Origin: Acidobacteriota bacterium
Lineage (GTDB): Bacteria > Acidobacteriota > Holophagae > Holophagales > Holophagaceae
DNA: 64,000 bases
Assembly (NCBI GenBank): GCA_016195985.1
Contig: JACPYP010000022.1
Location: 248,001-312,000, forward strand
Reading direction: 5' to 3'
Shown here: piece after piece, positions 1-64,000 of the stretch
Layout of the letters: the number at the start of each line of letters is the position of its first letter
How positions within the stretch are numbered: the first letter of the stretch is position 1
Notes under the pieces: model-generated
The model's input: only the letters and a program-made list of their open reading frames with translations
Told to the model about the DNA's origin: nothing
Database searches by the model: none
Made by a program: the position numbers and the translations under genes

Positions 1-712
1 GGCGCCTGGCATTGAGGGCCCGCAGCAGCTTCGCCGCGCAGGCCGACGCGTCCATGGCATACCGCTCGGCCTGGCCTTTGCGGCTCTCCAGGTAGCCGGC
101 GATGACCGGTTCGTACCGCGTGCCCCGGGAGCGCTGAGGCAGGTCCCCCCAGACCAGGGGCAGGCTGTCGCGGAAGGCGGTGCGGATGGCGCCGGGCTCC
201 ACCAGCACCACAGCCACCTCCCGGCCCACCTCCAGGCGCAGGCTTTCGGCCAGGGCCACCACCGCGTGCTTGGAGGCGTTGTAGGCTCCTCCCAGAGGAA
301 TGGAAAGGCGGCCGAGCATCGAGGCCACCTGCAGGATGCGCGCGCCGGGCTCCCGCCGCAGCAGGGGCAGGAAGGCGTTGGTCACCTGGTGAAGGCCGAC
401 GACGTTCGTTTCAAACTGCGCCCGCAGTTCCTCGGCGCGGAGCAGCTCCAGGGGCCCCACCTGGCCATACCCCGCGTTGTTCACCAGGGCCTTGAAGCGC
501 AGGTCCGCGCAGGCCGCGGCGGCGCGGGCGATGCTGTCGGCGTCGGCCACATCCAGGGCGAGGAGGCGGAGGTCTTCTCCGGCCGGAAGGTCCGCCAGGC
601 TCTCCACCCTGCGGGCCGTAGCCACCACGCCCCAGCCCGAGGCCCGGCAGAGCGGCACCAGGGCCCTCCCGATGCCCGTGGAACATCCCGTGATCAGCAC
701 CCAGTTCCGCAT
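1..712 (-). CDS. SDR family oxidoreductase, C-terminus cut by window edge
   Basis: Short-chain dehydrogenase/reductase, an NAD(P)(H)-dependent cytoplasmic oxidoreductase of unknown substrate. The cofactor-binding motif TGCSTGIG is at residues 8-15, the NNAG motif near residue 76 and the catalytic YNASK motif near residue 143, followed by a PG segment (VEPGAIRTAF), all in the usual order and spacing. The ATG is preceded by GGATGGGAGC. About 237 codons are present, so only the very C-terminus lies outside the window. The classical fold and catalytic residues are clear, but the substrate cannot be assigned. Confidence 0.9.
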   Translation of the reverse strand, partial: MRNWVLITGCSTGIGRALVPLCRASGWGVVATARRVESLADLPAGEDLRLLALDVADADSIARAAAACADLRFKALVNNAGYGQVGPLELLRAEELRAQFETNVVGLHQVTNAFLPLLRREPGARILQVASMLGRLSIPLGGAYNASKHAVVALAESLRLEVGREVAVVLVEPGAIRTAFRDSLPLVWGDLPQRSRGTRYEPVIAGYLESRKGQAERYAMDASACAAKLLRALNARR

Positions 713-733
713 GCTCCCATCCTTCCATAAACA

Positions 734-766
734 AGCGGAGAGGACGCGCCAGGCGGCCTCTCCGCT
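734..766 (-). terminator. intrinsic terminator-like hairpin after the small secreted protein gene
   Basis: Perfect 10-bp inverted repeat AGCGGAGAGG / CCTCTCCGCT with a 13-nt loop. Read on the minus strand it follows the stop codon of the gene ending at 784 and is followed by a T-rich stretch (TTGTTTATGG). It separates that gene from the downstream SDR gene. Confidence 0.6.
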
Positions 767-783
767 GGATGTCCCGGCTGCGG

Positions 784-1080
784 CTACTTCTTCTTGGCGC
801 CCTTGGCATCCTTCTTGTCGCCGCCCTTGCCTTCGATCTTGGTGGCCACCTGCTTGTAGGTGACAGTCACCTTGTCGCCGGCCTTGACGGCATCCTTGCC
901 GGCGGTGCTCCCATCGGTATAGAAGCGCCACTCTTCCTTGCCCAAATCCAAAGTGAAGCTGTCGGCGGAGACTTCTTTCACGACTCCGGTCTTCTGGTAG
1001 CTGGCCGCGGCGGCGGCCCAGCCCAGGGCGGCGCCCAGAACGGCAGTGGCGGAAAGCACGGCGAGAGACTTGATGCGCAT
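784..1080 (-). CDS. small secreted protein, hypothetical
   Basis: A 98-residue protein with a cleavable-looking signal peptide (MRIKSLAVLSATAVLGAALGW, hydrophobic to about residue 24), a short beta-rich middle (GVVKEVSADSFTLDLG) and a lysine-rich tail ending KKDAKGAKKK. The middle resembles short OB-like secreted domains, but I do not recognise a named family. The ATG at 1080 was chosen over the upstream GTG at 1086 because AGGAG sits 5 nt before it. Probably periplasmic; function unknown. Confidence 0.7.
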   Translation of the reverse strand: MRIKSLAVLSATAVLGAALGWAAAAASYQKTGVVKEVSADSFTLDLGKEEWRFYTDGSTAGKDAVKAGDKVTVTYKQVATKIEGKGGDKKDAKGAKKK

Positions 1081-1118
1081 GGGCACTCCTCAGGAAAGGT
1101 GCGCCCAGGCTATCAGAA

Positions 1119-2840
1119 TCAGACCAGGGCCAGCAGTCCCACCAGGTAGAAACTCATATCCACGCTCAGCTCGAAACGGTTCCGCCCGGTGGTGAAGCGC
1201 TCGTGGTAGAGCCAGAGGTAGAGCATCGGGTAGGCTGCGCAAATGACCAGCACCAGGGCCACCGCGAGGGGATGTCCTTGGCTCCGGCTGTCGAAGGTGA
1301 GCCAGAGGGTGCCCGCCAGCAGGGTACCCAGCAGGCCCAGCAGGACCGCCTGGGTGGCCCGCTTCCCCAGCAGGATGGGCAACGTCTCCTTGCCCACGAT
1401 TTGATCGTTCTGCATGTCGTGGATTTCGTAGATCACCGTGCGGACGAAGGCCAGCACGCCCACCAGGAAGATGGCCGCGAAAGCCCGCAGATCCCAGGCC
1501 CGTCCTTCCTGCCAGACGGGGGTGATGACCGCCACCGTGGCCAGGGCCAGGGCCACCACCACATCCTTCGAACCGGGAATCCGCCGCAAGGCCCACTCCC
1601 TGCCGCCCAGGCGGACGCGCTGCTTGTAGGCCGCCCCCACCAGCGAGGCGGCGGCCACGATGCCCAGCACCTTGCCGCCCAGGCTGGCGGCCAGGCCGAA
1701 GGTCAGCGCCAGGGCCGCCAGGGCCGAAGCCAGCAGCACCCTGCGGTTGCGCTCCAGGAACCGGGCGCGGGCAGGCCCCTTGGCGCCCAGGCCCAAGGGA
1801 TCGAGGAAGGGGCTCAGCAGGTACATGGCCAGCACGTAGGCGGCCGTGAGCAAGGGATAGCGCCAGCCCAGGGGCAGGCCCAGCCAGTGGTGCACGCCCA
1901 GGGTCATCAATCCCGCGCCGATGGCCATCAGTGAGGAGCTCCCGAAGGCGCCCTGGAGGAAGCTGCGCCAGCGGCTGGGACCATCGCCCAGCTGCTCGAG
2001 CACGTCCACCACCTCGTCCACCAGCCAGGTCGGCGTGGAGGCGCCGGCCAGCACGCCGACGGTTTCCCGGCCCGTGAAGGCAGCGAGATCCAGTTCCGAG
2101 GCCGTCTCCACGTACTGCACCGGCTTGCCGTAGTGGTGGGCCAGTTCCGCCAGATGCTTGGTGTTGCTGGAGGCCTTGCCTCCCACGACGATCACCGCAT
2201 CCACCGTGCGGGCCAGTTCCCTGGCCTCGTCCTGGCGCATCCAGGTGTCTTCGCAGATGGTGTTCTCGAACACCGCGTCGCCCGCGCGGCCGCGGAGGTA
2301 GTCGGTGATGGCGTGGTAGTCCTTCACCGTGAAGGTGGTCTGGGCCACCACCAGCACCTTCTTCAGCTGCTCGTCCGTGAGGGCCTCGGCCTCGGCCATG
2401 CTGGCCACGATGACCGAGCCGTGCTCCGCGAAGCTGCGGTGGGCCACGCTTTCCGCATGGCCGTGGCTGCCCAGGATCACAGTGAAGTAGCCCTTGGGGC
2501 TCCATTTCTTGATCTTGTGGTGGACCTTGGCCACCTCGGGGCAGGTGGCGTTCACGATGGTCAACTCGCCCTTGGCCTGGCGCTCTTTCAGCCCCCGCAG
2601 ATCCTGGATGGGGATGCCGTGGGCGCGGATCACCACCGTGCCGTTCTGCACCTTGTCGGGCGCTTCGGCCACGGCCACGCCCCGCTTGCCGATGAGTTCC
2701 AAGGCCTGCGGATTGTGGATGAGGGGCCCGAGGGTCTGCACCGCCCGGCCGTCGTTGCGCACCGAGGCCTCCAGCACCGCGTCCATGGCGCGCTTCACGC
2801 CCCAGCAGAATCCCGCGGTCTTGGCGACGATCACCTTCAT
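1119..2840 (-). CDS. ispH: IspH-UbiA fusion: HMBPP reductase with C-terminal prenyltransferase-like membrane domain
   Basis: Residues 1-295 are 4-hydroxy-3-methylbut-2-enyl diphosphate reductase, the last step of the MEP isoprenoid pathway, making IPP and DMAPP. The three cysteines that bind the iron-sulfur cluster are C12 (AGFCWGV), C100 (NATCPEV) and C196 (NTICEDT). Residues about 300-573 form a polytopic membrane domain like UbiA prenyltransferases, with the second Asp-rich motif (EIHDMQNDQ, then GKETLP) near 475-479. The first Asp-rich motif is poor (FLDPLGLG near 346), so catalysis by this half is uncertain. The reading frame is continuous with no internal start needed. The fusion would put a DMAPP/IPP source next to a prenyl-transfer module at the membrane; that link is inference. 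Confidence 0.9.
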   Translation of the reverse strand: MKVIVAKTAGFCWGVKRAMDAVLEASVRNDGRAVQTLGPLIHNPQALELIGKRGVAVAEAPDKVQNGTVVIRAHGIPIQDLRGLKERQAKGELTIVNATCPEVAKVHHKIKKWSPKGYFTVILGSHGHAESVAHRSFAEHGSVIVASMAEAEALTDEQLKKVLVVAQTTFTVKDYHAITDYLRGRAGDAVFENTICEDTWMRQDEARELARTVDAVIVVGGKASSNTKHLAELAHHYGKPVQYVETASELDLAAFTGRETVGVLAGASTPTWLVDEVVDVLEQLGDGPSRWRSFLQGAFGSSSLMAIGAGLMTLGVHHWLGLPLGWRYPLLTAAYVLAMYLLSPFLDPLGLGAKGPARARFLERNRRVLLASALAALALTFGLAASLGGKVLGIVAAASLVGAAYKQRVRLGGREWALRRIPGSKDVVVALALATVAVITPVWQEGRAWDLRAFAAIFLVGVLAFVRTVIYEIHDMQNDQIVGKETLPILLGKRATQAVLLGLLGTLLAGTLWLTFDSRSQGHPLAVALVLVICAAYPMLYLWLYHERFTTGRNRFELSVDMSFYLVGLLALV

Positions 2841-2854
2841 GGCAGCCCCTGAAT

Positions 2855-2873
2855 CCTGACCAGGTTGGTCAGG
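2855..2873. promoter_or_regulatory. perfect inverted repeat in the ispH/ppc divergent region
   Basis: CCTGACCA-GGT-TGGTCAGG, a perfect 8-bp palindrome with a 3-nt spacer, located 15-33 bp upstream of the ispH-ubiA start and about 155 bp upstream of ppc. Size and symmetry suit a dimeric repressor operator or an mRNA leader hairpin for ispH. No regulator is identified. Confidence 0.4.
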
Positions 2874-3027
2874 TTATTCATCATAGCGCCGGGAAGGTGG
2901 CGGCGCACCCTTCTCCATCCCCCGGAAGCCCCCTCGCCCTCGCCGCGGACGGAAGCCCTATGGCCGGCGGAATTCCCTTAATCTGGCAATGGTGCCTTTC
3001 TTCCCCCCATTCCACCAGGACGCTGCC

Positions 3028-5769
3028 ATGGAAGTTTCTTCCACCGACAAGGACTTGCCCCTTAAGGAGGACATCCGCCAACTGGGCCGGATGCTGGGCG
3101 ACACCATCCGGGACCAAGAAGGCGAAGACACCTTCCATCTCATCGAAAGCGTCCGGAAAAGCGCCGTGCGCTTCCGGCGGGCCATGGATCCAGGGGCCAG
3201 CGAGGAGCTGAAGAAGATCCTCCGGGACCTGAGCCCCGGAAGGGCCGTCCTGGTCGTCCGCGCCTTCAGCTACTTCTCCCAGCTGGCCAACCTGGCCGAG
3301 GACCAGCACCACATCCGCCGCTCCCGCACCCACCGCATGGCCCAGGAAGCGCCCCGCCCCAGTTCCCTGGGACACGCCCTGGCCCAGGCTTCGGCCGCGG
3401 GCCTCGACGCGAAGGGCCTCCAGGCCTTCTTCGCCGGAGCCCTGGTGCGCCCCGTGCTCACGGCCCACCCCACCGAAGTGCAGCGCAAGAGCATCCTCAA
3501 CGCCCAGGTGGAGATCGCCCGGCTGCTGGACGAGCGGGACCGCAGCGCCTCCACCCCCCGGGAAGCGGCCCTCCGCGAGGAACAGCTGCAGCGGCAGGTG
3601 CTGCTGCTTTGGCAGACGCGGATGCTGCGGCCCCAGCGCCCTGCCGTGACGGACGAGGTGTCGAACGCCCTCTCCTATTTCGAACGCATCTTCCTCCGTC
3701 AGCTCCCGGCCCTGTACGCGGATCTGGAGGACCGCCTGGCCCTGGATCCGGCCTGGGGGGACGCGGAGCTTCCCCCCTTCTTCCAGCTGGGCAGCTGGAT
3801 CGGCGGCGACCGGGACGGCCACCCCTTCGTGACCGCCGAGGTGCTGCGGCAGACCCTGGATCTCCAAAGCCGCACCATCCTGGATTTTCTGCTCCAGGAA
3901 ATCCAGTCCCTGGGTGAAGAGCTTTCCCTCAGCCTCCAGGTGTCGCGGACTTCCCAGGCCGTGCTGGACTTGGCAGACCGGTCCGGCGACGCTTCGCCCC
4001 AGCGCCAGGATGAAGCCTACCGGCGGGCCCTCATCCTGGTGCACCGGCGGCTCAGCGCCACCCAAAGGCAGGACCCGGCCGATGCGCGGACGGAGAAGGC
4101 CGAGCCCTACGCTTCCGCCGAGGATCTGAAAGCCGATCTGGATGTGCTGGACCAATCGCTGCGCCACCACGGCGGGCGCCGCCTGGCCCGGGGACGCCTG
4201 CGGGACCTGCGGCGGACCGTTTCCATTTTCGGCTTCCACCTGGCCCCCGTGGATCTGCGCCAGGGATCAGAAGTGCATGGCCGCGTGGTGGCTGAACTGC
4301 TGGAAGCCCTGCGCCCGGACGCCGCCTACGCCAGCCTCCCGGAGGCCGCCAAGGTCGCGCTGTTGGCCGCGGAACTGGAAAGCCCCCGCCCCCTCGCCTC
4401 GCCCTTCCTCGCCTACGGCGAAGAAACCCAGCGCGAGCTGGCCCTCTTCAACGCCGCGGCCGCCGCCCACCGGCGCCTTGGAACGGAAGCCCTGCCCAGT
4501 TGCATCATCAGCCACACGGAAGATGTTTCCGACCTGCTGGAGGCGGCGGTGCTGCTGCGCGAGGCAGGCATCCTGCGCCCCGCCGAGCACCAGCTCGACC
4601 TCAACATCATTCCCCTCTTCGAGACCATCGAAGACCTGCAGCGCTCCGGCGACATCCTGGACGGCCTGCTGGCCCTGCCCCTCTATCGCCGCCTGCTGCG
4701 GAGCCGCGGCGACATCCAGGAAGTGATGCTGGGGTACTCCGACAGCAACAAGGACGGAGGCTTCCTCACCTCCCGCTGGGAGCTCTACAAGGCCGAAGGG
4801 CGCCTGCTGAAGGCGGCACGGCGCCACGGCGTCCACCTGCGCCTCTTCCATGGCCGGGGCGGCTCCGTGGGCCGCGGCGGCGGACCCAGCTACGAAGCCA
4901 TCCTGGCCCAGCCGCCCGGCGCCGTGGACGGCCAGATCCGCCTCACAGAACAAGGCGAAGTCATCGCCGCGAAATATGGACATCCCGCCGTGGCCCGCCG
5001 CAACCTCGAAGTGCTGGTGGCCGCCACCCTGGAAGCCAGCCTGCCCGTGGTGAGGGACCCCGGGGCCGATCCGCGTTTCATCGACGCCATGGATGCCCTC
5101 TCCGCACAGGCATGCCGCGCCTACCGCGACCTGGTATACCGCGCGCCGGATTTCGAGCGCTACTTCTGGGAATCCACCCCCATCGCCGAAATCGCCCAGC
5201 TCAACATCGGCTCCCGGCCCGCCAGCCGGAAGGGCGGCCGCTCCATCGCGGATCTGCGGGCCATCCCATGGGTGTTCAGCTGGAGCCAGTGCCGCCTGAT
5301 GCTTCCGGGATGGTACGGCTTCGGCGCCGCCGTGCGGGCTTTCCAGTCGGAGCGGGGCGAGGCGGGACTGGCCCTGCTGCGCGACATGCACGCCAGCTGG
5401 CCCTACTTCCGCAGCCTCCTGTCCAACATGGACATGGTGCTCGCCAAGGTGGACCTGGCCATCGCCTCCCGCTATGCCGACCTGGTGGCCGACCGCAGTC
5501 TGCGCGATCGCATCTTCACCCAGATCCAGGAGGAATGCGAAACCTCCGTCGCCGCCCTGAAAGCCATCACCGGCCAGCAGGAGCTCCTGGAGAGCAACCC
5601 CTACCTGATGCGCTCCATCCAGCACCGGTTCCCCTACCTGGACCCCCTGAACCACCTGCAGGTGGAGCTGCTGCGCCGCTACCGCGCCGGCGGGGCCGAC
5701 GAACGGACCGAACGGGGCATCCTGCTGTCCATCAACGGCCTCGCCTCCGGCTTGCGGAACAGCGGCTGA
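3028..5769 (+). CDS. ppc: phosphoenolpyruvate carboxylase
   Basis: Anaplerotic carboxylation of PEP to oxaloacetate in the cytoplasm. About 913 residues, close to the usual bacterial length. Catalytic motifs are TAHPTE (from residue 145), LGYSDSNKDGG near 569 and the FHGRGGSVGRGGGP loop near 610, with GSRPASRK further on. The C-terminus is RNSG where most family members end RNTG; the terminal glycine is kept. The start at 3028 begins the conserved-looking MEVSSTDKD; an upstream in-frame ATG at 2989 would add 13 unlikely residues. It is convergent with the nor gene across a strong hairpin. Confidence 0.97.
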   Translation: MEVSSTDKDLPLKEDIRQLGRMLGDTIRDQEGEDTFHLIESVRKSAVRFRRAMDPGASEELKKILRDLSPGRAVLVVRAFSYFSQLANLAEDQHHIRRSRTHRMAQEAPRPSSLGHALAQASAAGLDAKGLQAFFAGALVRPVLTAHPTEVQRKSILNAQVEIARLLDERDRSASTPREAALREEQLQRQVLLLWQTRMLRPQRPAVTDEVSNALSYFERIFLRQLPALYADLEDRLALDPAWGDAELPPFFQLGSWIGGDRDGHPFVTAEVLRQTLDLQSRTILDFLLQEIQSLGEELSLSLQVSRTSQAVLDLADRSGDASPQRQDEAYRRALILVHRRLSATQRQDPADARTEKAEPYASAEDLKADLDVLDQSLRHHGGRRLARGRLRDLRRTVSIFGFHLAPVDLRQGSEVHGRVVAELLEALRPDAAYASLPEAAKVALLAAELESPRPLASPFLAYGEETQRELALFNAAAAAHRRLGTEALPSCIISHTEDVSDLLEAAVLLREAGILRPAEHQLDLNIIPLFETIEDLQRSGDILDGLLALPLYRRLLRSRGDIQEVMLGYSDSNKDGGFLTSRWELYKAEGRLLKAARRHGVHLRLFHGRGGSVGRGGGPSYEAILAQPPGAVDGQIRLTEQGEVIAAKYGHPAVARRNLEVLVAATLEASLPVVRDPGADPRFIDAMDALSAQACRAYRDLVYRAPDFERYFWESTPIAEIAQLNIGSRPASRKGGRSIADLRAIPWVFSWSQCRLMLPGWYGFGAAVRAFQSERGEAGLALLRDMHASWPYFRSLLSNMDMVLAKVDLAIASRYADLVADRSLRDRIFTQIQEECETSVAALKAITGQQELLESNPYLMRSIQHRFPYLDPLNHLQVELLRRYRAGGADERTERGILLSINGLASGLRNSG

Positions 5770-5789
5770 GCGCAAGGCAGGGCGGACAA

Positions 5790-5823
5790 GCGAAGGCCCC
5801 CGCCGGATGGTGGGGGCCTTCGC
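5790..5823. terminator. bidirectional hairpin between ppc and qNor
   Basis: GCGAAGGCCCCC / GGGGGCCTTCGC, a perfect 12-bp stem with a 10-nt loop, in the short gap between the convergent ppc and nitric oxide reductase genes. There is no long T tract, but position and strength suggest a shared terminator. Confidence 0.7.
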
Positions 5824-5890
5824 CCTTCTGGATGTCTTCAGTCGCGGCCAGGGGCACAGCCCCGTCACCCATCTCCCGCGCGGGAGCGGT

Positions 5891-8062
5891 CTACTCGGCG
5901 GACCTCCAACCCCAGGCGCCGATGACGGCCTTGAAGGTGAAGAGAATCACGGCCAGGGCGCCGATGCCGAAGAGCACGTCGCCGGGCATTCGCAGCCAGG
6001 TGAAGGTGCGCATGAGGGGGCTCTGCACCACCTCGGCGCTGCGGGCGAACCAGGTGCCGTGCTCCAGGCTCTGGGCGATCTGGTAGAAGCCGCTGGGGAT
6101 CAGGGAGAACACCAGCATCAGCACCAGACCCAGGTTCAGGCCCCAGAAACCGATCTTCAGCCACTTCTCGTCCCAGGCCTTGTCCGGTGTCATGCCGCGC
6201 AGGGCGAAGAGCATGAGCGAGATGGCCAGGAAGCCGTAGACGCCGAAGAGGGCCGCGTGGCTGTGGATGGGCGTGGTGTTGAGGCCCTGGCCGAAGTAGA
6301 GCACGGAGGGCGGGTTGATGAGCATGCCGAAGACACCGGCGCCCAGGAGGTTCCAGAAGCAGACGGCCGCGAAGAACTTGAAGGGCCACTCATAGCCGCT
6401 GCCGATGGCCTTGCCGGCCCGCAGGCTCTGGGTGATCTCGAAGCCCACGATGGTGAGAGGCACGATCTCAAGCGCACTGAACACGGAGCCCAGGGCCGAA
6501 ATGGAGGCCGGAGAACCCGTGTAGTAGAGGTGGTGGAAGGTGCCGATGACGCCGCTGCCCAGGAAGAGGCCCATGGAGGTGCTCACGGCGCGCAGGGCGG
6601 TGCTTTCGCGCAGCAGGCCCATGCGGGTGGAGAGCAGCGCGATGGCCACGGTGGCGAAGACTTCGAAGAACCCCTCCACCCAGAGGTGGACCACCCACCA
6701 GCGCCAGTACTCGGCCAAGGCGATGTGGGTTTCGCGGGTGTACATGAAGCCCGCGGAGTAGAAGAGCGGGATGGCGACGGCCGACAGCACGAAGAGCTTG
6801 AGCAGGCCCAGGCGGCCCCGCTCGCCCTTCAGGGCGGGAATCAGGGAACGCAGCACCAGCACCAGCCAGATGAGCATGCCGGCGGTGAGCAGGATCTGCC
6901 AGAGGCGGCCCAGCTCCACGTACTCATAGCCCTGGTGGCCCAGCAGGAAGGAACCCGAGAGCTTGCCCACGATGGCCTGGTGCGCGCCGGCGAGGGCGCC
7001 GACCACCACCACCACCAGCGCCGCCAGCAGGCCCGCCACACCCAGCCATTGGCCCTTGGGCTCTTTGGCGCTGAGCTTGGGGCCCAGGTAGAGGCCCGTG
7101 GCCAGCCAGCAGGTGGCGATCCAGAACACGGCCAGCTGGAGGTGCCAGGTGCGGGAAGCGGCGTAGGGCAGGATGTGGGACAGGTCCACGCCGTAGAGGC
7201 CGTTGCCCTCCACCGCATCGTGGGCCGTCAGCACGCCCATGCCGATCTGAACGAGGAACAGGGCCATGGCCACGGCGAAGTAGATGGCCGACCAGCGCTG
7301 GCTGGGGGTGGCCGGCGCCGCCGGAATGGCCTGGGGCGCCGGGAATTCCTCGGCGGGCTGGCTCGCGTGGTGCCAGACCATCAGGCCCACGCCCAGGATC
7401 AGCAGGATGATCGAAAGAATGCTCCAGAGGTGGCTGATGGGCGTGATGCTGTTGCCCACGAGGGATTCCTGGGGCCAGTTCTGGGTGTAGCTGTGATCCG
7501 CGCCGGGGCGGCGGGCGGCGGCAGTCCAGGCCGTCCACAGCCAGAAGTCGGCCACGCGCTCGCCCTCCTGCAAGGTGGGAATCCAGTGGGCCGGAATGGC
7601 GGCGCCCTTGTCTCCCTCCACGGCGATTTTCGCCAATTCAGAGCGGGTCTTCAGGTAGGCCGCGGCCTGGGCAGGACTCAGGGTCAGGGTACCGGTGGAT
7701 GATTCATACCTATTGCTCTGAAATATGGATATGGTTTTGGCCTGGGCATCGGCGGCGGATCCGCCCTCGGCCCGGGCGCCCTCCAGAGTGTGCGAAGCCC
7801 ACTGGTGCAGCGCCTTGGCCGTCCAGTCCGGCGCCAGGTAGGCGCCATGCCCCCAGATGGATCCAATGTGCTGGCCGCCGTGGCCCAGGTAGCTGACTTG
7901 GCCTTCGAGGATCTGACCCGGTCCCACCAGGAGGGCGCCGTCCTCCGCCATGACCCGTTGCGGGATGGGTGGCGCGTTCTGGGCGATTTGCTTCCCCCCC
8001 AGCCCCAGCACGCCGAAGCCCGCCAGGAGCACCAGCAACACCAGCCACCATCTTGCTTTCAT
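5891..8062 (-). CDS. norZ: quinol-dependent nitric oxide reductase (qNor, single subunit)
   Basis: Reduces NO to N2O with electrons from quinol in the inner membrane. It has 723 residues, with one N-terminal helix, a periplasmic segment of about 200 residues (the NorC-like part lacking a CxxCH haem motif, as expected for qNor) and a 12-helix NorB-like core. Haem and Fe_B ligand regions are visible: VVHLWVEGFFE, FHHLYY and the HSHAALFGVYG region. Start at 8062 because GGAGG lies 5 nt before this ATG. No nor accessory genes are adjacent, which suggests NO detoxification rather than a complete denitrification cluster. The upstream palindrome (8123-8142) is a candidate NO- or redox-sensor site. 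Confidence 0.93.
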   Translation of the reverse strand: MKARWWLVLLVLLAGFGVLGLGGKQIAQNAPPIPQRVMAEDGALLVGPGQILEGQVSYLGHGGQHIGSIWGHGAYLAPDWTAKALHQWASHTLEGARAEGGSAADAQAKTISIFQSNRYESSTGTLTLSPAQAAAYLKTRSELAKIAVEGDKGAAIPAHWIPTLQEGERVADFWLWTAWTAAARRPGADHSYTQNWPQESLVGNSITPISHLWSILSIILLILGVGLMVWHHASQPAEEFPAPQAIPAAPATPSQRWSAIYFAVAMALFLVQIGMGVLTAHDAVEGNGLYGVDLSHILPYAASRTWHLQLAVFWIATCWLATGLYLGPKLSAKEPKGQWLGVAGLLAALVVVVVGALAGAHQAIVGKLSGSFLLGHQGYEYVELGRLWQILLTAGMLIWLVLVLRSLIPALKGERGRLGLLKLFVLSAVAIPLFYSAGFMYTRETHIALAEYWRWWVVHLWVEGFFEVFATVAIALLSTRMGLLRESTALRAVSTSMGLFLGSGVIGTFHHLYYTGSPASISALGSVFSALEIVPLTIVGFEITQSLRAGKAIGSGYEWPFKFFAAVCFWNLLGAGVFGMLINPPSVLYFGQGLNTTPIHSHAALFGVYGFLAISLMLFALRGMTPDKAWDEKWLKIGFWGLNLGLVLMLVFSLIPSGFYQIAQSLEHGTWFARSAEVVQSPLMRTFTWLRMPGDVLFGIGALAVILFTFKAVIGAWGWRSAE

Positions 8063-8122
8063 GGGAACCTCCATCGGGGCGCATCCGCTCGCCGGAAAGC
8101 AGTGTTCCACAGTTTTCTATAT

Positions 8123-8142
8123 TTAAGACAAACTATTCTTAA
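8123..8142. promoter_or_regulatory. candidate operator upstream of qNor
   Basis: TTAAGA-N8-TCTTAA, a perfect 6-bp inverted repeat in an AT-rich patch, 61-80 bp upstream of the qNor start and 120 bp from the divergent gene at 8262. The AT-rich symmetric layout is reminiscent of NsrR-type sites, but it does not match FNR (TTGAT-N4-ATCAA). Identity of the regulator is unknown. Confidence 0.5.
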
Positions 8143-8261
8143 TTGTGATCCAGGGCACGCCCCCATTCGCCCCTGCCCAGGCAAAACCACTGGCCTGGAG
8201 GGCAGGATTCCAAGTACCTTGGGCTTGGTTCTCCTGATCTCTTGAAAGGGATTCTTCCTCC

Positions 8262-8702
8262 ATGGCCCATCCCGCCCTATTGCCCGTCGTCCTCACGTGC
8301 AACACGGACCTCCGCTTCATCGACCTGATCCAGGTGGTGGGCGCGGAGTTCCTCAAGCACCTGAGCTTCACCCAGGAAGACGGCGAGCGGCTATGGCTGG
8401 CCATCCAGGAAGGCATCGCCAACGCCATGCGCCACGGCAACAAATTGCAGAAGGACAAGTCCGTCAAGGTGACCTTCACCCCTCGGGTGGACCGCTTCGA
8501 GATCCGCATCGAGGATCGCGGCCCCGGCGTGGATCTGGAGGCCCTGCCCGATCCCAACCTGCCCGAGAACCTGCTCAAGCCAGGCGGCCGCGGCGTCTTC
8601 TTCATGCGCCAGGTGATGGACGAAGTCAGCATGGAACGCACCCCCACCGGCTCCACCTTGGTGCTGGTGAAGGCGCGGAAGGTGAGGGAAGCCCATTCCT
8701 GA
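8262..8702 (+). CDS. RsbW-like serine kinase / anti-sigma ATP-binding protein
   Basis: A 146-residue cytoplasmic GHKL ATPase of the anti-sigma regulatory kinase family (HATPase_c_2). The N box is EGIANAMRHGN (about residues 49-59), the G1 box IEDRGPGVDLEALPDP, and the G2-like segment GRGVFFMRQVMDEV. Such proteins phosphorylate anti-anti-sigma factors or sequester sigma factors. No STAS-domain partner or sigma factor is adjacent, so the target is unknown. The downstream transporter gene overlaps its end if the proposed ATT start is used. Confidence 0.87.
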   Translation: MAHPALLPVVLTCNTDLRFIDLIQVVGAEFLKHLSFTQEDGERLWLAIQEGIANAMRHGNKLQKDKSVKVTFTPRVDRFEIRIEDRGPGVDLEALPDPNLPENLLKPGGRGVFFMRQVMDEVSMERTPTGSTLVLVKARKVREAHS

Positions 8703-9324
8703 CCGGGCGGCTTGGCGCCAGCGAGCCCTCTGGCTTGCGGGGCTGACCATTGCGTACAACCTGGCGGAAGGCCTGGTCTCCATGGCCTTCGGCTGGGCCG
8801 ATGATTCCCTCGCCCTCTTCGGCTTCGGCGCCGACAGCTTCATCGAAGTGGCTTCGGCCCTGCTGGTGCTCTGGAAGCTGCTGGATCACGGCAACCTTGA
8901 GCGCGAGCGCAAGGCCACGCGGCGCATCGGCTGGCTGTTTGTCGCCCTGGCAACGGGCGTCACGGGCGGCGCGATCCTTCAGCTCACCGCCCGTCGCCAC
9001 CCGCCGACCACCTTGCCGGGCCTGATCATCGCGGGGCTGTCGCTCTCTTTCATGTTCGCCCTCTGGCGGGCCAAGCTCCGAGCGGCCCGGGCCCTGGACA
9101 GCGCCACCCTGGAGGCCGACGCCGCCTGCAGCCGCGCCTGCATCCAGCTCTCCGGCGTGCTCTTCGCGGGCAGCCTCCTGTTCCTGCTGGCGCCTTCGCT
9201 CTGGTGGGTGGACGGTGCCGCCGCCCTGGCCCTGGCCCTGCTCATCGGCTGGGAGGGCCGCAGCATGATCCGGGCCGCGAGCCGCCAGGATTTCACCGGC
9301 GGCTGCGGGTGCAGCCACGGCTGA
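8695..9324 (+). CDS. cation diffusion facilitator-type membrane protein, probable ATT start
   Basis: Transmembrane cation-efflux (CDF) family protein. The conserved N-terminal helix, with RALWLAGLTIAYNLAEG followed by FGFGADSFIE, is encoded from about 8700, upstream of the only in-frame ATG (8782). In-frame stops end at 8685, and the first plausible initiator is ATT at 8695, with GAGGGA six nucleotides before it and overlapping the previous stop. This gives 209 residues. At least five hydrophobic helices are visible; the C-terminus GGCGCSHG could bind metal. The cytosolic domain of larger CDF proteins is absent. Substrate unknown. Confidence 0.75.
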   Translation: MPDRAAWRQRALWLAGLTIAYNLAEGLVSMAFGWADDSLALFGFGADSFIEVASALLVLWKLLDHGNLERERKATRRIGWLFVALATGVTGGAILQLTARRHPPTTLPGLIIAGLSLSFMFALWRAKLRAARALDSATLEADAACSRACIQLSGVLFAGSLLFLLAPSLWWVDGAAALALALLIGWEGRSMIRAASRQDFTGGCGCSHG

Positions 9325-9330
9325 GCCCGT

Positions 9331-10572
9331 TCAGTCCTGCGGATCCTTGCGGGTCTGCACCCGGTGCGCGCCGTAGATGCCGCGATGCCCCACGAGAATA
9401 TAGGCCGGAAAACAGATGAGGGCCAAGGGCCCCAGGAAGGCCGCGCCGAACAGTTCGGCTCCCATCAGCAGCGAGGTGACGGGCGTGTTGCTGGCGGTGG
9501 CGAACACCGCGGCGAAACCCAGCGCGCCGAGGTAGGGCGCAGGCAGGCCCAGCAGCGGCGCGCAGGCCGCTCCCAACAGGGCGCCGATGGCGAAGAGGGG
9601 CGTCACTTCGCCGCCTTTGAAACCGAAACCCAGGGCCACCACCGTGAACAGGAACTTGGCGGCGAAGGCCCAGGAGGGCACCGGCGCCGTTCCCTGCAGC
9701 ACCGCGGGAAACCAAACCGTGCCCAGGTTGAGGAAGTCCGTCCGGCCAAACAGCCAGACCAGGCCGACCAGCGCCAGCCCGCCCAGGAAGGGATGCAGCA
9801 GCGGGTTTCCCACCCGCGCCCTCACCCAGCGGCCGAGCCCCTGTGTGGCCTCGGCGAAACCGCCCGCCACCAGGGCCACGGGCAGGGCGAACGCCACCAG
9901 CTTCAACCCCAGCCCGGCACTCCAGGGCTGAGCCTCCACCAGGAACCGCGCATGGGGCGCGCCCAGGCCGCGGCAGACCCAATCGCCCGCGAAGGAAGCG
10001 GCGGTGCAGATGAGCAGGCCCTCGTAGTGCAGCTTGCCGATGGCGATGACCTCCATGCCGAAGAGGGCCCCGGCCACGGGCGTTCCGAAGAGGGAGCCGA
10101 ACCCGCCGGACACGCCCGCCATGAGCAGCAACCGCTGCCGCGATTCGGTGAGCCGGAACCAGGAACCCGCCTTGGTGCCCTGCAGCTTCCCGAGGCTGCG
10201 AGCCAGGCTGGCGCCCATCTGTACCGCCGTGCCCTCCCGCCCCACGGAGGCCCCGCCCAGGTGCGAGAGCAGCGTGCCCGCCAGCACCAAGGGCGCCATG
10301 CGTGAGGGCACGCGGCCCTGGAAGTCGATCACTTCATCGAAGACCAGGCGGTTGCCGCCTTCGGAGGAGGCTCCAAAGCGCTGGTAGAGCCAGGCGGAGA
10401 CCGCCCCGAACACCGGCAGGAGGAACAGCAGCCACAGGTGCCGCTCCCGCAGATGGATCACCCGCTCCAAGGACCACAGGAACCCGGCCGAGGCCAGGCC
10501 CGCCAGGGCGCCCACCAGGGAGCCCGCCACCCCATCCCACAGGACGAATCCAGCCCGCCTCACCGTATCCAT
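9331..10572 (-). CDS. CLC-F type fluoride/proton antiporter
   Basis: A 413-residue CLC-family transporter. It shows features of the fluoride-specific CLC-F branch rather than chloride CLCs: the GSGIP region is replaced by SSEGGNRLVFDE (residues 69-80), the second motif is GREGTAVQMG (111-120), and a later motif is GFKGGEVTPLF. It would export F- from the cytoplasm in exchange for protons. Start at 10572 has GGAGGG 7 nt upstream; the GTG/ATG further up is inside the riboswitch. A fluoride riboswitch precedes it directly, which supports the substrate call independently. Confidence 0.93.
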   Translation of the reverse strand: MDTVRRAGFVLWDGVAGSLVGALAGLASAGFLWSLERVIHLRERHLWLLFLLPVFGAVSAWLYQRFGASSEGGNRLVFDEVIDFQGRVPSRMAPLVLAGTLLSHLGGASVGREGTAVQMGASLARSLGKLQGTKAGSWFRLTESRQRLLLMAGVSGGFGSLFGTPVAGALFGMEVIAIGKLHYEGLLICTAASFAGDWVCRGLGAPHARFLVEAQPWSAGLGLKLVAFALPVALVAGGFAEATQGLGRWVRARVGNPLLHPFLGGLALVGLVWLFGRTDFLNLGTVWFPAVLQGTAPVPSWAFAAKFLFTVVALGFGFKGGEVTPLFAIGALLGAACAPLLGLPAPYLGALGFAAVFATASNTPVTSLLMGAELFGAAFLGPLALICFPAYILVGHRGIYGAHRVQTRKDPQD

Positions 10573-10597
10573 GCCCACGCCCTCCCGGAAGAAAACC

Positions 10598-10645
10598 GCA
10601 GGCGCCATCAGCTCGAGGAGCGGTTATGGGGCGGACACCATCGCC
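10598..10645 (-). promoter_or_regulatory. fluoride riboswitch (crcB motif)
   Basis: On the minus strand it begins GGCGATGGTGTCCGCC and ends GCTGATGGCGCCTGC, with ATAACCGC between. All three aptamer helices can be drawn: P1 GGCG/CGCC, P2 GCTC/GAGC and the long-range pseudoknot GGTGTC/GGCGCC with wobble pairs. It ends 25 nt before the CLC-F start codon, and GGAGGG lies between, so translational control is likely. TAGGAT (10662-10657, minus) is at the right distance to be a -10 element. Confidence 0.93.
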
Positions 10646-10659
10646 AGAATCCCTAGATC

Positions 10660-11400
10660 CTACCGGATTTCACCACCGAGGAGGCTCCTCAGGCGATGCT
10701 CGGCCTCTTTGCCCGTGGCCCCCTTCCCCTTCAGAAGGACCACGATCCATCGTGGCGTACCCTCCCGCGTTGCCTGGCAGACGAACCACCCGAGGCCCTG
10801 CCCAGTGGCGCCGGTCTTGCCCTGGATCGTCCAGTCGCCGGCCCCGTCGCGCAGAGAGGCGGCGCGGACCGCCGCGAGATGTTCGGCCTTCACCGGCAGG
10901 GCCTCGGTGTAGAAGCGCCGGATCCACCGCAACTGCTGCTCCGCTGTGATCCGCATGCCACCCGTGAGCCAGAAGCCATCAAGGGGTTCCAGCGTTCCCG
11001 TGGCCGGGTAGCCCAGCTTGGCAAGCCCCGCCGCCATCCGCTGCGCGCCGATGGCGCGGGCGGTCTGCCGGAAGTAGCTCACGCAGGATTCCCGGATGGC
11101 TCCAGCCAGATCCAGCTCCCCGTGGCTGCTGTGGCATTCCCGGGCATCGCAGCGCTTCCGGTTCTCCTGCAGCGTGATCACGCCCGTGTCCAGGGCGATG
11201 AGGGCATGGGGCAGCTTGAAGGTGGAACAGGGCAGGAAGGCGTCCGTGGCATTCATGGCATGGGACCAGCGCTGCACGGAGGTTCCGCGGTCCAGCATCA
11301 GCACATGGTCGAAGGGCGCCAGGGCCTTGGCCACCTGGGCTTCGGTCCAGTCCTGTCCGAAGGCCAGGGCCGCGGAGAAGAGAAGGACCGCGCGCCTCAT
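10660..11400 (-). CDS. class D (OXA-like) beta-lactamase
   Basis: Periplasmic serine beta-lactamase that hydrolyses penicillin-type antibiotics, or an OXA-family homologue with cell-wall substrates. Signal peptide at residues 1-16 (ends AALAFGQ). Active-site motifs are S59-T-F-K62, S105-C-V107, the FWLTGGMRIT region near 143-152 typical of class D, and K195-T-G197. It has 246 residues, normal for the class. The ATG overlaps the stop of the upstream deacetylase gene (ATGA), so the two are translationally coupled. The hydrolysed spectrum cannot be read from sequence. Confidence 0.9.
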   Translation of the reverse strand: MRRAVLLFSAALAFGQDWTEAQVAKALAPFDHVLMLDRGTSVQRWSHAMNATDAFLPCSTFKLPHALIALDTGVITLQENRKRCDARECHSSHGELDLAGAIRESCVSYFRQTARAIGAQRMAAGLAKLGYPATGTLEPLDGFWLTGGMRITAEQQLRWIRRFYTEALPVKAEHLAAVRAASLRDGAGDWTIQGKTGATGQGLGWFVCQATREGTPRWIVVLLKGKGATGKEAEHRLRSLLGGEIR

Positions 11401-12314
11401 TTGACCAGCTGCCCGGCGGTGACGAAGCGCACCTGTCCCTTGCTTCGGGACACCAGCTTCTCCAGCGCCTCCACGGTTTCCGGGTAGATGTGGCCGATGA
11501 TCAGCACCGAACCCTCCTTTTCCGCCAGCTTCAATGCGCGGTCCCACTGCTTTTCCATTTCGGGGAAGGCCTTGTCGTCATCCAGGAAGACCCGCCGTTG
11601 CACGGCCGGAATGCCCATCTGCTCGGCCACGTCATAGGCCACGCTGTCCTTTTCGGTGCGGCTGTCCACGAAGAAGCATTTCCGCGCCTTGATCTCCTGC
11701 AGCACCCAGCCCATGCGGGCGCGGTCCGGCGTGATGCGGCTGCCCATGTGATTGTTCACGCCCACGCGGTGGGGGATCTCGTCCAGCGCCATGCGGACGC
11801 GACGGCGGATCTCGGACTCTTGCAGGTTGTAGAGGATCGCGTAGGGACCGGGGTCCCGCCCCGGCCCTGGATAGCCGACGGGTTCCATGGGCAGATGCAG
11901 CATCACTTCCTTGCCCAGCCGATGGGCGATGTCGGCGCTTTCCCGGGTGTATTCCTGGTAGGGCAGCACGGCCACGCTGAAAGGAATGGGCAGGCTGCAA
12001 AGGCGGGTCACCACCTCCGGCTGCATGTAGCCCAGATCATCGATGACGAGGGCGAAGCGGGGCAGCGGGCGCTCGGTTTCGGGGCTCGGGGGCTTGGCCG
12101 CATCGGGGCCGGCCTTGGCCTTGGGTTCCACCGGCTTTTTCTCCGGCTTTTTCGGTTCAGGCTTGGGCGCCGCTTCCCGCTTGGCGGGGGCTTCGCGCCG
12201 GTTGCATCCCTGCTGGCCCAGCAGCACTCCTGCGCCCACCCCGAGCCCTAGCATGAGCAGAGCCCAGCCCACCAGGGCCAGGGTGGAGGACCCCTTCCGT
12301 TTGCCAGCAGCCAT
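11397..12314 (-). CDS. divergent polysaccharide deacetylase (YibQ/DUF610 family)
   Basis: A 305-residue envelope protein with an N-terminal membrane anchor (about residues 13-32), a Pro/Lys-rich linker to about residue 82, then a YibQ-type NodB-like barrel: FALVIDDLGY, HLPMEP, VNNHMGSRIT, FFVDSRT and LIIGHIYPET. These family motifs are intact. YibQ proteins usually sit with EnvC/CtpA peptidoglycan genes, and here the gene overlaps the stop of an S41/PDZ protein by one base (TGATG). Exact substrate unknown; periplasmic. Confidence 0.9.
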   Translation of the reverse strand: MAAGKRKGSSTLALVGWALLMLGLGVGAGVLLGQQGCNRREAPAKREAAPKPEPKKPEKKPVEPKAKAGPDAAKPPSPETERPLPRFALVIDDLGYMQPEVVTRLCSLPIPFSVAVLPYQEYTRESADIAHRLGKEVMLHLPMEPVGYPGPGRDPGPYAILYNLQESEIRRRVRMALDEIPHRVGVNNHMGSRITPDRARMGWVLQEIKARKCFFVDSRTEKDSVAYDVAEQMGIPAVQRRVFLDDDKAFPEMEKQWDRALKLAEKEGSVLIIGHIYPETVEALEKLVSRSKGQVRFVTAGQLVK

Positions 12315-13525
12315 CAGTGGAGCGGCTTCGGGGCAGGCGGGGGCGTGGGTACGGTTTTCGAGGCGCCCGGCTCAGAGGCCTGGCTCGCGGTTTTCTGGGG
12401 CGCGGCCAGGGCCGTCATCACCCTGGCCAAGGCATCCTCAGAGTCCGCCATGCGCAGCACCTGATCCGGAACGATGCCCTGCCGGTCCAGCTTCTCCCCG
12501 CCCAGCCCGATCCAGCGCTTGGACACCAGTTCCACGGCGCCTCCCTGTCTCAGGGGAAAGCGGGACCTTTCCACGCCGAGGCCCGGCGTCCGCTCGCCAA
12601 AGGCTCTGGCGCCGCCCTTCTTCAGGCAGGAGGCCAGTACTTCCGGAGCCCCGATGGTGGAACGTCCCGTGAGAAGCGCCAGGCGGGCGAAAGGAGCGCC
12701 CTGGCCCGACACGGATACCTGCCGCTCGGGCTTGCCGGCTTCCTGCAGGGTGGCGAAGGTTCCCTTCGCCCCCAGAAGGCCGGCCACCGCCGCGGCCTCT
12801 TCCATGGCGCCCCTCTGGCACTGGCGGAGGTCGAGCACCAGGGTCTGGGAGCGGTCCGCCGGCGCCAGCAGCTTCTTCAACTCTTCGGCGCGGCCCGGGG
12901 CCAGATTCGGCAGCGAGACCATGAGGGCGCCCTGCCCTTGCTTGATGGCCACGGCGCCCGGCGTCAGGCGCTGGCGGGACACGGTGGTCTTGGTGAGATC
13001 GCCGTTGGCGTTGTAGCGGTAGAGGTCCAGCGAGGATCCGTCAGGTCCGCGCAGCTTGCGCTCCAGGGACCAGGCGCTAAGATGGCCCACGGAATCGCCG
13101 TCCACCTTGCGGATGACGTCGCCCGGCTGGATGCCGGCTTTCGCCGCGGGTCCGCCGGGCGTCACCGCCACGACGGTGGCGTAGATGGTCCGCTTGACCA
13201 CCACCAGGCCTGCCTCGGCGGGGCCCGGGTCCGGCAGGCGGAGGTCGTCCGCGGTCAGGTAGGCGTTCAGGGGATGAGACCGCTCAAGCACGGCCTGCAC
13301 GCCGCCCGAAACCACCTTCTCCATGTCCGGCGGGTCGACGTAGTTCTGCTGCACGAGCGAAAGCACGTCCTGGATGTCGGAGAGTCCGGCCAGGGGATCC
13401 TGAGGCGCGGGCTTGGCCCCGGCCTTGGGCTGGGGTTTCGGAGGGTTGCCCTGCTGCATCACCGGCACGGTGAAGGCGGCCACCAGGGGGAGCGACAGAA
13501 CCGAGAGCCAGGTGCGTGCGTGCAT
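12314..13525 (-). CDS. PDZ/S41-family protein, probably catalytically dead CtpA homologue
   Basis: A 403-residue exported protein with signal peptide, N-terminal helical part (DIQDVLSLVQQNYVDP), PDZ domain (GGPAAKAGIQPGDVI near residues 125-145) and an S41 peptidase-like domain. In active CtpA/Prc the catalytic serine is in SASASE and the lysine about 25 residues later in GKG. Here the aligned segments are STIGAPE and PGLG, so both Ser and Lys appear replaced (Gly and Leu). First gene of a three-gene overlapping operon with deacetylase and beta-lactamase. It may be a scaffold or substrate-binding pseudoprotease; that is inference. Confidence 0.82.
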   Translation of the reverse strand: MHARTWLSVLSLPLVAAFTVPVMQQGNPPKPQPKAGAKPAPQDPLAGLSDIQDVLSLVQQNYVDPPDMEKVVSGGVQAVLERSHPLNAYLTADDLRLPDPGPAEAGLVVVKRTIYATVVAVTPGGPAAKAGIQPGDVIRKVDGDSVGHLSAWSLERKLRGPDGSSLDLYRYNANGDLTKTTVSRQRLTPGAVAIKQGQGALMVSLPNLAPGRAEELKKLLAPADRSQTLVLDLRQCQRGAMEEAAAVAGLLGAKGTFATLQEAGKPERQVSVSGQGAPFARLALLTGRSTIGAPEVLASCLKKGGARAFGERTPGLGVERSRFPLRQGGAVELVSKRWIGLGGEKLDRQGIVPDQVLRMADSEDALARVMTALAAPQKTASQASEPGASKTVPTPPPAPKPLH

Positions 13526-13587
13526 GGAAACAGTCTACGAGGAAACCGCTCGAAGGCTTCCAGCTATCGGCCGATTCCCAGGAAGGC

Positions 13588-13905
13588 TCAGGCCTTCAGG
13601 TCCAGGGTCGCCTGCAGCAGTTCGTCCTGGGATTTGAGGACCTTCAGATTGGCTTTGTACATCACGTCAAAGCCCATGCCCTGCACGGTTTCGGTTGCGA
13701 GATCCACGTTCGAGGCGTCGGGGCCGGCGGGTGTGGGGTCTTCTGAGACACCCGACACCCGCACCCCCCCCGAGGCTTCAGCCACCAGGTCTGCGCGCTT
13801 AGCCTTGTATCCGCCAGACAACTGGTTGGCCACGTTGTTGGCCTGCACAGCCAATCCGGCGCTGGATGCGCGGAGACCGGAGAGTGCGATGCCTACAACG
13901 TCCAT
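13588..13905 (-). CDS. miniature flagellar rod-like protein (FlgC-like ends, no middle)
   Basis: A 105-residue protein made of the two conserved ends of flagellar axial proteins. Residues 1-40 match the flagellar rod N-terminal signature (ALSGLRASSAGLAVQANNVAN). Residues about 65-105 match the C-terminal helix (SNVDLATETVQ...ANLKVLKSQDELLQ). The middle domain found in FlgB/C/F/G is almost absent. No other flagellar gene is nearby. Such ends form the coiled-coil core of the rod. Role unknown: a rod adaptor, a diverged homologue, or something not flagellar. Confidence 0.8.
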   Translation of the reverse strand: MDVVGIALSGLRASSAGLAVQANNVANQLSGGYKAKRADLVAEASGGVRVSGVSEDPTPAGPDASNVDLATETVQGMGFDVMYKANLKVLKSQDELLQATLDLKA

Positions 13906-13958
13906 GGGGCATCTATCGGCGGATTTCTGATCAGACTTGACAAAAAAAATCTAGGAAA

Positions 13959-15050
13959 TTAACCCTTCTGGAACCACGTGCTGCCGGATTGGAACCCCTT
14001 CTGCTTGGCGGCGGTCTGGGCGTGGCGGGCCAGGGCCAAATCGATGAGGCGGGTCAACAGGGTGGCGTAGGGCACCCCGCTGGCGGCCATCATCTTGGGA
14101 TACATGGAAATGCTGGTGAAGCCTGGAATGAAGTTGAGTTCGTTGAGGAAGATCCGCCCTGTCAAGCGCTCCAGGAAGAAATCCACCCGGGCCATGCCGT
14201 AGCCGTCCGAGGCGGCGAAGGCCTTCGCCGCCAGCTTGCGCACCAGATCCGTGAGTTCCTCGGGGATCTGGGCGGGGATCTCGGTGCGGCTCCGCCCATG
14301 AAGATACTTGTCCTCGAAGGTGTAGAACTCGTCCGCCACGATCACCTCGCCCGGCTTCGACACCAGCGGTTCGTCGCCGCCCAGGACGGCCACTTCGATC
14401 TCGCGGACATCGAGGCCCTGCTCCACCAGAACCCGGCGGTCGAAAGTGAAGGCCCGGTCCAGGGCCGCGGGGAGATCCTCCGCCCGCTTGACCTTCTCCA
14501 CGCCGATGCTGCTGCCGAGGTTGGCGGGCTTCACGAACAGGGGCAGGCCCAATTTCCCGCAGTCCGCCAGGCATGCCGCCTGCTCCCTTCTCCAGCGTTC
14601 TTCGGTGAGCCCTGCATAGGGCACCACGGGCAACCCTTCGGATTCCCACAGGCGCTTGGTGATCCACTTGTCCATGCCCGCGGCCATGGCCAGGAGCCCA
14701 GCGCCTGTGTAGGGGCGGTGCAACAACTCCAAGTAGCCCTGGATCTGTCCGTCCTCGCCGCCGGCGCCGTGGAGGGCGTTGAAGAAGAGATCCGGCAGGG
14801 CCAGGGCCTCGGCGCCTCTTTCCAGAGGCAGGAAGGGATGCTCGCTGCGGTCCGGCAACTCGCCCGCCGCCAGCCGGGCGAAGGGATCGCCGTTCACCAC
14901 CCAGACGCCATTGCGGGCGATGCCCATGGGCCGCACCTGGAAGCGCGCGGGGTCCAGGTGCGCGGCGATGGCCCGCGCCGTGACGATGGAGACTTCGTGC
15001 TCGGGGGATTCCCCGCCGAAAAGGAGGCCTACGCTCAGTTGCTCGTTCAT
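13959..15050 (-). CDS. ddl: D-alanine--D-alanine ligase
   Basis: ATP-grasp ligase joining two D-Ala for peptidoglycan, cytoplasmic. It has 363 residues. Visible motifs are GGESPEHEVS near the N-terminus, GEDGQIQGYLE, the ATP-grasp segment FVKPANLGSSIGV, and the metal/product site MARVDFFLE with FLNELNFIPGFT (usually NEVNTLPGFT). The ATG at 15050 begins the conserved MNEQLSVGLLFGG; upstream in-frame codons do not look homologous. It is divergent from coaD. Confidence 0.95.
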   Translation of the reverse strand: MNEQLSVGLLFGGESPEHEVSIVTARAIAAHLDPARFQVRPMGIARNGVWVVNGDPFARLAAGELPDRSEHPFLPLERGAEALALPDLFFNALHGAGGEDGQIQGYLELLHRPYTGAGLLAMAAGMDKWITKRLWESEGLPVVPYAGLTEERWRREQAACLADCGKLGLPLFVKPANLGSSIGVEKVKRAEDLPAALDRAFTFDRRVLVEQGLDVREIEVAVLGGDEPLVSKPGEVIVADEFYTFEDKYLHGRSRTEIPAQIPEELTDLVRKLAAKAFAASDGYGMARVDFFLERLTGRIFLNELNFIPGFTSISMYPKMMAASGVPYATLLTRLIDLALARHAQTAAKQKGFQSGSTWFQKG

Positions 15051-15155
15051 CCAACCACTGTACTCCCAAGCGGCCCGGCGCAGAACAGCGGCCGGAAACA
15101 CTGTGACACCGACGCCGCGTCCAGTGCGCTAGGCTAGGCACTTCTCGGAGTTCCC

Positions 15156-15638
15156 GTGCGGACGGCCATTTATCCAGGCTCATTCGACCCCGTGACCCTC
15201 GGCCACTGGGACATCATCCAGCGGGCGGAAAAACTCGTGGACAAGCTGGTGGTGGCAGTCCTCTACAACCCGTCGAAAAGCCCGGCCTTCAGCGTCGAAG
15301 AAAGGGTGGCCATGCTGCGCGAGCTGGCAGGCGACCGGCCCAACATCGTCATCGCCAGCTTCCACGGCCTGCTGGTGGACTTCGCTAAATCCCAGGGCGC
15401 CCAGTTCATCGTGAGGGGCGTGCGGGCCTTCAGCGACTTCGAATACGAGTTCCAGATGGCCCTCATGAACCGCAAGCTGGCGCCGGAGCTGGAAACGGTC
15501 TTCCTCATGCCCAAGGAGAAGTACAGCGCGGTGAGCAGCCGCCTGGTGCGGGAAATCGGCAGCATGGGCGGCAACCTCGCCGACCTGGTGCCGGACACCC
15601 TCCGGGAACGCATCGCGGGAAGGCTGCTAAAGCCCTGA
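15156..15638 (+). CDS. coaD: phosphopantetheine adenylyltransferase
   Basis: Penultimate step of coenzyme A synthesis, ATP + 4'-phosphopantetheine to dephospho-CoA. It has 160 residues, the standard length. The nucleotidyltransferase signature YPGSFDPVTLGHWDII is at residues 6-21, with RGVRAFSDFEYE and the YSAVSSRLVREI motif downstream. The start codon is GTG at 15156, with GGAG 5 nt before it. Confidence 0.97.
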   Translation: MRTAIYPGSFDPVTLGHWDIIQRAEKLVDKLVVAVLYNPSKSPAFSVEERVAMLRELAGDRPNIVIASFHGLLVDFAKSQGAQFIVRGVRAFSDFEYEFQMALMNRKLAPELETVFLMPKEKYSAVSSRLVREIGSMGGNLADLVPDTLRERIAGRLLKP

Positions 15639-15714
15639 CATCCCGGTCGGCCCCGGCGCGAAAACTGGAGCCAGGAACAGCCCTTCCCGATTAGAATGAG
15701 TGGGTTCCCTCCAA

Positions 15715-18700
15715 ATGATGTTCCGCGCCCTGGTTCTTGTCGGCCTTCTGTCCGCTGCTGCCCTGATGGCCCAATCGCCAGGGGTGTTTCCCGTCCGGCG
15801 GTACGGGACGGAACAGGGGCTCGGCAGCGAGGTGGTGTCCTCCATGGTCCAGGACCATGACGGGCAGCTCTGGGTGGGCACCGAAGGCGGACTCGCCACC
15901 TTCGACGGCCGCCAGTTCCTCCCCTACCCTGGGCCGTTGGCACCAGGCTTCATCCTGAACCTGTCCGTGGACCTGGATGGCGCGGTCTGGGTCTCGACAG
16001 AAGGCGGCCTGAGCCGGATCAGCCGGGGCCGCTCCCGGATTTTCACGGAGGCCGACGGCATCCCCAAGGGTGCCGTGCAGGAAGTGGCCCGGGACGCCGA
16101 GGGCCACCTTTGGGCGCTCACCTCCCAGGGCATCCGGGTGGAACACGCCCCCAAGGGCTTCATCATTCCCGCGCCCTGGCCCGAGGAGGAACTGCCTACC
16201 CACCTGTTCGCGGACCCCTCCCTGTCCGGGGTCTGGGCCATCACCTCCCGCACGATCTGGCATTGGCGGGAAAATCGTTGGACGCCTTTGTCCTCGCCAC
16301 AGATCGGGCCCGGGGAAGTCCTGCTGGACATCGCCGTGGATGGCGACCGCGACCTCTGGGTGCGCACCAGCAGCTCCCTCTGGCGCCTTCCCGGCGGCGA
16401 GGGATCGGATTGGACCGGGCGGCGCATGGCGGGCGGCTACAGCCACATCTCCCGGTTGAGCCGGGACAGGCAAGGCTGGGTCTGGGTGGATGCCGCCGAG
16501 GGCCTCTCCCGGGTGCGGGGGAATCGCCGCGAACCCTTCGGCCATGCCCAGGATGACGCCCTGGGCGGCATGGTGGACCAGGAAGGCGGTTTCTGGCTGC
16601 GCACGGACAAAGGGGTGATGCGGATCCTCGGCCAGACGCGCTGGCGGTCCTACGGGCCCCAGGATGGCCTGCCCCTGGACACCACCTGGGAGATGCTCCG
16701 CGACCGCCAGAACCGCCTCTGGGTGGCCATGGACGTGGGGCTCTGGGTGTTGAACGGAACCCAGTTCCAGCGGGTCCTCCCCGGCCGCTTCCTGTCCCTG
16801 GCCCTGGCCGAGGACGGCACGCTGTGGGCCACGGGCAGCCCCGGGGGGACCATCCATGCGGTGGATACCAAGACCTTGACGGCCAAGGCGCTGCGCATCG
16901 AACCCCTGCCCGTGGCGCGCATCACCGCAGGCGTGGCGGTGGATGCCGACGGGCATCCGTGGGTGGCCAACGAACAGGGACAACCGGTCCGCGGATCCCG
17001 CGACGGCCGGGGCTGGGCGTGGACGCCCATGCCCCTGCCCGGCCCCACCCCGCGCGGAGTGCGCTGCCTGCTGGGACTGCCTGGAGGGAGCATCCTCATG
17101 CTCCACGATCAGTCCGCTTCATTCTGGCAGGACGGTGCCTGGCACCCGGTGCCCGACCTGCTGCCGGACCTCCCCTGGGTGGCCGCGGTGGATGCCACGG
17201 GCAAGCTCGTCATCGCCTACAAGAACCGCAGCACCCTGACGGTTCACCAACTGAAAAATGGCGCCATGACCCGCACTGCGGCCTTTACCCTCAACGACGG
17301 CGGGACCAATCTCGTCTTCTACGGCGTCGCCATCGGGGACCAGGGCCGCATCTGGCTGGGCACCGCCCGGGGCCTTGGCTATCTGGACCAGGATGACCCC
17401 GGCACCTTCCGCATGCTCGGCGCGGAGGACCGCATCATCAGCCCCGAGTGCGACGAGAACGCCATCCTGGTGGAGCCGGGCCGGGTTTGGATCGGAACCC
17501 CCTCGGGCCTCTTCAGCCACGATCCCATGCCCCTGGCCCGCCATCCCGACCTGCGCCCCCCCCTGGTGATCTCTGCGCGCAGCGGCCGCCGGTCCCTGGA
17601 TCTGCTGGAGCCCGTGCCGGAGCTGGCCCGCGAGTTCAACGAATTGGAAGTGCGCTTCATGGTTCCCAACTACCAGGTCAAGGACACCATCTCCTATGCG
17701 GCGAGGCTGTCGGGGGTGGATTCAGACTGGGTGCGGCTGGACACGCCCTACCTGCGCTACGCCGGCATTCCCGCGGGGCCGCACGCGCTGGAGCTCCGCG
17801 CCGTCACCCGGCAGGGCGATCCCGGCCCGGTGACGCGGTTCCAGTTCAAAGTTCGCCCCGCCTGGTGGGAGCGCTGGTGGGTGCGCGCCCTGGGGGCCCT
17901 CAGCCTCGCGGGCCTGGTCGGGCTCGCAGTGAAGCTCCGCCAGGCCAGCCTGGAACGCCGGAACCGGGAGCTGATGGAGGAAGTGGCACGGCAGACTTCC
18001 GCGCCCCTGGCCGCCTCCCGGGCCAAGAGCGCCTTCCTGGCGAACATGAGCCACGAATTGCGGACGCCGCTCAACGCCATCCTCCTCTATTCCGAACTCC
18101 TCCAGGAGGACACCAAGGATCCCGCCCTGGCCGGCCTCCGGAAGGACGCCGTGAAGATCCAGGGCGCGGGCAGGCATCTTCTCAGCCTCATCGACGACAT
18201 CCTGGACATGTCGAAAATCGAAGCGGGCCACATGCGGATGGATTTCCGCGATTTCGAGATGCGGCCCTTCTTCGAGGATCTCGACGCCACCGTGAGGCCC
18301 CTGGTGGAGAAGAACCGGAACCGCTTCGACATCGAGGCCCAAAGCGCCCCGGAAAGCTTCCACTCCGACCCCACCCGCCTGCGCCAGATCCTCGTCAACC
18401 TGCTGAGCAATTCGGCCAAGTTCACCACGAACGGACACGTGCAGGTCAGAGTCTGGATCGAAGGCGGGAACCTGATGGCCAGCGTGAAGGACAACGGCAT
18501 CGGCATGAGCCCCGAGCAGCAGGCCGTGGTCTTCGACGAATTCGTCCAGGCCGACGAAATCACCACCCGCAAGTTCGGCGGCACCGGGCTGGGGCTCACC
18601 CTCGTGAAGAAGTTCACCGACCTGCTGGGCGGCACCGTGAGCCTGGAATCCGCGTCCGGAGTGGGCACCATCTTCACCCTGCGGGTCCCGCCCACGCCAC

Positions 18701-18804
18701 CTGGAGGCGATCCGCCTACGTCTCCTGGAGGCGATCCGCCTACGTCTCCTGGGGGCGATCCGCCCACGCCGCCCGGGCCGGCCACCCCTGAAAGCGCTAG
18801 CTGA
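15715..18804 (+). CDS. two-component regulator propeller sensor histidine kinase
   Basis: Membrane sensor of about 1029 residues. Signal peptide at 1-20, then about 600 residues of propeller repeats in the periplasm (recurrent motifs such as GQLWVGTEGGLATFDG and RLWVAMDVGLWVLNG), a Y_Y_Y domain near 640-720, one transmembrane helix (WWVRALGALSLAGLVGL), a HisKA domain with the phospho-acceptor in MSHELRTPLN near residue 778, and a HATPase domain with GTGLGLTLVKKF. No receiver domain follows. The tail consists of Pro/Gly repeats encoded by a 24-bp tandem repeat. It overlaps the convergent recG end by 8 bp. Start chosen as ATG ATG at 15715; GTG at 15700 is possible. Ligand unknown. Confidence 0.92.
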   Translation: MMFRALVLVGLLSAAALMAQSPGVFPVRRYGTEQGLGSEVVSSMVQDHDGQLWVGTEGGLATFDGRQFLPYPGPLAPGFILNLSVDLDGAVWVSTEGGLSRISRGRSRIFTEADGIPKGAVQEVARDAEGHLWALTSQGIRVEHAPKGFIIPAPWPEEELPTHLFADPSLSGVWAITSRTIWHWRENRWTPLSSPQIGPGEVLLDIAVDGDRDLWVRTSSSLWRLPGGEGSDWTGRRMAGGYSHISRLSRDRQGWVWVDAAEGLSRVRGNRREPFGHAQDDALGGMVDQEGGFWLRTDKGVMRILGQTRWRSYGPQDGLPLDTTWEMLRDRQNRLWVAMDVGLWVLNGTQFQRVLPGRFLSLALAEDGTLWATGSPGGTIHAVDTKTLTAKALRIEPLPVARITAGVAVDADGHPWVANEQGQPVRGSRDGRGWAWTPMPLPGPTPRGVRCLLGLPGGSILMLHDQSASFWQDGAWHPVPDLLPDLPWVAAVDATGKLVIAYKNRSTLTVHQLKNGAMTRTAAFTLNDGGTNLVFYGVAIGDQGRIWLGTARGLGYLDQDDPGTFRMLGAEDRIISPECDENAILVEPGRVWIGTPSGLFSHDPMPLARHPDLRPPLVISARSGRRSLDLLEPVPELAREFNELEVRFMVPNYQVKDTISYAARLSGVDSDWVRLDTPYLRYAGIPAGPHALELRAVTRQGDPGPVTRFQFKVRPAWWERWWVRALGALSLAGLVGLAVKLRQASLERRNRELMEEVARQTSAPLAASRAKSAFLANMSHELRTPLNAILLYSELLQEDTKDPALAGLRKDAVKIQGAGRHLLSLIDDILDMSKIEAGHMRMDFRDFEMRPFFEDLDATVRPLVEKNRNRFDIEAQSAPESFHSDPTRLRQILVNLLSNSAKFTTNGHVQVRVWIEGGNLMASVKDNGIGMSPEQQAVVFDEFVQADEITTRKFGGTGLGLTLVKKFTDLLGGTVSLESASGVGTIFTLRVPPTPPGGDPPTSPGGDPPTSPGGDPPTPPGPATPESAS
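18700..18771 (+). repeat. 24-bp tandem repeat x3 in the kinase C-terminus
   Basis: Three direct copies of CCTGGAGGCGATCCGCCTAC plus ACGTCT-type ends, in frame, encoding PGGDPPTS-like octapeptides at the end of the propeller kinase. The first two copies are identical; the third has three or four substitutions. A copy-number change would alter the tail by eight residues without a frameshift. Confidence 0.85.
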
Positions 18805-20881
18805 TTTCCGCCAGCTTCAGGCGGGCCTGCTCCCGGCGCAGCCAGTCCCGCTGCGCCTCGCTGAGCCCCAAGGCCACGGCCCGTTCCGCAGCGTCCCTGC
18901 AGCGCGACAGCAAGGCGCGGTCGCGCACCAGATCGGCCACCTGGAACTGGGGCAGGCCCGCCTGCCGCACGCCGAAGAACTCGCCGGGACCACGCAGCTC
19001 CAGGTCGCGCTGAGCGATGCGGAAGCCATCCTGAGTTTCCACCAGGGTCTGCAGCCGCTCTGTTTCCGAGCCGCTGATCATCAGGAAGTGGCTCCGGTGG
19101 GCTCCGCGCCCCACTCGGCCCCGCAGCTGATGGAGCTGGCTGAGGCCGAAACGCTCCGCGTGATCCACCACCATCACCGTGGCGTTGGGCACGTCCACGC
19201 CTACCTCGATGACCGTGGTGGCGAGCAGGATGCGCGCCTCGCCCGATACGAAGCGTGCCATGCGGGCCGCCATGTCGTCGGCCTTCAAGCGGCCGTGGAC
19301 CACCTCCAGCGCCTCATCGGGAAAGATCGCGCGCAGCAGCGCCTCCATGGCCTGGATGTCGCGCAGCTGCACCTTGCCCTCATCGGAGGGGTCGATGCTG
19401 GGGCTCACCACGAAGGCCTGGCGGCCCTCTGCCAGCTCGCGGCGCATCATCTCCCAAGCGCGCTCGGCAAGATCGGGCTTGAACAGCCGGGTGGTGATGG
19501 GCTGGCGCCCCGGCGGCAGCTCGTCCAGCACGCTCTGGTCCAGGTCGCCAAACACGGCCAGGGCCAGGGAACGGGGAATGGGCGTGGCGCTCATGACCAG
19601 CCAGTGGGGATCGCCGCCTTTCTCCTTCAGGGCCTCGCGCTGCTTCACGCCGAAGCGGTGCTGCTCGTCTACCACCACCAGCTGCAGCTGGTGGAAGGCC
19701 ACGGCTTCCTGGAACAAGGCGTGGGTGCCGACGACGTAGCGGGCCTCGCCGCTGGCGATGCGGGCCAGGGCCGCGCGTTTCTCGGCGGCCCGCATGCCGC
19801 CCAGCAGCAGTTGCATGGCGCCGGCATCCGCGCCGAGGTACCGCTGGAAGCTGGCGGCATGCTGCCGCGCCAGCACCTCCGTGGGCGCCAGCAGGGCGCC
19901 TTGCCCGCCGGTTTCGGCCACCATGGCCATGGAGAGCAGGGCCACCAGGGTCTTGCCGCTACCCACATCGCCCTGCAGCAGGCGGTTCATGACCCGGCCC
20001 GACGTGAGGTCGGCCACGATCTCCCTGAAGGAGCGGCGCTGGGCCCCCGTGAGAGAGAAGGGCAGGAGGGCCCGCAGCCGCTCGCGCAGTTCGGGTGACG
20101 TGGGCACCGCCAGGCCCCGCCGCTTCAGCCGTCCGGCGCGGCGCAGCGCCACGCCCAGGGAGAACGCGAAGAGTTCCTCCGTGGCGAGGCGGCGGTGCGC
20201 CGGCGTCGACCCATCTTCCAGGGCCTGGGCCTCGCTGGCGTCGGGGGGCTCATGCAAAACGCGCAACGCCGCTAGGGTATCGGGAAGGTCCTGCGCCAGT
20301 TCCAGGGGCAGCCAGTCCTCCGCCACGTGGGCACGGCTCAGCCCCTCCTGCACCAGCTTCTGTCTCGCGCGGCCCGTGAGGGGCCCCAGGCGGCGGTAGA
20401 GCGGCAGATAGCGGCGCACCCAGCCGATGTCGCCGCTGCGCTCCATGATTTCGAACTGCGGGCCCCGCATTTCCAGGCCGTGCCGCCCCATGAAAAGGCT
20501 GCCGAACACCAGAAGGCGGTCGCCGACCTTGAGCGAACGGCCCAGGTAGGGCTGATTGAACCAGACCAGGCGCAGGCTGCCGGTGTCATCGGCCAGCAGA
20601 GCTTCCGTGAGGGCCATGCGCTGCACGCGGGTGGTGCTCTGGCGGAGATCCTGGATGGTGCCCAGCACGGTCACGAGGCCGGGCTCGGCCCCTTCGAAGC
20701 CGCGCATATCCAGGCTTCCCAGAGAGCGCAGGCTGCCCCGGTCGACGTACCGGTAGGGCAGGTTCCACAGCAGGTCGCGCAGCGTGTCGATGCCCGCCTC
20801 TTGCAGCGCCGCCGCCCGCGCCGGTCCCAGGCCCCGGAGCACCGTGACCTTGGACGAGAGGGGAAGCAAAGCGAAGGACAT
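18797..20881 (-). CDS. recG: ATP-dependent DNA helicase RecG
   Basis: Branch-migrating helicase acting on stalled replication forks and recombination intermediates. It has 694 residues, the usual length. N-terminal wedge/OB domain (LGTIQDLR...), Walker A GDVGSGKT, the RecG-type DEQH box (VVVDEQHRFGVKQR), MSATPIPRS motif III, and C-terminal motifs including ATTVIEVGVDVPNA and QLRGRVGRG. Its 3' end overlaps the convergent histidine kinase gene. Confidence 0.97.
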   Translation of the reverse strand: MSFALLPLSSKVTVLRGLGPARAAALQEAGIDTLRDLLWNLPYRYVDRGSLRSLGSLDMRGFEGAEPGLVTVLGTIQDLRQSTTRVQRMALTEALLADDTGSLRLVWFNQPYLGRSLKVGDRLLVFGSLFMGRHGLEMRGPQFEIMERSGDIGWVRRYLPLYRRLGPLTGRARQKLVQEGLSRAHVAEDWLPLELAQDLPDTLAALRVLHEPPDASEAQALEDGSTPAHRRLATEELFAFSLGVALRRAGRLKRRGLAVPTSPELRERLRALLPFSLTGAQRRSFREIVADLTSGRVMNRLLQGDVGSGKTLVALLSMAMVAETGGQGALLAPTEVLARQHAASFQRYLGADAGAMQLLLGGMRAAEKRAALARIASGEARYVVGTHALFQEAVAFHQLQLVVVDEQHRFGVKQREALKEKGGDPHWLVMSATPIPRSLALAVFGDLDQSVLDELPPGRQPITTRLFKPDLAERAWEMMRRELAEGRQAFVVSPSIDPSDEGKVQLRDIQAMEALLRAIFPDEALEVVHGRLKADDMAARMARFVSGEARILLATTVIEVGVDVPNATVMVVDHAERFGLSQLHQLRGRVGRGAHRSHFLMISGSETERLQTLVETQDGFRIAQRDLELRGPGEFFGVRQAGLPQFQVADLVRDRALLSRCRDAAERAVALGLSEAQRDWLRREQARLKLAEIS

Positions 20882-20989
20882 GCTTTCAGCCTAGCGCATG
20901 CCTTCGGCCTACCTTTGGACCGACCCCATCTGGCGCCGCAGCTGGCTCCATACCCCGTTGCGTTCAAGCCAATAGAAAAGGACTTTCGC

Positions 20990-21089
20990 CACCAAGGCAC
21001 CAAGTTTCTTTTTGTCTCGTGTATCGCCGCAGGCGATACCGAGAAGAACGGCATGAACGGTGGCCCGGGTTTTTCTTGGCGTCTTGGTG
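20990..21089. repeat. intergenic nested inverted repeat
   Basis: Outer arms CACCAAGGCACCAAG (20990-21004) and CTTGGCGTCTTGGTG (21075-21089) pair at 13 of 15 positions. Inside is a second hairpin, TCTCG-T-GTATCGCC-GCA-GGCGATAC-CGAGA (21015-21044), a 13-bp stem with one bulge. It lies between the VOC gene end and the recG start. Neither strand has a T tract after the stem, so it does not look like a simple terminator; it may be a dispersed intergenic repeat. I see nothing else in 20882-21120. Confidence 0.6.
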
Positions 21090-21120
21090 GTGTTCCTTCT
21101 CTTTCGAATTCAAAGCCGCA

Positions 21121-21906
21121 TCAGTCCATCCCCCGCAGCAGGGAGATCACCCCGCCGGTGGGATCCGCCACCACCGCGAAGCGGCCCACCTCAGGAATGT
21201 CGGTCGGTGGAACGCAGCCGCTTCCGCCGAGGCCAGGCGCCGCCGCGAAACGCTCGTCCACATCGGCCACGCCCACGTAGGGCATCCAGTGGTTGGGGAT
21301 GCCTTCCCATTCGGGATCGCCCATGGGCATGAGGCCTGCGACGGCCTCCTCGCCGCGCATGAACAGGGTGTAGGTGCCGAAGTCCATGGGCCACTCCCGG
21401 GCGGTCCAGCCGAAAAGGCCCGTGTAGAAGGCGATGGAGGCCTCCACCGCGCGGGTGGTCAGCTCGTACCAGCAGAAGGCGCCCGTTCCGGTGGACGCTG
21501 GCCGCGCCGGCTCCACCGCCGGCTGCTCGTAGAGGCCCAGAATGGCCCCGCCGGGATCGCCCACCACGGCGAAGCGGCCCGTGCCGGGAACCGGCGAGGG
21601 GGGCACGCAGGAGGCCGCGCCCAGGGACTGCGCCTTCGCGTAGGTGGCATCGAGGTTTTCGACCCACACGTAGCCCATCCAGTGGCTGCGGGGGGAAGCG
21701 CCGGGCTGGGGCGGGATCTCCATGAGCGTGGCGATCTGATCCTGCCCCCGGGAAATCAAGCTCATGGGATGGCCCCCCATGATCTCGCGCAGGGCCGTCC
21801 AGCCGAAGAGACGGGTGTAGAACGGTTCGCAGGCGGCGAGATCGGTGGCGTTCAGCTGGCTCCAGCAGAAGGTTCCGTAGCCGGTGGGCAGGGGTTTGTC
21901 CGCCAT
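21121..21906 (-). CDS. VOC (glyoxalase/bleomycin resistance) family protein, two domains
   Basis: A 261-residue cytoplasmic protein with two tandem vicinal-oxygen-chelate modules. Module 1 starts at GTFCWSQLNATD and module 2 at GAFCWYELTTRA near residue 140; each has the FYTRLFGWT / FYTGLFGWT helix and a terminal GAILGLYEQ / GGVISLLRG strand. Family members are small-molecule enzymes or binders. The substrate cannot be told. GGAGACCCC precedes the ATG. It lies upstream of recG on the same strand, 239 bp away. Confidence 0.88.
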   Translation of the reverse strand: MADKPLPTGYGTFCWSQLNATDLAACEPFYTRLFGWTALREIMGGHPMSLISRGQDQIATLMEIPPQPGASPRSHWMGYVWVENLDATYAKAQSLGAASCVPPSPVPGTGRFAVVGDPGGAILGLYEQPAVEPARPASTGTGAFCWYELTTRAVEASIAFYTGLFGWTAREWPMDFGTYTLFMRGEEAVAGLMPMGDPEWEGIPNHWMPYVGVADVDERFAAAPGLGGSGCVPPTDIPEVGRFAVVADPTGGVISLLRGMD

Positions 21907-21997
21907 GGGGTCTCCTCGTGTCCAGGAAGGGCCCCCAGCATACGGCCAGGGCCGCCCCGTTCCCAGAGCGGCCCCGGTTCTTTCGCGGCTTGCCGGA

Positions 21998-23206
21998 TCA
22001 GGCGTGCGCGGCGGTCCTGGCCATGGCCTTGACCAGGGCCTGCTCCAGGTCGGCCCAAAGGTCTTCAGGGTTCTCGAGGCCCACGGAGAGCCGCATGAGG
22101 GACTGGGAGATGCCGCTGTGCTCGCGGGCATCGGGGTTCACCACGCGGTGGGTGAGGGCTGCGGGATGCTGGATGAGCGTGTCCACGCTGCCCAGGGAAA
22201 CCGCCGGAGTCATGAGCTTCACCTCGGACATCACCACCGAGGCGGCCTCGAATCCACCCACCAGCTCGAAGGCCATGAGCGAGCCGGGGCCCTTCATCTG
22301 GCGGCCCAGCAGGCCCTTGGGATCCTGGCCGGCGAGCCCGGGGAAATGCACGGCGGACACGGCCGGGTGCTTCGCCAGCCGCTCGGCGAGAATCTGGGCG
22401 CCCGCCTGCTGGCTGCGGACGCGCAGGGGCAGGGTCGGCAGGCTGCGATGCAGCAGGTAGGCCGCCAGGGGGTGCAGCACGTTGCCCGTGATGACCCGGA
22501 CCTTGCGGAGTTCGACGGCCCAATCGTTGTTGGTGGCCACCAGGCCTGCCAGCACGTCGCCGTGGCCGCCCAGGAACTTCGTGGCGCTGTGGAGGACCAG
22601 GGTCGCGCCCTGCTTGATGGGATTCTGCAACACCGGCGTGGCGAAGGTGTTGTCCACCAGCACGGGCACCTTGCCCGCCTGGCGGATCACATCCTCCAGA
22701 TCCAACAGGGCCAGGGTGGGGTTGGCTGGCGTTTCCACCATGACCATGGCCGTGTCGGGCCGGATGGCGGCGGCGATGCCATTGGCGTCGGCCCAGGTCA
22801 CTTCCAGGCCGAGCATGCCCGAGGCCAGCAGGTGGTCCGTTCCGCCGTAGAGAGGGCGCACGGCCACGATGTGATTGCCACGGGTCTTGGCGGCCATGAG
22901 GCTCGCGGTCACCGCGGCCATGCCAGAACCGAACGCCACGCATTCCTCGGCGCCCTCCATCTGGGCCAGGGCCTGCTCGTAGCGCGCCACCGTGGGATTG
23001 TAGAGGCGGGAGTAGACCGGGCTGCCGATGGGCAGACCACCCATGGCCATGGCCTCCAGGCTGCGGCCGCCCTCGTCCAGATCCTGCACGGGGTAGGTGC
23101 TGCTGAGATCGATGGGCATGGCGTGGATGCCTTGCTCGTGCAGCACTTCCCGACCGGCGTGGACGGCCTGGGTTTCCATGGCATGGGAAGAGGATGCGTG
23201 GGTCAT
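21998..23206 (-). CDS. PLP-dependent trans-sulfuration enzyme (cystathionine gamma-synthase / methionine gamma-lyase type)
   Basis: Cys/Met metabolism PLP enzyme, 402 residues. Signatures: YSRLYNPTVARYEQALAQMEG, FGSGMAAVTASL, VDNTFATPVLQNP, and the PLP-lysine segment LVLHSATKFLGGHGD. It could be a methionine gamma-lyase, cystathionine gamma-lyase or synthase; sequence by eye does not separate them. Divergence from an Lrp/AsnC regulator favours amino-acid catabolism (methionine or related) controlled by that regulator. Start at 23206 has AGGAG 7 nt upstream. Confidence 0.92.
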   Translation of the reverse strand: MTHASSSHAMETQAVHAGREVLHEQGIHAMPIDLSSTYPVQDLDEGGRSLEAMAMGGLPIGSPVYSRLYNPTVARYEQALAQMEGAEECVAFGSGMAAVTASLMAAKTRGNHIVAVRPLYGGTDHLLASGMLGLEVTWADANGIAAAIRPDTAMVMVETPANPTLALLDLEDVIRQAGKVPVLVDNTFATPVLQNPIKQGATLVLHSATKFLGGHGDVLAGLVATNNDWAVELRKVRVITGNVLHPLAAYLLHRSLPTLPLRVRSQQAGAQILAERLAKHPAVSAVHFPGLAGQDPKGLLGRQMKGPGSLMAFELVGGFEAASVVMSEVKLMTPAVSLGSVDTLIQHPAALTHRVVNPDAREHSGISQSLMRLSVGLENPEDLWADLEQALVKAMARTAAHA

Positions 23207-23237
23207 GAGGAAGCTCCTGACCCCAATGTAAGTTCGT

Positions 23238-23262
23238 TCAATTCGGCATTCCGCCGAATTGA
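23238..23262. promoter_or_regulatory. perfect 25-bp palindrome, candidate Lrp/AsnC operator
   Basis: TCAATTCGGC-ATTCC-GCCGAATTGA, a perfect 10-bp inverted repeat with a 5-nt spacer, sits in the 77-bp gap between the PLP enzyme (minus) and the Lrp/AsnC gene (plus). It is 22 bp before the regulator ATG. Position and symmetry argue for autoregulation together with control of the neighbour. Confidence 0.75.
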
Positions 23263-23283
23263 TTTCGTGAAACAATGAGTTTT

Positions 23284-23757
23284 ATGGAACTAGACAGAAT
23301 TGACTTCGTCATTATCGAGCATTTACAGAATGATGCTCGGCTATCCAACAAGGAACTCGCGGCCGCCGTGGGTCTGGCGCCCTCTTCCTGCCTGGCCCGC
23401 GTCCAGCACCTGCGCGCCGGAGGTGTGATCAAAGGCGCCCATGCGGAGGTGGATCCCGATGCCCTGGGCGTGGGTCTCCAGGCCCTCATCGCCGTGCAGC
23501 TCCGTCAGCACAGCCGCGCTCAGGTGAAAGCCTTCTGGAAGCACGTCATGGGCCTGCCCGAAGTGCTCTCCGCCTTCCACGTAGCGGGCACCCACGACTT
23601 CCAGGTGCATGTGGCCGTGCGTGATGCGCACCATCTGCGCGACTTGGCCCTGGATGCCTTCACCACGCGCCCCGAAGTGGCCCACATCCAAACCAGCCTC
23701 ATTTTCGAGTGCGCCACCGGGAAGATGATGCCGAACTACCGGAAGGCGGTCCGCTGA
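23284..23757 (+). CDS. Lrp/AsnC family transcriptional regulator
   Basis: A 157-residue regulator. N-terminal helix-turn-helix (LDRIDFVIIEHLQNDARLSNKELAAAVGLAPSSCLARVQHL) then a RAM ligand-binding domain (GLQALIAVQL..., VAGTHDFQVHVAVRD). The start at 23284 matches the usual Lrp opening; an ATG at 23275 is also in frame. Likely controls the divergent trans-sulfuration enzyme through the palindrome between them. Confidence 0.95.
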   Translation: MELDRIDFVIIEHLQNDARLSNKELAAAVGLAPSSCLARVQHLRAGGVIKGAHAEVDPDALGVGLQALIAVQLRQHSRAQVKAFWKHVMGLPEVLSAFHVAGTHDFQVHVAVRDAHHLRDLALDAFTTRPEVAHIQTSLIFECATGKMMPNYRKAVR

Positions 23758-23911
23758 CTGGCGCCTGCCCGGAGGCTACCTGGGGCGGCCGACAACCGTT
23801 GGGAGGCCAAATCACCACCGTTCGCCGGATTCGGTCCGGCATCTGGCGCCTTTTGTAGTTCCATGGGTGGCTTCCTTCTTCCAGCAGTCCAAAGGCAGGA
23901 GAGTCGACCTC

Positions 23912-24286
23912 ATGGAAAGGCCCCTTTACGACCTCAACGGTCAAGCGGTTGCATACATCGCTGACGATGGCGAGCGGACCATCTGCCTGTGGAACGGACT
24001 CGCCGTGGCCTATATTGACGAGCAGCTGGATTGCTACGGATGGAATGGGCAATGCCTCGGGTGGATCGAGGGTGGCGTTCTTTTTGATGACCGGGGCCAA
24101 GGAGTCGGCTTTTTGAGGGCGGAATATTCGACGCGTCTGCGCTCGGAACCCGGCAGACAGGCCAAAATCGTGAAGAGGGCCAAACACCCGAAATCCCCTC
24201 CCTGCCCCCGGCCGGCGCGCCCCAGGGGAAACAGCCATCTGCCCCTCATCGATTTCCTCAAGGCAGGGGCCATAGACCGGGCTTAG
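23912..24286 (+). CDS. 4-fold beta flower domain protein
   Basis: A 124-residue cytoplasmic protein. Residues 1-70 hold four short repeats of the type LYDLNGQAVAYI, LWNGLAVAYI, YGWNGQCLGWI and FDDRGQGVGFL, the pattern of the 4-fold beta flower domain, a small protein module of unknown function. The basic, Pro-rich tail (PPCPRPARPRG) looks disordered. Start at 23912, with AGGAGA 9 nt before it. Function unknown. Confidence 0.75.
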   Translation: MERPLYDLNGQAVAYIADDGERTICLWNGLAVAYIDEQLDCYGWNGQCLGWIEGGVLFDDRGQGVGFLRAEYSTRLRSEPGRQAKIVKRAKHPKSPPCPRPARPRGNSHLPLIDFLKAGAIDRA

Positions 24287-24296
24287 CCGGCGCGAT

Positions 24297-24872
24297 TCAC
24301 TCGCCGATGGCCTTCTCGATGCGGCGGTCGGGCACCAGCCAGATGAGCGCCACCACCCAATAGAGGGCGAAGCCGGCCCACCGGTTGGCGAAGGAGGCCA
24401 GGATCGCGGCGGCGTAGATCCCCGAAGAGAGCTTGCCCTTGAGATCGCCGCCCACCGCCGTGCCCAGCACGGAATCCCTCCCGTGGAAATGAATGAGGCA
24501 GCGGCTCAGCACGTAGTAGGCCAGGCTCGCCATGAGCAGGATGAAGCCATAGAGCGCCACGGGCCGCGCGGCGAAGTGGTTGTCGCCCATCCAGGCCGTG
24601 GCGAAGGGCACCAGCGACAGCCAGAACAGCAGGTGGGTGTTGGCCCAGAGGATGGGACCGTTCACCTTCTTTACCGCGTGCAGCAGATGATGGTGGTTGT
24701 TCCAGTAGATGGCGATGTAGACGAAGCTGAGGGCGTAGCCCACGAAGGTGGGAAGCAGCGAGGCGAGGGCCGCGAAGGAATCGCCTCGGGGCACCTTCAG
24801 CTCCAGCACCATGATGGTGAGGATGATCGCCAGCACCCCGTCGCTGAAAGCTTCCAGCCTGTTCTTCCCCAT
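24297..24872 (-). CDS. TMEM175-family potassium channel-like protein (DUF1211)
   Basis: A 191-residue integral membrane protein with the TMEM175 signature RLEAFSDGVLAIILTIMVLELKVP in helix 1 and about six helices in total. Bacterial TMEM175 proteins are tetrameric K+ leak channels lacking the usual GYG filter; the FSDG motif lines the pore region. The second helix pair has WNNHHHLLHAV. No neighbouring gene indicates regulation. Confidence 0.9.
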   Translation of the reverse strand: MGKNRLEAFSDGVLAIILTIMVLELKVPRGDSFAALASLLPTFVGYALSFVYIAIYWNNHHHLLHAVKKVNGPILWANTHLLFWLSLVPFATAWMGDNHFAARPVALYGFILLMASLAYYVLSRCLIHFHGRDSVLGTAVGGDLKGKLSSGIYAAAILASFANRWAGFALYWVVALIWLVPDRRIEKAIGE

Positions 24873-24918
24873 GGTCGTCTCCGGATCCGCGATTGTTCCA
24901 CAGCCCGGCGGCGGAAGC

Positions 24919-26223
24919 TCAGCCCTTCAGATGTTTGGCCGCCCTCTGGCCCAGATCTCCGCTGCCCTGGCTGTTGGCGAGGTTCTTGGCCAGGGCCACC
25001 AGCAGGGCCTCCTGGGCGTGGGCCGGCAGATGGGGCAGAAGGTCTGCGGCGGCGGCCACGGCGATCACCTGGTGGGCGTGGTTGAAGGTGGGATCGTTTT
25101 GAGTGGCTGCCTCGGCCAGGGCCGCCAGGGCGGCCGAGGCCCGGCCCTCCCGCGCCAGGGACTGGGCCTGGCCCATCGCGGCCAGCAGCTCCATGTCCAG
25201 CACCGCCTCGCGCAGGGCCTCGGGGCTGGCCGCGCCGGTCTCCCTTGGCTTCGCGGGCTGGGGCCGCTCCTCCGTTTCTCCGGTGGGGAAGAGGTTCACG
25301 AGCGCCGCCGCCTGGCACCAGATGCGAGGATCCGTGGGACGGGACCGGGCCAGATGGGCCAGGTACGCGAAAGTCCAGGCGGTCTTGCCCTCCAGATCGC
25401 GGCGGGCGTCCAGTTGCTTTTCAGCGGCCGCCAAGGTCAGCGCGGCCAGGGTGTCGGCGCCGCCCTGCCCCTGCTTCAGCAGGTCCGTGAACCGGTCCAG
25501 CAGCGTCACCAGGCCCAGGTCGCAGATGTCCCGGACCTGGGCCTGGTGGGCTGCTCCGGAAAGGGTGGACTCGCCCCAGGCCACCATGGTTTCAGAGCCC
25601 GCGAGGCGCTTGGCGGCGCGGCGCGCCCAGAAGGTGTCCTCGGTGGTGGCCGCCACCCAGGCCGCCAGGCCGAAGAGGCGGCGGCCCGTGGCCCGGGGCC
25701 GCTCCAACCGCTCGTGGAGATCCGCCAGGTCGCCGCACAGCACTGCCTTGTGACCCACATTGGCCATGTCCAGATCGCAGAGGTGGGCCAGCCGCTGGAA
25801 GTCCTCGGCGGTGGGAAGGTCGAAACCCTGTGCCTCCGCGAAGGCCAGTCCCGGCTTGCGCGCGGTGACGAAGGCCTCCAGGTTCCGCCACTGGCCGCTG
25901 CCCTTGGCACCCATCACCTGCGCGGCCACCTGTTCCGAGCGCCGCCCTTCGTGAGCGGCCATGTGCAATTGAACCGCCAGAGCGCGCATGAAGCTCCGCT
26001 CATCCAGGAATTCGCGCAGCCGAAGCACCGCCCTCAGGCCCATGATGCCGTGGGGCACATGGGGTTGGTAGGCCTCCCAGTCGATGCGGGGGATGATCAT
26101 CTTCACGGCTTCACGCAGCGCGTCCCGGAGGGCCTCAGGCCCGGCGGCGCGTTCGGCGAAGGCCGCGAAGAAGCCCTCCGTGGGAGCCTCCAGCTCCTGC
26201 TGCCAACGTGCTTCGGAGCTCAT
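24919..26223 (-). CDS. uncharacterised helical protein (third gene of a three-gene operon)
   Basis: A 434-residue, Ala/Leu-rich, all-helical cytoplasmic protein; I do not recognise the family with confidence. Residues about 40-85 (MIIPRIDWEAYQPHVPHGIMGLRAVLRL, then HMAAHEGRR) contain spaced histidines that could bind metal or haem, and NVGHKAVLC follows near 150. The segment 330-360 is a Pro-rich linker, and the C-terminal 80 residues look like a TPR-like helical repeat. The ATG overlaps the stop of the upstream gene (ATGA) and has GGAGGG in front, so it is co-translated with it. Confidence 0.75.
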   Translation of the reverse strand: MSSEARWQQELEAPTEGFFAAFAERAAGPEALRDALREAVKMIIPRIDWEAYQPHVPHGIMGLRAVLRLREFLDERSFMRALAVQLHMAAHEGRRSEQVAAQVMGAKGSGQWRNLEAFVTARKPGLAFAEAQGFDLPTAEDFQRLAHLCDLDMANVGHKAVLCGDLADLHERLERPRATGRRLFGLAAWVAATTEDTFWARRAAKRLAGSETMVAWGESTLSGAAHQAQVRDICDLGLVTLLDRFTDLLKQGQGGADTLAALTLAAAEKQLDARRDLEGKTAWTFAYLAHLARSRPTDPRIWCQAAALVNLFPTGETEERPQPAKPRETGAASPEALREAVLDMELLAAMGQAQSLAREGRASAALAALAEAATQNDPTFNHAHQVIAVAAAADLLPHLPAHAQEALLVALAKNLANSQGSGDLGQRAAKHLKG

Positions 26224-26843
26224 GCGCCCTCCAGGGGAAGCGCCCAGGCCGCGGCCACCAGGCGGCCCCAATGGTGGTTCCAGGCACGCTTCCACACCAG
26301 CCCGCCCTCCTTCATGTCCGCGGCCAGAAGGCGCTGGCGCAGTTCGGCCCGGAGCGGTTCGGCCGCCGGGCCGAGGGCCGCTTCGGCCCGCTCCAGCATC
26401 TCGGCGCGGGCCTCGCGTTCCTGGTCGTGATGCGCCAGGTAGCCGGCAGCCTCTGGAGACGGCGAAGAGGCCCGCAGCCGCTGCCACGCCTCGAAGGCCG
26501 CCCTGGCGGCGGGATCCTCCCGGAGGGGGGCCTTCACCTGGTCCCAGCCCTTCCCCGCATCCATTTCCGGTCCTGCCCGGAGCATCGATTCGCGCAGCTT
26601 CATGGCCTTGGCCACGTCCCGGTCGATGTGCTTGAGGGCCACGAAGGTGCGAGGCTTCTCCCGCTTCTCGCGGCGGTCGAAGAAAACGTTGAGGGCCGCC
26701 ACCACCAGATCCATGGGGACGCTGCCTGCTTCCCAGGTCAGTACCTGGCGGTAGTCCTCGGTGCTGAGCAACCCCGCCCGGCCCCAGGCCCGGAAGGCCC
26801 ATTCCCGTTCCAACCAGTCCTTCTCTTCCCTGCTGTAGGGCAT
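26220..26843 (-). CDS. uncharacterised protein (second gene of the operon)
   Basis: A 207-residue, charged, helical, soluble protein with no family I recognise. It starts MPYSREEKDWLEREWAFRAW, has KHIDRDVAKAMKLRESM near residue 70 and ends near WKRAWNHHWGRLVAAAWALPL. The Trp-rich ends suggest a protein-protein or membrane-surface contact. It overlaps its upstream neighbour by one base (TGATG) and its downstream neighbour by four (ATGA), a sign that the three products work together. Confidence 0.7.
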   Translation of the reverse strand: MPYSREEKDWLEREWAFRAWGRAGLLSTEDYRQVLTWEAGSVPMDLVVAALNVFFDRREKREKPRTFVALKHIDRDVAKAMKLRESMLRAGPEMDAGKGWDQVKAPLREDPAARAAFEAWQRLRASSPSPEAAGYLAHHDQEREARAEMLERAEAALGPAAEPLRAELRQRLLAADMKEGGLVWKRAWNHHWGRLVAAAWALPLEGA

Positions 26844-27184
26844 CAGCGGGAAGCGGCCGGTTCGGGCACCAGCCAGGTGCCGTCTTTCAAATGGAGGGCG
26901 CCGTTCTCCCAACCGATGATTTCTTCAGGGACGATGCGGGCCTTGCCGAATCCGCGCAGGCGGAAACCTCCTGCTCCCAGAAGCTGGCCTTGGCGGTTCC
27001 AGACCTCCAGCTGCCAGAGCGTGCCCTGGTGCCCGTTGACCTTGAGGAACACCCCTTTCTTCGTATCGCCGCCCCAGAGGGCCTCGGCCGATACTGAGGA
27101 GGGGCGGGAGGGCGCGCCGCCGCAACCGGCCAGGAATCCCGCCAGGGTCATTGTCGACAGAAGGAAAATCAAAGGTCGCGCCAT
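26843..27184 (-). CDS. small lipoprotein (first gene of the operon)
   Basis: A 113-residue protein with a lipoprotein signal peptide and lipobox LAGC (Cys near residue 21). The mature part is beta-rich (LWQLEVWNRQGQLLGAGGF). It is predicted to be anchored in the outer or inner membrane leaflet. Function unknown. It opens the three-gene operon that faces away from map. Confidence 0.75.
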   Translation of the reverse strand: MARPLIFLLSTMTLAGFLAGCGGAPSRPSSVSAEALWGGDTKKGVFLKVNGHQGTLWQLEVWNRQGQLLGAGGFRLRGFGKARIVPEEIIGWENGALHLKDGTWLVPEPAASR

Positions 27185-27229
27185 GCCGACATTCTACCCG
27201 CTAGAATAAGGGAAGAGGGGGGCCTGGTC

Positions 27230-28021
27230 CTGATCCGCGAACAGATTCGTTACAAGAGCCGCAAGGAGATCGACAAGCTGCGGGAATCCTGCCGCTTGGC
27301 GGCCAACGCATTGCGCATCGCCGCCCGGGCGGCCCGGCCCGGCGTGAGCCTGCTGGAGCTCGACAAGATCGCCGAGACTTACATCCGCCAGAACGGCGCC
27401 ACGCCCAGCTTCAAGGGCTACCACGGCTTCCCCGGCACCCTCTGCACCTCCGTGAACGACAAGGTGGTGCACGGCATACCCACCAAATACGTGCTGCAGG
27501 AAGGCGACATCATCGCCATCGATTGCGGCGCCAAGCTGGACGGCTTCCACGGCGACACCTGCCTGACCGTGGGCGTCGGCCAGATCTCCGAGAAAGCCCG
27601 CATGCTCATCCAGACCGCCCAGTTGGCCATGTACGTGGGCATCGAGCATTGCCGGCCGGGCCTGCGCCTCGGCGACATGGCCACGGCCGTGCAGTCCTTC
27701 GCCGAAGAGCGCGGCTACTCCGTGGTGCGCGAATACATCGGCCACGGCCTGGGCCGGGACCTGCACGAGGATCCTCAGGTGGTGTTCGCGGAGCAGAGGC
27801 CCGGCACCGGATTCCGCATGGAGCCGGGCATGACCATCACCATCGAGCCCATCCTGAACATCGGCACCCACCGTTGCCTGGTGGAATCCGACGGCTGGAC
27901 CGTGCGCACCCAGGACGGTCAGCTGTCCGCCCAGTTCGAGCACGACATCGCCATCACCCGCGACGGCCCGGAGGTCCTCAGCATTCCCGATCCGGAGTTC
28001 GAGCTGGAGGACGGCCTCTAG
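27230..28021 (+). CDS. map: methionine aminopeptidase type I, CTG start
   Basis: Removes the initiator Met from nascent proteins; a cytoplasmic metalloprotease. Metal ligands are visible: two Asp in IDCGAKLDGFHGD (about residues 98 and 109), His in GHGLGRDLHEDP near 171, Glu in TIEPILN near 204 and Glu in EHDIAITRDG near 236. The conserved N-terminus (YKSRKEIDKLRESCRLAANAL) lies upstream of the first TTG at 27296, and no ATG, GTG or TTG precedes it after the last stop. CTG at 27230, with GGAAGAGGGG upstream, gives 263 residues and near-E. coli residue numbering. Confidence 0.93.
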   Translation: MIREQIRYKSRKEIDKLRESCRLAANALRIAARAARPGVSLLELDKIAETYIRQNGATPSFKGYHGFPGTLCTSVNDKVVHGIPTKYVLQEGDIIAIDCGAKLDGFHGDTCLTVGVGQISEKARMLIQTAQLAMYVGIEHCRPGLRLGDMATAVQSFAEERGYSVVREYIGHGLGRDLHEDPQVVFAEQRPGTGFRMEPGMTITIEPILNIGTHRCLVESDGWTVRTQDGQLSAQFEHDIAITRDGPEVLSIPDPEFELEDGL

Positions 28022-28030
28022 GGACGGGCT

Positions 28031-28483
28031 TCAGTCCTCAGTTTTTAGCGGCTGGTACAGGTTCTGGCGGCGGATCTGCATCAGGGGCGCGGGGTCGGAG
28101 ACGGGTTCCCAGCCCAGCTTCCGGTAGAGGCCATGGGCATCGCGGGTGGCCAGCATGAGGCGGCGCATCCCGCGAACCTCAGGCAGATCCATCAGCGCCT
28201 GCACCATGGCTTCGGCCAAGCCCAGCCCCCGGTGTGCCTCCAGCACGAATACATCGGCCAGGTACCCGAAGGTGGTGTGGTCGGTCACCAGCCTCGCAAA
28301 ACCCACTTGGGCGCCTCCGGGTCCATAGGCGCCGACGCAGAGGCTGTGCCGGGCGGCGCGCTCCACCACCTCCCGGGGGATGCCCGGGGACCAGTAGCTC
28401 CTGGCCAGGTAGCCGTGGATCACGTCGAACTGGAGTTCCGCGGGATCCAGCGAGATGCGGTGGGTTTCAGGAATCGGCGCCAT
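28031..28483 (-). CDS. GNAT family N-acetyltransferase
   Basis: A 150-residue acetyl-CoA-dependent acyltransferase. The core strands are VGFARLVTD and YLADVFVLEAHRGLGLAEAMV (motif A, R-G-L-G-L-A), and the C-terminal LATRDAHGLYRKLGWEPV is the usual GNAT closing motif. GAGGGACC precedes the ATG at 28483. Substrate unknown. It is convergent with map. Confidence 0.9.
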   Translation of the reverse strand: MAPIPETHRISLDPAELQFDVIHGYLARSYWSPGIPREVVERAARHSLCVGAYGPGGAQVGFARLVTDHTTFGYLADVFVLEAHRGLGLAEAMVQALMDLPEVRGMRRLMLATRDAHGLYRKLGWEPVSDPAPLMQIRRQNLYQPLKTED

Positions 28484-28506
28484 GGTCCCTCGATGTGCAG
28501 ATGGAT

Positions 28507-29010
28507 TCAGCCTTCGGCCCAGCGGCGCAGCGCCTCGGGCGGGTCGACGGCGGGCCCTGTGTAGCCCATCTGGCTCAGCACCTCGGCCGCCGGCACGTTG
28601 CCTTCCCGGCCCCGGAACAGGGCGCGGACCACCCCTTCGGCGGCCAGTCCGCCGTCCCGCTTCAGGAAGCGCTGCTCCAGGTAGAACCACTTGGCGTCCC
28701 AGCCCAGCACCCGCGTGTGGAGTTCGTAAGCCTCGAAGGGATCCAGGCTGCGGCGGTAGCGGATGGTGACGCCTCCCACCAGCGGCTTCCAGCGGTTGCG
28801 GAGCATGGCCCTGCCCAGGCCGGTGCGGAAGGTGAGATCGAAGCGGCCCAGGTCCATGACGCTCAGGAACCGGCCATTGTTCATGTGGACGTTCACATCG
28901 AGATCGTTGGGCCATACGCGGAAGGCGAGCACCGATGTTTCCAGCGCCTCCATGGGCGCCCGGAAACGAAGGGTGAGGCCCTTCCAGAGGGTGCGGAGCA
29001 GCAGAACCAT
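28507..29010 (-). CDS. thioesterase-like (hot dog fold) protein
   Basis: A 167-residue 4HBT/THEM6-like acyl-CoA thioesterase family member. The signature RVWPNDLDVNVHMNNGRFLSVMD (residues about 32-54) is the hot-dog active-site helix region, and WFYLEQRFLKRDG is the central strand. The start at 29010 (MVLLLRTLWKG) resembles family openings and leaves room for the divergent ispE; ATG at 29031 is the alternative. Substrate unknown. Confidence 0.85.
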   Translation of the reverse strand: MVLLLRTLWKGLTLRFRAPMEALETSVLAFRVWPNDLDVNVHMNNGRFLSVMDLGRFDLTFRTGLGRAMLRNRWKPLVGGVTIRYRRSLDPFEAYELHTRVLGWDAKWFYLEQRFLKRDGGLAAEGVVRALFRGREGNVPAAEVLSQMGYTGPAVDPPEALRRWAEG

Positions 29011-29048
29011 CCGGTCAGGGTAGCGTCTCATTGCGCTACCGTGGAGGC

Positions 29049-29885
29049 ATGGTTCTTTCGATCCAGGCCCCCGCCAAACTGAACCGCTTCCTCGCGGTGC
29101 TCGGCCGCAGGGCTGATGGTTTCCACGAACTGGAACTGGTGACGACGGTGCTCGAAGGCATCCCGGAGCTCACGGATACCCTTTCAGGCGGGCCCGCCCC
29201 CAGCCTCTCGCTGAGCATCTCCGGGCCCATGGGCGCAGGGCTGGAAGCGGATGAATCCAACCTCGTCATCCGGGCCTGGCGCCTTCTGGAAGGTGCGGCG
29301 GGACGCTCCCTGCCAGCCTCGCTCCGGCTGGAGAAGCGCATCCCCCACGGGGCCGGCCTGGGCGGCGGCAGCAGCGACGCAGCTGCCGCCCTCCGCCTGG
29401 GAAACAGCCTCTTCGGCCTCCGGCTGCCGGAGGCCGCCCTGCTGGACCTTGCGGCATCCCTGGGCAGCGACGTGCCCCTCTTCCTGCTGGGAGGCACCAC
29501 GCTGGGCCTCGGCCGCGGCGAGCGGGTGTTCCCTTTGCGCCCCCTGCCGCTGGAACCCATGCTGCTTCTGCATCCGGGGATGCATGTGAGCACTCCCGGC
29601 GTGTACCGGGCCCTGGCGGAGCTGGGCTATTCCAGCTCCCAGCCCCTGCCCTCGCTGGCGGAAGGCTCGACGCCCCCCTGGCGCAATGACCTCACCGCGG
29701 CGGCGCTGAAGGTCTGCCCCGCCCTGGCGGAAGTGCGCGAGGCGCTGCTCGCCGCCGGTGGTGAGCCCCTGCTCTGCGGCTCCGGCAGCTGCTGGGCGGC
29801 CCGTTTCGATTCCGCCGACCTCCGGGATGTCGCCGCCGCCGCGCTGCGGACCTGCCATGGAAACTGGAGCGTCTGGCCGGTCTGA
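29049..29885 (+). CDS. ispE: 4-diphosphocytidyl-2-C-methyl-D-erythritol kinase
   Basis: GHMP kinase of the MEP isoprenoid pathway (CDP-ME to CDP-ME 2-phosphate). It has 278 residues. Motif 1 is APAKLNRFLAVLGRRADGFHEL at the N-terminus (usually KLNLFL), motif 2 the ATP loop PHGAGLGGGSSDAAAALR near residue 101, and motif 3 LLCGSGSCWAARF near the C-terminus. GGAGGC precedes the ATG. It uses the same pathway as the ispH fusion 26 kb away. Confidence 0.94.
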   Translation: MVLSIQAPAKLNRFLAVLGRRADGFHELELVTTVLEGIPELTDTLSGGPAPSLSLSISGPMGAGLEADESNLVIRAWRLLEGAAGRSLPASLRLEKRIPHGAGLGGGSSDAAAALRLGNSLFGLRLPEAALLDLAASLGSDVPLFLLGGTTLGLGRGERVFPLRPLPLEPMLLLHPGMHVSTPGVYRALAELGYSSSQPLPSLAEGSTPPWRNDLTAAALKVCPALAEVREALLAAGGEPLLCGSGSCWAARFDSADLRDVAAAALRTCHGNWSVWPV

Positions 29886-29935
29886 TTCGGTCATGACAAA
29901 CTGTTCGTCCGACCTGTTTGAAACCCGAGGTGCCC

Positions 29936-30856
29936 ATGTCTGATTCCGCCCTTCGCATCCGCGGTCTCCGCAAGGCCTTCCCCAAGGTCGTCGCCGTGGA
30001 CGGGGTGGATCTGGAGGTGGCCCGCGGCGAAGTGTTCGGCCTGCTCGGTCCCAACGGCGCGGGAAAGACCACCACCCTGGAAATCATCGAGGGCCTCACC
30101 ACCGCCGATGCCGGAGACATCGAAATCCTGGGGCTGAACTGGAAACAGCAGGGCCGCGACATTCGCTCCCGCATCGGCGTCCAGCTGCAGAGCACCAGCC
30201 TCTTCAACAAGATCACGCCGCGGGAGGCCCTGGAGCTCTACGGCAGCTACTACCCCAAGTGCCGCAGCGCCAAGGAGCTGCTGGAGCTCGTGCAGTTGGA
30301 GGACAAGGCCGACGCCTACCACGTCACCCTCAGCGGGGGCCAGCAGCAGCGGCTGGCCCTGGCCCTGGCCCTGGTGAACGATCCCGAGCTGGTCTTCCTG
30401 GACGAACCCACCACGGGGCTGGATCCCCAGGCCCGTCGCAGCCTCTGGGAAGTGGTGCGCCACATCAAGGCCGAGGGGCGCACGGTGATGCTGACCACCC
30501 ATTACATGGACGAAGCAGAAGCCCTTTGCGACCGGCTGGCCATCATGGACCACGGCAAGGTGATCGCCACGGGCACGCCCGCCTCGCTGATCGCCGATCT
30601 GGCCATTCCCAGCGTGGTGGAGCTGACCTTCGAGGGAGGCGCCCCCGAACCCTCGCCCTTCGCCAGCCGCCTCGGCCAGGCCGTGGAACGCCGGGCCGAT
30701 CTGTGGGAGATCCCCACGCCCGATCCCAAGGCCTTGCTGCCCCGGCTGCTGGAATCCGCCGAGGCCGAGGCCATCCCCTTCCACCAGGTTCATATCCGGC
30801 GCGCCACGCTGGAGGATGTGTTCCTGCACCGCACGGGCCGGAGCCTGAGGGAGTAG
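29936..30856 (+). CDS. ABC-2 type exporter, ATP-binding subunit
   Basis: A 306-residue ATPase of the drug/Na+/polysaccharide ABC-2 class. Walker A is GPNGAGKTTTLEI, the signature LSGGQQQRLALALAL, Walker B LVFLDEPTTGLDP, and the H-loop TTHYMDEAE. The start at 29936 has GAGGTGCCC immediately upstream. It pairs with the permease that starts 2 bp after its stop. Substrate unknown. Confidence 0.95.
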   Translation: MSDSALRIRGLRKAFPKVVAVDGVDLEVARGEVFGLLGPNGAGKTTTLEIIEGLTTADAGDIEILGLNWKQQGRDIRSRIGVQLQSTSLFNKITPREALELYGSYYPKCRSAKELLELVQLEDKADAYHVTLSGGQQQRLALALALVNDPELVFLDEPTTGLDPQARRSLWEVVRHIKAEGRTVMLTTHYMDEAEALCDRLAIMDHGKVIATGTPASLIADLAIPSVVELTFEGGAPEPSPFASRLGQAVERRADLWEIPTPDPKALLPRLLESAEAEAIPFHQVHIRRATLEDVFLHRTGRSLRE

Positions 30857-30858
30857 CC

Positions 30859-31917
30859 ATGTTGCTCTGGAGACAATTCGCCATGGAATGGCGGCTCTAC
30901 AGCCGCGACCGGGCCGCCCTGTTCTGGACCATGGCCTTCCCCGTGCTCCTGCTCCTGGGTTTTGGAACCATGTTCCGGGATTCGGCGGGCCTGGGCCTCA
31001 AGGTGGTGCGGGTGGTTCCCGCTTCTCCTTTGCCCCGGGACGCGGCCCTGGATCAGGCCATGACGGATCTGCAGCTCAAGGTCGTCCGCCTTTCCAAGGC
31101 CGAGGCCGAGGCCCAGTGGTCCCAGGGCGAGACGGCCGCGCAGGTCGAGCCGGACGGCGACGGCTACCGGCTGCGTCTGAACAGCTACCTCACGGCCCAG
31201 GCCGGCGCCGCGGCAGGGCTGGTGAATCAGGCCTGGCTGGTGGCCCAGGCGCGGCTCAACGGTTCGCCGGATCCCCAGCGGATTCCGGCCCAGGTGGAAA
31301 GCCCCGGCCACAAGCGCGCCACCAACTATGCCTCCTTCCTGCTGCCGGGCCTGCTGGGCCTGAACCTCGTGAGCATGGGCCTCTTCAGCGTGGGCATGGT
31401 GAACGTGGCCTACCGGGAGAAAGGGAAGTTCCGCCGGCTGGCCGTCACCCCGCTCCCCAAGTGGGTGTTCCTGCTGGGCCAGGTGATCCACCGGCTCACG
31501 GTGACCGTGCTGCAGGCCGCCATCCTGCTCCTGGTGGGGCGCCTGGTGTTCGGCATCCAGAACCAGGGCTCCCTCGCCAACCTGCTGCTGGTCATGACCC
31601 TTGGAACCGGCTGCTTCATGGCCTTCGGCTTCGCCCTCAGCAGCTTCGCGGACACCTCCGAGGGCTACGCCGCCATCTCGAACCTGGTCTTCCTTCCCCT
31701 GATGCTGCTGAGCGGGGTCTACTTCACCCTGGACGCCGCCCCCGCATGGCTTCAGCACGCCGTGGCCACGCTTCCCCTGGCTCCCTTCATCAAGGCCCTT
31801 CGGGCCGTCTTCAACGATGGCGCCGGGTTGTCGGGCCATGGCGCGGGCCTGGCCATCGTGGCCGCCTGGGGCGTGGCGGCCTTCCTGCTGGCCGTCCGGC
31901 GCTTCCGCTGGGCATGA
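30859..31917 (+). CDS. ABC-2 type exporter, permease subunit
   Basis: A 352-residue membrane subunit. One N-terminal helix (AFPVLLLLGFGTMF), a large extracytoplasmic loop of about 150 residues (LPRDAALDQAMTDLQLKV...), then five C-terminal helices from FLLPGLLGLNLVSMG to the end, the layout of ABC-2 permeases such as YhhJ/LinL-type. It is linked to the upstream ATPase gene. Substrate unknown. Confidence 0.93.
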   Translation: MLLWRQFAMEWRLYSRDRAALFWTMAFPVLLLLGFGTMFRDSAGLGLKVVRVVPASPLPRDAALDQAMTDLQLKVVRLSKAEAEAQWSQGETAAQVEPDGDGYRLRLNSYLTAQAGAAAGLVNQAWLVAQARLNGSPDPQRIPAQVESPGHKRATNYASFLLPGLLGLNLVSMGLFSVGMVNVAYREKGKFRRLAVTPLPKWVFLLGQVIHRLTVTVLQAAILLLVGRLVFGIQNQGSLANLLLVMTLGTGCFMAFGFALSSFADTSEGYAAISNLVFLPLMLLSGVYFTLDAAPAWLQHAVATLPLAPFIKALRAVFNDGAGLSGHGAGLAIVAAWGVAAFLLAVRRFRWA

Positions 31918-31975
31918 CCACCTGAGTTCACCATCCGGGCTTGGCTTCCGGCCCCTTTTGGCCGATGGTGTGGTC

Positions 31976-34900
31976 ATGACCGACCAGCCACCGCGAGACC
32001 TCAGGACCGCCTCGGATCCTTCTGATCTGCGGGTCGACGGCCTCAAGGCCCGCCTGGACGCCACCCACGGCATGCTCGATGCGATCTCCGAAGCCATCTA
32101 CGTGCAGGACGCCAGGGGCCGCTTCCTGGATGTGAATGAGGGGGTAGCCCGGATGTACGGCTACCCCCGGTCCTATTTCATCGGAAAGACGCCTGAAGTC
32201 ATCTCTGCTCCAGGACGCAACGATCTCGGCGCACTGGAGGCCTATTTCGAAAAGACGCTGCGGGGCGAACCGCAGCAGTTCGAGTTCTGGGGCCGGAAGA
32301 GCGACGGCACCTTCTTTCCCAAGCAGGTGCGCCTCTATCCCGGCACCTACCTGGACCAGAAAGTCATCATCGCCGTGGCCCAGGACATTTCCGAACGGAA
32401 GCGCGCCGAGCAGACGCAGCAGGCCACCTTCCGCATCGCCGAGGCCGCCCTGGAATCGAAGGGCAGCCCCGAGCTTTTTGAGCGGGTCCACGCCATCGTC
32501 CGCGATCTGATGCCCGCGGAAAACCTCTACATCGCCCTCTGGGAGCGGGCCTCCGACAGCCTGTTCTTTCCCTACTGGGTGGACCAGGAAGACCCGGCGC
32601 CGGGAAAGAGGAAGGCCGGGCGGGGGCTCACCGAGTACGTTCTCCGCAGCGGCCAGCCCCTGCTCATTGACACAGAAACCCTGAAGGCGCTTCAGGAAAG
32701 CGGCGAAGTGGCGCCCCAGGGAACCCTCTCCGTGGACTGGCTGGGGGTGCCGCTCCGCAACGATTCAGGCGTCTTCGGAGCCCTGGTGGTGCAGAGCTAC
32801 ACGGGCGGGCACCGCTACACCCCGGGAGACAGGGATCTCCTGGCCTTCGTATCCTCCCAGGTGGCCCTGGCCATCGAGCGGGCCAAGGCCCAATCCCAGC
32901 AGCGGCTCCTGACCGCCGCCATCGACTGCGCCGCGGATCCGGTGCTGGGCATCGGCTCCGACGCGCGCTTCATCTTCGTGAACCAGGCGGCCTGCGCCAC
33001 GCTGGGGTACACCCGCGAGGAATTCGAGCGTCTGGATCTGGGCGACATCGACCCGGATGTGGATCTCTCCCGCTGGGCCGAGCGCTGGGATCTGGTCCGT
33101 TCCCTCCGGTCCCGGCGGTTGGAAATCCGGCACCGGCGGCGGGACGGCTCCATCTTCCCCGTGGAGATCAGCAGCAATTTCCTTTCTACCGAAGGCCAGG
33201 ACATCATCTTCACCTACGCCCGCGACATCTCCTCCCGGAAGGCCGCCGAAGAGGCCCTGCGCGCCAGCGAGGAGAAATACGCCAAGACCTTCCACGCCAG
33301 CCCCGATGCCATCAACCTCACCCGGCTGTCCGACGGCGTCTACCTGGATGTCAGCGAAGGCTTCGAGAAGATCAGCGGCTGGGCCCGGGACGAAGTGATC
33401 GGACGCTCCTCGCAGGAACTGCGCCTCTGGGCGGTGCCGGAGGACCGACAGCGCATGGTGGAGCGCCTGGAGCGGCAGGGTGAGTTCACGGGCCTGGAAA
33501 CCACTTTCCGGCGGAAGGACGGCAGTCTTTTGACCGGCCTCATGTCCGGCAAGATCATGCACGTGGACGGCAGCCCCTGCGTGCTCTCCATCACCCGCGA
33601 CATCACGGACCGCAAGGCCGCGGAAGAGGCCCTGGCGGCTGAACGCGGCCTCTTCATCGGCGGCCCGGTCATGGTGTTCAAGTGGCGCACCGTCGAAGGG
33701 TGGCCCGTGGAATACGCCTCGCCCAATGTCCAGTCCATCCTCGGCTACGCGGTCAGCGACATGGTGGAAGGCCGGGTGCCCTTCCGCAGCCTCTTCCACC
33801 CCGACGACGCGGACCGGGTCATCCAGGAGACCGAAGAGGTCGAGGCGCAGGGCCAGAGCCACTTCGAGCAGCAGTACCGCCTGCGGACCGCCTCGGGCGA
33901 GTACCGCTGGTTCTACGATTTCTCCGCCGCGGCGACGCCGGGCCCCAATCCCACCCACTACCTGGGCTACCTGCTGGACATCACTGGCCAACGCCAGGCC
34001 GAGGAGGCCCTCCGGCAGTCCCAGAAACTGGAGAGCCTGGGCATCCTGGCGGGGGGCATCGCCCACGACTTCAACAACCTGCTGACCGTGGTCCTGGGCA
34101 ATCTGAACCTGGCCCAGATGAACCTGCCGGAGCAGGCCCCCGCCGCCCCCTACCTGGCCAAGATGGAGGCCTCGGTCCTGCGGGCCACCGACCTCACCAA
34201 GCAGATGCTGGCCTATTCAGGACGCGGTCACTTCCTGGTCCAGCCTCACTGCCTCAACGACCTGGTGCGGGACGTCACCCACCTGCTCGAGGTATCCATC
34301 CCCAAGAAGATCCGGCTCCGCTTCGATCTGGATCCGGGCATTCCAGCCATCCAGGCCGATGCCACCCAGATCCAGCAGGTGGTCATGAACCTGGTGACCA
34401 ACGCCGCCGACGCCATCGATGGCCAGGAAGGCGTCATCCACCTCAGCACCTATGCCGCGGACCTGGACGAACGGCAGCTTCGCTCCGCCTATCGCTCCGA
34501 AGCCCTCCCCGGGGGACGGTACGTCCTGCTCGAGGTCACCGACACCGGCACTGGCATGACATCGGAAGTGATGGCGCGGATCTTCGATCCCTTCTTCACC
34601 ACCAAGACCTCGGGCCGCGGCCTGGGCCTCTCGGCCATGCAGGGCATTCTCCGCGGCCACGGCGCGGGTCTTCAGATCGAGAGCGAGGTGGGGCGCGGCA
34701 GCACCTTCCGGCTGTGCTTCCCTGCGTCCAGCGAGCAACCGGCCCCCTCCAAATCACCGGTCCAGGAGCCTCTGGCCCATCCCCTCCGGGGCCGGATCCT
34801 GCTGGTGGATGACGAGGAACTGATCCGCCAGACCATCGGCGCGGCGCTGGGAACCATGGGCCTGGACATCCTCACCGCCCGGGACGGCCTGGAGGCCCTG

Positions 34901-35152
34901 GAGGTGTTCCGGGAGGCCACCCCGCGGCCCGACATGGTCCTCATGGACCTCACCATGCCCCGCATGGATGGCCGCGAGGCCTTCGAAGCCATGCACAACC
35001 TGGACCCCTCCGTGCCCGTCGTGCTGAGCAGCGGCTTCACCGAGCAGGACTCCCTCCGCACCCTCTCGGGCAACGGGCCCGCCGAGTTCATCCAGAAACC
35101 CTACCAGATCAAGGAACTCCGGCTTCTGGTGCAGAGGGTGCTGGGGGTTTAG
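31976..35152 (+). CDS. PAS/GAF hybrid histidine kinase with receiver
   Basis: A 1058-residue soluble signal protein with no transmembrane segment. Order: PAS (about 28-130, AISEAIYVQDARGRFLDVN), GAF (about 150-300), PAS (305-425), PAS (430-550), PAS_3-type (555-675), dimerisation domain with the phospho-acceptor in GGIAHDFNNLLT near residue 695, HATPase (SGRGLGLSAMQGI), and a receiver from about 938 with acidic pocket VDDEE and the Asp of MVLMDLTMP. The C-terminal receiver in cis indicates a phosphorelay or self-regulation. No output regulator is adjacent. Confidence 0.94.
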   Translation: MTDQPPRDLRTASDPSDLRVDGLKARLDATHGMLDAISEAIYVQDARGRFLDVNEGVARMYGYPRSYFIGKTPEVISAPGRNDLGALEAYFEKTLRGEPQQFEFWGRKSDGTFFPKQVRLYPGTYLDQKVIIAVAQDISERKRAEQTQQATFRIAEAALESKGSPELFERVHAIVRDLMPAENLYIALWERASDSLFFPYWVDQEDPAPGKRKAGRGLTEYVLRSGQPLLIDTETLKALQESGEVAPQGTLSVDWLGVPLRNDSGVFGALVVQSYTGGHRYTPGDRDLLAFVSSQVALAIERAKAQSQQRLLTAAIDCAADPVLGIGSDARFIFVNQAACATLGYTREEFERLDLGDIDPDVDLSRWAERWDLVRSLRSRRLEIRHRRRDGSIFPVEISSNFLSTEGQDIIFTYARDISSRKAAEEALRASEEKYAKTFHASPDAINLTRLSDGVYLDVSEGFEKISGWARDEVIGRSSQELRLWAVPEDRQRMVERLERQGEFTGLETTFRRKDGSLLTGLMSGKIMHVDGSPCVLSITRDITDRKAAEEALAAERGLFIGGPVMVFKWRTVEGWPVEYASPNVQSILGYAVSDMVEGRVPFRSLFHPDDADRVIQETEEVEAQGQSHFEQQYRLRTASGEYRWFYDFSAAATPGPNPTHYLGYLLDITGQRQAEEALRQSQKLESLGILAGGIAHDFNNLLTVVLGNLNLAQMNLPEQAPAAPYLAKMEASVLRATDLTKQMLAYSGRGHFLVQPHCLNDLVRDVTHLLEVSIPKKIRLRFDLDPGIPAIQADATQIQQVVMNLVTNAADAIDGQEGVIHLSTYAADLDERQLRSAYRSEALPGGRYVLLEVTDTGTGMTSEVMARIFDPFFTTKTSGRGLGLSAMQGILRGHGAGLQIESEVGRGSTFRLCFPASSEQPAPSKSPVQEPLAHPLRGRILLVDDEELIRQTIGAALGTMGLDILTARDGLEALEVFREATPRPDMVLMDLTMPRMDGREAFEAMHNLDPSVPVVLSSGFTEQDSLRTLSGNGPAEFIQKPYQIKELRLLVQRVLGV

Positions 35153-35190
35153 AGGCGTCCCCGGGCTACACTGGGAGGCTGGAGAGCCCC

Positions 35191-36468
35191 ATGCAGTCTT
35201 CCAAACGCGCCAGGATGGCCATCTTCCTCACGGTCTTCGTCGACCTTCTGGGCTTTGGCATCGTCATCCCCATCCTGCCGCTCTACGCCCAGGCCATCGC
35301 CGACCATCCCAGCCCGTGGATGGCCAGCGTGAACCACTTCCTCGGTTTGGGTGGCATCGGCACCACGCCGGGCGCCTTCTGGGCGGGCGTGGGTTTTCTC
35401 AGCTACAGCGTCATGCAGTTCATCGCCTCGCCCATCCTGGGCCGGATCTCCGACAAGGCCGGCCGCAAGCCCGTGCTGTGGATGAGTCTGGTGGGATCCG
35501 CCCTCGGCTACCTCATGCTGGCCCTCACCAGCCGCTTCGAGTGGATGCTGGCGGCGCGCATCCTGGACGGCATCACCGGCGGCAACATCTCCGTGGCCCA
35601 GGCAGCCATGGCGGACACCTCCGAGCCCGAGGAGCGCTCCAAGGTCCTCGGCATGATCGGCGCCGCCTTCGGCCTGGGCTTCGTGCTGGGCCCGGCCATG
35701 GCCGGCCTGCTCAGCGGCAGCGGCTTCGGCCACCACCTGCTGGCCACGAGGGGCTGGCACCTGCCCTTCTTCGTGGCCGCCGGACTGTCCCTGCTGGCCT
35801 CGCTGATGGTGCTCTTCTGGCTGCCCGAGACCCTCACGCCCGAAGTGCGGGCCCGGGCCCGTTCCCACGAAAGTCGGGGCCACGCCCTGGTGAAAGCCCT
35901 GAAGCGGCCCGGCATGCCCCAGATCCTCGGCGTGTCCCTGCTGGCCATGGCGGGCTTCGCCATGATGGAAGGCACCTTCGCCCTGCTGGTGCATCAGAGG
36001 TTTGATTTCCACCAGCGGGAGGTGGGCTACTTGTTCGCGGGCATCGGCGTGCTGCTGGTGGTCTACCAGGGCGGCCTGGTGCGGGTGGTGGCCAAGCGCG
36101 TCCCTGAGCGCGTGGCGCTCATCACTGGCTTGGTGCTCATGGGGGTGACGTTGCCCCTGATGCCCAAAGCCGCCTGGATGTGGCCCTTCGTCCTGCTCTT
36201 CATCCCCCTGTCCTGGGGCAGCGGCATGGGCAACACGGCGGGCACGGCCTTGGCCAGCCGCCTGACGCCGCCCGAAGATCAAGGGGCCCTCTTCGGCGTC
36301 ATCAATGCCATGACCGGCCTGGGCCGCATCGTCGGCCCCGCCGTGGGCACTTTCACCTTCGCCCGCTGGGGCGGCCAAACCACCTACACCGTGGCTGGGC
36401 TCACCCTGGGCCTGGCCTTGGTGCTCGCCCTCACCCTCTCCCCCACTCCCCCCAAGGAAGTCCCATGA
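35191..36468 (+). CDS. MFS transporter, TetA-like
   Basis: A 425-residue, 12-helix major facilitator. Motif A is GRISDKAGRKPVLW after helix 2, and the opening IFLTVFVDLLGFGIVIPILPLYAQ is typical of TCR/Tet-type drug:H+ antiporters. The stop overlaps the hutH start (ATGA), so it might instead serve histidine or urocanate traffic; sequence class favours drug efflux. Substrate unresolved. Confidence 0.9.
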   Translation: MQSSKRARMAIFLTVFVDLLGFGIVIPILPLYAQAIADHPSPWMASVNHFLGLGGIGTTPGAFWAGVGFLSYSVMQFIASPILGRISDKAGRKPVLWMSLVGSALGYLMLALTSRFEWMLAARILDGITGGNISVAQAAMADTSEPEERSKVLGMIGAAFGLGFVLGPAMAGLLSGSGFGHHLLATRGWHLPFFVAAGLSLLASLMVLFWLPETLTPEVRARARSHESRGHALVKALKRPGMPQILGVSLLAMAGFAMMEGTFALLVHQRFDFHQREVGYLFAGIGVLLVVYQGGLVRVVAKRVPERVALITGLVLMGVTLPLMPKAAWMWPFVLLFIPLSWGSGMGNTAGTALASRLTPPEDQGALFGVINAMTGLGRIVGPAVGTFTFARWGGQTTYTVAGLTLGLALVLALTLSPTPPKEVP

Positions 36469-37949
36469 TCCATCTCGATGGCCGTTCCCTCACTGCGCCC
36501 CTGCTGGCGCGCATCGCCGCCGGCGAAGGCGTCACGCTGGATGAAGGCGCCCTGGCCCTGGTGGCCGAGAACCGCGCGGTCGTCGACCGAATCGTCGCCG
36601 AGGGCCGCACGGTCTACGGCATCAACACCGGCTTCGGCCAGTTCGCCACCGTGGTCATCGCCCCCGATCAACTGCAGCAGCTGCAGCTCAACCTCATCCG
36701 CAGCCACGCCGCGGGCGTGGGCGAGCCCCTGCCCAAGGACCAGACCCGGGCCCTCATGGCCGCCCGCATCAACTGCCTGCTGAAAGCCCATAGCGGCATC
36801 CGCCCCGAGCCCATCCACCTGCTGGCGGCCTGCCTGAACCAGGACGTGGTGCCCGTGGTGCCCAGCCAGGGCAGCGTCGGGGCCAGCGGCGACCTGGCCC
36901 CCCTGGCCCACATGGCCCTCATGCTCGTGGGCGAGGGGCTGGCCTGGTCGGACGGGAAGCGCGTTCCGAGCGGCGAAGCCCTGGCGAAGGCCGGCCTCAA
37001 GCCGGTGGTGCTGCAGGCCAAGGAGGGCCTGGCCCTCATCAACGGCACCCAGCTCATCACCTCGCTGGGCAACCTGGCGGTGGAGAAGTTCACCCGCCTT
37101 ACGGCCCTGGCCGACGAGATCGCGGCCCTCAGCCTGGAGGCCCTGCGCGGCACCCGCGCGGCCTTCGATCCCCGCATCCACGCGGCCCGCCCCCATCCTG
37201 GCCAGATCGCCGTCGCCGAGAACATGCGCCGCATCCTTGGCCCCACCAGCCCCATCGCCGAAAGCCACCAGGACTGCCACCGGGTGCAGGACGCCTACAG
37301 CCTGCGCTGCCTCCCCCAGGTGCACGGGGTCACCCGCGACGCGCTCCAGTTCGCCGGAGCCATCCTCGAGCGCGAGCTGAACAGCGCCACCGACAATCCG
37401 ATGATCTTCACGGACACCCAGGAATCCCGCTCCGGCGGCAACTTCCACGGCCAGTATCCGGCCTTCGCCTGCGACGTGCTGGCCATCGCCGCGGCCGACC
37501 TGGCCAGCATCTCCGAGCGCCGCCAGGAGCGCCTGGTGAACCCCGCCTATTCCGACCTGCCCGCCTTCCTCACCCAGAATGGCGGCCTGGAGTCGGGCTT
37601 CATGATGGCCCACGTCACCTCGGCGGCCCTCGTGAGCGAGATGAAGGGCCTGGCCCATCCCGCCTGCGTGGACACCATTCCCACCAGCGCCGGCAAGGAG
37701 GACCACGTCAGCATGGGCCCCATCGCCGCCCGCAAGCTGCTGCGCGCGGTGGACGCCCTGGAGCAGGTGCTGGCCATCGAGGCCCGCATGGCCCTGGAGG
37801 GCGTGCGCATCCTGGGCATGGCTCCGGCCGCCGGCCTGCAGCCCCTCATGGACTGCCTGGCCAAGGCCTGCGCCCCCTGGTCCGATCGGGTGATGTACGA
37901 AGAGATTGACGCCACCCTCGGCGCCCTCGCCGCCTACCAAAAAGCCTGA
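36465..37949 (+). CDS. hutH: histidine ammonia-lyase
   Basis: Deaminates histidine to urocanate using the self-made MIO group from Ala-Ser-Gly. The MIO segment GSVGASGDLAPLAHMA lies near residues 136-151. Other family motifs are YGINTGFGQFA, the NGTQLITS segment and HQDCHRVQDAYSLRC. It has 494 residues, normal for HutH. No hutU, hutI or hutG is within the window, and the gene is embedded between an MFS transporter and an HD protein, both overlapping or abutting. A tyrosine ammonia-lyase role is less likely but not excluded. Confidence 0.94.
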   Translation: MIHLDGRSLTAPLLARIAAGEGVTLDEGALALVAENRAVVDRIVAEGRTVYGINTGFGQFATVVIAPDQLQQLQLNLIRSHAAGVGEPLPKDQTRALMAARINCLLKAHSGIRPEPIHLLAACLNQDVVPVVPSQGSVGASGDLAPLAHMALMLVGEGLAWSDGKRVPSGEALAKAGLKPVVLQAKEGLALINGTQLITSLGNLAVEKFTRLTALADEIAALSLEALRGTRAAFDPRIHAARPHPGQIAVAENMRRILGPTSPIAESHQDCHRVQDAYSLRCLPQVHGVTRDALQFAGAILERELNSATDNPMIFTDTQESRSGGNFHGQYPAFACDVLAIAAADLASISERRQERLVNPAYSDLPAFLTQNGGLESGFMMAHVTSAALVSEMKGLAHPACVDTIPTSAGKEDHVSMGPIAARKLLRAVDALEQVLAIEARMALEGVRILGMAPAAGLQPLMDCLAKACAPWSDRVMYEEIDATLGALAAYQKA

Positions 37950-37951
37950 CC

Positions 37952-38632
37952 ATGACCCAACCCACCCCATGGCGGATGGCCTGTGAACTGACGTTGCGGC
38001 GTTTTTCCGACGCCGACTCGATTCGTTTCTGGGGCATCGGCCATGAGGTGGAGGGCGCCTACCAGCCCATCTTCAACTACCGCTTCGAACACACCTATGC
38101 GGCCGTGCTGCTGGCCCGCTGGCTGGCGCCTGCCACCGGGGCAGATCTCGACGTGGTGGAATGCGCCGCCTGGCTGCATGACGTGGCCAAGCGGCTGAAG
38201 GATCTCCAGGGCAAGGACACTCACGCCCAGGACGCCTCGGCCAAGGTCGAGGATATTCTTGCGGGAACGGATTTCCCCTCCAGCAAGATCGCCGCCGTGC
38301 GCCACGCCATCGAACATCACGTGGGCCTCAAGCTCACCAAGCGGCTCGAACCCCTGGAAACCGCCTGCCTCTGGGACTGCGACAAGCTGAGCAAGATCGG
38401 CGCCGCCAGCCTCATCCACTTCGGCTGCATCAGCGGCGCCTTCCAGCCCATCAGCACCGGGGAGATCCTCAAGCGCGGCGAGGCCTGGCTGGACCTGGCC
38501 CGGACCATCACCGCCTGCTTCAACACCGAACCCGCCCGGGAGGAAGGCCGGCGCAGGCTCGCCTTCATCGAGGCCCACTACGCCCAGTTGCGGCGCGAAT
38601 GGTCCGATCCCATGGAGATGACGCCCCCATGA
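37952..38632 (+). CDS. HD-domain metal-dependent phosphohydrolase
   Basis: A 226-residue cytoplasmic protein with an HD core: first His in YRFEHTYAAVLLAR, the HD pair in AAWLHDVAKRL, and later Asp in LWDCDKLSKIG. HD proteins of this size act on nucleotides or other phosphoesters. It begins 2 bp after hutH, and its stop overlaps the next start (ATGA). Substrate unknown. Confidence 0.88.
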   Translation: MTQPTPWRMACELTLRRFSDADSIRFWGIGHEVEGAYQPIFNYRFEHTYAAVLLARWLAPATGADLDVVECAAWLHDVAKRLKDLQGKDTHAQDASAKVEDILAGTDFPSSKIAAVRHAIEHHVGLKLTKRLEPLETACLWDCDKLSKIGAASLIHFGCISGAFQPISTGEILKRGEAWLDLARTITACFNTEPAREEGRRRLAFIEAHYAQLRREWSDPMEMTPP

Positions 38633-41013
38633 ACGACTTCCTGCAGGTGGCCCAGAGCCTGACCGTGGCCCTCAAGGCGCTGCAGATGTACACGGCCATG
38701 CACCCCCGCGCCCAGGAAGGCCTGGCCAAGGCCCACCTGGTGCTGGAGGCCAGCCTGCTCGACCAGCCGCGCCTCCAGTTCATCGTCACGGGATCCAAGG
38801 CCTTCGTGAACGGCCAGGTGCAGGAATCGCGCGTTCCGCAGATCGCCAGCCTGATCAGGCTCGTCTCGGAACGGGGCATCGGCGGCTTTTCCTTCGAGCG
38901 CGGCCTCACCCAGGACGAGGTGCTGGTCTTCCTGCAGGGCATGGCCACCAAGCCGGCGAAGCTGGAGGAAGTGGGCGGCTTCGAGGGCCTGCTGAAGGCC
39001 TCCGACGTGCGGCACATCAAGGTGTCGCAGACCCGGTACCAGGAAGTGACCGAGGGCGAGGAGTCCGGCGCGGGCGACAAGGCCCCCGTCTTCTCGCCTG
39101 CGCCTGCGTCTCCGGCCCCTCCTGCCTCCCATTCGCCCGAGAACCTGGTCAAATTCATCCGGGAAGCCCTTCTCACCGCCCTGGCCAAAGGGGCGGGAGC
39201 GGGAACCACCACGGGCGCCGCCTCCGGCCCCGGCTTCGGCAAAACCGGTTTCTCCGTGGGCGGAGTCCGCAGCGGCTCCATCGGCGGGAACGAGGATGGT
39301 TCTCCCGGCGGACAGGCCGACGAAGGCGGCATGGGTCCCCTGCAGGGGCTCGGGCCCGCGGACCTCAGCAGCCTCGGTCCCCTGGGGCGGGAGCTGGGCC
39401 TGGGCGAGGGCATGCCCACCCCGGGACAGCTGGGCACCCTTCGTCAGGTGCTCATGGGGCTGGCCCCCGAAGTCCAGTTCAGCCTTCTCGCCGGATTGGG
39501 CAGCCTGCCGGAACACCCCGCCGGTCTCGGCCTGGGCGTGAAGGCCCTGGCCGGGGAAATCCTGGCGGTGGCCGTCAGCACCCTGCTGGCCAAGGGGCTC
39601 GGGTGGCCCCAACTGAAAGGCCCGATCCAGGACATCCTGCGCCCCCTTCCCGACCGGGAACGCCTGGCGCGCACCCTGTCCTCCCATCTCCGCGTCACGG
39701 GACAGGACGCCTCCCAGGCTGAAGCCGTCCTCCGGCACCTGGCCTGGGAAGAACTCAGCCTGGAAGCCAAGATCCTCAAGGTTCTAGAGGAGGGACACCT
39801 CTACGAGCTGACCCATGAGGAGCGGTTGGCCCTCCTGCGGGAGCTGCTGGATCTCCGGCGCTTCGACGATTTCATCCGCATCCAAGAAATCCTGCTGGAA
39901 ACCCTCAGCAGCGAAAGGGCCGACCTGCGGCTGCTGAGCGTCAAGACTCTGAACGGCGTGGCCCGGTGGACCTTCGATCCGGGCCTGCCCCCGGAAGCCG
40001 AGGGTCCACTGGCGGAAGCCCTTCGGGCCCACTTCGCCTGGGAGCCGGATCCGCCCATCCACCGCTGGACCATCGAGGCCCTCGAATCCCTGCTCAGCGG
40101 CCTGGTCCACCGGGGCGAGCTGGGCCACGTCCTGGCGGACGTCCAGGAGCTCGAAGGCCTGTGCGCCTTCCTCGACGAGCAGCAGCCCTGGCGCAATGAG
40201 GCGCTCGCCCGCTTGAACGCTTCCCTTCAAAGGCCCGAGCTCCTCGACAAGGTGGTGGACCTCGCCCTCTCCCTCAAGCGGGAGCAGATGCTTCTCGAGA
40301 TGCAGCCCTACTTCGAATTCATCGGCGAGGGCATGGCCCGTCATCTCACCCAGCGCCTTGGCGAGGAGAGCGACCGCGCCCGGCGGGGGCGCCTGGTGGA
40401 AGCGGTCCGGAGCCTGGGCCCCACGGCCCTGCCGGCCCTCCTGGAATCCCTCGGTTCCCCGGCCTGGTACCTCGTGCGCAACGCCCTCACCCTGCTCTCC
40501 GATCTGGGCGGAGCGGATTGCGTTCCGGCCATCGTTCCGCACCTGCGGCATCCGGAGCCCCGGGTCCGGCGCACGGCCGTCCGCGCCCTCTGGAAGCTGG
40601 GCGGCCCCGTGGCCGAGCCCCACCTGCTGGCCCGCATGAAAGACACGGACGTGGAGACCATGCAGGAGGTCCTTTTCGCGCTGGGGCAATTGCGCTCCGA
40701 AGCGGGCCTGCCGCAGATCGAGGAACTGGCCCTGGACAAGCGGGTGCTGGAACGGATCCGCATTCAAGCCTTGGACACGCTGGGGCACATCGCTTCCCCC
40801 AAGGCCCTGCCCACGATGCTGGAGTGCGTCAAACGGAAGGGTTTCTTCGGCGGCGGCGAAAGCCAGCCCATCCGCCTGGCCGCTGCCCGGGCCATGGCCG
40901 CCCTCGGCACGCCCGAGGCGATGAACGCGCTGAAAAAAACCGTGGAAGGCGAACCGAAGGGGGAAGAACGCGACGCCATGCTGCGCCTCATGGAAAAGCC
41001 GGTGCCCTGGTGA
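38629..41013 (+). CDS. HEAT-repeat protein with novel N-terminal domain
   Basis: A 794-residue cytoplasmic protein. Residues 1-145 form a conserved-looking globular domain (SLTVALKALQMYTAMHPRAQEG...). Residues 150-300 are Gly/Pro-rich and probably disordered (SVGGVRSGSIGGNEDGSPGG). From about 380 to the end are helical HEAT/PBS-lyase-like repeats, clearest at LVRNALTLLSDLGGADCVPAIVPHLRHPEPRVRRTAV-type units. HEAT repeats usually bind partners. The stop overlaps the GTG start of a histidine kinase, suggesting the two act together. Confidence 0.85.
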   Translation: MNDFLQVAQSLTVALKALQMYTAMHPRAQEGLAKAHLVLEASLLDQPRLQFIVTGSKAFVNGQVQESRVPQIASLIRLVSERGIGGFSFERGLTQDEVLVFLQGMATKPAKLEEVGGFEGLLKASDVRHIKVSQTRYQEVTEGEESGAGDKAPVFSPAPASPAPPASHSPENLVKFIREALLTALAKGAGAGTTTGAASGPGFGKTGFSVGGVRSGSIGGNEDGSPGGQADEGGMGPLQGLGPADLSSLGPLGRELGLGEGMPTPGQLGTLRQVLMGLAPEVQFSLLAGLGSLPEHPAGLGLGVKALAGEILAVAVSTLLAKGLGWPQLKGPIQDILRPLPDRERLARTLSSHLRVTGQDASQAEAVLRHLAWEELSLEAKILKVLEEGHLYELTHEERLALLRELLDLRRFDDFIRIQEILLETLSSERADLRLLSVKTLNGVARWTFDPGLPPEAEGPLAEALRAHFAWEPDPPIHRWTIEALESLLSGLVHRGELGHVLADVQELEGLCAFLDEQQPWRNEALARLNASLQRPELLDKVVDLALSLKREQMLLEMQPYFEFIGEGMARHLTQRLGEESDRARRGRLVEAVRSLGPTALPALLESLGSPAWYLVRNALTLLSDLGGADCVPAIVPHLRHPEPRVRRTAVRALWKLGGPVAEPHLLARMKDTDVETMQEVLFALGQLRSEAGLPQIEELALDKRVLERIRIQALDTLGHIASPKALPTMLECVKRKGFFGGGESQPIRLAAARAMAALGTPEAMNALKKTVEGEPKGEERDAMLRLMEKPVPW

Positions 41014-42095
41014 CGGACTCCCAGGTCCACCCCGATCCGCGCCAGCTCCTGGAGGCCTTCGAGGCATTCACGGCCGCCTCGGAACACCTGCAGGTCCGCT
41101 ACGAGGCCCTACAGTCCCAGCTGGGCCAACTGCAGGGCGAGCTGCAGACGGTGCTCGAGGCCGTGCCCTTCGCCATCTGGGTGCTGGGTGAAGACGGGTC
41201 GCTTCGCTTCACCAACCGGCCGCAGGGCATGGAGGGGCGGTTCATGGAAGGCCCCGCTCCCTGGGAACCCGGCAGCCCCGGGGGCCAGCGCCACCTGAAG
41301 ACCGCCGAGGGGCGGGAATTGATCTTCGAAGAGGAGCGCCGGTCTGCCCCCCACGGCGGCGCCATCGTCACCCTCCGCGATGTCACCGAGGCCGTCCTGC
41401 GGGCCCAGCAGGCCACCCGTGAAGACCGTCTGGCCGCCATGGGCCGCATGGCCGCCGAACTGGCGCATGAAATCCGGAATCCCCTGGGCAGCCTATCCCT
41501 TTTCTCGGGGATGCTGGTGCAGGATCTCGCGGAGCAGGCGGGCCCCCTGGAACTCGCCCGCAAGATGCAGGAAGGCGTGGGACGCCTGAACCGCGTGGTA
41601 GGGAACACCCTGGCCTTCAGCCGGGACCTCCAGCCCAAGGCCGGCACGGTCTTCCTGCGCAGCCTATGGGAAGACTCCCTCCGGAGCGCAACGCTCGCGG
41701 AGATCGTGCCCTGGGACAACCAGATCCCCGAGCAGGCCACCTGGCAAGGCGACCCGGATCTTCTCCGCCAGGTGGCCCAGAACCTTCTTCAAAACGCCAC
41801 CCGGGCCATGGAGGACATGGAATCGGCCCGGATCGTCTTGAACGCGGTGGAAGAACGGCTGGACGACCAGCCCTGCTGGCACCTCACCGTGGCCGACAAC
41901 GGCTGCGGCATCCCCGCCGAAGCCCTGTCGAAGGTCTTCGACCCCTTCTTCAGCACCTTCGGCGGCGGCACGGGGCTGGGCCTCGCCGTCTGCCATCGCA
42001 TCGTGGTGGCCCACGGCGGCCTGCTCTTCATCGAGAGCCAGGTTGGTCGCGGGACCACGGTGCATCTCCGGCTGCGGGCCGGCGTGCCGTCCTAG
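41010..42095 (+). CDS. soluble histidine kinase
   Basis: A 361-residue kinase starting with GTG that overlaps the previous stop (GTGA). Coiled-coil-like start (FEAFTAASEHLQVRYEALQSQLGQLQGEL), PAS-like domain (VPFAIWVLGEDGSLRFTN), HisKA with the phospho-acceptor in AAELAHEIRNPLGSL near residue 152, and HATPase with GGGTGLGLAVCHRIV. No membrane helix; input may come from the HEAT protein. The 3' end overlaps the convergent YfiR-like gene by 4 bp. No response regulator lies next to it. Confidence 0.92.
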   Translation: MTDSQVHPDPRQLLEAFEAFTAASEHLQVRYEALQSQLGQLQGELQTVLEAVPFAIWVLGEDGSLRFTNRPQGMEGRFMEGPAPWEPGSPGGQRHLKTAEGRELIFEEERRSAPHGGAIVTLRDVTEAVLRAQQATREDRLAAMGRMAAELAHEIRNPLGSLSLFSGMLVQDLAEQAGPLELARKMQEGVGRLNRVVGNTLAFSRDLQPKAGTVFLRSLWEDSLRSATLAEIVPWDNQIPEQATWQGDPDLLRQVAQNLLQNATRAMEDMESARIVLNAVEERLDDQPCWHLTVADNGCGIPAEALSKVFDPFFSTFGGGTGLGLAVCHRIVVAHGGLLFIESQVGRGTTVHLRLRAGVPS

Positions 42096-42517
42096 AGCCG
42101 CTTGCCGATCTTCAGAACGCTGTCGGCCAGGGTCACGCCCGAGGCGGCGATGTTGCCCATGTGCAGGTAGATCTGCGGCTTCCCGCCCTCCTCCACAACG
42201 GCGATGGAGCCGCCCGCCGGGAGATCTTCCAGCTTGGGGCAGATGACGAATTTCCCGGCCGCCTTCAGGGTTTTCACCTCACCTCCCCTGCCCCAGGCGA
42301 CTTTCGCGCCGGCATCCTGGGCCACGCCAATTTTCTCGAGTTCAGCGAGGACATCGGAATCCTTGCAGGCCACCTTGCCTGGCGATCCCGCCGCCGCGCA
42401 CAGGATCTTCAGGAACTTGGCCTGCACAGGGGCGGGAAGGTCCCCCGCGGGCAAAGCCGCGGCGGCGAGCATCAGCGCGCCGGCACAGAAACAGGAGAAT
42501 GGCGAACGCACGGGCAT
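42092..42517 (-). CDS. secreted YfiR-like protein (tentative)
   Basis: A 141-residue exported protein with signal peptide (about residues 1-25, ...ALMLAAAALPAGD). The C-terminal pattern GGSIAVVEEGGKPQIYLHMGNIAASGVTLADSVLKIGK resembles the closing strand-helix of YfiR/DUF4154 periplasmic proteins, which regulate diguanylate cyclases. Two or three Cys (CAAA, ACKD, ICPK) could pair. AGGAG precedes the ATG at 42517. The family call is by eye and tentative. Confidence 0.6.
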   Translation of the reverse strand: MPVRSPFSCFCAGALMLAAAALPAGDLPAPVQAKFLKILCAAAGSPGKVACKDSDVLAELEKIGVAQDAGAKVAWGRGGEVKTLKAAGKFVICPKLEDLPAGGSIAVVEEGGKPQIYLHMGNIAASGVTLADSVLKIGKRL

Positions 42518-42799
42518 GATGGCTCCTAGAAGTTGCGGCGAAACGCCGCTCCAAATCCGTCGACTGCGTTCCATGAACCTGAGGAACCTCATGGCCTCGG
42601 CCTTCAGTCGGGAACGCGGAGCAAGATCCATGGGACGCACCGGGTTGATGGACCTTTATCGTCTCTCCCAGGAAATCGGATTAATTCCGGGGCGGAAGGA
42701 CCCTCGGCCCGGAATCCGTGAGCAAGGGCCAGGAGTTCCCATCCGGGCGCGACGACTGGGCGAGAACATGCGAAAATCGACTTCTTTCAGGGAGCCTCG

Positions 42800-43327
42800 A
42801 TGTCGCTGATCCACCTCAGTCCTGGCAAACAGGCCCCGGAAATTGTCAATGCCATCGTCGAAATCCCCACGGGATCGCGCATCAAATACGAAATCGACCA
42901 CCATACGGGCCTGGTCCACGTGGACCGGGTGTTGTTCTCGCCCTTCCACTATCCCGCGGAGTACGGCTTCATCCCCGGCACCCTGGCCGATGACGGCGAT
43001 CCCGCTGATATCCTCGTGCTCATCAACGGCTCGACCTATCCGGGTGTGGTGATCCGCGCGCGGCCCATCGGCCTGCTGCGCATGACCGACGACAAGGGAC
43101 ATGACGCGAAGATCCTGGCGGTGGCCACGGACGATCCCACCTATGCGCATGTGACCTCCCGTTCCGACCTGCCCCCCCACTTCCTGCTGGAGGTGGAGCA
43201 CTTCTTTCTCACCTACAAGGATCTCGAGCGCAAGAGCGTGTCCAGCGATGGCTGGGGCGGCAAGGACGAGGCCCACGCCTTCGTGCGTGCCTCCATCGAG
43301 GCCTTCAACAAGAAACAGAACAAGTAG
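42800..43327 (+). CDS. ppa: inorganic pyrophosphatase (type I)
   Basis: Hydrolyses PPi to 2 Pi, Mg2+-dependent, cytoplasmic. It has 175 residues, the bacterial size. Active-site residues are in KYEIDHHTG, YPAEYGFIPGT and the metal motif DGDPAD (65-70), with DDKGHDAKILAV downstream. AGGGAGCC is upstream of the ATG. In the 282 bp before the gene (42518-42799) I see no coding sequence or strong signal. Confidence 0.96.
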   Translation: MSLIHLSPGKQAPEIVNAIVEIPTGSRIKYEIDHHTGLVHVDRVLFSPFHYPAEYGFIPGTLADDGDPADILVLINGSTYPGVVIRARPIGLLRMTDDKGHDAKILAVATDDPTYAHVTSRSDLPPHFLLEVEHFFLTYKDLERKSVSSDGWGGKDEAHAFVRASIEAFNKKQNK

Positions 43328-43333
43328 CCCGCG

Positions 43334-44041
43334 GTGGAGACGCTGGAGGCGGCCCCCGGGCTCGTCTGTTTCGATCTGGACGGAACCCTCGTAGATCCTC
43401 TGACAGGCGTGCGCAACTGCCTGCGGAAGACCTGCGCGGCTTTCTGTTTGGACATGCCTGACGAGGCCACCATCCGGGGATGGATCGGCTTCGGCATGCG
43501 GGAATCCCTCGCCACCCTGAAGGCCCTCGAGGATCCGAAGCGCCTGGAGGCCGTCCTGGCCTACTACTGGGAACGCTACCGGGAGGATGGCGTCTTCGAG
43601 CACGAGCTCTACCCCGGCGTCTTCCATTTGCTGCACCGGCTCAAGCGCCAGGGCCACCGCATCTACATCGTGTCCGCCAAGCCGAGCCTTTTCGCCCGGC
43701 GCATCGCCTACCAGTTCGACTTGAACCTCATTTTCGACGACATCTTCGGCAGTCCCCTCAAGGGCCAGTGGCAGCCCAAGACCGAGGTGCTGAGAGGCCT
43801 CGCGGCCCAGGGCACGATCCATCCCGGCGGTGTCTTCATCGGCGACCGCGGCGTGGACATGACCGCGGCGCGCGATCACGGCCTGGAGGCCATCGGCGTG
43901 GGTTGGGGCTACGGCAGCCGGGAAGAACTCGCCGAGGCGGGGGCGGAATGCATCTTCGACACGGTGCCGGAGCTGGATGCGTGGCTGCGGCTGCGTTTCC
44001 CGCAGCCGGAACGCTTCGACGCCTTCAGCCGTTCGGAGTAG
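43334..44041 (+). CDS. HAD hydrolase, phosphoglycolate phosphatase-like
   Basis: A 235-residue haloacid dehalogenase-type phosphatase. Motif I FDLDGTLVDP (residues about 14-23), motif II VSAKPS, motif III Lys in KTEVLRG, motif IV GDRGVDMTAA, with an alpha-helical C1 cap (RNCLRKTCAAFCLDMPDEA). Closest in pattern to Gph/PpaX. GTG start at 43334, 6 bp after ppa, so probably co-transcribed. Substrate not fixed by sequence. Confidence 0.9.
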   Translation: METLEAAPGLVCFDLDGTLVDPLTGVRNCLRKTCAAFCLDMPDEATIRGWIGFGMRESLATLKALEDPKRLEAVLAYYWERYREDGVFEHELYPGVFHLLHRLKRQGHRIYIVSAKPSLFARRIAYQFDLNLIFDDIFGSPLKGQWQPKTEVLRGLAAQGTIHPGGVFIGDRGVDMTAARDHGLEAIGVGWGYGSREELAEAGAECIFDTVPELDAWLRLRFPQPERFDAFSRSE

Positions 44042-44606
44042 ACCACCGGGCCCCGGTGGGCACCTGGGCTTTGAAGGTGTCGGGCGAGAGCGTGGCCGGA
44101 GACTTGGGATTCAGGAGTTCCATCCGCTGTCTCGCCCCACTGGGATCGGTCCATTCCACGGCGTGCAGCAGCCCTTTGCGTCCCGTGGCTTTCAGCTCCG
44201 GCAGCCCCGTCTCCCGGGGCGTGAGCTTCACCGTCTCGCCGCCGAAGGCATCGATGCGGTAGAGCTTCTCCAGGCGGGCCGGATCCAGCAGCATGCCCAG
44301 CAAGGGGAAATCCCGCACGGCGCGGACCAACTCGATCTTCTGGGCGGTGCGGGTATCAGGATCGTACTGCACCAGGTGCCGTCCGTCGCAGGTCACCATC
44401 AGCCCCCCGTCGTAGACCACCCGCAGCCGGCCGCCCCGGGCCAGGGCCAACCGCCCCTCCTTGACCACCTTGCCGAACACGGCGCTCTCGCTCTCTTGGC
44501 GGAAGCGGCTTTCCAGGGGAGGCATTTTGGAGAAAGCCGCCCACCAGGCAGGAGGCGCGGCCAGGAGGGGAGCCGCCACCAGACAGCAAATCATGGCCAT
44601 CCGCAC
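44025..44606 (-). CDS. LolA-like outer membrane lipoprotein carrier family protein
   Basis: A 193-residue protein with signal peptide (MRMAMICCLVAAPLLAAPP). The mature part shows the LolA-type run of beta strands: FRQESESAVFGKVVKEGRLAL, LRVVYDGGLMVTCDGRHLVQYD and later MELLNPK. LolA carries lipoproteins across the periplasm; this may be the carrier or a paralogue such as the LolA-like outer-membrane sorting proteins. Its end overlaps the convergent HAD gene by 17 bp. Confidence 0.78.
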   Translation of the reverse strand: MRMAMICCLVAAPLLAAPPAWWAAFSKMPPLESRFRQESESAVFGKVVKEGRLALARGGRLRVVYDGGLMVTCDGRHLVQYDPDTRTAQKIELVRAVRDFPLLGMLLDPARLEKLYRIDAFGGETVKLTPRETGLPELKATGRKGLLHAVEWTDPSGARQRMELLNPKSPATLSPDTFKAQVPTGARWSTPNG

Positions 44607-44607
44607 C

Positions 44608-45966
44608 TTAGCCCCGCTTCATTTCGACGCTGAGCTTTGCGGTGATGCCCTTGGCTGGGGCAGGGCGATGGATCTGCCCTTCCGCCACCACCTCGCCGCG
44701 GCAGCGCAGCAGGACCACCACCTCCAGCTCCTGGCCATCGGCGGAGGAGGGCACTTCCAGACGCAGCACGGAAGGCGCGCCGCCGCGCCCCACCTGGGTG
44801 AGTTCGCCCATGAGCGAATTGATGGCGTCCTTGTTGTCCGAAGGCTTGGCTTTGACCGGAGGCCGTTTCGCTTCCACTTTCAGCGAGGCCAGCGCTGCCA
44901 GAGGATCCACCTTCACGGCGGGTTTGAATGGGACCGGCGGCACGAAGGCATGAGGAGGCGGCCCCCCGGGCGCCTCCGCCATGGGAGGCATCAGGGTTGG
45001 CGGCTCGGCCGGAACGCCCGGAAGGTCGATGGCCGCCTGAGGTGAGGGCATGTCCTTCGGCTCCACCTCGGGAGAGGGCGGTTCTGCCGCGAGGGGCGGG
45101 GCCGAGGCGCCCAGCATCAGGAAGGACACCTCATCGTCATCGTTTGCGACTCCGGGGGGCTCCGGCAGAACCGGCGCCTCGATGAAGAAGCCGGTGTCCT
45201 CATCCTCGTCCGGCAGCGGCACTGATCCCGGCGCGGCCCCGAAAGAAGCGGGCTCGTCCATGTCGAGCAGGTCCGTCACGGAAGGCAGGTCCGAGAGGGT
45301 GAGCGCCTCCACGGAACTGCGGGGCGGTTCGGTTGCTGGGATCGCCACGGGAGGAGCAGGAGCGTCCTGCCCTTCACCGAGGACATGCGTCTTGATGTGG
45401 AAAAGGGCCAATTTGGTGATGCCGCGCAGGGTCTCGAACACGCCGGAGCCGTCGGCGGCCACGGATTGGAAACTGGGGGCCCCGCTTGGATTGAAAACCC
45501 CCTCCAGTTCCTCCACGGGCACCACGTTGCGGAGATCCCGCTTGTTCCACTGGAACACCGTGGGGATGTCGTTGAGGTTGAGCCCCAGTTCGCGGAGGTT
45601 CTCCTCCAGGTTCTGGTAGCTCTCTTTGCAGGCATCGAACATGGCGGTCTGGCTGTCCACCACAAAGACGACGCCGTCCACCCCTTTGAGCACCAGCTTC
45701 CGCGTGCTGTTGTAGAACACCTGGCCGGGCACGGTATAGAGCTGCAGCTTCGTCTTGAAACCGCCCACCATGCCCACGTCCATGGGCAGCAGATCGAAGA
45801 ACAGGGTGCGGTCCGTTTCCGTGTTCAGGCTGACCATCTCGCCGCGCGCCTTCTGGCTCGTCTTGCCGTAGATGGTGTTGAGGTTCGTGGTCTTTCCACA
45901 CAGGCCGGGCCCGTAATAGACGATTTTCGCCGTCATCTGCCGGGTGGCGTGGTTGAAGAAAACCAT
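44608..45966 (-). CDS. MglA-like small GTPase with long acidic/proline-rich tail
   Basis: A 452-residue protein. Residues 1-195 are an MglA-type Ras-like GTPase: P-loop YYGPGLCGKTTNLN (G19-T26), switch region TVPGQVFYNSTRK, and NKRD near 145. Residues about 200-390 are a Pro/Glu/Asp-rich probably disordered linker. The last 60-100 residues form a beta-like domain with LRLEVP and ELEVVVLLRCRGEVVAEGQ. MglA GTPases set cell polarity and motility direction; partners (MglB) are not adjacent. Start at 45966 begins the conserved MVFFNHATRQ; upstream codons look non-coding. The next gene downstream is the LolA-like one. Confidence 0.88.
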   Translation of the reverse strand: MVFFNHATRQMTAKIVYYGPGLCGKTTNLNTIYGKTSQKARGEMVSLNTETDRTLFFDLLPMDVGMVGGFKTKLQLYTVPGQVFYNSTRKLVLKGVDGVVFVVDSQTAMFDACKESYQNLEENLRELGLNLNDIPTVFQWNKRDLRNVVPVEELEGVFNPSGAPSFQSVAADGSGVFETLRGITKLALFHIKTHVLGEGQDAPAPPVAIPATEPPRSSVEALTLSDLPSVTDLLDMDEPASFGAAPGSVPLPDEDEDTGFFIEAPVLPEPPGVANDDDEVSFLMLGASAPPLAAEPPSPEVEPKDMPSPQAAIDLPGVPAEPPTLMPPMAEAPGGPPPHAFVPPVPFKPAVKVDPLAALASLKVEAKRPPVKAKPSDNKDAINSLMGELTQVGRGGAPSVLRLEVPSSADGQELEVVVLLRCRGEVVAEGQIHRPAPAKGITAKLSVEMKRG

Positions 45967-46153
45967 TCCAGGACCTCGTTGGGATCCACGAAGTCTAGCC
46001 CGGAAAGCCACTCCGGCTCAATGCAAATACTGGATTTGTCTAGGACATTCCCTTCCGAACACCTCGAATGACGACAGTCCCATCTCCGATCCGGAGGCGG
46101 CTCCGGAAAGGTGCCGGAATGTGGCACCATCGGCTCTTCTGAGGAGGCAGGAC

Positions 46154-47194
46154 TTGGACCATTCGGTTCGCATCGCGCTCATCCCCGGCGACGGCGTTGG
46201 AGGCGAAGTGCTGGCCGAAGCCCTGCCCTGCCTGCAATGGGCCAGCGGCCAGGGCCGCCGCATGGAAACCATCCAGCTGCCCTACGGCGCCGATCACTTC
46301 CTCGCCACCGGCGAGACCCTGCCCGAGAAAGCCTTCCAGAATCTCCGCGATGGTTGCGACGCCATCCTCTTCGGGGCCGTAGGGGATCCGCGGGTTCCCG
46401 ACGGCCGGCATGCAGAGGAGATCCTGCTGAGGCTGCGCCAGGGCCTGCAGTTGACCGTGAACCATCGCCCTTGCCTGACGCGCCCTTGCCCGGCGTTGGA
46501 GGGTCGTGTCCCATCCGTGGACATCGAGATCTTCCGGGAGAACACCGAGGGCCCTTACTGCCTCCAGGGTTCCACGGAACCGGGCCGGGCCGTGGACCTG
46601 GCCGTCCACACGGAAGCCGCCGTGCGCCGGTTGCTGGGCGCGGCCTTCCAGCGCGCCGAAAGCACCGGCCATTCCCTGGTCCTGGCCCACAAGGCCAATG
46701 TCCTGAAGCACGGCCATGGCTTGTGGGTGCGGATCTTCGAGGAGTTGCGCCGAGAGCACCCCCGGGTCGCGGCCCGCGGCATGCACGCCGACGCCCTCCT
46801 CTGCGCCCTCGTTCAGGATCCATCCCATTTCGGCCTCCTGGCCGCCGACAACTACCTGGGAGATCTCATCAGCGATCTCTGCGCCGCCTACATCGGAGGC
46901 ATGGGGGTGGCTCCCTCCCTCAGCTGGGCGCCGCACCGCCCCTTCCGCTGCGAAGCCCTGGCGGAACCGGTGCACGGTTCCGCCCCGGACATCGCGGGCA
47001 AGGGCCTGGCCAATCCCACGGGCATGCTGCTCAGCACCGCCCTCCTCTTCCGCCACCTGGGTTGGGAACCCGAAGCGCGGGCCCTCGAGCAGGCCGTGGC
47101 AGACGCGCTCGCAACCGGCGCCAGAACCCGCGACCTGGGCGGTGATCTCAGCACCAAGGCCATGGGCCGAGCCATCCGGGACCGGCTGCCCTGA
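46154..47194 (+). CDS. isocitrate/isopropylmalate dehydrogenase family protein
   Basis: A 346-residue beta-decarboxylating dehydrogenase. Motifs: LIPGDGVGGEV at the N-terminus, SVDIEIFRENTEGPY, KANVLKHGHGLW, HADALL and the cofactor loop AEPVHGSAPDIAGKGLANPTGM. The mixture (RENTEG resembles isocitrate dehydrogenase, KANVLK is between IDH and LeuB) leaves the substrate open among isocitrate, 3-isopropylmalate and related acids. TTG start with GGAGG upstream; GTG/ATG choices further up lack homology. Confidence 0.9.
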   Translation: MDHSVRIALIPGDGVGGEVLAEALPCLQWASGQGRRMETIQLPYGADHFLATGETLPEKAFQNLRDGCDAILFGAVGDPRVPDGRHAEEILLRLRQGLQLTVNHRPCLTRPCPALEGRVPSVDIEIFRENTEGPYCLQGSTEPGRAVDLAVHTEAAVRRLLGAAFQRAESTGHSLVLAHKANVLKHGHGLWVRIFEELRREHPRVAARGMHADALLCALVQDPSHFGLLAADNYLGDLISDLCAAYIGGMGVAPSLSWAPHRPFRCEALAEPVHGSAPDIAGKGLANPTGMLLSTALLFRHLGWEPEARALEQAVADALATGARTRDLGGDLSTKAMGRAIRDRLP

Positions 47195-47236
47195 GCCCGG
47201 AGGCAGGCGCCCCTTTTGACGATGCCGGTTTGACGG

Positions 47237-47902
47237 TCAGCAGCTGCGCATGACGCCCACGAGCACGCCCTGGATGTCGATGCGCTGGGGCGCGTAGCAA
47301 TGGGGCTGAAGCTCCTGGTTGTGGGGGATCAGCCAGACGCCCTTGCTGTCCCGGCGGAATTCCTTGAGTGTGACCTCTTCCCGGTCGATGAGAGCCACCA
47401 CACGATCCCCGTTCCGGTACTCGCCCTTGCGCTGCAACACCACCAGATCCCCGTCCAGAATGGCGTCATCGACCATGGAATCGCCCCGCACGCGGAGCAC
47501 GAACAGCTCGTCACGCTGCCTGTGGATGCTGTTGGGCACTTCGATGGGCAGGGCGCGGCTTTCCGGAAGGATGGGCGAACCGGCGGCCACGTCGCCGCAG
47601 AAAGGCAGGATGCGCGCGGTGGGCATGGCATCGGAGCGCACTTCGCTGCGGGCGGCCCGCTGGGGCGCGGCCTCCTCTTCCGGGGCGCCGGCCACCACCA
47701 GGTTGTTGCCCTTGCCATGGCTGCGGACCAGGAAGCCCTTGTCCATCAGGTGCTGGACGTGCTTGTGGATGGTGGACACGGCGCTGGAGCCCACCCCCTT
47801 GGCGATTTCAGCCAAGGTGGGGCTTCGTCCTTCGCTCTGCACGAACGTGCGGATGAACTTCAGGACAGCCTGTTGCCGTTTGGTGAGATCGCTGGCTTTC
47901 AT
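47237..47902 (-). CDS. lexA: LexA repressor
   Basis: SOS-response repressor with self-cleavage. It has 221 residues: N-terminal winged helix (LTKRQQAVLKFIRTFVQ, SPTLAEIAKGVG) and C-terminal S24-type domain. Cleavage site A107-G108 in DVAAGSP, catalytic S142 in GDSMVDD and K180 in VTLKEF. The A-G to Ser spacing of 35 equals that of E. coli LexA. The start at 47902 begins MKASDLTKRQ. I could not identify an SOS box by eye upstream. Confidence 0.95.
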   Translation of the reverse strand: MKASDLTKRQQAVLKFIRTFVQSEGRSPTLAEIAKGVGSSAVSTIHKHVQHLMDKGFLVRSHGKGNNLVVAGAPEEEAAPQRAARSEVRSDAMPTARILPFCGDVAAGSPILPESRALPIEVPNSIHRQRDELFVLRVRGDSMVDDAILDGDLVVLQRKGEYRNGDRVVALIDREEVTLKEFRRDSKGVWLIPHNQELQPHCYAPQRIDIQGVLVGVMRSC

Positions 47903-48116
47903 GGGTTCCAAGGTAAGAGTTGAGCGGCAGGTCGTCAATCCCTTTTTTTTCGCTTTATTTCAGATCCCCTTCCAGGGGCAGTCCAAGACCCTCGATAGAA
48001 CCTCTCTGCGGCCTCTGCCATACTGAAAGACGGCCAAGAGGGTCAAGTATTTACGCCCTATTCGTCATCTTTCCGCCCTCTCAGACGCCCGCGTCCTGAA
48101 TGTGAAAGGAGTTCCC

Positions 48117-49940
48117 ATGACTGCCAGTCTTGCCGCCCCCTCCCACGCAAGCGGGGCGAAAACCCGGATCAATGATTTTTCCATCCAGGTGGCCACGGTC
48201 AACGGATCGGGTTCCCAGACGGCGAACACGGTGCTGCTGCGCGCCATCTTCCAGATGGGCGTCTTCGTCAGCGGCAAGAACCTGTTCCCCTCGAACATCG
48301 CCGGCCTGCCCACCTGGTTCACCATCCGCGCCAGCGCCAAAGGCTACGTGGCCCGCAAGGCCAGCAACGAAATGCTGATCCTCATGAACGCGGAGACCGC
48401 CAAGGAAGACATCGCCAAGGCCGACACCGGCGCCCTGGTGATCTACGACGAGCCCCTGCAGCTCGACAAACTCCGCGAAGACCTCGCTTACGTCCCCGTG
48501 CCGTTCCAGAAACTGGTGACGGCCTCCTGCCCCGAGCCCAAGCTCCACAAGCTCGTGAAGAACATGATCTACGTGGGCGTCGCGGCGCGCCTGCTGGGCG
48601 TCGACATGGACGAGGTGAAGAAGGCCATCACCAAGCAGCTGAAGGGCAAGGCCAAGGCCATCGAGATCAACCAGGCCGCGGCGGTGGCCGGCTACGACTG
48701 GGCCATGGAGAACCTGCCCGAGCAGGACCACATCCGGGTCGTGCGCGACCACAAGACCGAGGGATTGATCATCGTGGACGGCAACGAAGCCTGCGCCCTG
48801 GGCGCCCTCTTCGCTGGCGTCACCGTGGTGGGCTGGTACCCCATCACCCCCGCCTCCAGCCTCGTGGAAACCTTCATCGAGTACGCCGACGAGTACCGCA
48901 AGGATCCCAAGACCGGCAAATCCACCGTGGCCATCGTGCAGATGGAGGACGAGCTGGCCTCCGCCGGCGTGGTGCTCGCCGCGGGCTGGGCCGGGGCCCG
49001 CTCCATGACCTCCACCGCGGGGCCCGGCGTCTCCCTCATGAGCGAGTTCATCGGCCTGGGCTACTACGTGGAGGCGCCGGGCGTCTTCTTCAACGTGGCC
49101 CGCACGGGCCCCAGCACGGGCCTGCCCACGCGCACCCAGCAGTCGGACGTGGAGCTCTGCGCCAAGTGCAGCCATGGCGACACTCAGCACATCAACCTCT
49201 ACCCCGGCACCATGGAGGAGTGCTTCCAGTTCGCCTACGATGCCTTCGATCTGGCCGAGCGGTTCCAGACGCCCATCTTCGTGGTCACCGACCTCGACTT
49301 GGGCATGCAGAACTGGTCCTCCAAACCCTTCGCCTACCCCGCCAAGCCCTATGACCGCGGCAAGGTGCTCGACCAGCAGCAGCTGGCCGAAGTCAAGGAC
49401 TGGGGCCGCTACAAGGACGTGGACGGCGATGGCATCTGCTACCGCTCCCTGCCAGGAACCCCCGGTGGCAACGGGTCCTATTTCACCCGAGGGTCGGGCC
49501 ACAACGAATACGCCCAGTACTCCGAAAAACCGGAGGATTACGTCGCGGTTGTCGATCGCCTCAAGCGGAAGTACGAAACCGCCAAGGCGCACGTGCCTGG
49601 CCCCGTGTTCCGCAACCTCGGATCGGACAAGGGCATCCTCGCCTTCGGCTCCAGCGATCCCGCCGTCATCGAGGCCCAGGATATCCTCTCCGAAGGCGGC
49701 CTGAAGACCGACTACCTGCGCCTTCGCGCCCTGCCCTTCACCGCTGAGGTGGATGCCTTCGTGAAGGAAAAGAAGGTGGTCTACCTGGTGGAGCAGAACC
49801 GCGACGGCCAGATGGCCAACATTTTCCGCGAGACCTACCCTGAGCACGCCTCGAAGTTCAAGAGCGTCCTCCACTACAACGGCCACGCCATCGACGCCAG
49901 GTGCATCGTGGATCAGATCACCACCTTCGAGCAGAAATAA
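48117..49940 (+). CDS. korA: 2-oxoacid:acceptor (ferredoxin) oxidoreductase, fused gamma-alpha subunit
   Basis: Large subunit of a 2-oxoacid:ferredoxin oxidoreductase, probably 2-oxoglutarate. It has 607 residues: gamma-like domain at about 15-195 (GSGSQTANTVLLRAIFQMGVFVSGKN...) and alpha/pyrimidine-binding domain from about 215 (IIVDGNEACALGALFAGVTVVGWYPITPASSLVE). AGGAGTTCCC precedes the ATG at 48117. It is followed 11 bp later by the beta subunit. The pyruvate-specific four-subunit layout is absent, so KorAB-type use is likely; substrate is inferred. Confidence 0.92.
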   Translation: MTASLAAPSHASGAKTRINDFSIQVATVNGSGSQTANTVLLRAIFQMGVFVSGKNLFPSNIAGLPTWFTIRASAKGYVARKASNEMLILMNAETAKEDIAKADTGALVIYDEPLQLDKLREDLAYVPVPFQKLVTASCPEPKLHKLVKNMIYVGVAARLLGVDMDEVKKAITKQLKGKAKAIEINQAAAVAGYDWAMENLPEQDHIRVVRDHKTEGLIIVDGNEACALGALFAGVTVVGWYPITPASSLVETFIEYADEYRKDPKTGKSTVAIVQMEDELASAGVVLAAGWAGARSMTSTAGPGVSLMSEFIGLGYYVEAPGVFFNVARTGPSTGLPTRTQQSDVELCAKCSHGDTQHINLYPGTMEECFQFAYDAFDLAERFQTPIFVVTDLDLGMQNWSSKPFAYPAKPYDRGKVLDQQQLAEVKDWGRYKDVDGDGICYRSLPGTPGGNGSYFTRGSGHNEYAQYSEKPEDYVAVVDRLKRKYETAKAHVPGPVFRNLGSDKGILAFGSSDPAVIEAQDILSEGGLKTDYLRLRALPFTAEVDAFVKEKKVVYLVEQNRDGQMANIFRETYPEHASKFKSVLHYNGHAIDARCIVDQITTFEQK

Positions 49941-49951
49941 GAGAGCCGACC

Positions 49952-50989
49952 ATGACGACCGCCACTCCCTCCGCTCCCACCAACAAGCTCGGCTACACCA
50001 AGCAGGACTACGTGGGCTCCAAGTCCACCCTCTGCGCCGGGTGCGGCCACGACGCCATCACGGCCCAGATCATCGGCGCCGCCTTCGAATCCAGCCTCGA
50101 GGGCCACCGGGTCACCAAGTACTCCGGCATCGGCTGTTCCTCGAAAACGCCCGCCTACTTCATCAATCAGGGCTGGGGCTTCAACAGCGTTCACGGCCGC
50201 ATGCCCGCCATCGCCACCGGCGCCTCCCTGGCCAACCGGCAGCTCATCAACATCGGCGTCTCCGGCGACGGCGACTCCATGTCCATCGGCATGGGCCAGT
50301 TCGTCCACGCCGTGCGCCGCAACATCCCCATGATCTACATCATCGAGGACAACGGCGTCTACGGCCTCACCAAGGGCCAGTTCTCCGCCACCGCCGACAA
50401 GGGCTCGCACCTGAAGTCCGGCGCCGTGAACGACCTGCCCCCCATCGATCCGTGCACCCTGGCCATCGAGCTGGGATGCGGCTTCGTGGCCCGCTGCTTC
50501 TCCGGCAACCCCAAGCAGCTGAACGCCATCCTCAAGGCGGCCTTCGCCTACCAGGGCACCGTGGTGCTGGACATCATCAGCCCCTGCGTCACCTTCAACA
50601 ACCACGACGCCTCCACCCGTTCCTACAAGCACGTCAAGGATCATGACTTTCCCCTGCACGACCTGGGTTTCATCCAGTACTCGGAAGTGGAAGAGGTGGA
50701 GATCGCCGCCGGCGAGACCGAAGTCGTCACCTTCCCGGACGGCTCCAAGGTAGCCATCAAGGCCATCCATGAGAGCTACGACCCCACCGACCGCTTCGGC
50801 GCCATGAAGGCCATCCACGAATCCATGGAGAAGGGCGAGTTCCTCACGGGCCTCCTCTACATCAACCCCACCCAGCCCCCCCTGCCCCAGGTGCTGAACC
50901 TCGTGGACGAACCCCTGGCCAGCCTGGGCGAAGACGTGCTTAAGCCCAGCCCCGAAGTCCTCAACGACATCATGAAGTCGCTTATGTAA
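49952..50989 (+). CDS. korB: 2-oxoacid:acceptor oxidoreductase, beta (TPP) subunit
   Basis: A 345-residue TPP- and [4Fe-4S]-binding subunit. Motifs: TLCAGCGHDAI for the cluster/TPP region, the TPP GDGDSMSIGMGQ loop near residue 107, and IIEDNGVYGLTKGQ. Together with the upstream subunit it forms the oxidoreductase feeding reduced ferredoxin or running reductively. The 3' end is followed immediately by a 71-bp tandem repeat, the first copy starting at the base after the stop. Confidence 0.95.
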   Translation: MTTATPSAPTNKLGYTKQDYVGSKSTLCAGCGHDAITAQIIGAAFESSLEGHRVTKYSGIGCSSKTPAYFINQGWGFNSVHGRMPAIATGASLANRQLINIGVSGDGDSMSIGMGQFVHAVRRNIPMIYIIEDNGVYGLTKGQFSATADKGSHLKSGAVNDLPPIDPCTLAIELGCGFVARCFSGNPKQLNAILKAAFAYQGTVVLDIISPCVTFNNHDASTRSYKHVKDHDFPLHDLGFIQYSEVEEVEIAAGETEVVTFPDGSKVAIKAIHESYDPTDRFGAMKAIHESMEKGEFLTGLLYINPTQPPLPQVLNLVDEPLASLGEDVLKPSPEVLNDIMKSLM

Positions 50990-51290
50990 CCGACCGCCGG
51001 GTGACGGAGAACGCGCCGGCAGCGCGTTCGAAGTCGGGACCCGGCGCGGAGGTTATGCCACCGACCGCCGGGTGACGGAGAACGCGCCGGCGGCGCGTTC
51101 GAAGTCGGGGCCCGGCGCGGAGGTTATGCCACCGACCGCCGGGTGACGGAGAACGCGCCGGCGGCGCGTTCGAAGTCGGGGCCCGGCGCGGAGGTTATGC
51201 CATCGACCGCCGGGTGACGGAGAACGCGCCGGCGGCGCGTTCGAAGTCGGGACCCGGCGCGGAGGTTATGCCATCGACCGCCGGGTGACA
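50990..51290 (+). repeat. 71-bp structured tandem repeat, 4 full copies plus a partial
   Basis: Full copies at 50990-51060, 51061-51131, 51132-51202 and 51203-51273, and a partial fifth from 51274. The four copies differ at a handful of positions. Each contains the hairpin GAACGCGCC-GGC-GGCGCGTTC, a 9-bp stem with one mismatch in copy 1, followed by a GGGCCC-type segment and GGAGGTTATGCC. The sequence just before copy 1 (TTATGTAACC at the korB end) resembles the end of each unit (TTATGCCACC). It lies between korB and the tRNA-Ala island boundary. Spacing is too tight and units too uniform for CRISPR. Confidence 0.93.
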
Positions 51291-51371
51291 GAAATCAAGC
51301 CACAAGGCGCCGGGCGGCCGGCCAGCCCAAGGATTGACGCCGGTCCATGACCCGCTAAACTGGAAGTTCGT

Positions 51372-51447
51372 GGGCCTGTAGCTCAGCTGGGAGAGCGCTG
51401 CGTTCGCAATGCAGAGGTCGTCAGTTCGATCCTGATCAGGTCCACCA
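51372..51447 (+). tRNA. tRNA-Ala (anticodon CGC)
   Basis: Full cloverleaf with encoded CCA. Acceptor GGGCCTG/CAGGTCC (one G-T pair), D arm GCTC..GAGC, anticodon stem CTGCG/TGCAG around loop TTCGCAA (anticodon CGC reading GCG), T arm GTCAG/CTGAT around TTCGATC, and discriminator A with CCA. The 3' part is repeated at 60447-60488, marking it as the island attachment site. Confidence 0.96.
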
Positions 51448-51448
51448 A
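51407..51448 (+). repeat. att-type direct repeat, left (tRNA side)
   Basis: The 42 bases from the anticodon loop to just past CCA (starts CAATGCAGAGG, ends GGTCCACCAA) are identical to 60447-60488. Integration at a tRNA 3' end regenerates the tRNA and leaves this copy, the classical att arrangement. Confidence 0.9.
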
Positions 51449-51451
51449 CAG

Positions 51452-51484
51452 GCCCCTTGAGAAATCAGGGGGCTTCTTGTTTTT
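51452..51484 (+). terminator. terminator after tRNA-Ala
   Basis: CCCCTTGA-GAAA-TCAGGGGG stem (eight pairs, one wobble) followed by CTTCTTGTTTTT. A degenerate copy follows the second att repeat at 60492. Confidence 0.85.
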
Positions 51485-51527
51485 AGCGGCCCCTGATTGA
51501 AGGCCATGCTCCTCCAGTGCGCCTGGC

Positions 51528-52490
51528 CTAGTTCTCCACTGGGACCTTGCCCGCACCAGCGGTTTGAACAAGCAATGCAATGTCCTTGGTGGGAGCATTC
51601 CCGAAGTACCGCCCGTATTCCCGGGTGAACTGGGAAACACTCTGGTAGCCGACCTTGCGGCCCGCACTTCCGGCGTCGAGCTTCGACAGGAGCATGAGGC
51701 GCCGGGCCTCCTGCAAGCGCAACGCCTTCTGATACTGGAGCGGACTCAATTCCGTGACCGCCTTGAAATGCTGGTGGAAGGAAGAGACGCTCATGTGGAC
51801 CAAGGTGGCGAGGCGCTCGACGTCCAGCGGTTGGTCGAAATGGGATCGAACCCAGGACACCGCCTTGGAGATCCGATGGAGCCTGCTCTCCTCCTGGCCG
51901 ATCATCGCTAGTCGCTGGCCAAGCGAGGTGTTCAGCAAGCGGATCAGGATCTCGTCCATGACCAGCGGCGCGAGCAACGCGGCTTCGCCGGGTTGTGATG
52001 CAAGCCCCAGGAGCCTCACCACCGCGTTGAGAACGTGGTCATCGACCTGATCCACGCAGATCGCATGACCCGCTTCGCGCTTGGGCAGGCCATAGGGATG
52101 AACCTTGGCCGTGAGTTCTGAGATGCGCGCAGGATCTATGTCCAGTCGAATTCCGAGGTAAGGCTCATCCAAACTGGCCTGCGTCACCTGAGCCGCCACG
52201 GGGACATCCATCGCATAGACCAGCATGCGCGAAGCATCGTAGTCGTAGATTTCCTTGCCAAGGATGATCCGCTTGGCGCCCTGGGCGACCAGGCAGAGGG
52301 CAGGCGGGATCACCCCATGGGCCATGTCCTTCCGGGCCCTGGATGCCCTGGACACATGAACGCCGGGCAGCCTCATGTCGAAGGTCCCATCGTAGGGAGC
52401 ATGCGCCGTGCACATGCGCACGAGTTTGGCCAGATCAGTCTGGTCTTCTTCCAAACCCGCGGCGCGGAAAGGGCTGTGCAATCTGGTCAT
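51528..52490 (-). CDS. AraC family transcriptional regulator
   Basis: A 320-residue regulator. N-terminal AraC_N ligand-binding cupin-like domain (IPPALCLVAQGAKRIILGKEIYDYDASRMLVYAMDVPVAAQV...) and a C-terminal double helix-turn-helix (SHFDQPLDVERLATLVHMSVSSFHQHFKAVTELSPLQYQKALRLQEAR..., VGYQSVSQFTREYGRYFG). It is the last gene of the island operon and probably its regulator. Start at 52490; longer starts (52560) would add non-homologous residues. Inducer unknown. Confidence 0.92.
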   Translation of the reverse strand: MTRLHSPFRAAGLEEDQTDLAKLVRMCTAHAPYDGTFDMRLPGVHVSRASRARKDMAHGVIPPALCLVAQGAKRIILGKEIYDYDASRMLVYAMDVPVAAQVTQASLDEPYLGIRLDIDPARISELTAKVHPYGLPKREAGHAICVDQVDDHVLNAVVRLLGLASQPGEAALLAPLVMDEILIRLLNTSLGQRLAMIGQEESRLHRISKAVSWVRSHFDQPLDVERLATLVHMSVSSFHQHFKAVTELSPLQYQKALRLQEARRLMLLSKLDAGSAGRKVGYQSVSQFTREYGRYFGNAPTKDIALLVQTAGAGKVPVEN

Positions 52491-52555
52491 GGAGAGGGTC
52501 CGTAGAACGACATCGGTTGTGAATGGATTTTCGTTCCTGCAGGGGCCTGCGTGGA

Positions 52556-53139
52556 TCATAACGCGGCGGTGCCACCTTGATCTCCGGGTTGGCGGTCGCA
52601 GCCCCCCTGCCCTGGGGTGGGGACCTGGTTTGGCTGGACACATCTCATCCCAAGGTACTGCGCATCGCTGACCTTCTCCAACCAGTCGACCGTCCTGCCC
52701 TGGCTCTGCTCCTGGATGGCGATGTGAGTCATCGCCGTCGTGGGGGCCGCTCCATGCCAGTGCTTCACATCCGGGGGAATCCTGACCACGTCGCCCGGTC
52801 GGATCTCTTCGACCGGGCCACCCCAGCTCTGGACCCGTCCGCATCCGGCAATCACGATGAGGGTCTGGCCAAGGGGATGGGTGTGCCATGCGGTGCGGGC
52901 GCCCGGTTCGAAGGTCACGGTGGCCGCAGAAACCCGGGAGGGATCCTGGGCGGGAAACAGGGGATCGACACGAACCGTTCCGGTGAACCAGTCCGCCGCC
53001 CCTTTGATCGAGGGCTGCGTGCCGATCCGAAGAACCTTGATGGCGCTTGGCGCAGCCTTCGTTTCGGGAGGGACCGCCCAGGCCAACAGACATGCCGACA
53101 AGCAGAGAGCAGCCCGGGGTCGAAGCCCTGTCACGGACA

Positions 53140-53140
<1 letters not shown>
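52556..53140 (-). CDS. exported cupin-domain protein
   Basis: A 194-residue protein with signal peptide (to about residue 29). Cupin motif 1 [22 protein letters not shown] and motif 2 [21 protein letters not shown] are both intact, so a metal is likely bound by three His and one Glu/Gln. It resembles the mandelonitrile lyase-like / quercetinase-type small cupins. The last 35 residues (after [10 protein letters not shown]) look unlike the family and may be read-through from a damaged end. ATG overlaps the upstream stop (TGATG). Confidence 0.85.
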
Positions 53141-54156
<1,016 letters not shown>

Positions 54157-54924
54157 CTAGTGGGGGCGCCTGCCGAAGACATCCTTGGCGATGGGAAGGG
54201 CCGATACGGCATGGGGCCACCCCGCGTAGAAGGCCAGGTGGGTGATGGCTTCCGTGGCCTGGGTTTCAGTCAGCCCGAAGTCCATCGCCCGGTTGAGGTG
54301 GTTCGAGAAGGGGCCAAGCTGGCCTGATGCGACCAGGGAACTGATCGTGATCAGGCTCCGGTCCCTGGGCGCCAGCGCAGGCCGCAGCCACAGGTCCTGA
54401 AACAAAAGATCGTTGGTGAAATGCAAAAGGCCGGGAAATTCTGGACCGATGGCGCGCTGGGTGTTCACGACCCGCGTGGCTTCCGCCGTCGCATCCACAG
54501 GCAAGTGCGGCCCTGCGGCGGGAGGAAGCTGAGCGGCGGTGATCCGGCGACGCACAAACACTGGCTCTGCCACATTCACGGCCGCCATGGCGTTGCCCCA
54601 CCCCGAGTAGAAGGCCAGGTGGGTGATGATTTCCGAAATCTCCTGGGGTTTCACACCCTCCTCCAGCGCCAGGTCGAGGTAGAAGGCCAACTCGGCGGTC
54701 TGGTTGCGGGTGATCAGGGTGGCCAGGGTCACGAGGCAGCGGTCCCGACGGGAGAGCCCGGGACGCTTCCATAGATCGCCGAACAGGGCGTTCCGGGTGT
54801 AGGCCTCCAAAGCAGGCGAGACTCGACTCAAGGCCGCCCCGGCCCTGATCTGGTCCTGGGTCCCCTGGGCCGCGAAGGCAGTTGCCGCGACCAGGGCCAT
54901 CAGGGATGCGGTCCAAGGTTTCAT
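54157..54924 (-). CDS. exported carboxymuconolactone decarboxylase-like protein, duplicated domain
   Basis: A 255-residue protein with a signal peptide (ends AFAAQ) and two CMD-type halves (RRDRCLVTLATLITRN ... EISEIITHLAFYSGWGNAMAA; PRDRSLITISSLVASGQ ... ATEAITHLAFYAGWPHAVSA). The AhpD CxxC pair is absent, so a peroxidase role is unlikely. Members often accompany AraC and AKR genes. GGAGGTTGAAC precedes the ATG at 54924. Biochemical role unknown. Confidence 0.87.
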   Translation of the reverse strand: MKPWTASLMALVAATAFAAQGTQDQIRAGAALSRVSPALEAYTRNALFGDLWKRPGLSRRDRCLVTLATLITRNQTAELAFYLDLALEEGVKPQEISEIITHLAFYSGWGNAMAAVNVAEPVFVRRRITAAQLPPAAGPHLPVDATAEATRVVNTQRAIGPEFPGLLHFTNDLLFQDLWLRPALAPRDRSLITISSLVASGQLGPFSNHLNRAMDFGLTETQATEAITHLAFYAGWPHAVSALPIAKDVFGRRPH

Positions 54925-54960
54925 GTTCAACCTCCAAAGGATTGAATGATCCGTGGCTGT

Positions 54961-56181
<1,221 letters not shown>

Positions 56182-57264
56182 TCAGTCCAAGCGTTTTTTC
56201 TTGAAGAAGACGGTCATCTGCTCGGCGATGTCCCGGTTGTTCAGGTCTGAGAACAGGAAGTGCGTGTTTCCCCGGATCCCGATCTCCGGCAGATGCACGA
56301 CCGTGACATCCCCACCATGCCGGTTCACGGCATCGCGCCAGAGCCGGGCCATCTTCAGCCTCACCCGCCAGTTGTCCTGGCCTGGGAAGTCTGTGGGCTG
56401 ATCAGGGATGTTGTCCCCGTAGAACAGGACGATGGGGATCTTGGTCAACGGCAGGAACTGTTTCAGGGGGATGGCCACCCCCTCCAGTGGCCCAGCCGAA
56501 CTGGGCATAGCCGGAGGGACTTCTCCTTCGGGGAACATGAACCCGGATCCGGGTTCGAAGGCAACGATGCCGCGGACATTCGCGCTCTTCATGGCGGTCA
56601 GCCATCCTGGCCCACCTCCCTGCGAATGGGTCACCAGAATCCCGGGTCCCGTCTTGGTGAAGAGCGCCGACATGGCATCTGAGATCACGTCCATGTCGAA
56701 GGGCCCCGCATTTGGCACCATCTGCCTGAAGAACTGGTTCAATGCCTCGGGATCCTGCGAAAACTGGACCCCCGGGTAGAGGTTGGGCCATGTCCCCAGG
56801 CGGAAGAGGTTGAACCAGGTTTGTTCATCAGGGGTCGCATGGATCGTGAAGGACTGCGTGCTCCGCGAGGCACCCCCACGTCGAGGCTGGTCGACGAGGT
56901 ACACCGAATAGCTCTGCCGCAGCATCAACTCCCGAAAACCCTCACGGCCATCGGGAGTTGTCTCCCAAGTCTTCGAGAACTGCCCGGCCCCGTGCAGGAA
57001 CACCAGGGGAAGGGGACGCGGCTTGACTGGTATTTGATAGGAAACGTAGGCATGGTCGCCATGGAGGGTCTGGCCCTCGGGGCCTGGCTTGTGGGGGTTG
57101 AAGGTCCCCGGATGACCGGTAACCGTTCCACCCACGGCGAAACTGCCCTGGCGCTGTATCACCAGCGGTTTGCCTCCGTCCGATGCCCCAGAGATGGCAA
57201 CGGGTGACCAGAGCGCCATCATGCCAAACACAGCCCGTTGCAGGAGTCCGATGCTGAGTGCCAT
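56182..57264 (-). CDS. exported alpha/beta hydrolase
   Basis: A 360-residue protein with a signal peptide at about 1-27 (MALSIGLLQRAVFGMMALW...). Oxyanion HG in LVFLHGAGQ; the nucleophile elbow is THSQGGGPG, Ser probably near residue 213; a His near the end in GIRGNTHFLF. Likely a periplasmic esterase/lipase-like enzyme. It sits between two other island enzymes with no overlap. Substrate unknown. Confidence 0.87.
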   Translation of the reverse strand: MALSIGLLQRAVFGMMALWSPVAISGASDGGKPLVIQRQGSFAVGGTVTGHPGTFNPHKPGPEGQTLHGDHAYVSYQIPVKPRPLPLVFLHGAGQFSKTWETTPDGREGFRELMLRQSYSVYLVDQPRRGGASRSTQSFTIHATPDEQTWFNLFRLGTWPNLYPGVQFSQDPEALNQFFRQMVPNAGPFDMDVISDAMSALFTKTGPGILVTHSQGGGPGWLTAMKSANVRGIVAFEPGSGFMFPEGEVPPAMPSSAGPLEGVAIPLKQFLPLTKIPIVLFYGDNIPDQPTDFPGQDNWRVRLKMARLWRDAVNRHGGDVTVVHLPEIGIRGNTHFLFSDLNNRDIAEQMTVFFKKKRLD

Positions 57265-57280
57265 GACCTGATCCCTCCTT

Positions 57281-58300
57281 CTACTTGAGCGCCTTGCCGA
57301 AGAACGCCTTGAGCTTCATGACCACGCCGGGAACGAACTCCGGTTTGTAGTAGAGATCGATGTGGGAAGCCCCGGGAACCATGAACAGTTCCCGCGGTTC
57401 CTTCGCCTTGTGGTAGGCGGCCTGGCTCATGAAGAGCGTGTCAGCCTTGGAACCGGCCACGAGCAGGATCGGGCGCGGCGAGATGGTTTCCATCTGCTCG
57501 AACGGGAAGAAGGCCATCTGAAAGCCCAGGCTCGTGAAGGCGTACTTCCCCGTGGAATGGGGATGGCGGGCAATCTTCATGTAGTAGTCGTAGCCCTCCC
57601 GGTAGGTCACAGAGGGATTGGCTGCGGCCTCTGCATCCGATTCCGGCAGGAATGAGATGTAGCGGACCGGTTCACCTCTGGCTTCCCGACTGCGCTGCTG
57701 GGCGATCTCCTCCAGACGCTTCATCCGGGTTTCGAAGGAAATCGTGCCGCCCACGCCTTCTCGGCGCGCGGTGCCCACATCGAAGGTGCTGATGCCTGCG
57801 GCTGCCTTGATCCGGTGCTCCGTCTGGGCAGCATTCATGGTGTACCCGCCGCCCGCGCAGATGCCCAAGGCACCGATGCGTTGGGCATCCACTTGGGGAT
57901 GGTTGCTGAGGTAGTCCACCGCGCATCGGATGTCTTCCACACGGTCCGTAGGAACCTCTGCCTGGCGTGGCTCACCCCCGCTTTCGCCGTAGTGGCTGGC
58001 ATCGAAGGCCAGGGTGATGAAGCCCTGCTCCGCCAGTTTCTGCGCATACAGGCCAGCAGCCTGCTCCTTGACTCCACCGAAGGGGTGGGTCACCACAATG
58101 GCTGGATGCTTTTTGGTCCTGTCGAGGTTGGCCGGCAGGAATAGATTCCCGACCATTCTCACGCTGTGGTGTGGGAATGAAACCTTCTGCACGGTTACGT
58201 CTCCATGGATGTTGCTTCCCGCAGCCTGCAACCTTGCAGCAAGTCCGACCAACAAAAGCGCGAGGGCCATTCCGATGGATCTTGAGACGGATTGACCCAT
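57281..58300 (-). CDS. alpha/beta hydrolase with GxCxG nucleophile (dienelactone hydrolase-like)
   Basis: A 339-residue protein with N-terminal signal or anchor (SIGMALALLLVGLAARLQAAG). The nucleophile elbow reads GICAGGGY, i.e. Cys as in dienelactone hydrolases, rather than Ser; the acidic residue is probably in LLVAGSKAD and His in ASHIDLYYKPE. Start at 58300, with AGGGGG before it. Export suggests periplasmic action. Substrate unknown. Confidence 0.86.
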   Translation of the reverse strand: MGQSVSRSIGMALALLLVGLAARLQAAGSNIHGDVTVQKVSFPHHSVRMVGNLFLPANLDRTKKHPAIVVTHPFGGVKEQAAGLYAQKLAEQGFITLAFDASHYGESGGEPRQAEVPTDRVEDIRCAVDYLSNHPQVDAQRIGALGICAGGGYTMNAAQTEHRIKAAAGISTFDVGTARREGVGGTISFETRMKRLEEIAQQRSREARGEPVRYISFLPESDAEAAANPSVTYREGYDYYMKIARHPHSTGKYAFTSLGFQMAFFPFEQMETISPRPILLVAGSKADTLFMSQAAYHKAKEPRELFMVPGASHIDLYYKPEFVPGVVMKLKAFFGKALK

Positions 58301-58327
58301 GAGCCCCCTGGTTGACCAGAATGATGA

Positions 58328-59926
<1,599 letters not shown>

Positions 59927-59934
59927 GGCTCGCC

Positions 59935-60030
59935 TCAGTCCTTCAGGGAAGCCGTGCCAACCACGCCGTGGAAGGGAGCCAGTTCCGTGGGGGATGATTG
60001 CACTGCATATCCGGGTGCGCTCAGTGACAT
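59935..60030 (-). pseudogene. remnant of a zinc-type alcohol dehydrogenase (internal deletion)
   Basis: A 31-codon ORF with a strong RBS (GGAGGAACC). It starts MSLSAPGYAVQSSPTELAPF, resembling the N-terminus of YahK-type NAD(P)-dependent alcohol dehydrogenases, and ends GTASLKD, resembling their C-terminal (I/M)ASLK end. Almost the whole middle, including Zn-binding and Rossmann parts, is missing. It occupies the first position of the island operon. The assignment rests on short segments, so it is moderate only. Confidence 0.5.
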
Positions 60031-60446
60031 GGTTCCTCCAGCCCGGGGCCCATCCTCGACCACCGGTCACAGAAGAAAGTCTAGGAATTGGCCGGGATCG
60101 CGGCTTGCCCGATCCTCTGAAATCCTTTCCCAAACCTACAAACGGAGGAGCAGCGGTTCAGCCCCTGCCCTGATCCTCAGCGAAATCCATGAAAGCGGGG
60201 AGAGCACAGCCAAAACAGCAGAGGTGCCAAGGAGTGACACAGCGAGGAGCAGATCCTTTTTGCGTAGATGCAGGAGAGGATCTATTCCTGAATTGGTTCT
60301 AGAGTCCGGATTCTCATCGGCACGATTTCGGCAAAATCACCCTGATACCACTTGAGACGACATGAGACTCGCTGAGACTATAAATATGAAAACAGGTAGT
60401 TTATAAAACATCAACTGGTCTCAATTAGACTCAACCCCGGCATTCA
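60031..60446. other. upstream region of the island operon, no gene seen
   Basis: 416 bp without a convincing gene. Nearest the operon start is an inverted repeat, GGATCG-N9-CGATCC (60095-60115), a possible operator about 65-85 bp upstream of the first RBS. The right half becomes AT-rich and contains the phased TGAGAC repeats. No integrase fragment recognised. Confidence 0.6.
60353..60378 (+). repeat. three TGAGAC repeats at 10-bp period near the attachment copy
   Basis: TGAGAC at 60353, 60363 and 60373, exactly one helical turn apart, and an inverted GTCTCA at 60418-60423. They lie 70-95 bp left of the att copy in AT-rich DNA. This layout resembles arm-type or excisionase binding sites. The function is inference. 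Confidence 0.55.
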
Positions 60447-60488
60447 CAATGCAGAGGTCGTCAGTTCGATCCTGATCAGGTCCACCAA
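60447..60488 (+). repeat. att-type direct repeat, right (tRNA 3' fragment)
   Basis: Exact 42-bp copy of the tRNA-Ala 3' part (51407-51448). The anticodon-loop side diverges to its left (GCATTCAC instead of GCGTTCGC), and no 5' tRNA half precedes it, so this is not a functional tRNA. Confidence 0.9.
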
Positions 60489-60851
60489 TCGCCCCTTGAG
60501 CAATCAGGGGACCTTTTGTTTTTATCCGGCATCTACTTTCAAGCCCTGGCGTCAAAAATTGTTACGGCTTTCTGTGGAGATTGTTGCAGGCGCGTGGCCT
60601 TGGCGACCCTCGCGCAAGCGATGGCTGCCGATAAAATCAATGCCCCATTCTTTTTCTCAGAGGAGTAGTTTTCTTCGAGGAGATCATCACTTCATTGGTG
60701 GGTGCGGCCAGAAACCGCAGGCATGGAAGCAGTCGGGCCGCTGTTTCGTTGTGGATTGACACCATTCCGCCTGGAGGCGCCCGATGCCCTTTGCAGCTCT
60801 CAACTTGTTGTTTCAACATCATAGGGATGACTTGCATGAAGGGGGGCTTTC
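60489..60851. other. intergenic region after the att copy
   Basis: Contains the degenerate terminator hairpin CCCCTTGA-GCAA-TCAGGGGA then CTTTTGTTTTT (60492-60524), matching the one after the tRNA. The rest, up to the otsA start, shows no gene I can support; it should hold the otsA promoter, but I cannot place it with confidence. Confidence 0.6.
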
Positions 60852-63083
60852 GTGAGGCTATCTTTACGCTTCATCCTGCCTTTGATTCTTGTCCTGGCGG
60901 GGATCGCCTACGGCATCGCCCCACTCGTCGACCAGTTGACGCTCCGTTGGTTCATCCGGGATCTGAACAGCCGCTCGACTGCAATCGCCAACGCCATCCA
61001 AGAGCCGCTGTTGGAGCAGCTTGCAGCGGGGAAAAGAGCCAAGACGGAGGAGTTCTTCAGCCGGATCACCCAGGACGAGCGGTTATTCGCCATCGGCTAT
61101 TGCGACTCGTCTACAGGCAAAATGCTGGCCAGCCGCTCGCTCCCCGCCGAGATCCATTGCAGCGATCTCGACCGTTGGCAACTCCCCCAGGGGCACTTGC
61201 TGACCAGCATCCATGGCCCCCTGCACGTCACGGTAAGGCCCTTGGCCAGCGAGAGCGCACCGGACGGGCAGTTGGTTCTCGTGCACGACATGAGTTTCAT
61301 CTCCCGGCGCACGGAAGAAACCAAACGCTACGTGTTCTATTTCTTCATGGCCTTGGCTGGTGTGGTGTCGCTCATCACCGTCGTCATCGCCCAACTCTCC
61401 TGGCGCGGTTGGATGGCCGGCATGAGGTCGCTCCTGCGAGGCGAAGGGCTGCTGCGCAAGCCCTCGGGCGGAGCGCAGGCTCCCCTTCCCGGGTTCAAAC
61501 CGATCGCCCGCGATCTGCAAAGGTTGATCCAGGAGCTGGAATCAGAAAGCCGGGCCCGGGATGAATCCCAGATCACCTGGACCCCGGAGGCCTTGCGCAC
61601 CATTCTCCATTCCGAGCTGAGCGGCGAGGATGTCATCGTCGTTTCCAACCGCGAACCTTATATCCACCAGCACCACGGCGAGCGGATCGAAGTTTCGAGA
61701 CCGGCCAGCGGGCTGGTCACGGCGCTCGAACCGATCATGCGGGCCTGCTCGGGCACTTGGATCGCCCACGGCAGTGGTTCGGCCGACAAGGCGGTCGTCG
61801 ACAAGAACGACTGCATCCGGGTGCCGCCGGAACGGCCAGCCTATCAACTCCGCCGGGTCTGGTTGAGCCCGGAAGAGGAGGCCGGCTACTACTACGGTTT
61901 TTCCAATGAAGGGATGTGGCCCCTCTGCCATATCGCCCACGTGCGGCCGACCTTCCGGTCGAGCGACTGGGCCCAATACGTGGCGGTCAACCGCAAATTC
62001 GCCGAAGCCGTGGCGAGTGAAGCCAAGACCAAGACCCCCATCGTCCTGGTCCAGGACTACCACTTCGCCCTGCTTCCCAAGATGATCCGGGAAGCGCTCC
62101 CCGACGCCACCATCATCACCTTCTGGCACATTCCCTGGCCCAACCCCGAATCCTTTGCCATTTGTCCATGGCGGAACGACATCCTGGCCGGGATGCTGGG
62201 CAGCAGCATCATGGGGTTCCATACCCAGTTCCACTGCAACAATTTTGTCGACACGGTGGATCGCTTCATTGAGGCCCGGGTCGACCGGGAATCCTTCACG
62301 GTCTCCTGCGGAGGCAAGCTCACCGCCGTGCGGCGGTATCCCATTTCCATCGCCTGGCCCCCGGAAGCCGACATGCTGCGGGAATCCATTCCGGACTGCC
62401 GCAACCGGATCCGCGATCTGAACGGCCTTCCACTCGATCACAAGGTCGGCATTGGCGTCGACCGGCTGGACTACACCAAAGGGATTGTGGAGCGTTTCCG
62501 GGCCATCGAGCGCCTTCTGGAATTGAATCCGGATTGGATTGGCCGCTTCACCTTTGTCCAGGTGGCCGCTCCAAGCCGGTCGGGCATCGACGAGTACCAG
62601 CATCACGAGACCCAGGTGCGGGCCATGGCCACGCGCATCAACGGCCGCTTCGAGAATCAGGGGCCGCCTCCCATCAAGCTCAGGATCGAACATCACGAAC
62701 CACAGGCGGTCTATGAGTATTTCCGCGCTGCCGATCTTTGTTTCGTGAGCAGCCTGCACGATGGCATGAACCTGGTTGCCAAAGAATTCGTGGCGGCCCG
62801 CGACGACGAGCGCGGTGTCCTCATCCTTTCCGAGTTCACGGGCGCCGCGAGGGAACTGCCCGAAGCGCTGATCGTCAACCCCTACGATGCCGACCAGTGC
62901 GCGGCCGCCATGCACCTGGCCCTCACGATGCCGGCCACCGAGCAGCGCGATCGCATGCGCCTGATGCGCGGATTGGTTGCGGAATTCAATGTGTTCCGCT
63001 GGGCCGGCCGCATGTTGCTCGATGCCGCCTCTATGCGCAGGCGGGGCCGCCTGGCGGAAAAGACGGAACGCGGGGGGATGTGA
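60852..63083 (+). CDS. otsA: trehalose-6-phosphate synthase with N-terminal membrane sensor-like domain
   Basis: GT20 enzyme making trehalose-6-phosphate from UDP-glucose and glucose-6-phosphate. It has 743 residues, about 250 more than typical OtsA. Residues 1-27 and about 160-185 are transmembrane helices around an extracytoplasmic loop of about 130 residues, followed by a linker; the GT20 domain runs from about 255 (VVSNREPY) with [40 protein letters not shown] and [16 protein letters not shown] start, with AAGGGGGG upstream. It starts an otsA-otsB-GH15 operon. Membrane tethering may couple synthesis to an external signal such as osmolarity (inference). Confidence 0.94.
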
Positions 63084-63085
63084 CG

Positions 63086-63829
63086 ATGCGCCAGGCATTT
63101 CCACCCGAAGCGCGCGCGGATTGGGCCTATTTCCTGGATGTCGATGGAACCTTGATCGACTTTGCCGATCGACCGGACGCCATTCAAGTCGATGCCGCGC
63201 TGCTCGACCTGATCGCGCATCTCCATCGGGCCAGCGGAGGCGCCGTGGCCCTTGTCACCGGCCGGTCCTTGTCCGACCTTGAACGGCATCTCGGTTCTCT
63301 GCGCTTGCCCCTGGCCGGACAGCAGGGCCTCGAAAGGCGCGATGCGACCGGCCGCCTTTGGATTCACGCGGGCCCCCCCGCCGCAAAGGCCTCCATCAAG
63401 GCGGCATTGGCCCCCACACTCGCCGGCCACTCCGGCCTCCTGCTGGAAGACAAAGGGCTGACGCTCGCATTGCACTACCGCCAGGCGCCGCACCTGGCCG
63501 CCTATGTGCACCGGGTGATGAAAGCCCTGGCTCGTTCCAAAGGCCTGGGCCTGGAGCTCCAGCTCGGCAAGTGCGTGGTGGAACTGAAGCCCGCTGGCAT
63601 CGACAAAGGGACGGCAGTGGCCGAATACCTCGCAGAACCTCCTTTCGCGGGAAGGCGTCCTGTCTTCATCGGCGACGATCTCAACGATGAGCATGGGTTC
63701 GCCGAGGTCAACAAGCTTGATGGCGTTTCAATCAAGGTGGGAAAGGGATCCAGTTGCGCCCGGTTTCGCCTGCCCGATGTGACCGCGGTGCGCCATTGGC
63801 TGGGCATCGCGCTGAGAGGTCTGCCGTGA
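63086..63829 (+). CDS. otsB: trehalose-6-phosphate phosphatase
   Basis: A 247-residue HAD-type phosphatase converting trehalose-6-phosphate to trehalose. Motif I FLDVDGTLIDF (residues about 16-26), motif II VTGRSLSD, and motif IV GDDLNDEHGF, with the KPAGIDKGTAV segment carrying the motif III Lys. It follows otsA by 2 bp, with its own ATG at 63086. The stop overlaps the GTG start of the next gene. Confidence 0.95.
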   Translation: MRQAFPPEARADWAYFLDVDGTLIDFADRPDAIQVDAALLDLIAHLHRASGGAVALVTGRSLSDLERHLGSLRLPLAGQQGLERRDATGRLWIHAGPPAAKASIKAALAPTLAGHSGLLLEDKGLTLALHYRQAPHLAAYVHRVMKALARSKGLGLELQLGKCVVELKPAGIDKGTAVAEYLAEPPFAGRRPVFIGDDLNDEHGFAEVNKLDGVSIKVGKGSSCARFRLPDVTAVRHWLGIALRGLP

Positions 63830-64000
63830 AAAACCTTGATCTGGCTTTGATCGGAAATTGCGCCATCGGCGCGCTGATTGATGAACAGGCCACCGTTCTC
63901 TGGGGCTGTTTCCCCCGCTTCGATGCGGATCCGATGTTTTGCGCGCTCCTGCGGGACACCGATGACTTCGGGTATTTCGGGATTGACCTCGCGGACCGCG
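63826..64000 (+). CDS. GH15-type glucoamylase/trehalase-like protein, cut by window end
   Basis: Starts GTG overlapping the otsB stop (GTGA). The 58 visible residues begin MKNLDLALIGNCAIGALIDEQATVLWGCFPRFDADPMF, the N-terminal pattern of GH15 glucoamylase-family proteins often linked to otsAB. Function (alpha-glucan or trehalose hydrolysis) is inferred from family and operon. The rest is outside the window. Confidence 0.85.
   Translation, partial: MKNLDLALIGNCAIGALIDEQATVLWGCFPRFDADPMFCALLRDTDDFGYFGIDLADR

Follow-up and report, generated by a model that had tools for sequence, protein, structure and literature searches.

The window analyzed here (the whole 64,000-nucleotide stretch of DNA) encodes, at positions 60852..63083 of the plus strand, a 743-aa putative membrane sensor–trehalose-6-phosphate synthase, as judged from its ORF, Pfam matches and the alignment of relatives. 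We consider it probable, at roughly 60%, that this protein is an inner-membrane receptor-enzyme in which a periplasmic PDC sensor controls the cytoplasmic synthase through the membrane helices. In the proposed mechanism, the N terminus would be cytoplasmic, helix 1 would cross the membrane and about 134 residues would form a single periplasmic sensor of PDC/Cache-like fold; helix 2 would then re-enter the cytoplasm, where a two-helix HAMP-like segment followed by a linker helix would connect it to the GT20 domain. The GT20 domain would make trehalose-6-phosphate from nucleotide-glucose and glucose-6-phosphate, and OtsB, encoded alongside, would dephosphorylate this product. The input would be a periplasmic condition, be it a small ligand, an ion, redox or the envelope/osmotic state, that would alter membrane-helix packing in a dimer and thereby turn synthase activity up or down, bypassing both transcription and a phosphorelay. 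Any such control would be direct, as no kinase, receiver or phosphotransfer domain was found in the protein with Pfam, in which GT20 was the sole family above cut-off. Sensing by the loop and its control of the enzyme are what we infer, together with the dimer, the direction and nature of the signal and the catalytic activity.

If this is true, environment and metabolism would be joined by a short and fast route, from a receptor straight to the first committed enzyme in the synthesis of a major stress protectant. A switch-on of trehalose synthesis that needs no new transcription would be directly testable in relatives such as Sulfurisoma sediminicola and Paucimonas lemoignei.

Gene start and operon context

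The ORF occupies 60852..63083 exactly and begins with GTG, and a probable ribosome-binding site, AAGGGGGG (60839..60846, plus strand, read by eye), lies 5 nt 5′ of the start codon. An in-frame stop is located upstream, with four codons between it and the GTG and no start codon among them, so a longer protein is impossible. The start was then compared with those of relatives, which were the best 80 of at least 583 matching stretches and were partly chosen by N-terminal peptides, so that this set is no test for sensor-less homologues. A GT20 ORF was present in all 80 fetched loci. When the start codon nearest to the aligned start was taken, it fell exactly there in 54 of the 80 relatives and no more than 11 codons away in 79, the sole exception (L040) being a gene cut by a contig end. 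A wrong start or misannotation was therefore rejected, as the upstream stop fixes the start and the relatives' starts line up with it; a true start near residue 250, raised with the original prediction as the outcome that would undo it, was not what the locus revealed.

The synthase gene is followed by otsB (63086..63829, plus strand; ORF and Pfam), encoding a 247-aa trehalose-6-phosphate phosphatase. An alternative otsB start, a GTG at 63080, overlaps the synthase stop, so that otsB either overlaps or abuts the synthase gene. Next, a further gene begins (63826..64000, plus strand) and continues beyond the window; it encodes a GH15 protein of 592 aa whose N-terminal domain is trehalase-like. 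Among the 77 relatives whose loci left 600 bases or more to inspect, an otsB homologue was found on the same strand within 300 bases downstream in 68, elsewhere in the locus in 4 and not at all in 5. Of 73 loci with room, 28 have a GH15 gene no more than 2 kb downstream and 20 have one at another place, which makes it a common but not a constant neighbor. The source genome contains a single GT20 match, a single Trehalose_PPase match and a single sensor module. Upstream, at 53140–59340 on the minus strand, the window also carries three paralogous aldo/keto reductase-like and two α/β-hydrolase-like genes, named by eye.

A conserved N-terminal membrane module

Hydropathy, charge distribution and Pfam analysis bore out the predicted layout of about 250 extra N-terminal residues, with two membrane helices and a periplasmic loop, in front of a full GT20 domain. 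Membrane helix 1 spans residues about 8–26 (60873..60929, plus strand) and helix 2 residues about 161–179 (61332..61388, plus strand), both from hydropathy and the predicted model. The intervening residues, about 27–160 (~134 residues; 60930..61331, plus strand), form a periplasmic PDC/single-Cache-like domain according to the model and fold matches. A cytoplasmic two-helix juxtamembrane segment and linker helix follow in the model (residues about 180–257; 61389..61622, plus strand). Positive charges mark the cytoplasmic sides, with two positive and no negative residues at positions 1–7 and five positive and one negative at 181–215, compared to 16 positive and 17 negative in the loop. These flanking charges put the loop outside and the GT20 domain inside.

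No Pfam family scored above cut-off in residues 1–250, and constraint on this region was assessed from its relatives. The dN/dS of residues 1–182 was 0.08–0.28 in the 10 of 12 pairs with computable dS, values that are rough because dS exceeded 1 in all ten, and that of the GT20 domain was 0.05–0.15 in all 12 pairs. An alignment of the query with 49 of the 80 fetched relatives contained 17 invariant N-terminal columns. The N terminus is thus real, with a fixed start, purifying selection and retention by relatives across several phyla.

Conserved loop sequence, the lack of which would have told against the original prediction, was looked for in 88 sequences with the architecture of the query (type A), comprising the query, 79 of the 80 loci and eight proteins from further genomes. 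Fourteen of the 134 loop columns are near-invariant. Cys84 (61101..61103, plus strand) and Cys103 (61158..61160, plus strand), located by alignment as partners of a pair, are both kept in 86 of the 88; of the two exceptions, one is without both cysteines and the other without Cys103 alone. These losses fit a disulfide, and Cys84–Cys103 probably stabilizes the sensor of the type-A branch as such a bond. The two sensors with lost loop cysteines, L088 and L101, belong to the genus of the window.

The same pair could instead be the input itself, so that the oxidation state of the periplasm would set trehalose synthesis. Its retention in 86 of 88 and the pattern of loss are what such a redox sensor would lead one to expect, but a structural disulfide explains them equally well, and types B and C, which share the module (see below), have no such pair at these places as judged by eye. 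We regard a redox input as very improbable.

The main rival to the receptor-enzyme is a mere membrane anchor, in which the N terminus would hold the synthase at the inner membrane, for instance so that trehalose can be passed to an exporter or the synthase kept close to OtsB and the GH15 enzyme; the PDC-like loop would then be structural, having lost its sensing role. The loop is far less conserved than the enzyme (mean entropy of 1.93 bits versus 0.95 bits for GT20), and its β-sheet part is the least conserved region (2.22 bits); the latter speaks for an anchor. So does a subfamily protein of 606 aa from an Aminobacter plasmid, which came from a search of 72,556 plasmid records, 359 of which matched, with none of those listed reaching 80% coverage of the query. 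As judged by eye, this protein has a single membrane helix at its N terminus, then a short linker, and lacks a periplasmic domain, suggesting that anchoring can exist without a sensor. However, 14 near-invariant loop positions and a cysteine pair kept in 86 of 88 sequences would be unexpected for a pure anchor, as would a recognizable sensor fold kept over several phyla. We therefore judge an anchor-only role unlikely, though it deserves more weight than any other rival.

The periplasmic loop is modeled as a PDC/Cache-type fold

The predicted model had a mean pLDDT of 81.9, with 86–94 per ten-residue block in the periplasmic part from residue 21 to 150. In order, it contains a long helix that crosses the membrane and extends into the periplasm, another helix, a small β sheet and a helix back through the membrane. 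A long helix and a small β sheet between two membrane helices are the layout of a single Cache/PDC domain, and by this model the loop is a single PDC/Cache-type sensor fold. Foldseek against the PDB returned one match with E ≤ 0.001, the integrative WalK–YycH model, followed by sensor domains of chemoreceptors and kinases with E values of 1e-3 to 1e-2. The WalK–YycH model also ranked first in VIA-align (Z 11.3), and the WalK sensor domain 4ywz aligned with Z 10.8 over 123 residues at 3.2 Å, followed by erWalK (10.7), CusS (9.6), TlpB (9.6), DcuS (8.7), CitA (8.6) and PhoQ (8.3), to be read with the caution that middling Z values are frequent in this comparison, above all for helical models.

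No Cache-family or other sensor match above the Pfam cut-off was found for the N terminus of the query, and a profile of the sensor searched against PDB sequences returned one chance-level hit (E 0.095). CHASE4 was matched weakly by 7 of 50 type-A members (best E 0.0016), sCache_3_2 by two of eight type-B members (best 27.2 bits, cut-off 28.4) and dCache_1, again weakly, by all four type-C members (best 20.6 bits, cut-off 45). A Pfam match to Adeno_E3B (15.6 bits, cut-off 25), which recurred at E 0.1 in 35 of 50 type-A members, was rejected as a resemblance between membrane helices.

Past membrane helix 2, the model places two cytoplasmic helices, one up to residue 195 and the other at 216–241. 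Their position and two-helix shape fit HAMP, but the HAMP profile of Pfam matched neither the query nor any of 50 type-A, eight type-B and four type-C members, and the segment is therefore termed HAMP-like only. Residues 186–218 of the full-length model have a pLDDT below 50, so that the coupling path is invisible in it.

The GT20 domain retains the substrate contacts of OtsA

The GT20 domain (residues 260–722; 61629..63017, plus strand), identified with Pfam and by alignment to OtsA, matched PF00982 with 385.8 bits (cut-off 32.5, E 3.6e-115) over profile positions 2–468 of 473. It was aligned to the E. coli K-12 OtsA sequence; as OtsA literature numbers omit the first Met, residues were matched with a one-residue shift. 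The contacts that we take to bind substrate in OtsA (mature numbering) are R9, G22, W40, Y76, W85, D130, H154, R262, K267, R300, D361 and E369. Their equivalents in the query are R267, G287, W303, Y347, W356, D402, H426, R538, K543, R576, D637 and E645, so that in the alignment all of these presumed contacts for UDP-glucose and glucose-6-phosphate are kept.

The subfamily has an active-site signature of its own, NREPYxH, AHGSG, WHIPWPN and SLHDGMN, in which AHGSG replaces the GWxG of OtsA, WHIPWP replaces LHIPFP and SLHDGMN replaces PLRDGMN. Scores against NCBIfam models fell below the equivalog cut-offs, at 402 of 564.85 for TIGR02400 and 473.2 of 634 for PRK14501, and by the former the query is not filed under the OtsA equivalog. 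Both these scores and the changes beside the active site would be in keeping with another acceptor or donor, in which case the protein would be a sensor-coupled glycosyltransferase of a different pathway. We find this improbable, since the presumed OtsA contacts are all kept, the glucosylglycerol-phosphate synthase model scored lower (297.8 of 569), 68 of 77 loci have otsB next to the gene and the only Trehalose_PPase match of the genome is this otsB. The kept substrate residues together with the otsB adjacency make trehalose-6-phosphate synthesis the likely activity of the GT20 domain, as far as sequence comparison can indicate.

Comparison with known sensors and synthases

In bacteria, the usual outputs of transmembrane sensors are kinases, chemotaxis proteins or second-messenger enzymes. 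The query shares with WalK, CitA, DcuS, PhoQ and CusS both the sensor fold and the layout of helix, periplasmic PDC domain and helix, but whereas the output of sensors of this type is a kinase, chemotaxis or second-messenger domain, that of the query is a biosynthetic glycosyltransferase. With E. coli OtsA it shares the GT20 domain, the kept substrate residues and an otsB operon partner; unlike the query, OtsA has no such N-terminal part, and the query lies on a separate branch (SH-aLRT 99) and below the OtsA equivalog cut-off.

No description of a sensor-fused trehalose-6-phosphate synthase was found among the open-access literature matches listed. The passages of the G. metallireducens genome paper that concern these genes call GSU2337 of Geobacter sulfurreducens a trehalose-6-phosphate synthase whose domain is 37% identical to the M. 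tuberculosis enzyme and name GSU2336 as the phosphatase that goes with it (PMC2700814). Those passages mention neither a membrane part nor sensing (PMC2700814). The fetched Geobacter relatives L051 and L055 have the full type-A architecture.

Distribution and architectures of the subfamily

The original prediction had called the coupling of an outside signal to trehalose synthesis an unusual design; it proved widespread rather than singular, with relatives in several phyla and 22 of 46 matches in the window's own phylum. The best 80 relatives share 55–83% identity with the query in their best segments, and nearly all matches span almost its whole length. They include Beta- and Deltaproteobacteria, Nitrospira, Gemmatimonadetes, Bdellovibrionota/Oligoflexia, Geobacter, Smithella and Acidobacteria; Sulfurisoma sediminicola (L003) is 81% and Paucimonas lemoignei (L063) 57% identical. 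A sensor–synthase design common to many bacteria suggests that trehalose production may be adjusted directly in response to a cue from outside the cell.

To survey the phylum of the window, a profile of the GT20 subfamily was run on 199 of its genomes. The phylum is taken to be Acidobacteriota, since the GT20 domains of G199, from the same family as the window, and G161, from the same phylum, are identical to those of L018 and L028, which are titled Acidobacteria. Matches with E of 1e-60 or better occurred in 74 genomes (86 matches listed), and the 46 above a score gap from 492.6 to 399.6 bits were taken as the subfamily. Classified by ORF limits, hydropathy, alignment and Pfam, 22 of these have a sensor hairpin, 8 have an antiporter-like domain and the other 16 are without any membrane module. 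The last assignment rests on ORF limits, with no more than 107 residues before GT20; among the 16, L122, which may be frameshifted, is missing residues 1–50 of GT20, and in L120 a possible upstream extension contains one hydrophobic stretch. With 16 of 46 members lacking a membrane module, the enzyme does not need one.

The 22 sensor hairpins fall into type A (ten, as in the query), type B (eight) and type C (four). Homology covers the whole module between types A and B (244 columns, E 8e-20, hhalign probability 99.2) and between types B and C (255 columns, E 1.5e-32, 99.9); types A and C align over only 182 columns, to the end of membrane helix 2 (E 8e-11, 97.0). A search with the type-A module gave 20 matches in 17 of the 199 genomes, 19 of them inside GT20 ORFs, and a type-A module with another output was not found among the 20; this search missed 3 of the 22 known sensor modules and scored no more than 13 candidates per genome among those listed. 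The twentieth match (L171:1148-2406, contig 346 of genome G057) is a decayed copy from which most of GT20 is missing. Its 234-aa sensor hairpin ORF ends after membrane helix 2 and overlaps an otsB-like frame, and an antiporter-like gene is seen by eye nearby on the opposite strand.

Antiporter–GT20 fusions

In eight proteins (L127, L129–L133, L135 and L138), the GT20 subfamily domain lies in one reading frame behind a cation/proton-antiporter-like membrane domain. Na_H_Exchanger (PF00999) was found in all six members scanned (66.7–81.7 bits, cut-off 26.2); the remaining two align with these six, and all eight have 10–11 hydrophobic segments. An intramembrane Asp is typical of such antiporters. 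In L132 and L135 this conserved residue is Gln, so that some of the modules may be sensors rather than transporters. The fusion shares with the query a GT20 domain of the same subfamily behind an N-terminal membrane module, but its input is a 10–11-segment Na_H_Exchanger domain instead of a sensor hairpin and it occupies a separate tree branch. It is a second architecture, perhaps more striking than the sensor hairpin, and would join ion transport or ion sensing to compatible-solute synthesis in one polypeptide. A search of the open-access literature, made without the name of the exchanger family, yielded no description of an antiporter-fused trehalose-6-phosphate synthase among the matches listed.

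An antiporter-like module in another branch suggests membrane input as a recurring theme. More broadly, and as a tentative idea to which we give somewhat less than even odds, the GT20 subfamily may consist of membrane-input osmolyte synthases with interchangeable modules, a PDC/Cache hairpin or an antiporter, that place trehalose-6-phosphate synthesis under direct post-translational control by periplasmic chemistry or by ion or proton movement. As antiporter genes occur in the fetched flanks of only 5 of the 80 type-A loci, we claim no linkage between the two.

Phylogeny of the GT20 domain and horizontal transfer

A quick maximum-likelihood tree, in which 18 of 75 inner branches remained open, was built from 78 GT20 domains out of 134 distinct ones and one plasmid protein. 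The subfamily separated from eight standard OtsA-like proteins (SH-aLRT 99). The antiporter forms made up one branch with two module-free proteins (99); inspection by eye revealed no antiporter gene next to the genes of these two. Types B and C grouped together (92), along with L122. Type A grouped (96) with three module-free entries and the single-helix form from Aminobacter, all on long or fairly long branches, and did not form one clean side of any branch (two changes). Homologues without the N terminus, which could have spoken against the original prediction, thus do exist (16 of 46), but they belong mostly to other branches and are not truncated close relatives of the query.

Within type A, the window protein lies with Betaproteobacteria and with L096 and L098, from two other species of its genus, and G006 and G011, two more species of that genus, carry a copy that groups with Geobacter. 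Any GT20 was present in only 6 of 36 sampled genomes of this genus. Patchiness and at least two origins within the genus point to horizontal transfer, which probably took place more than once.
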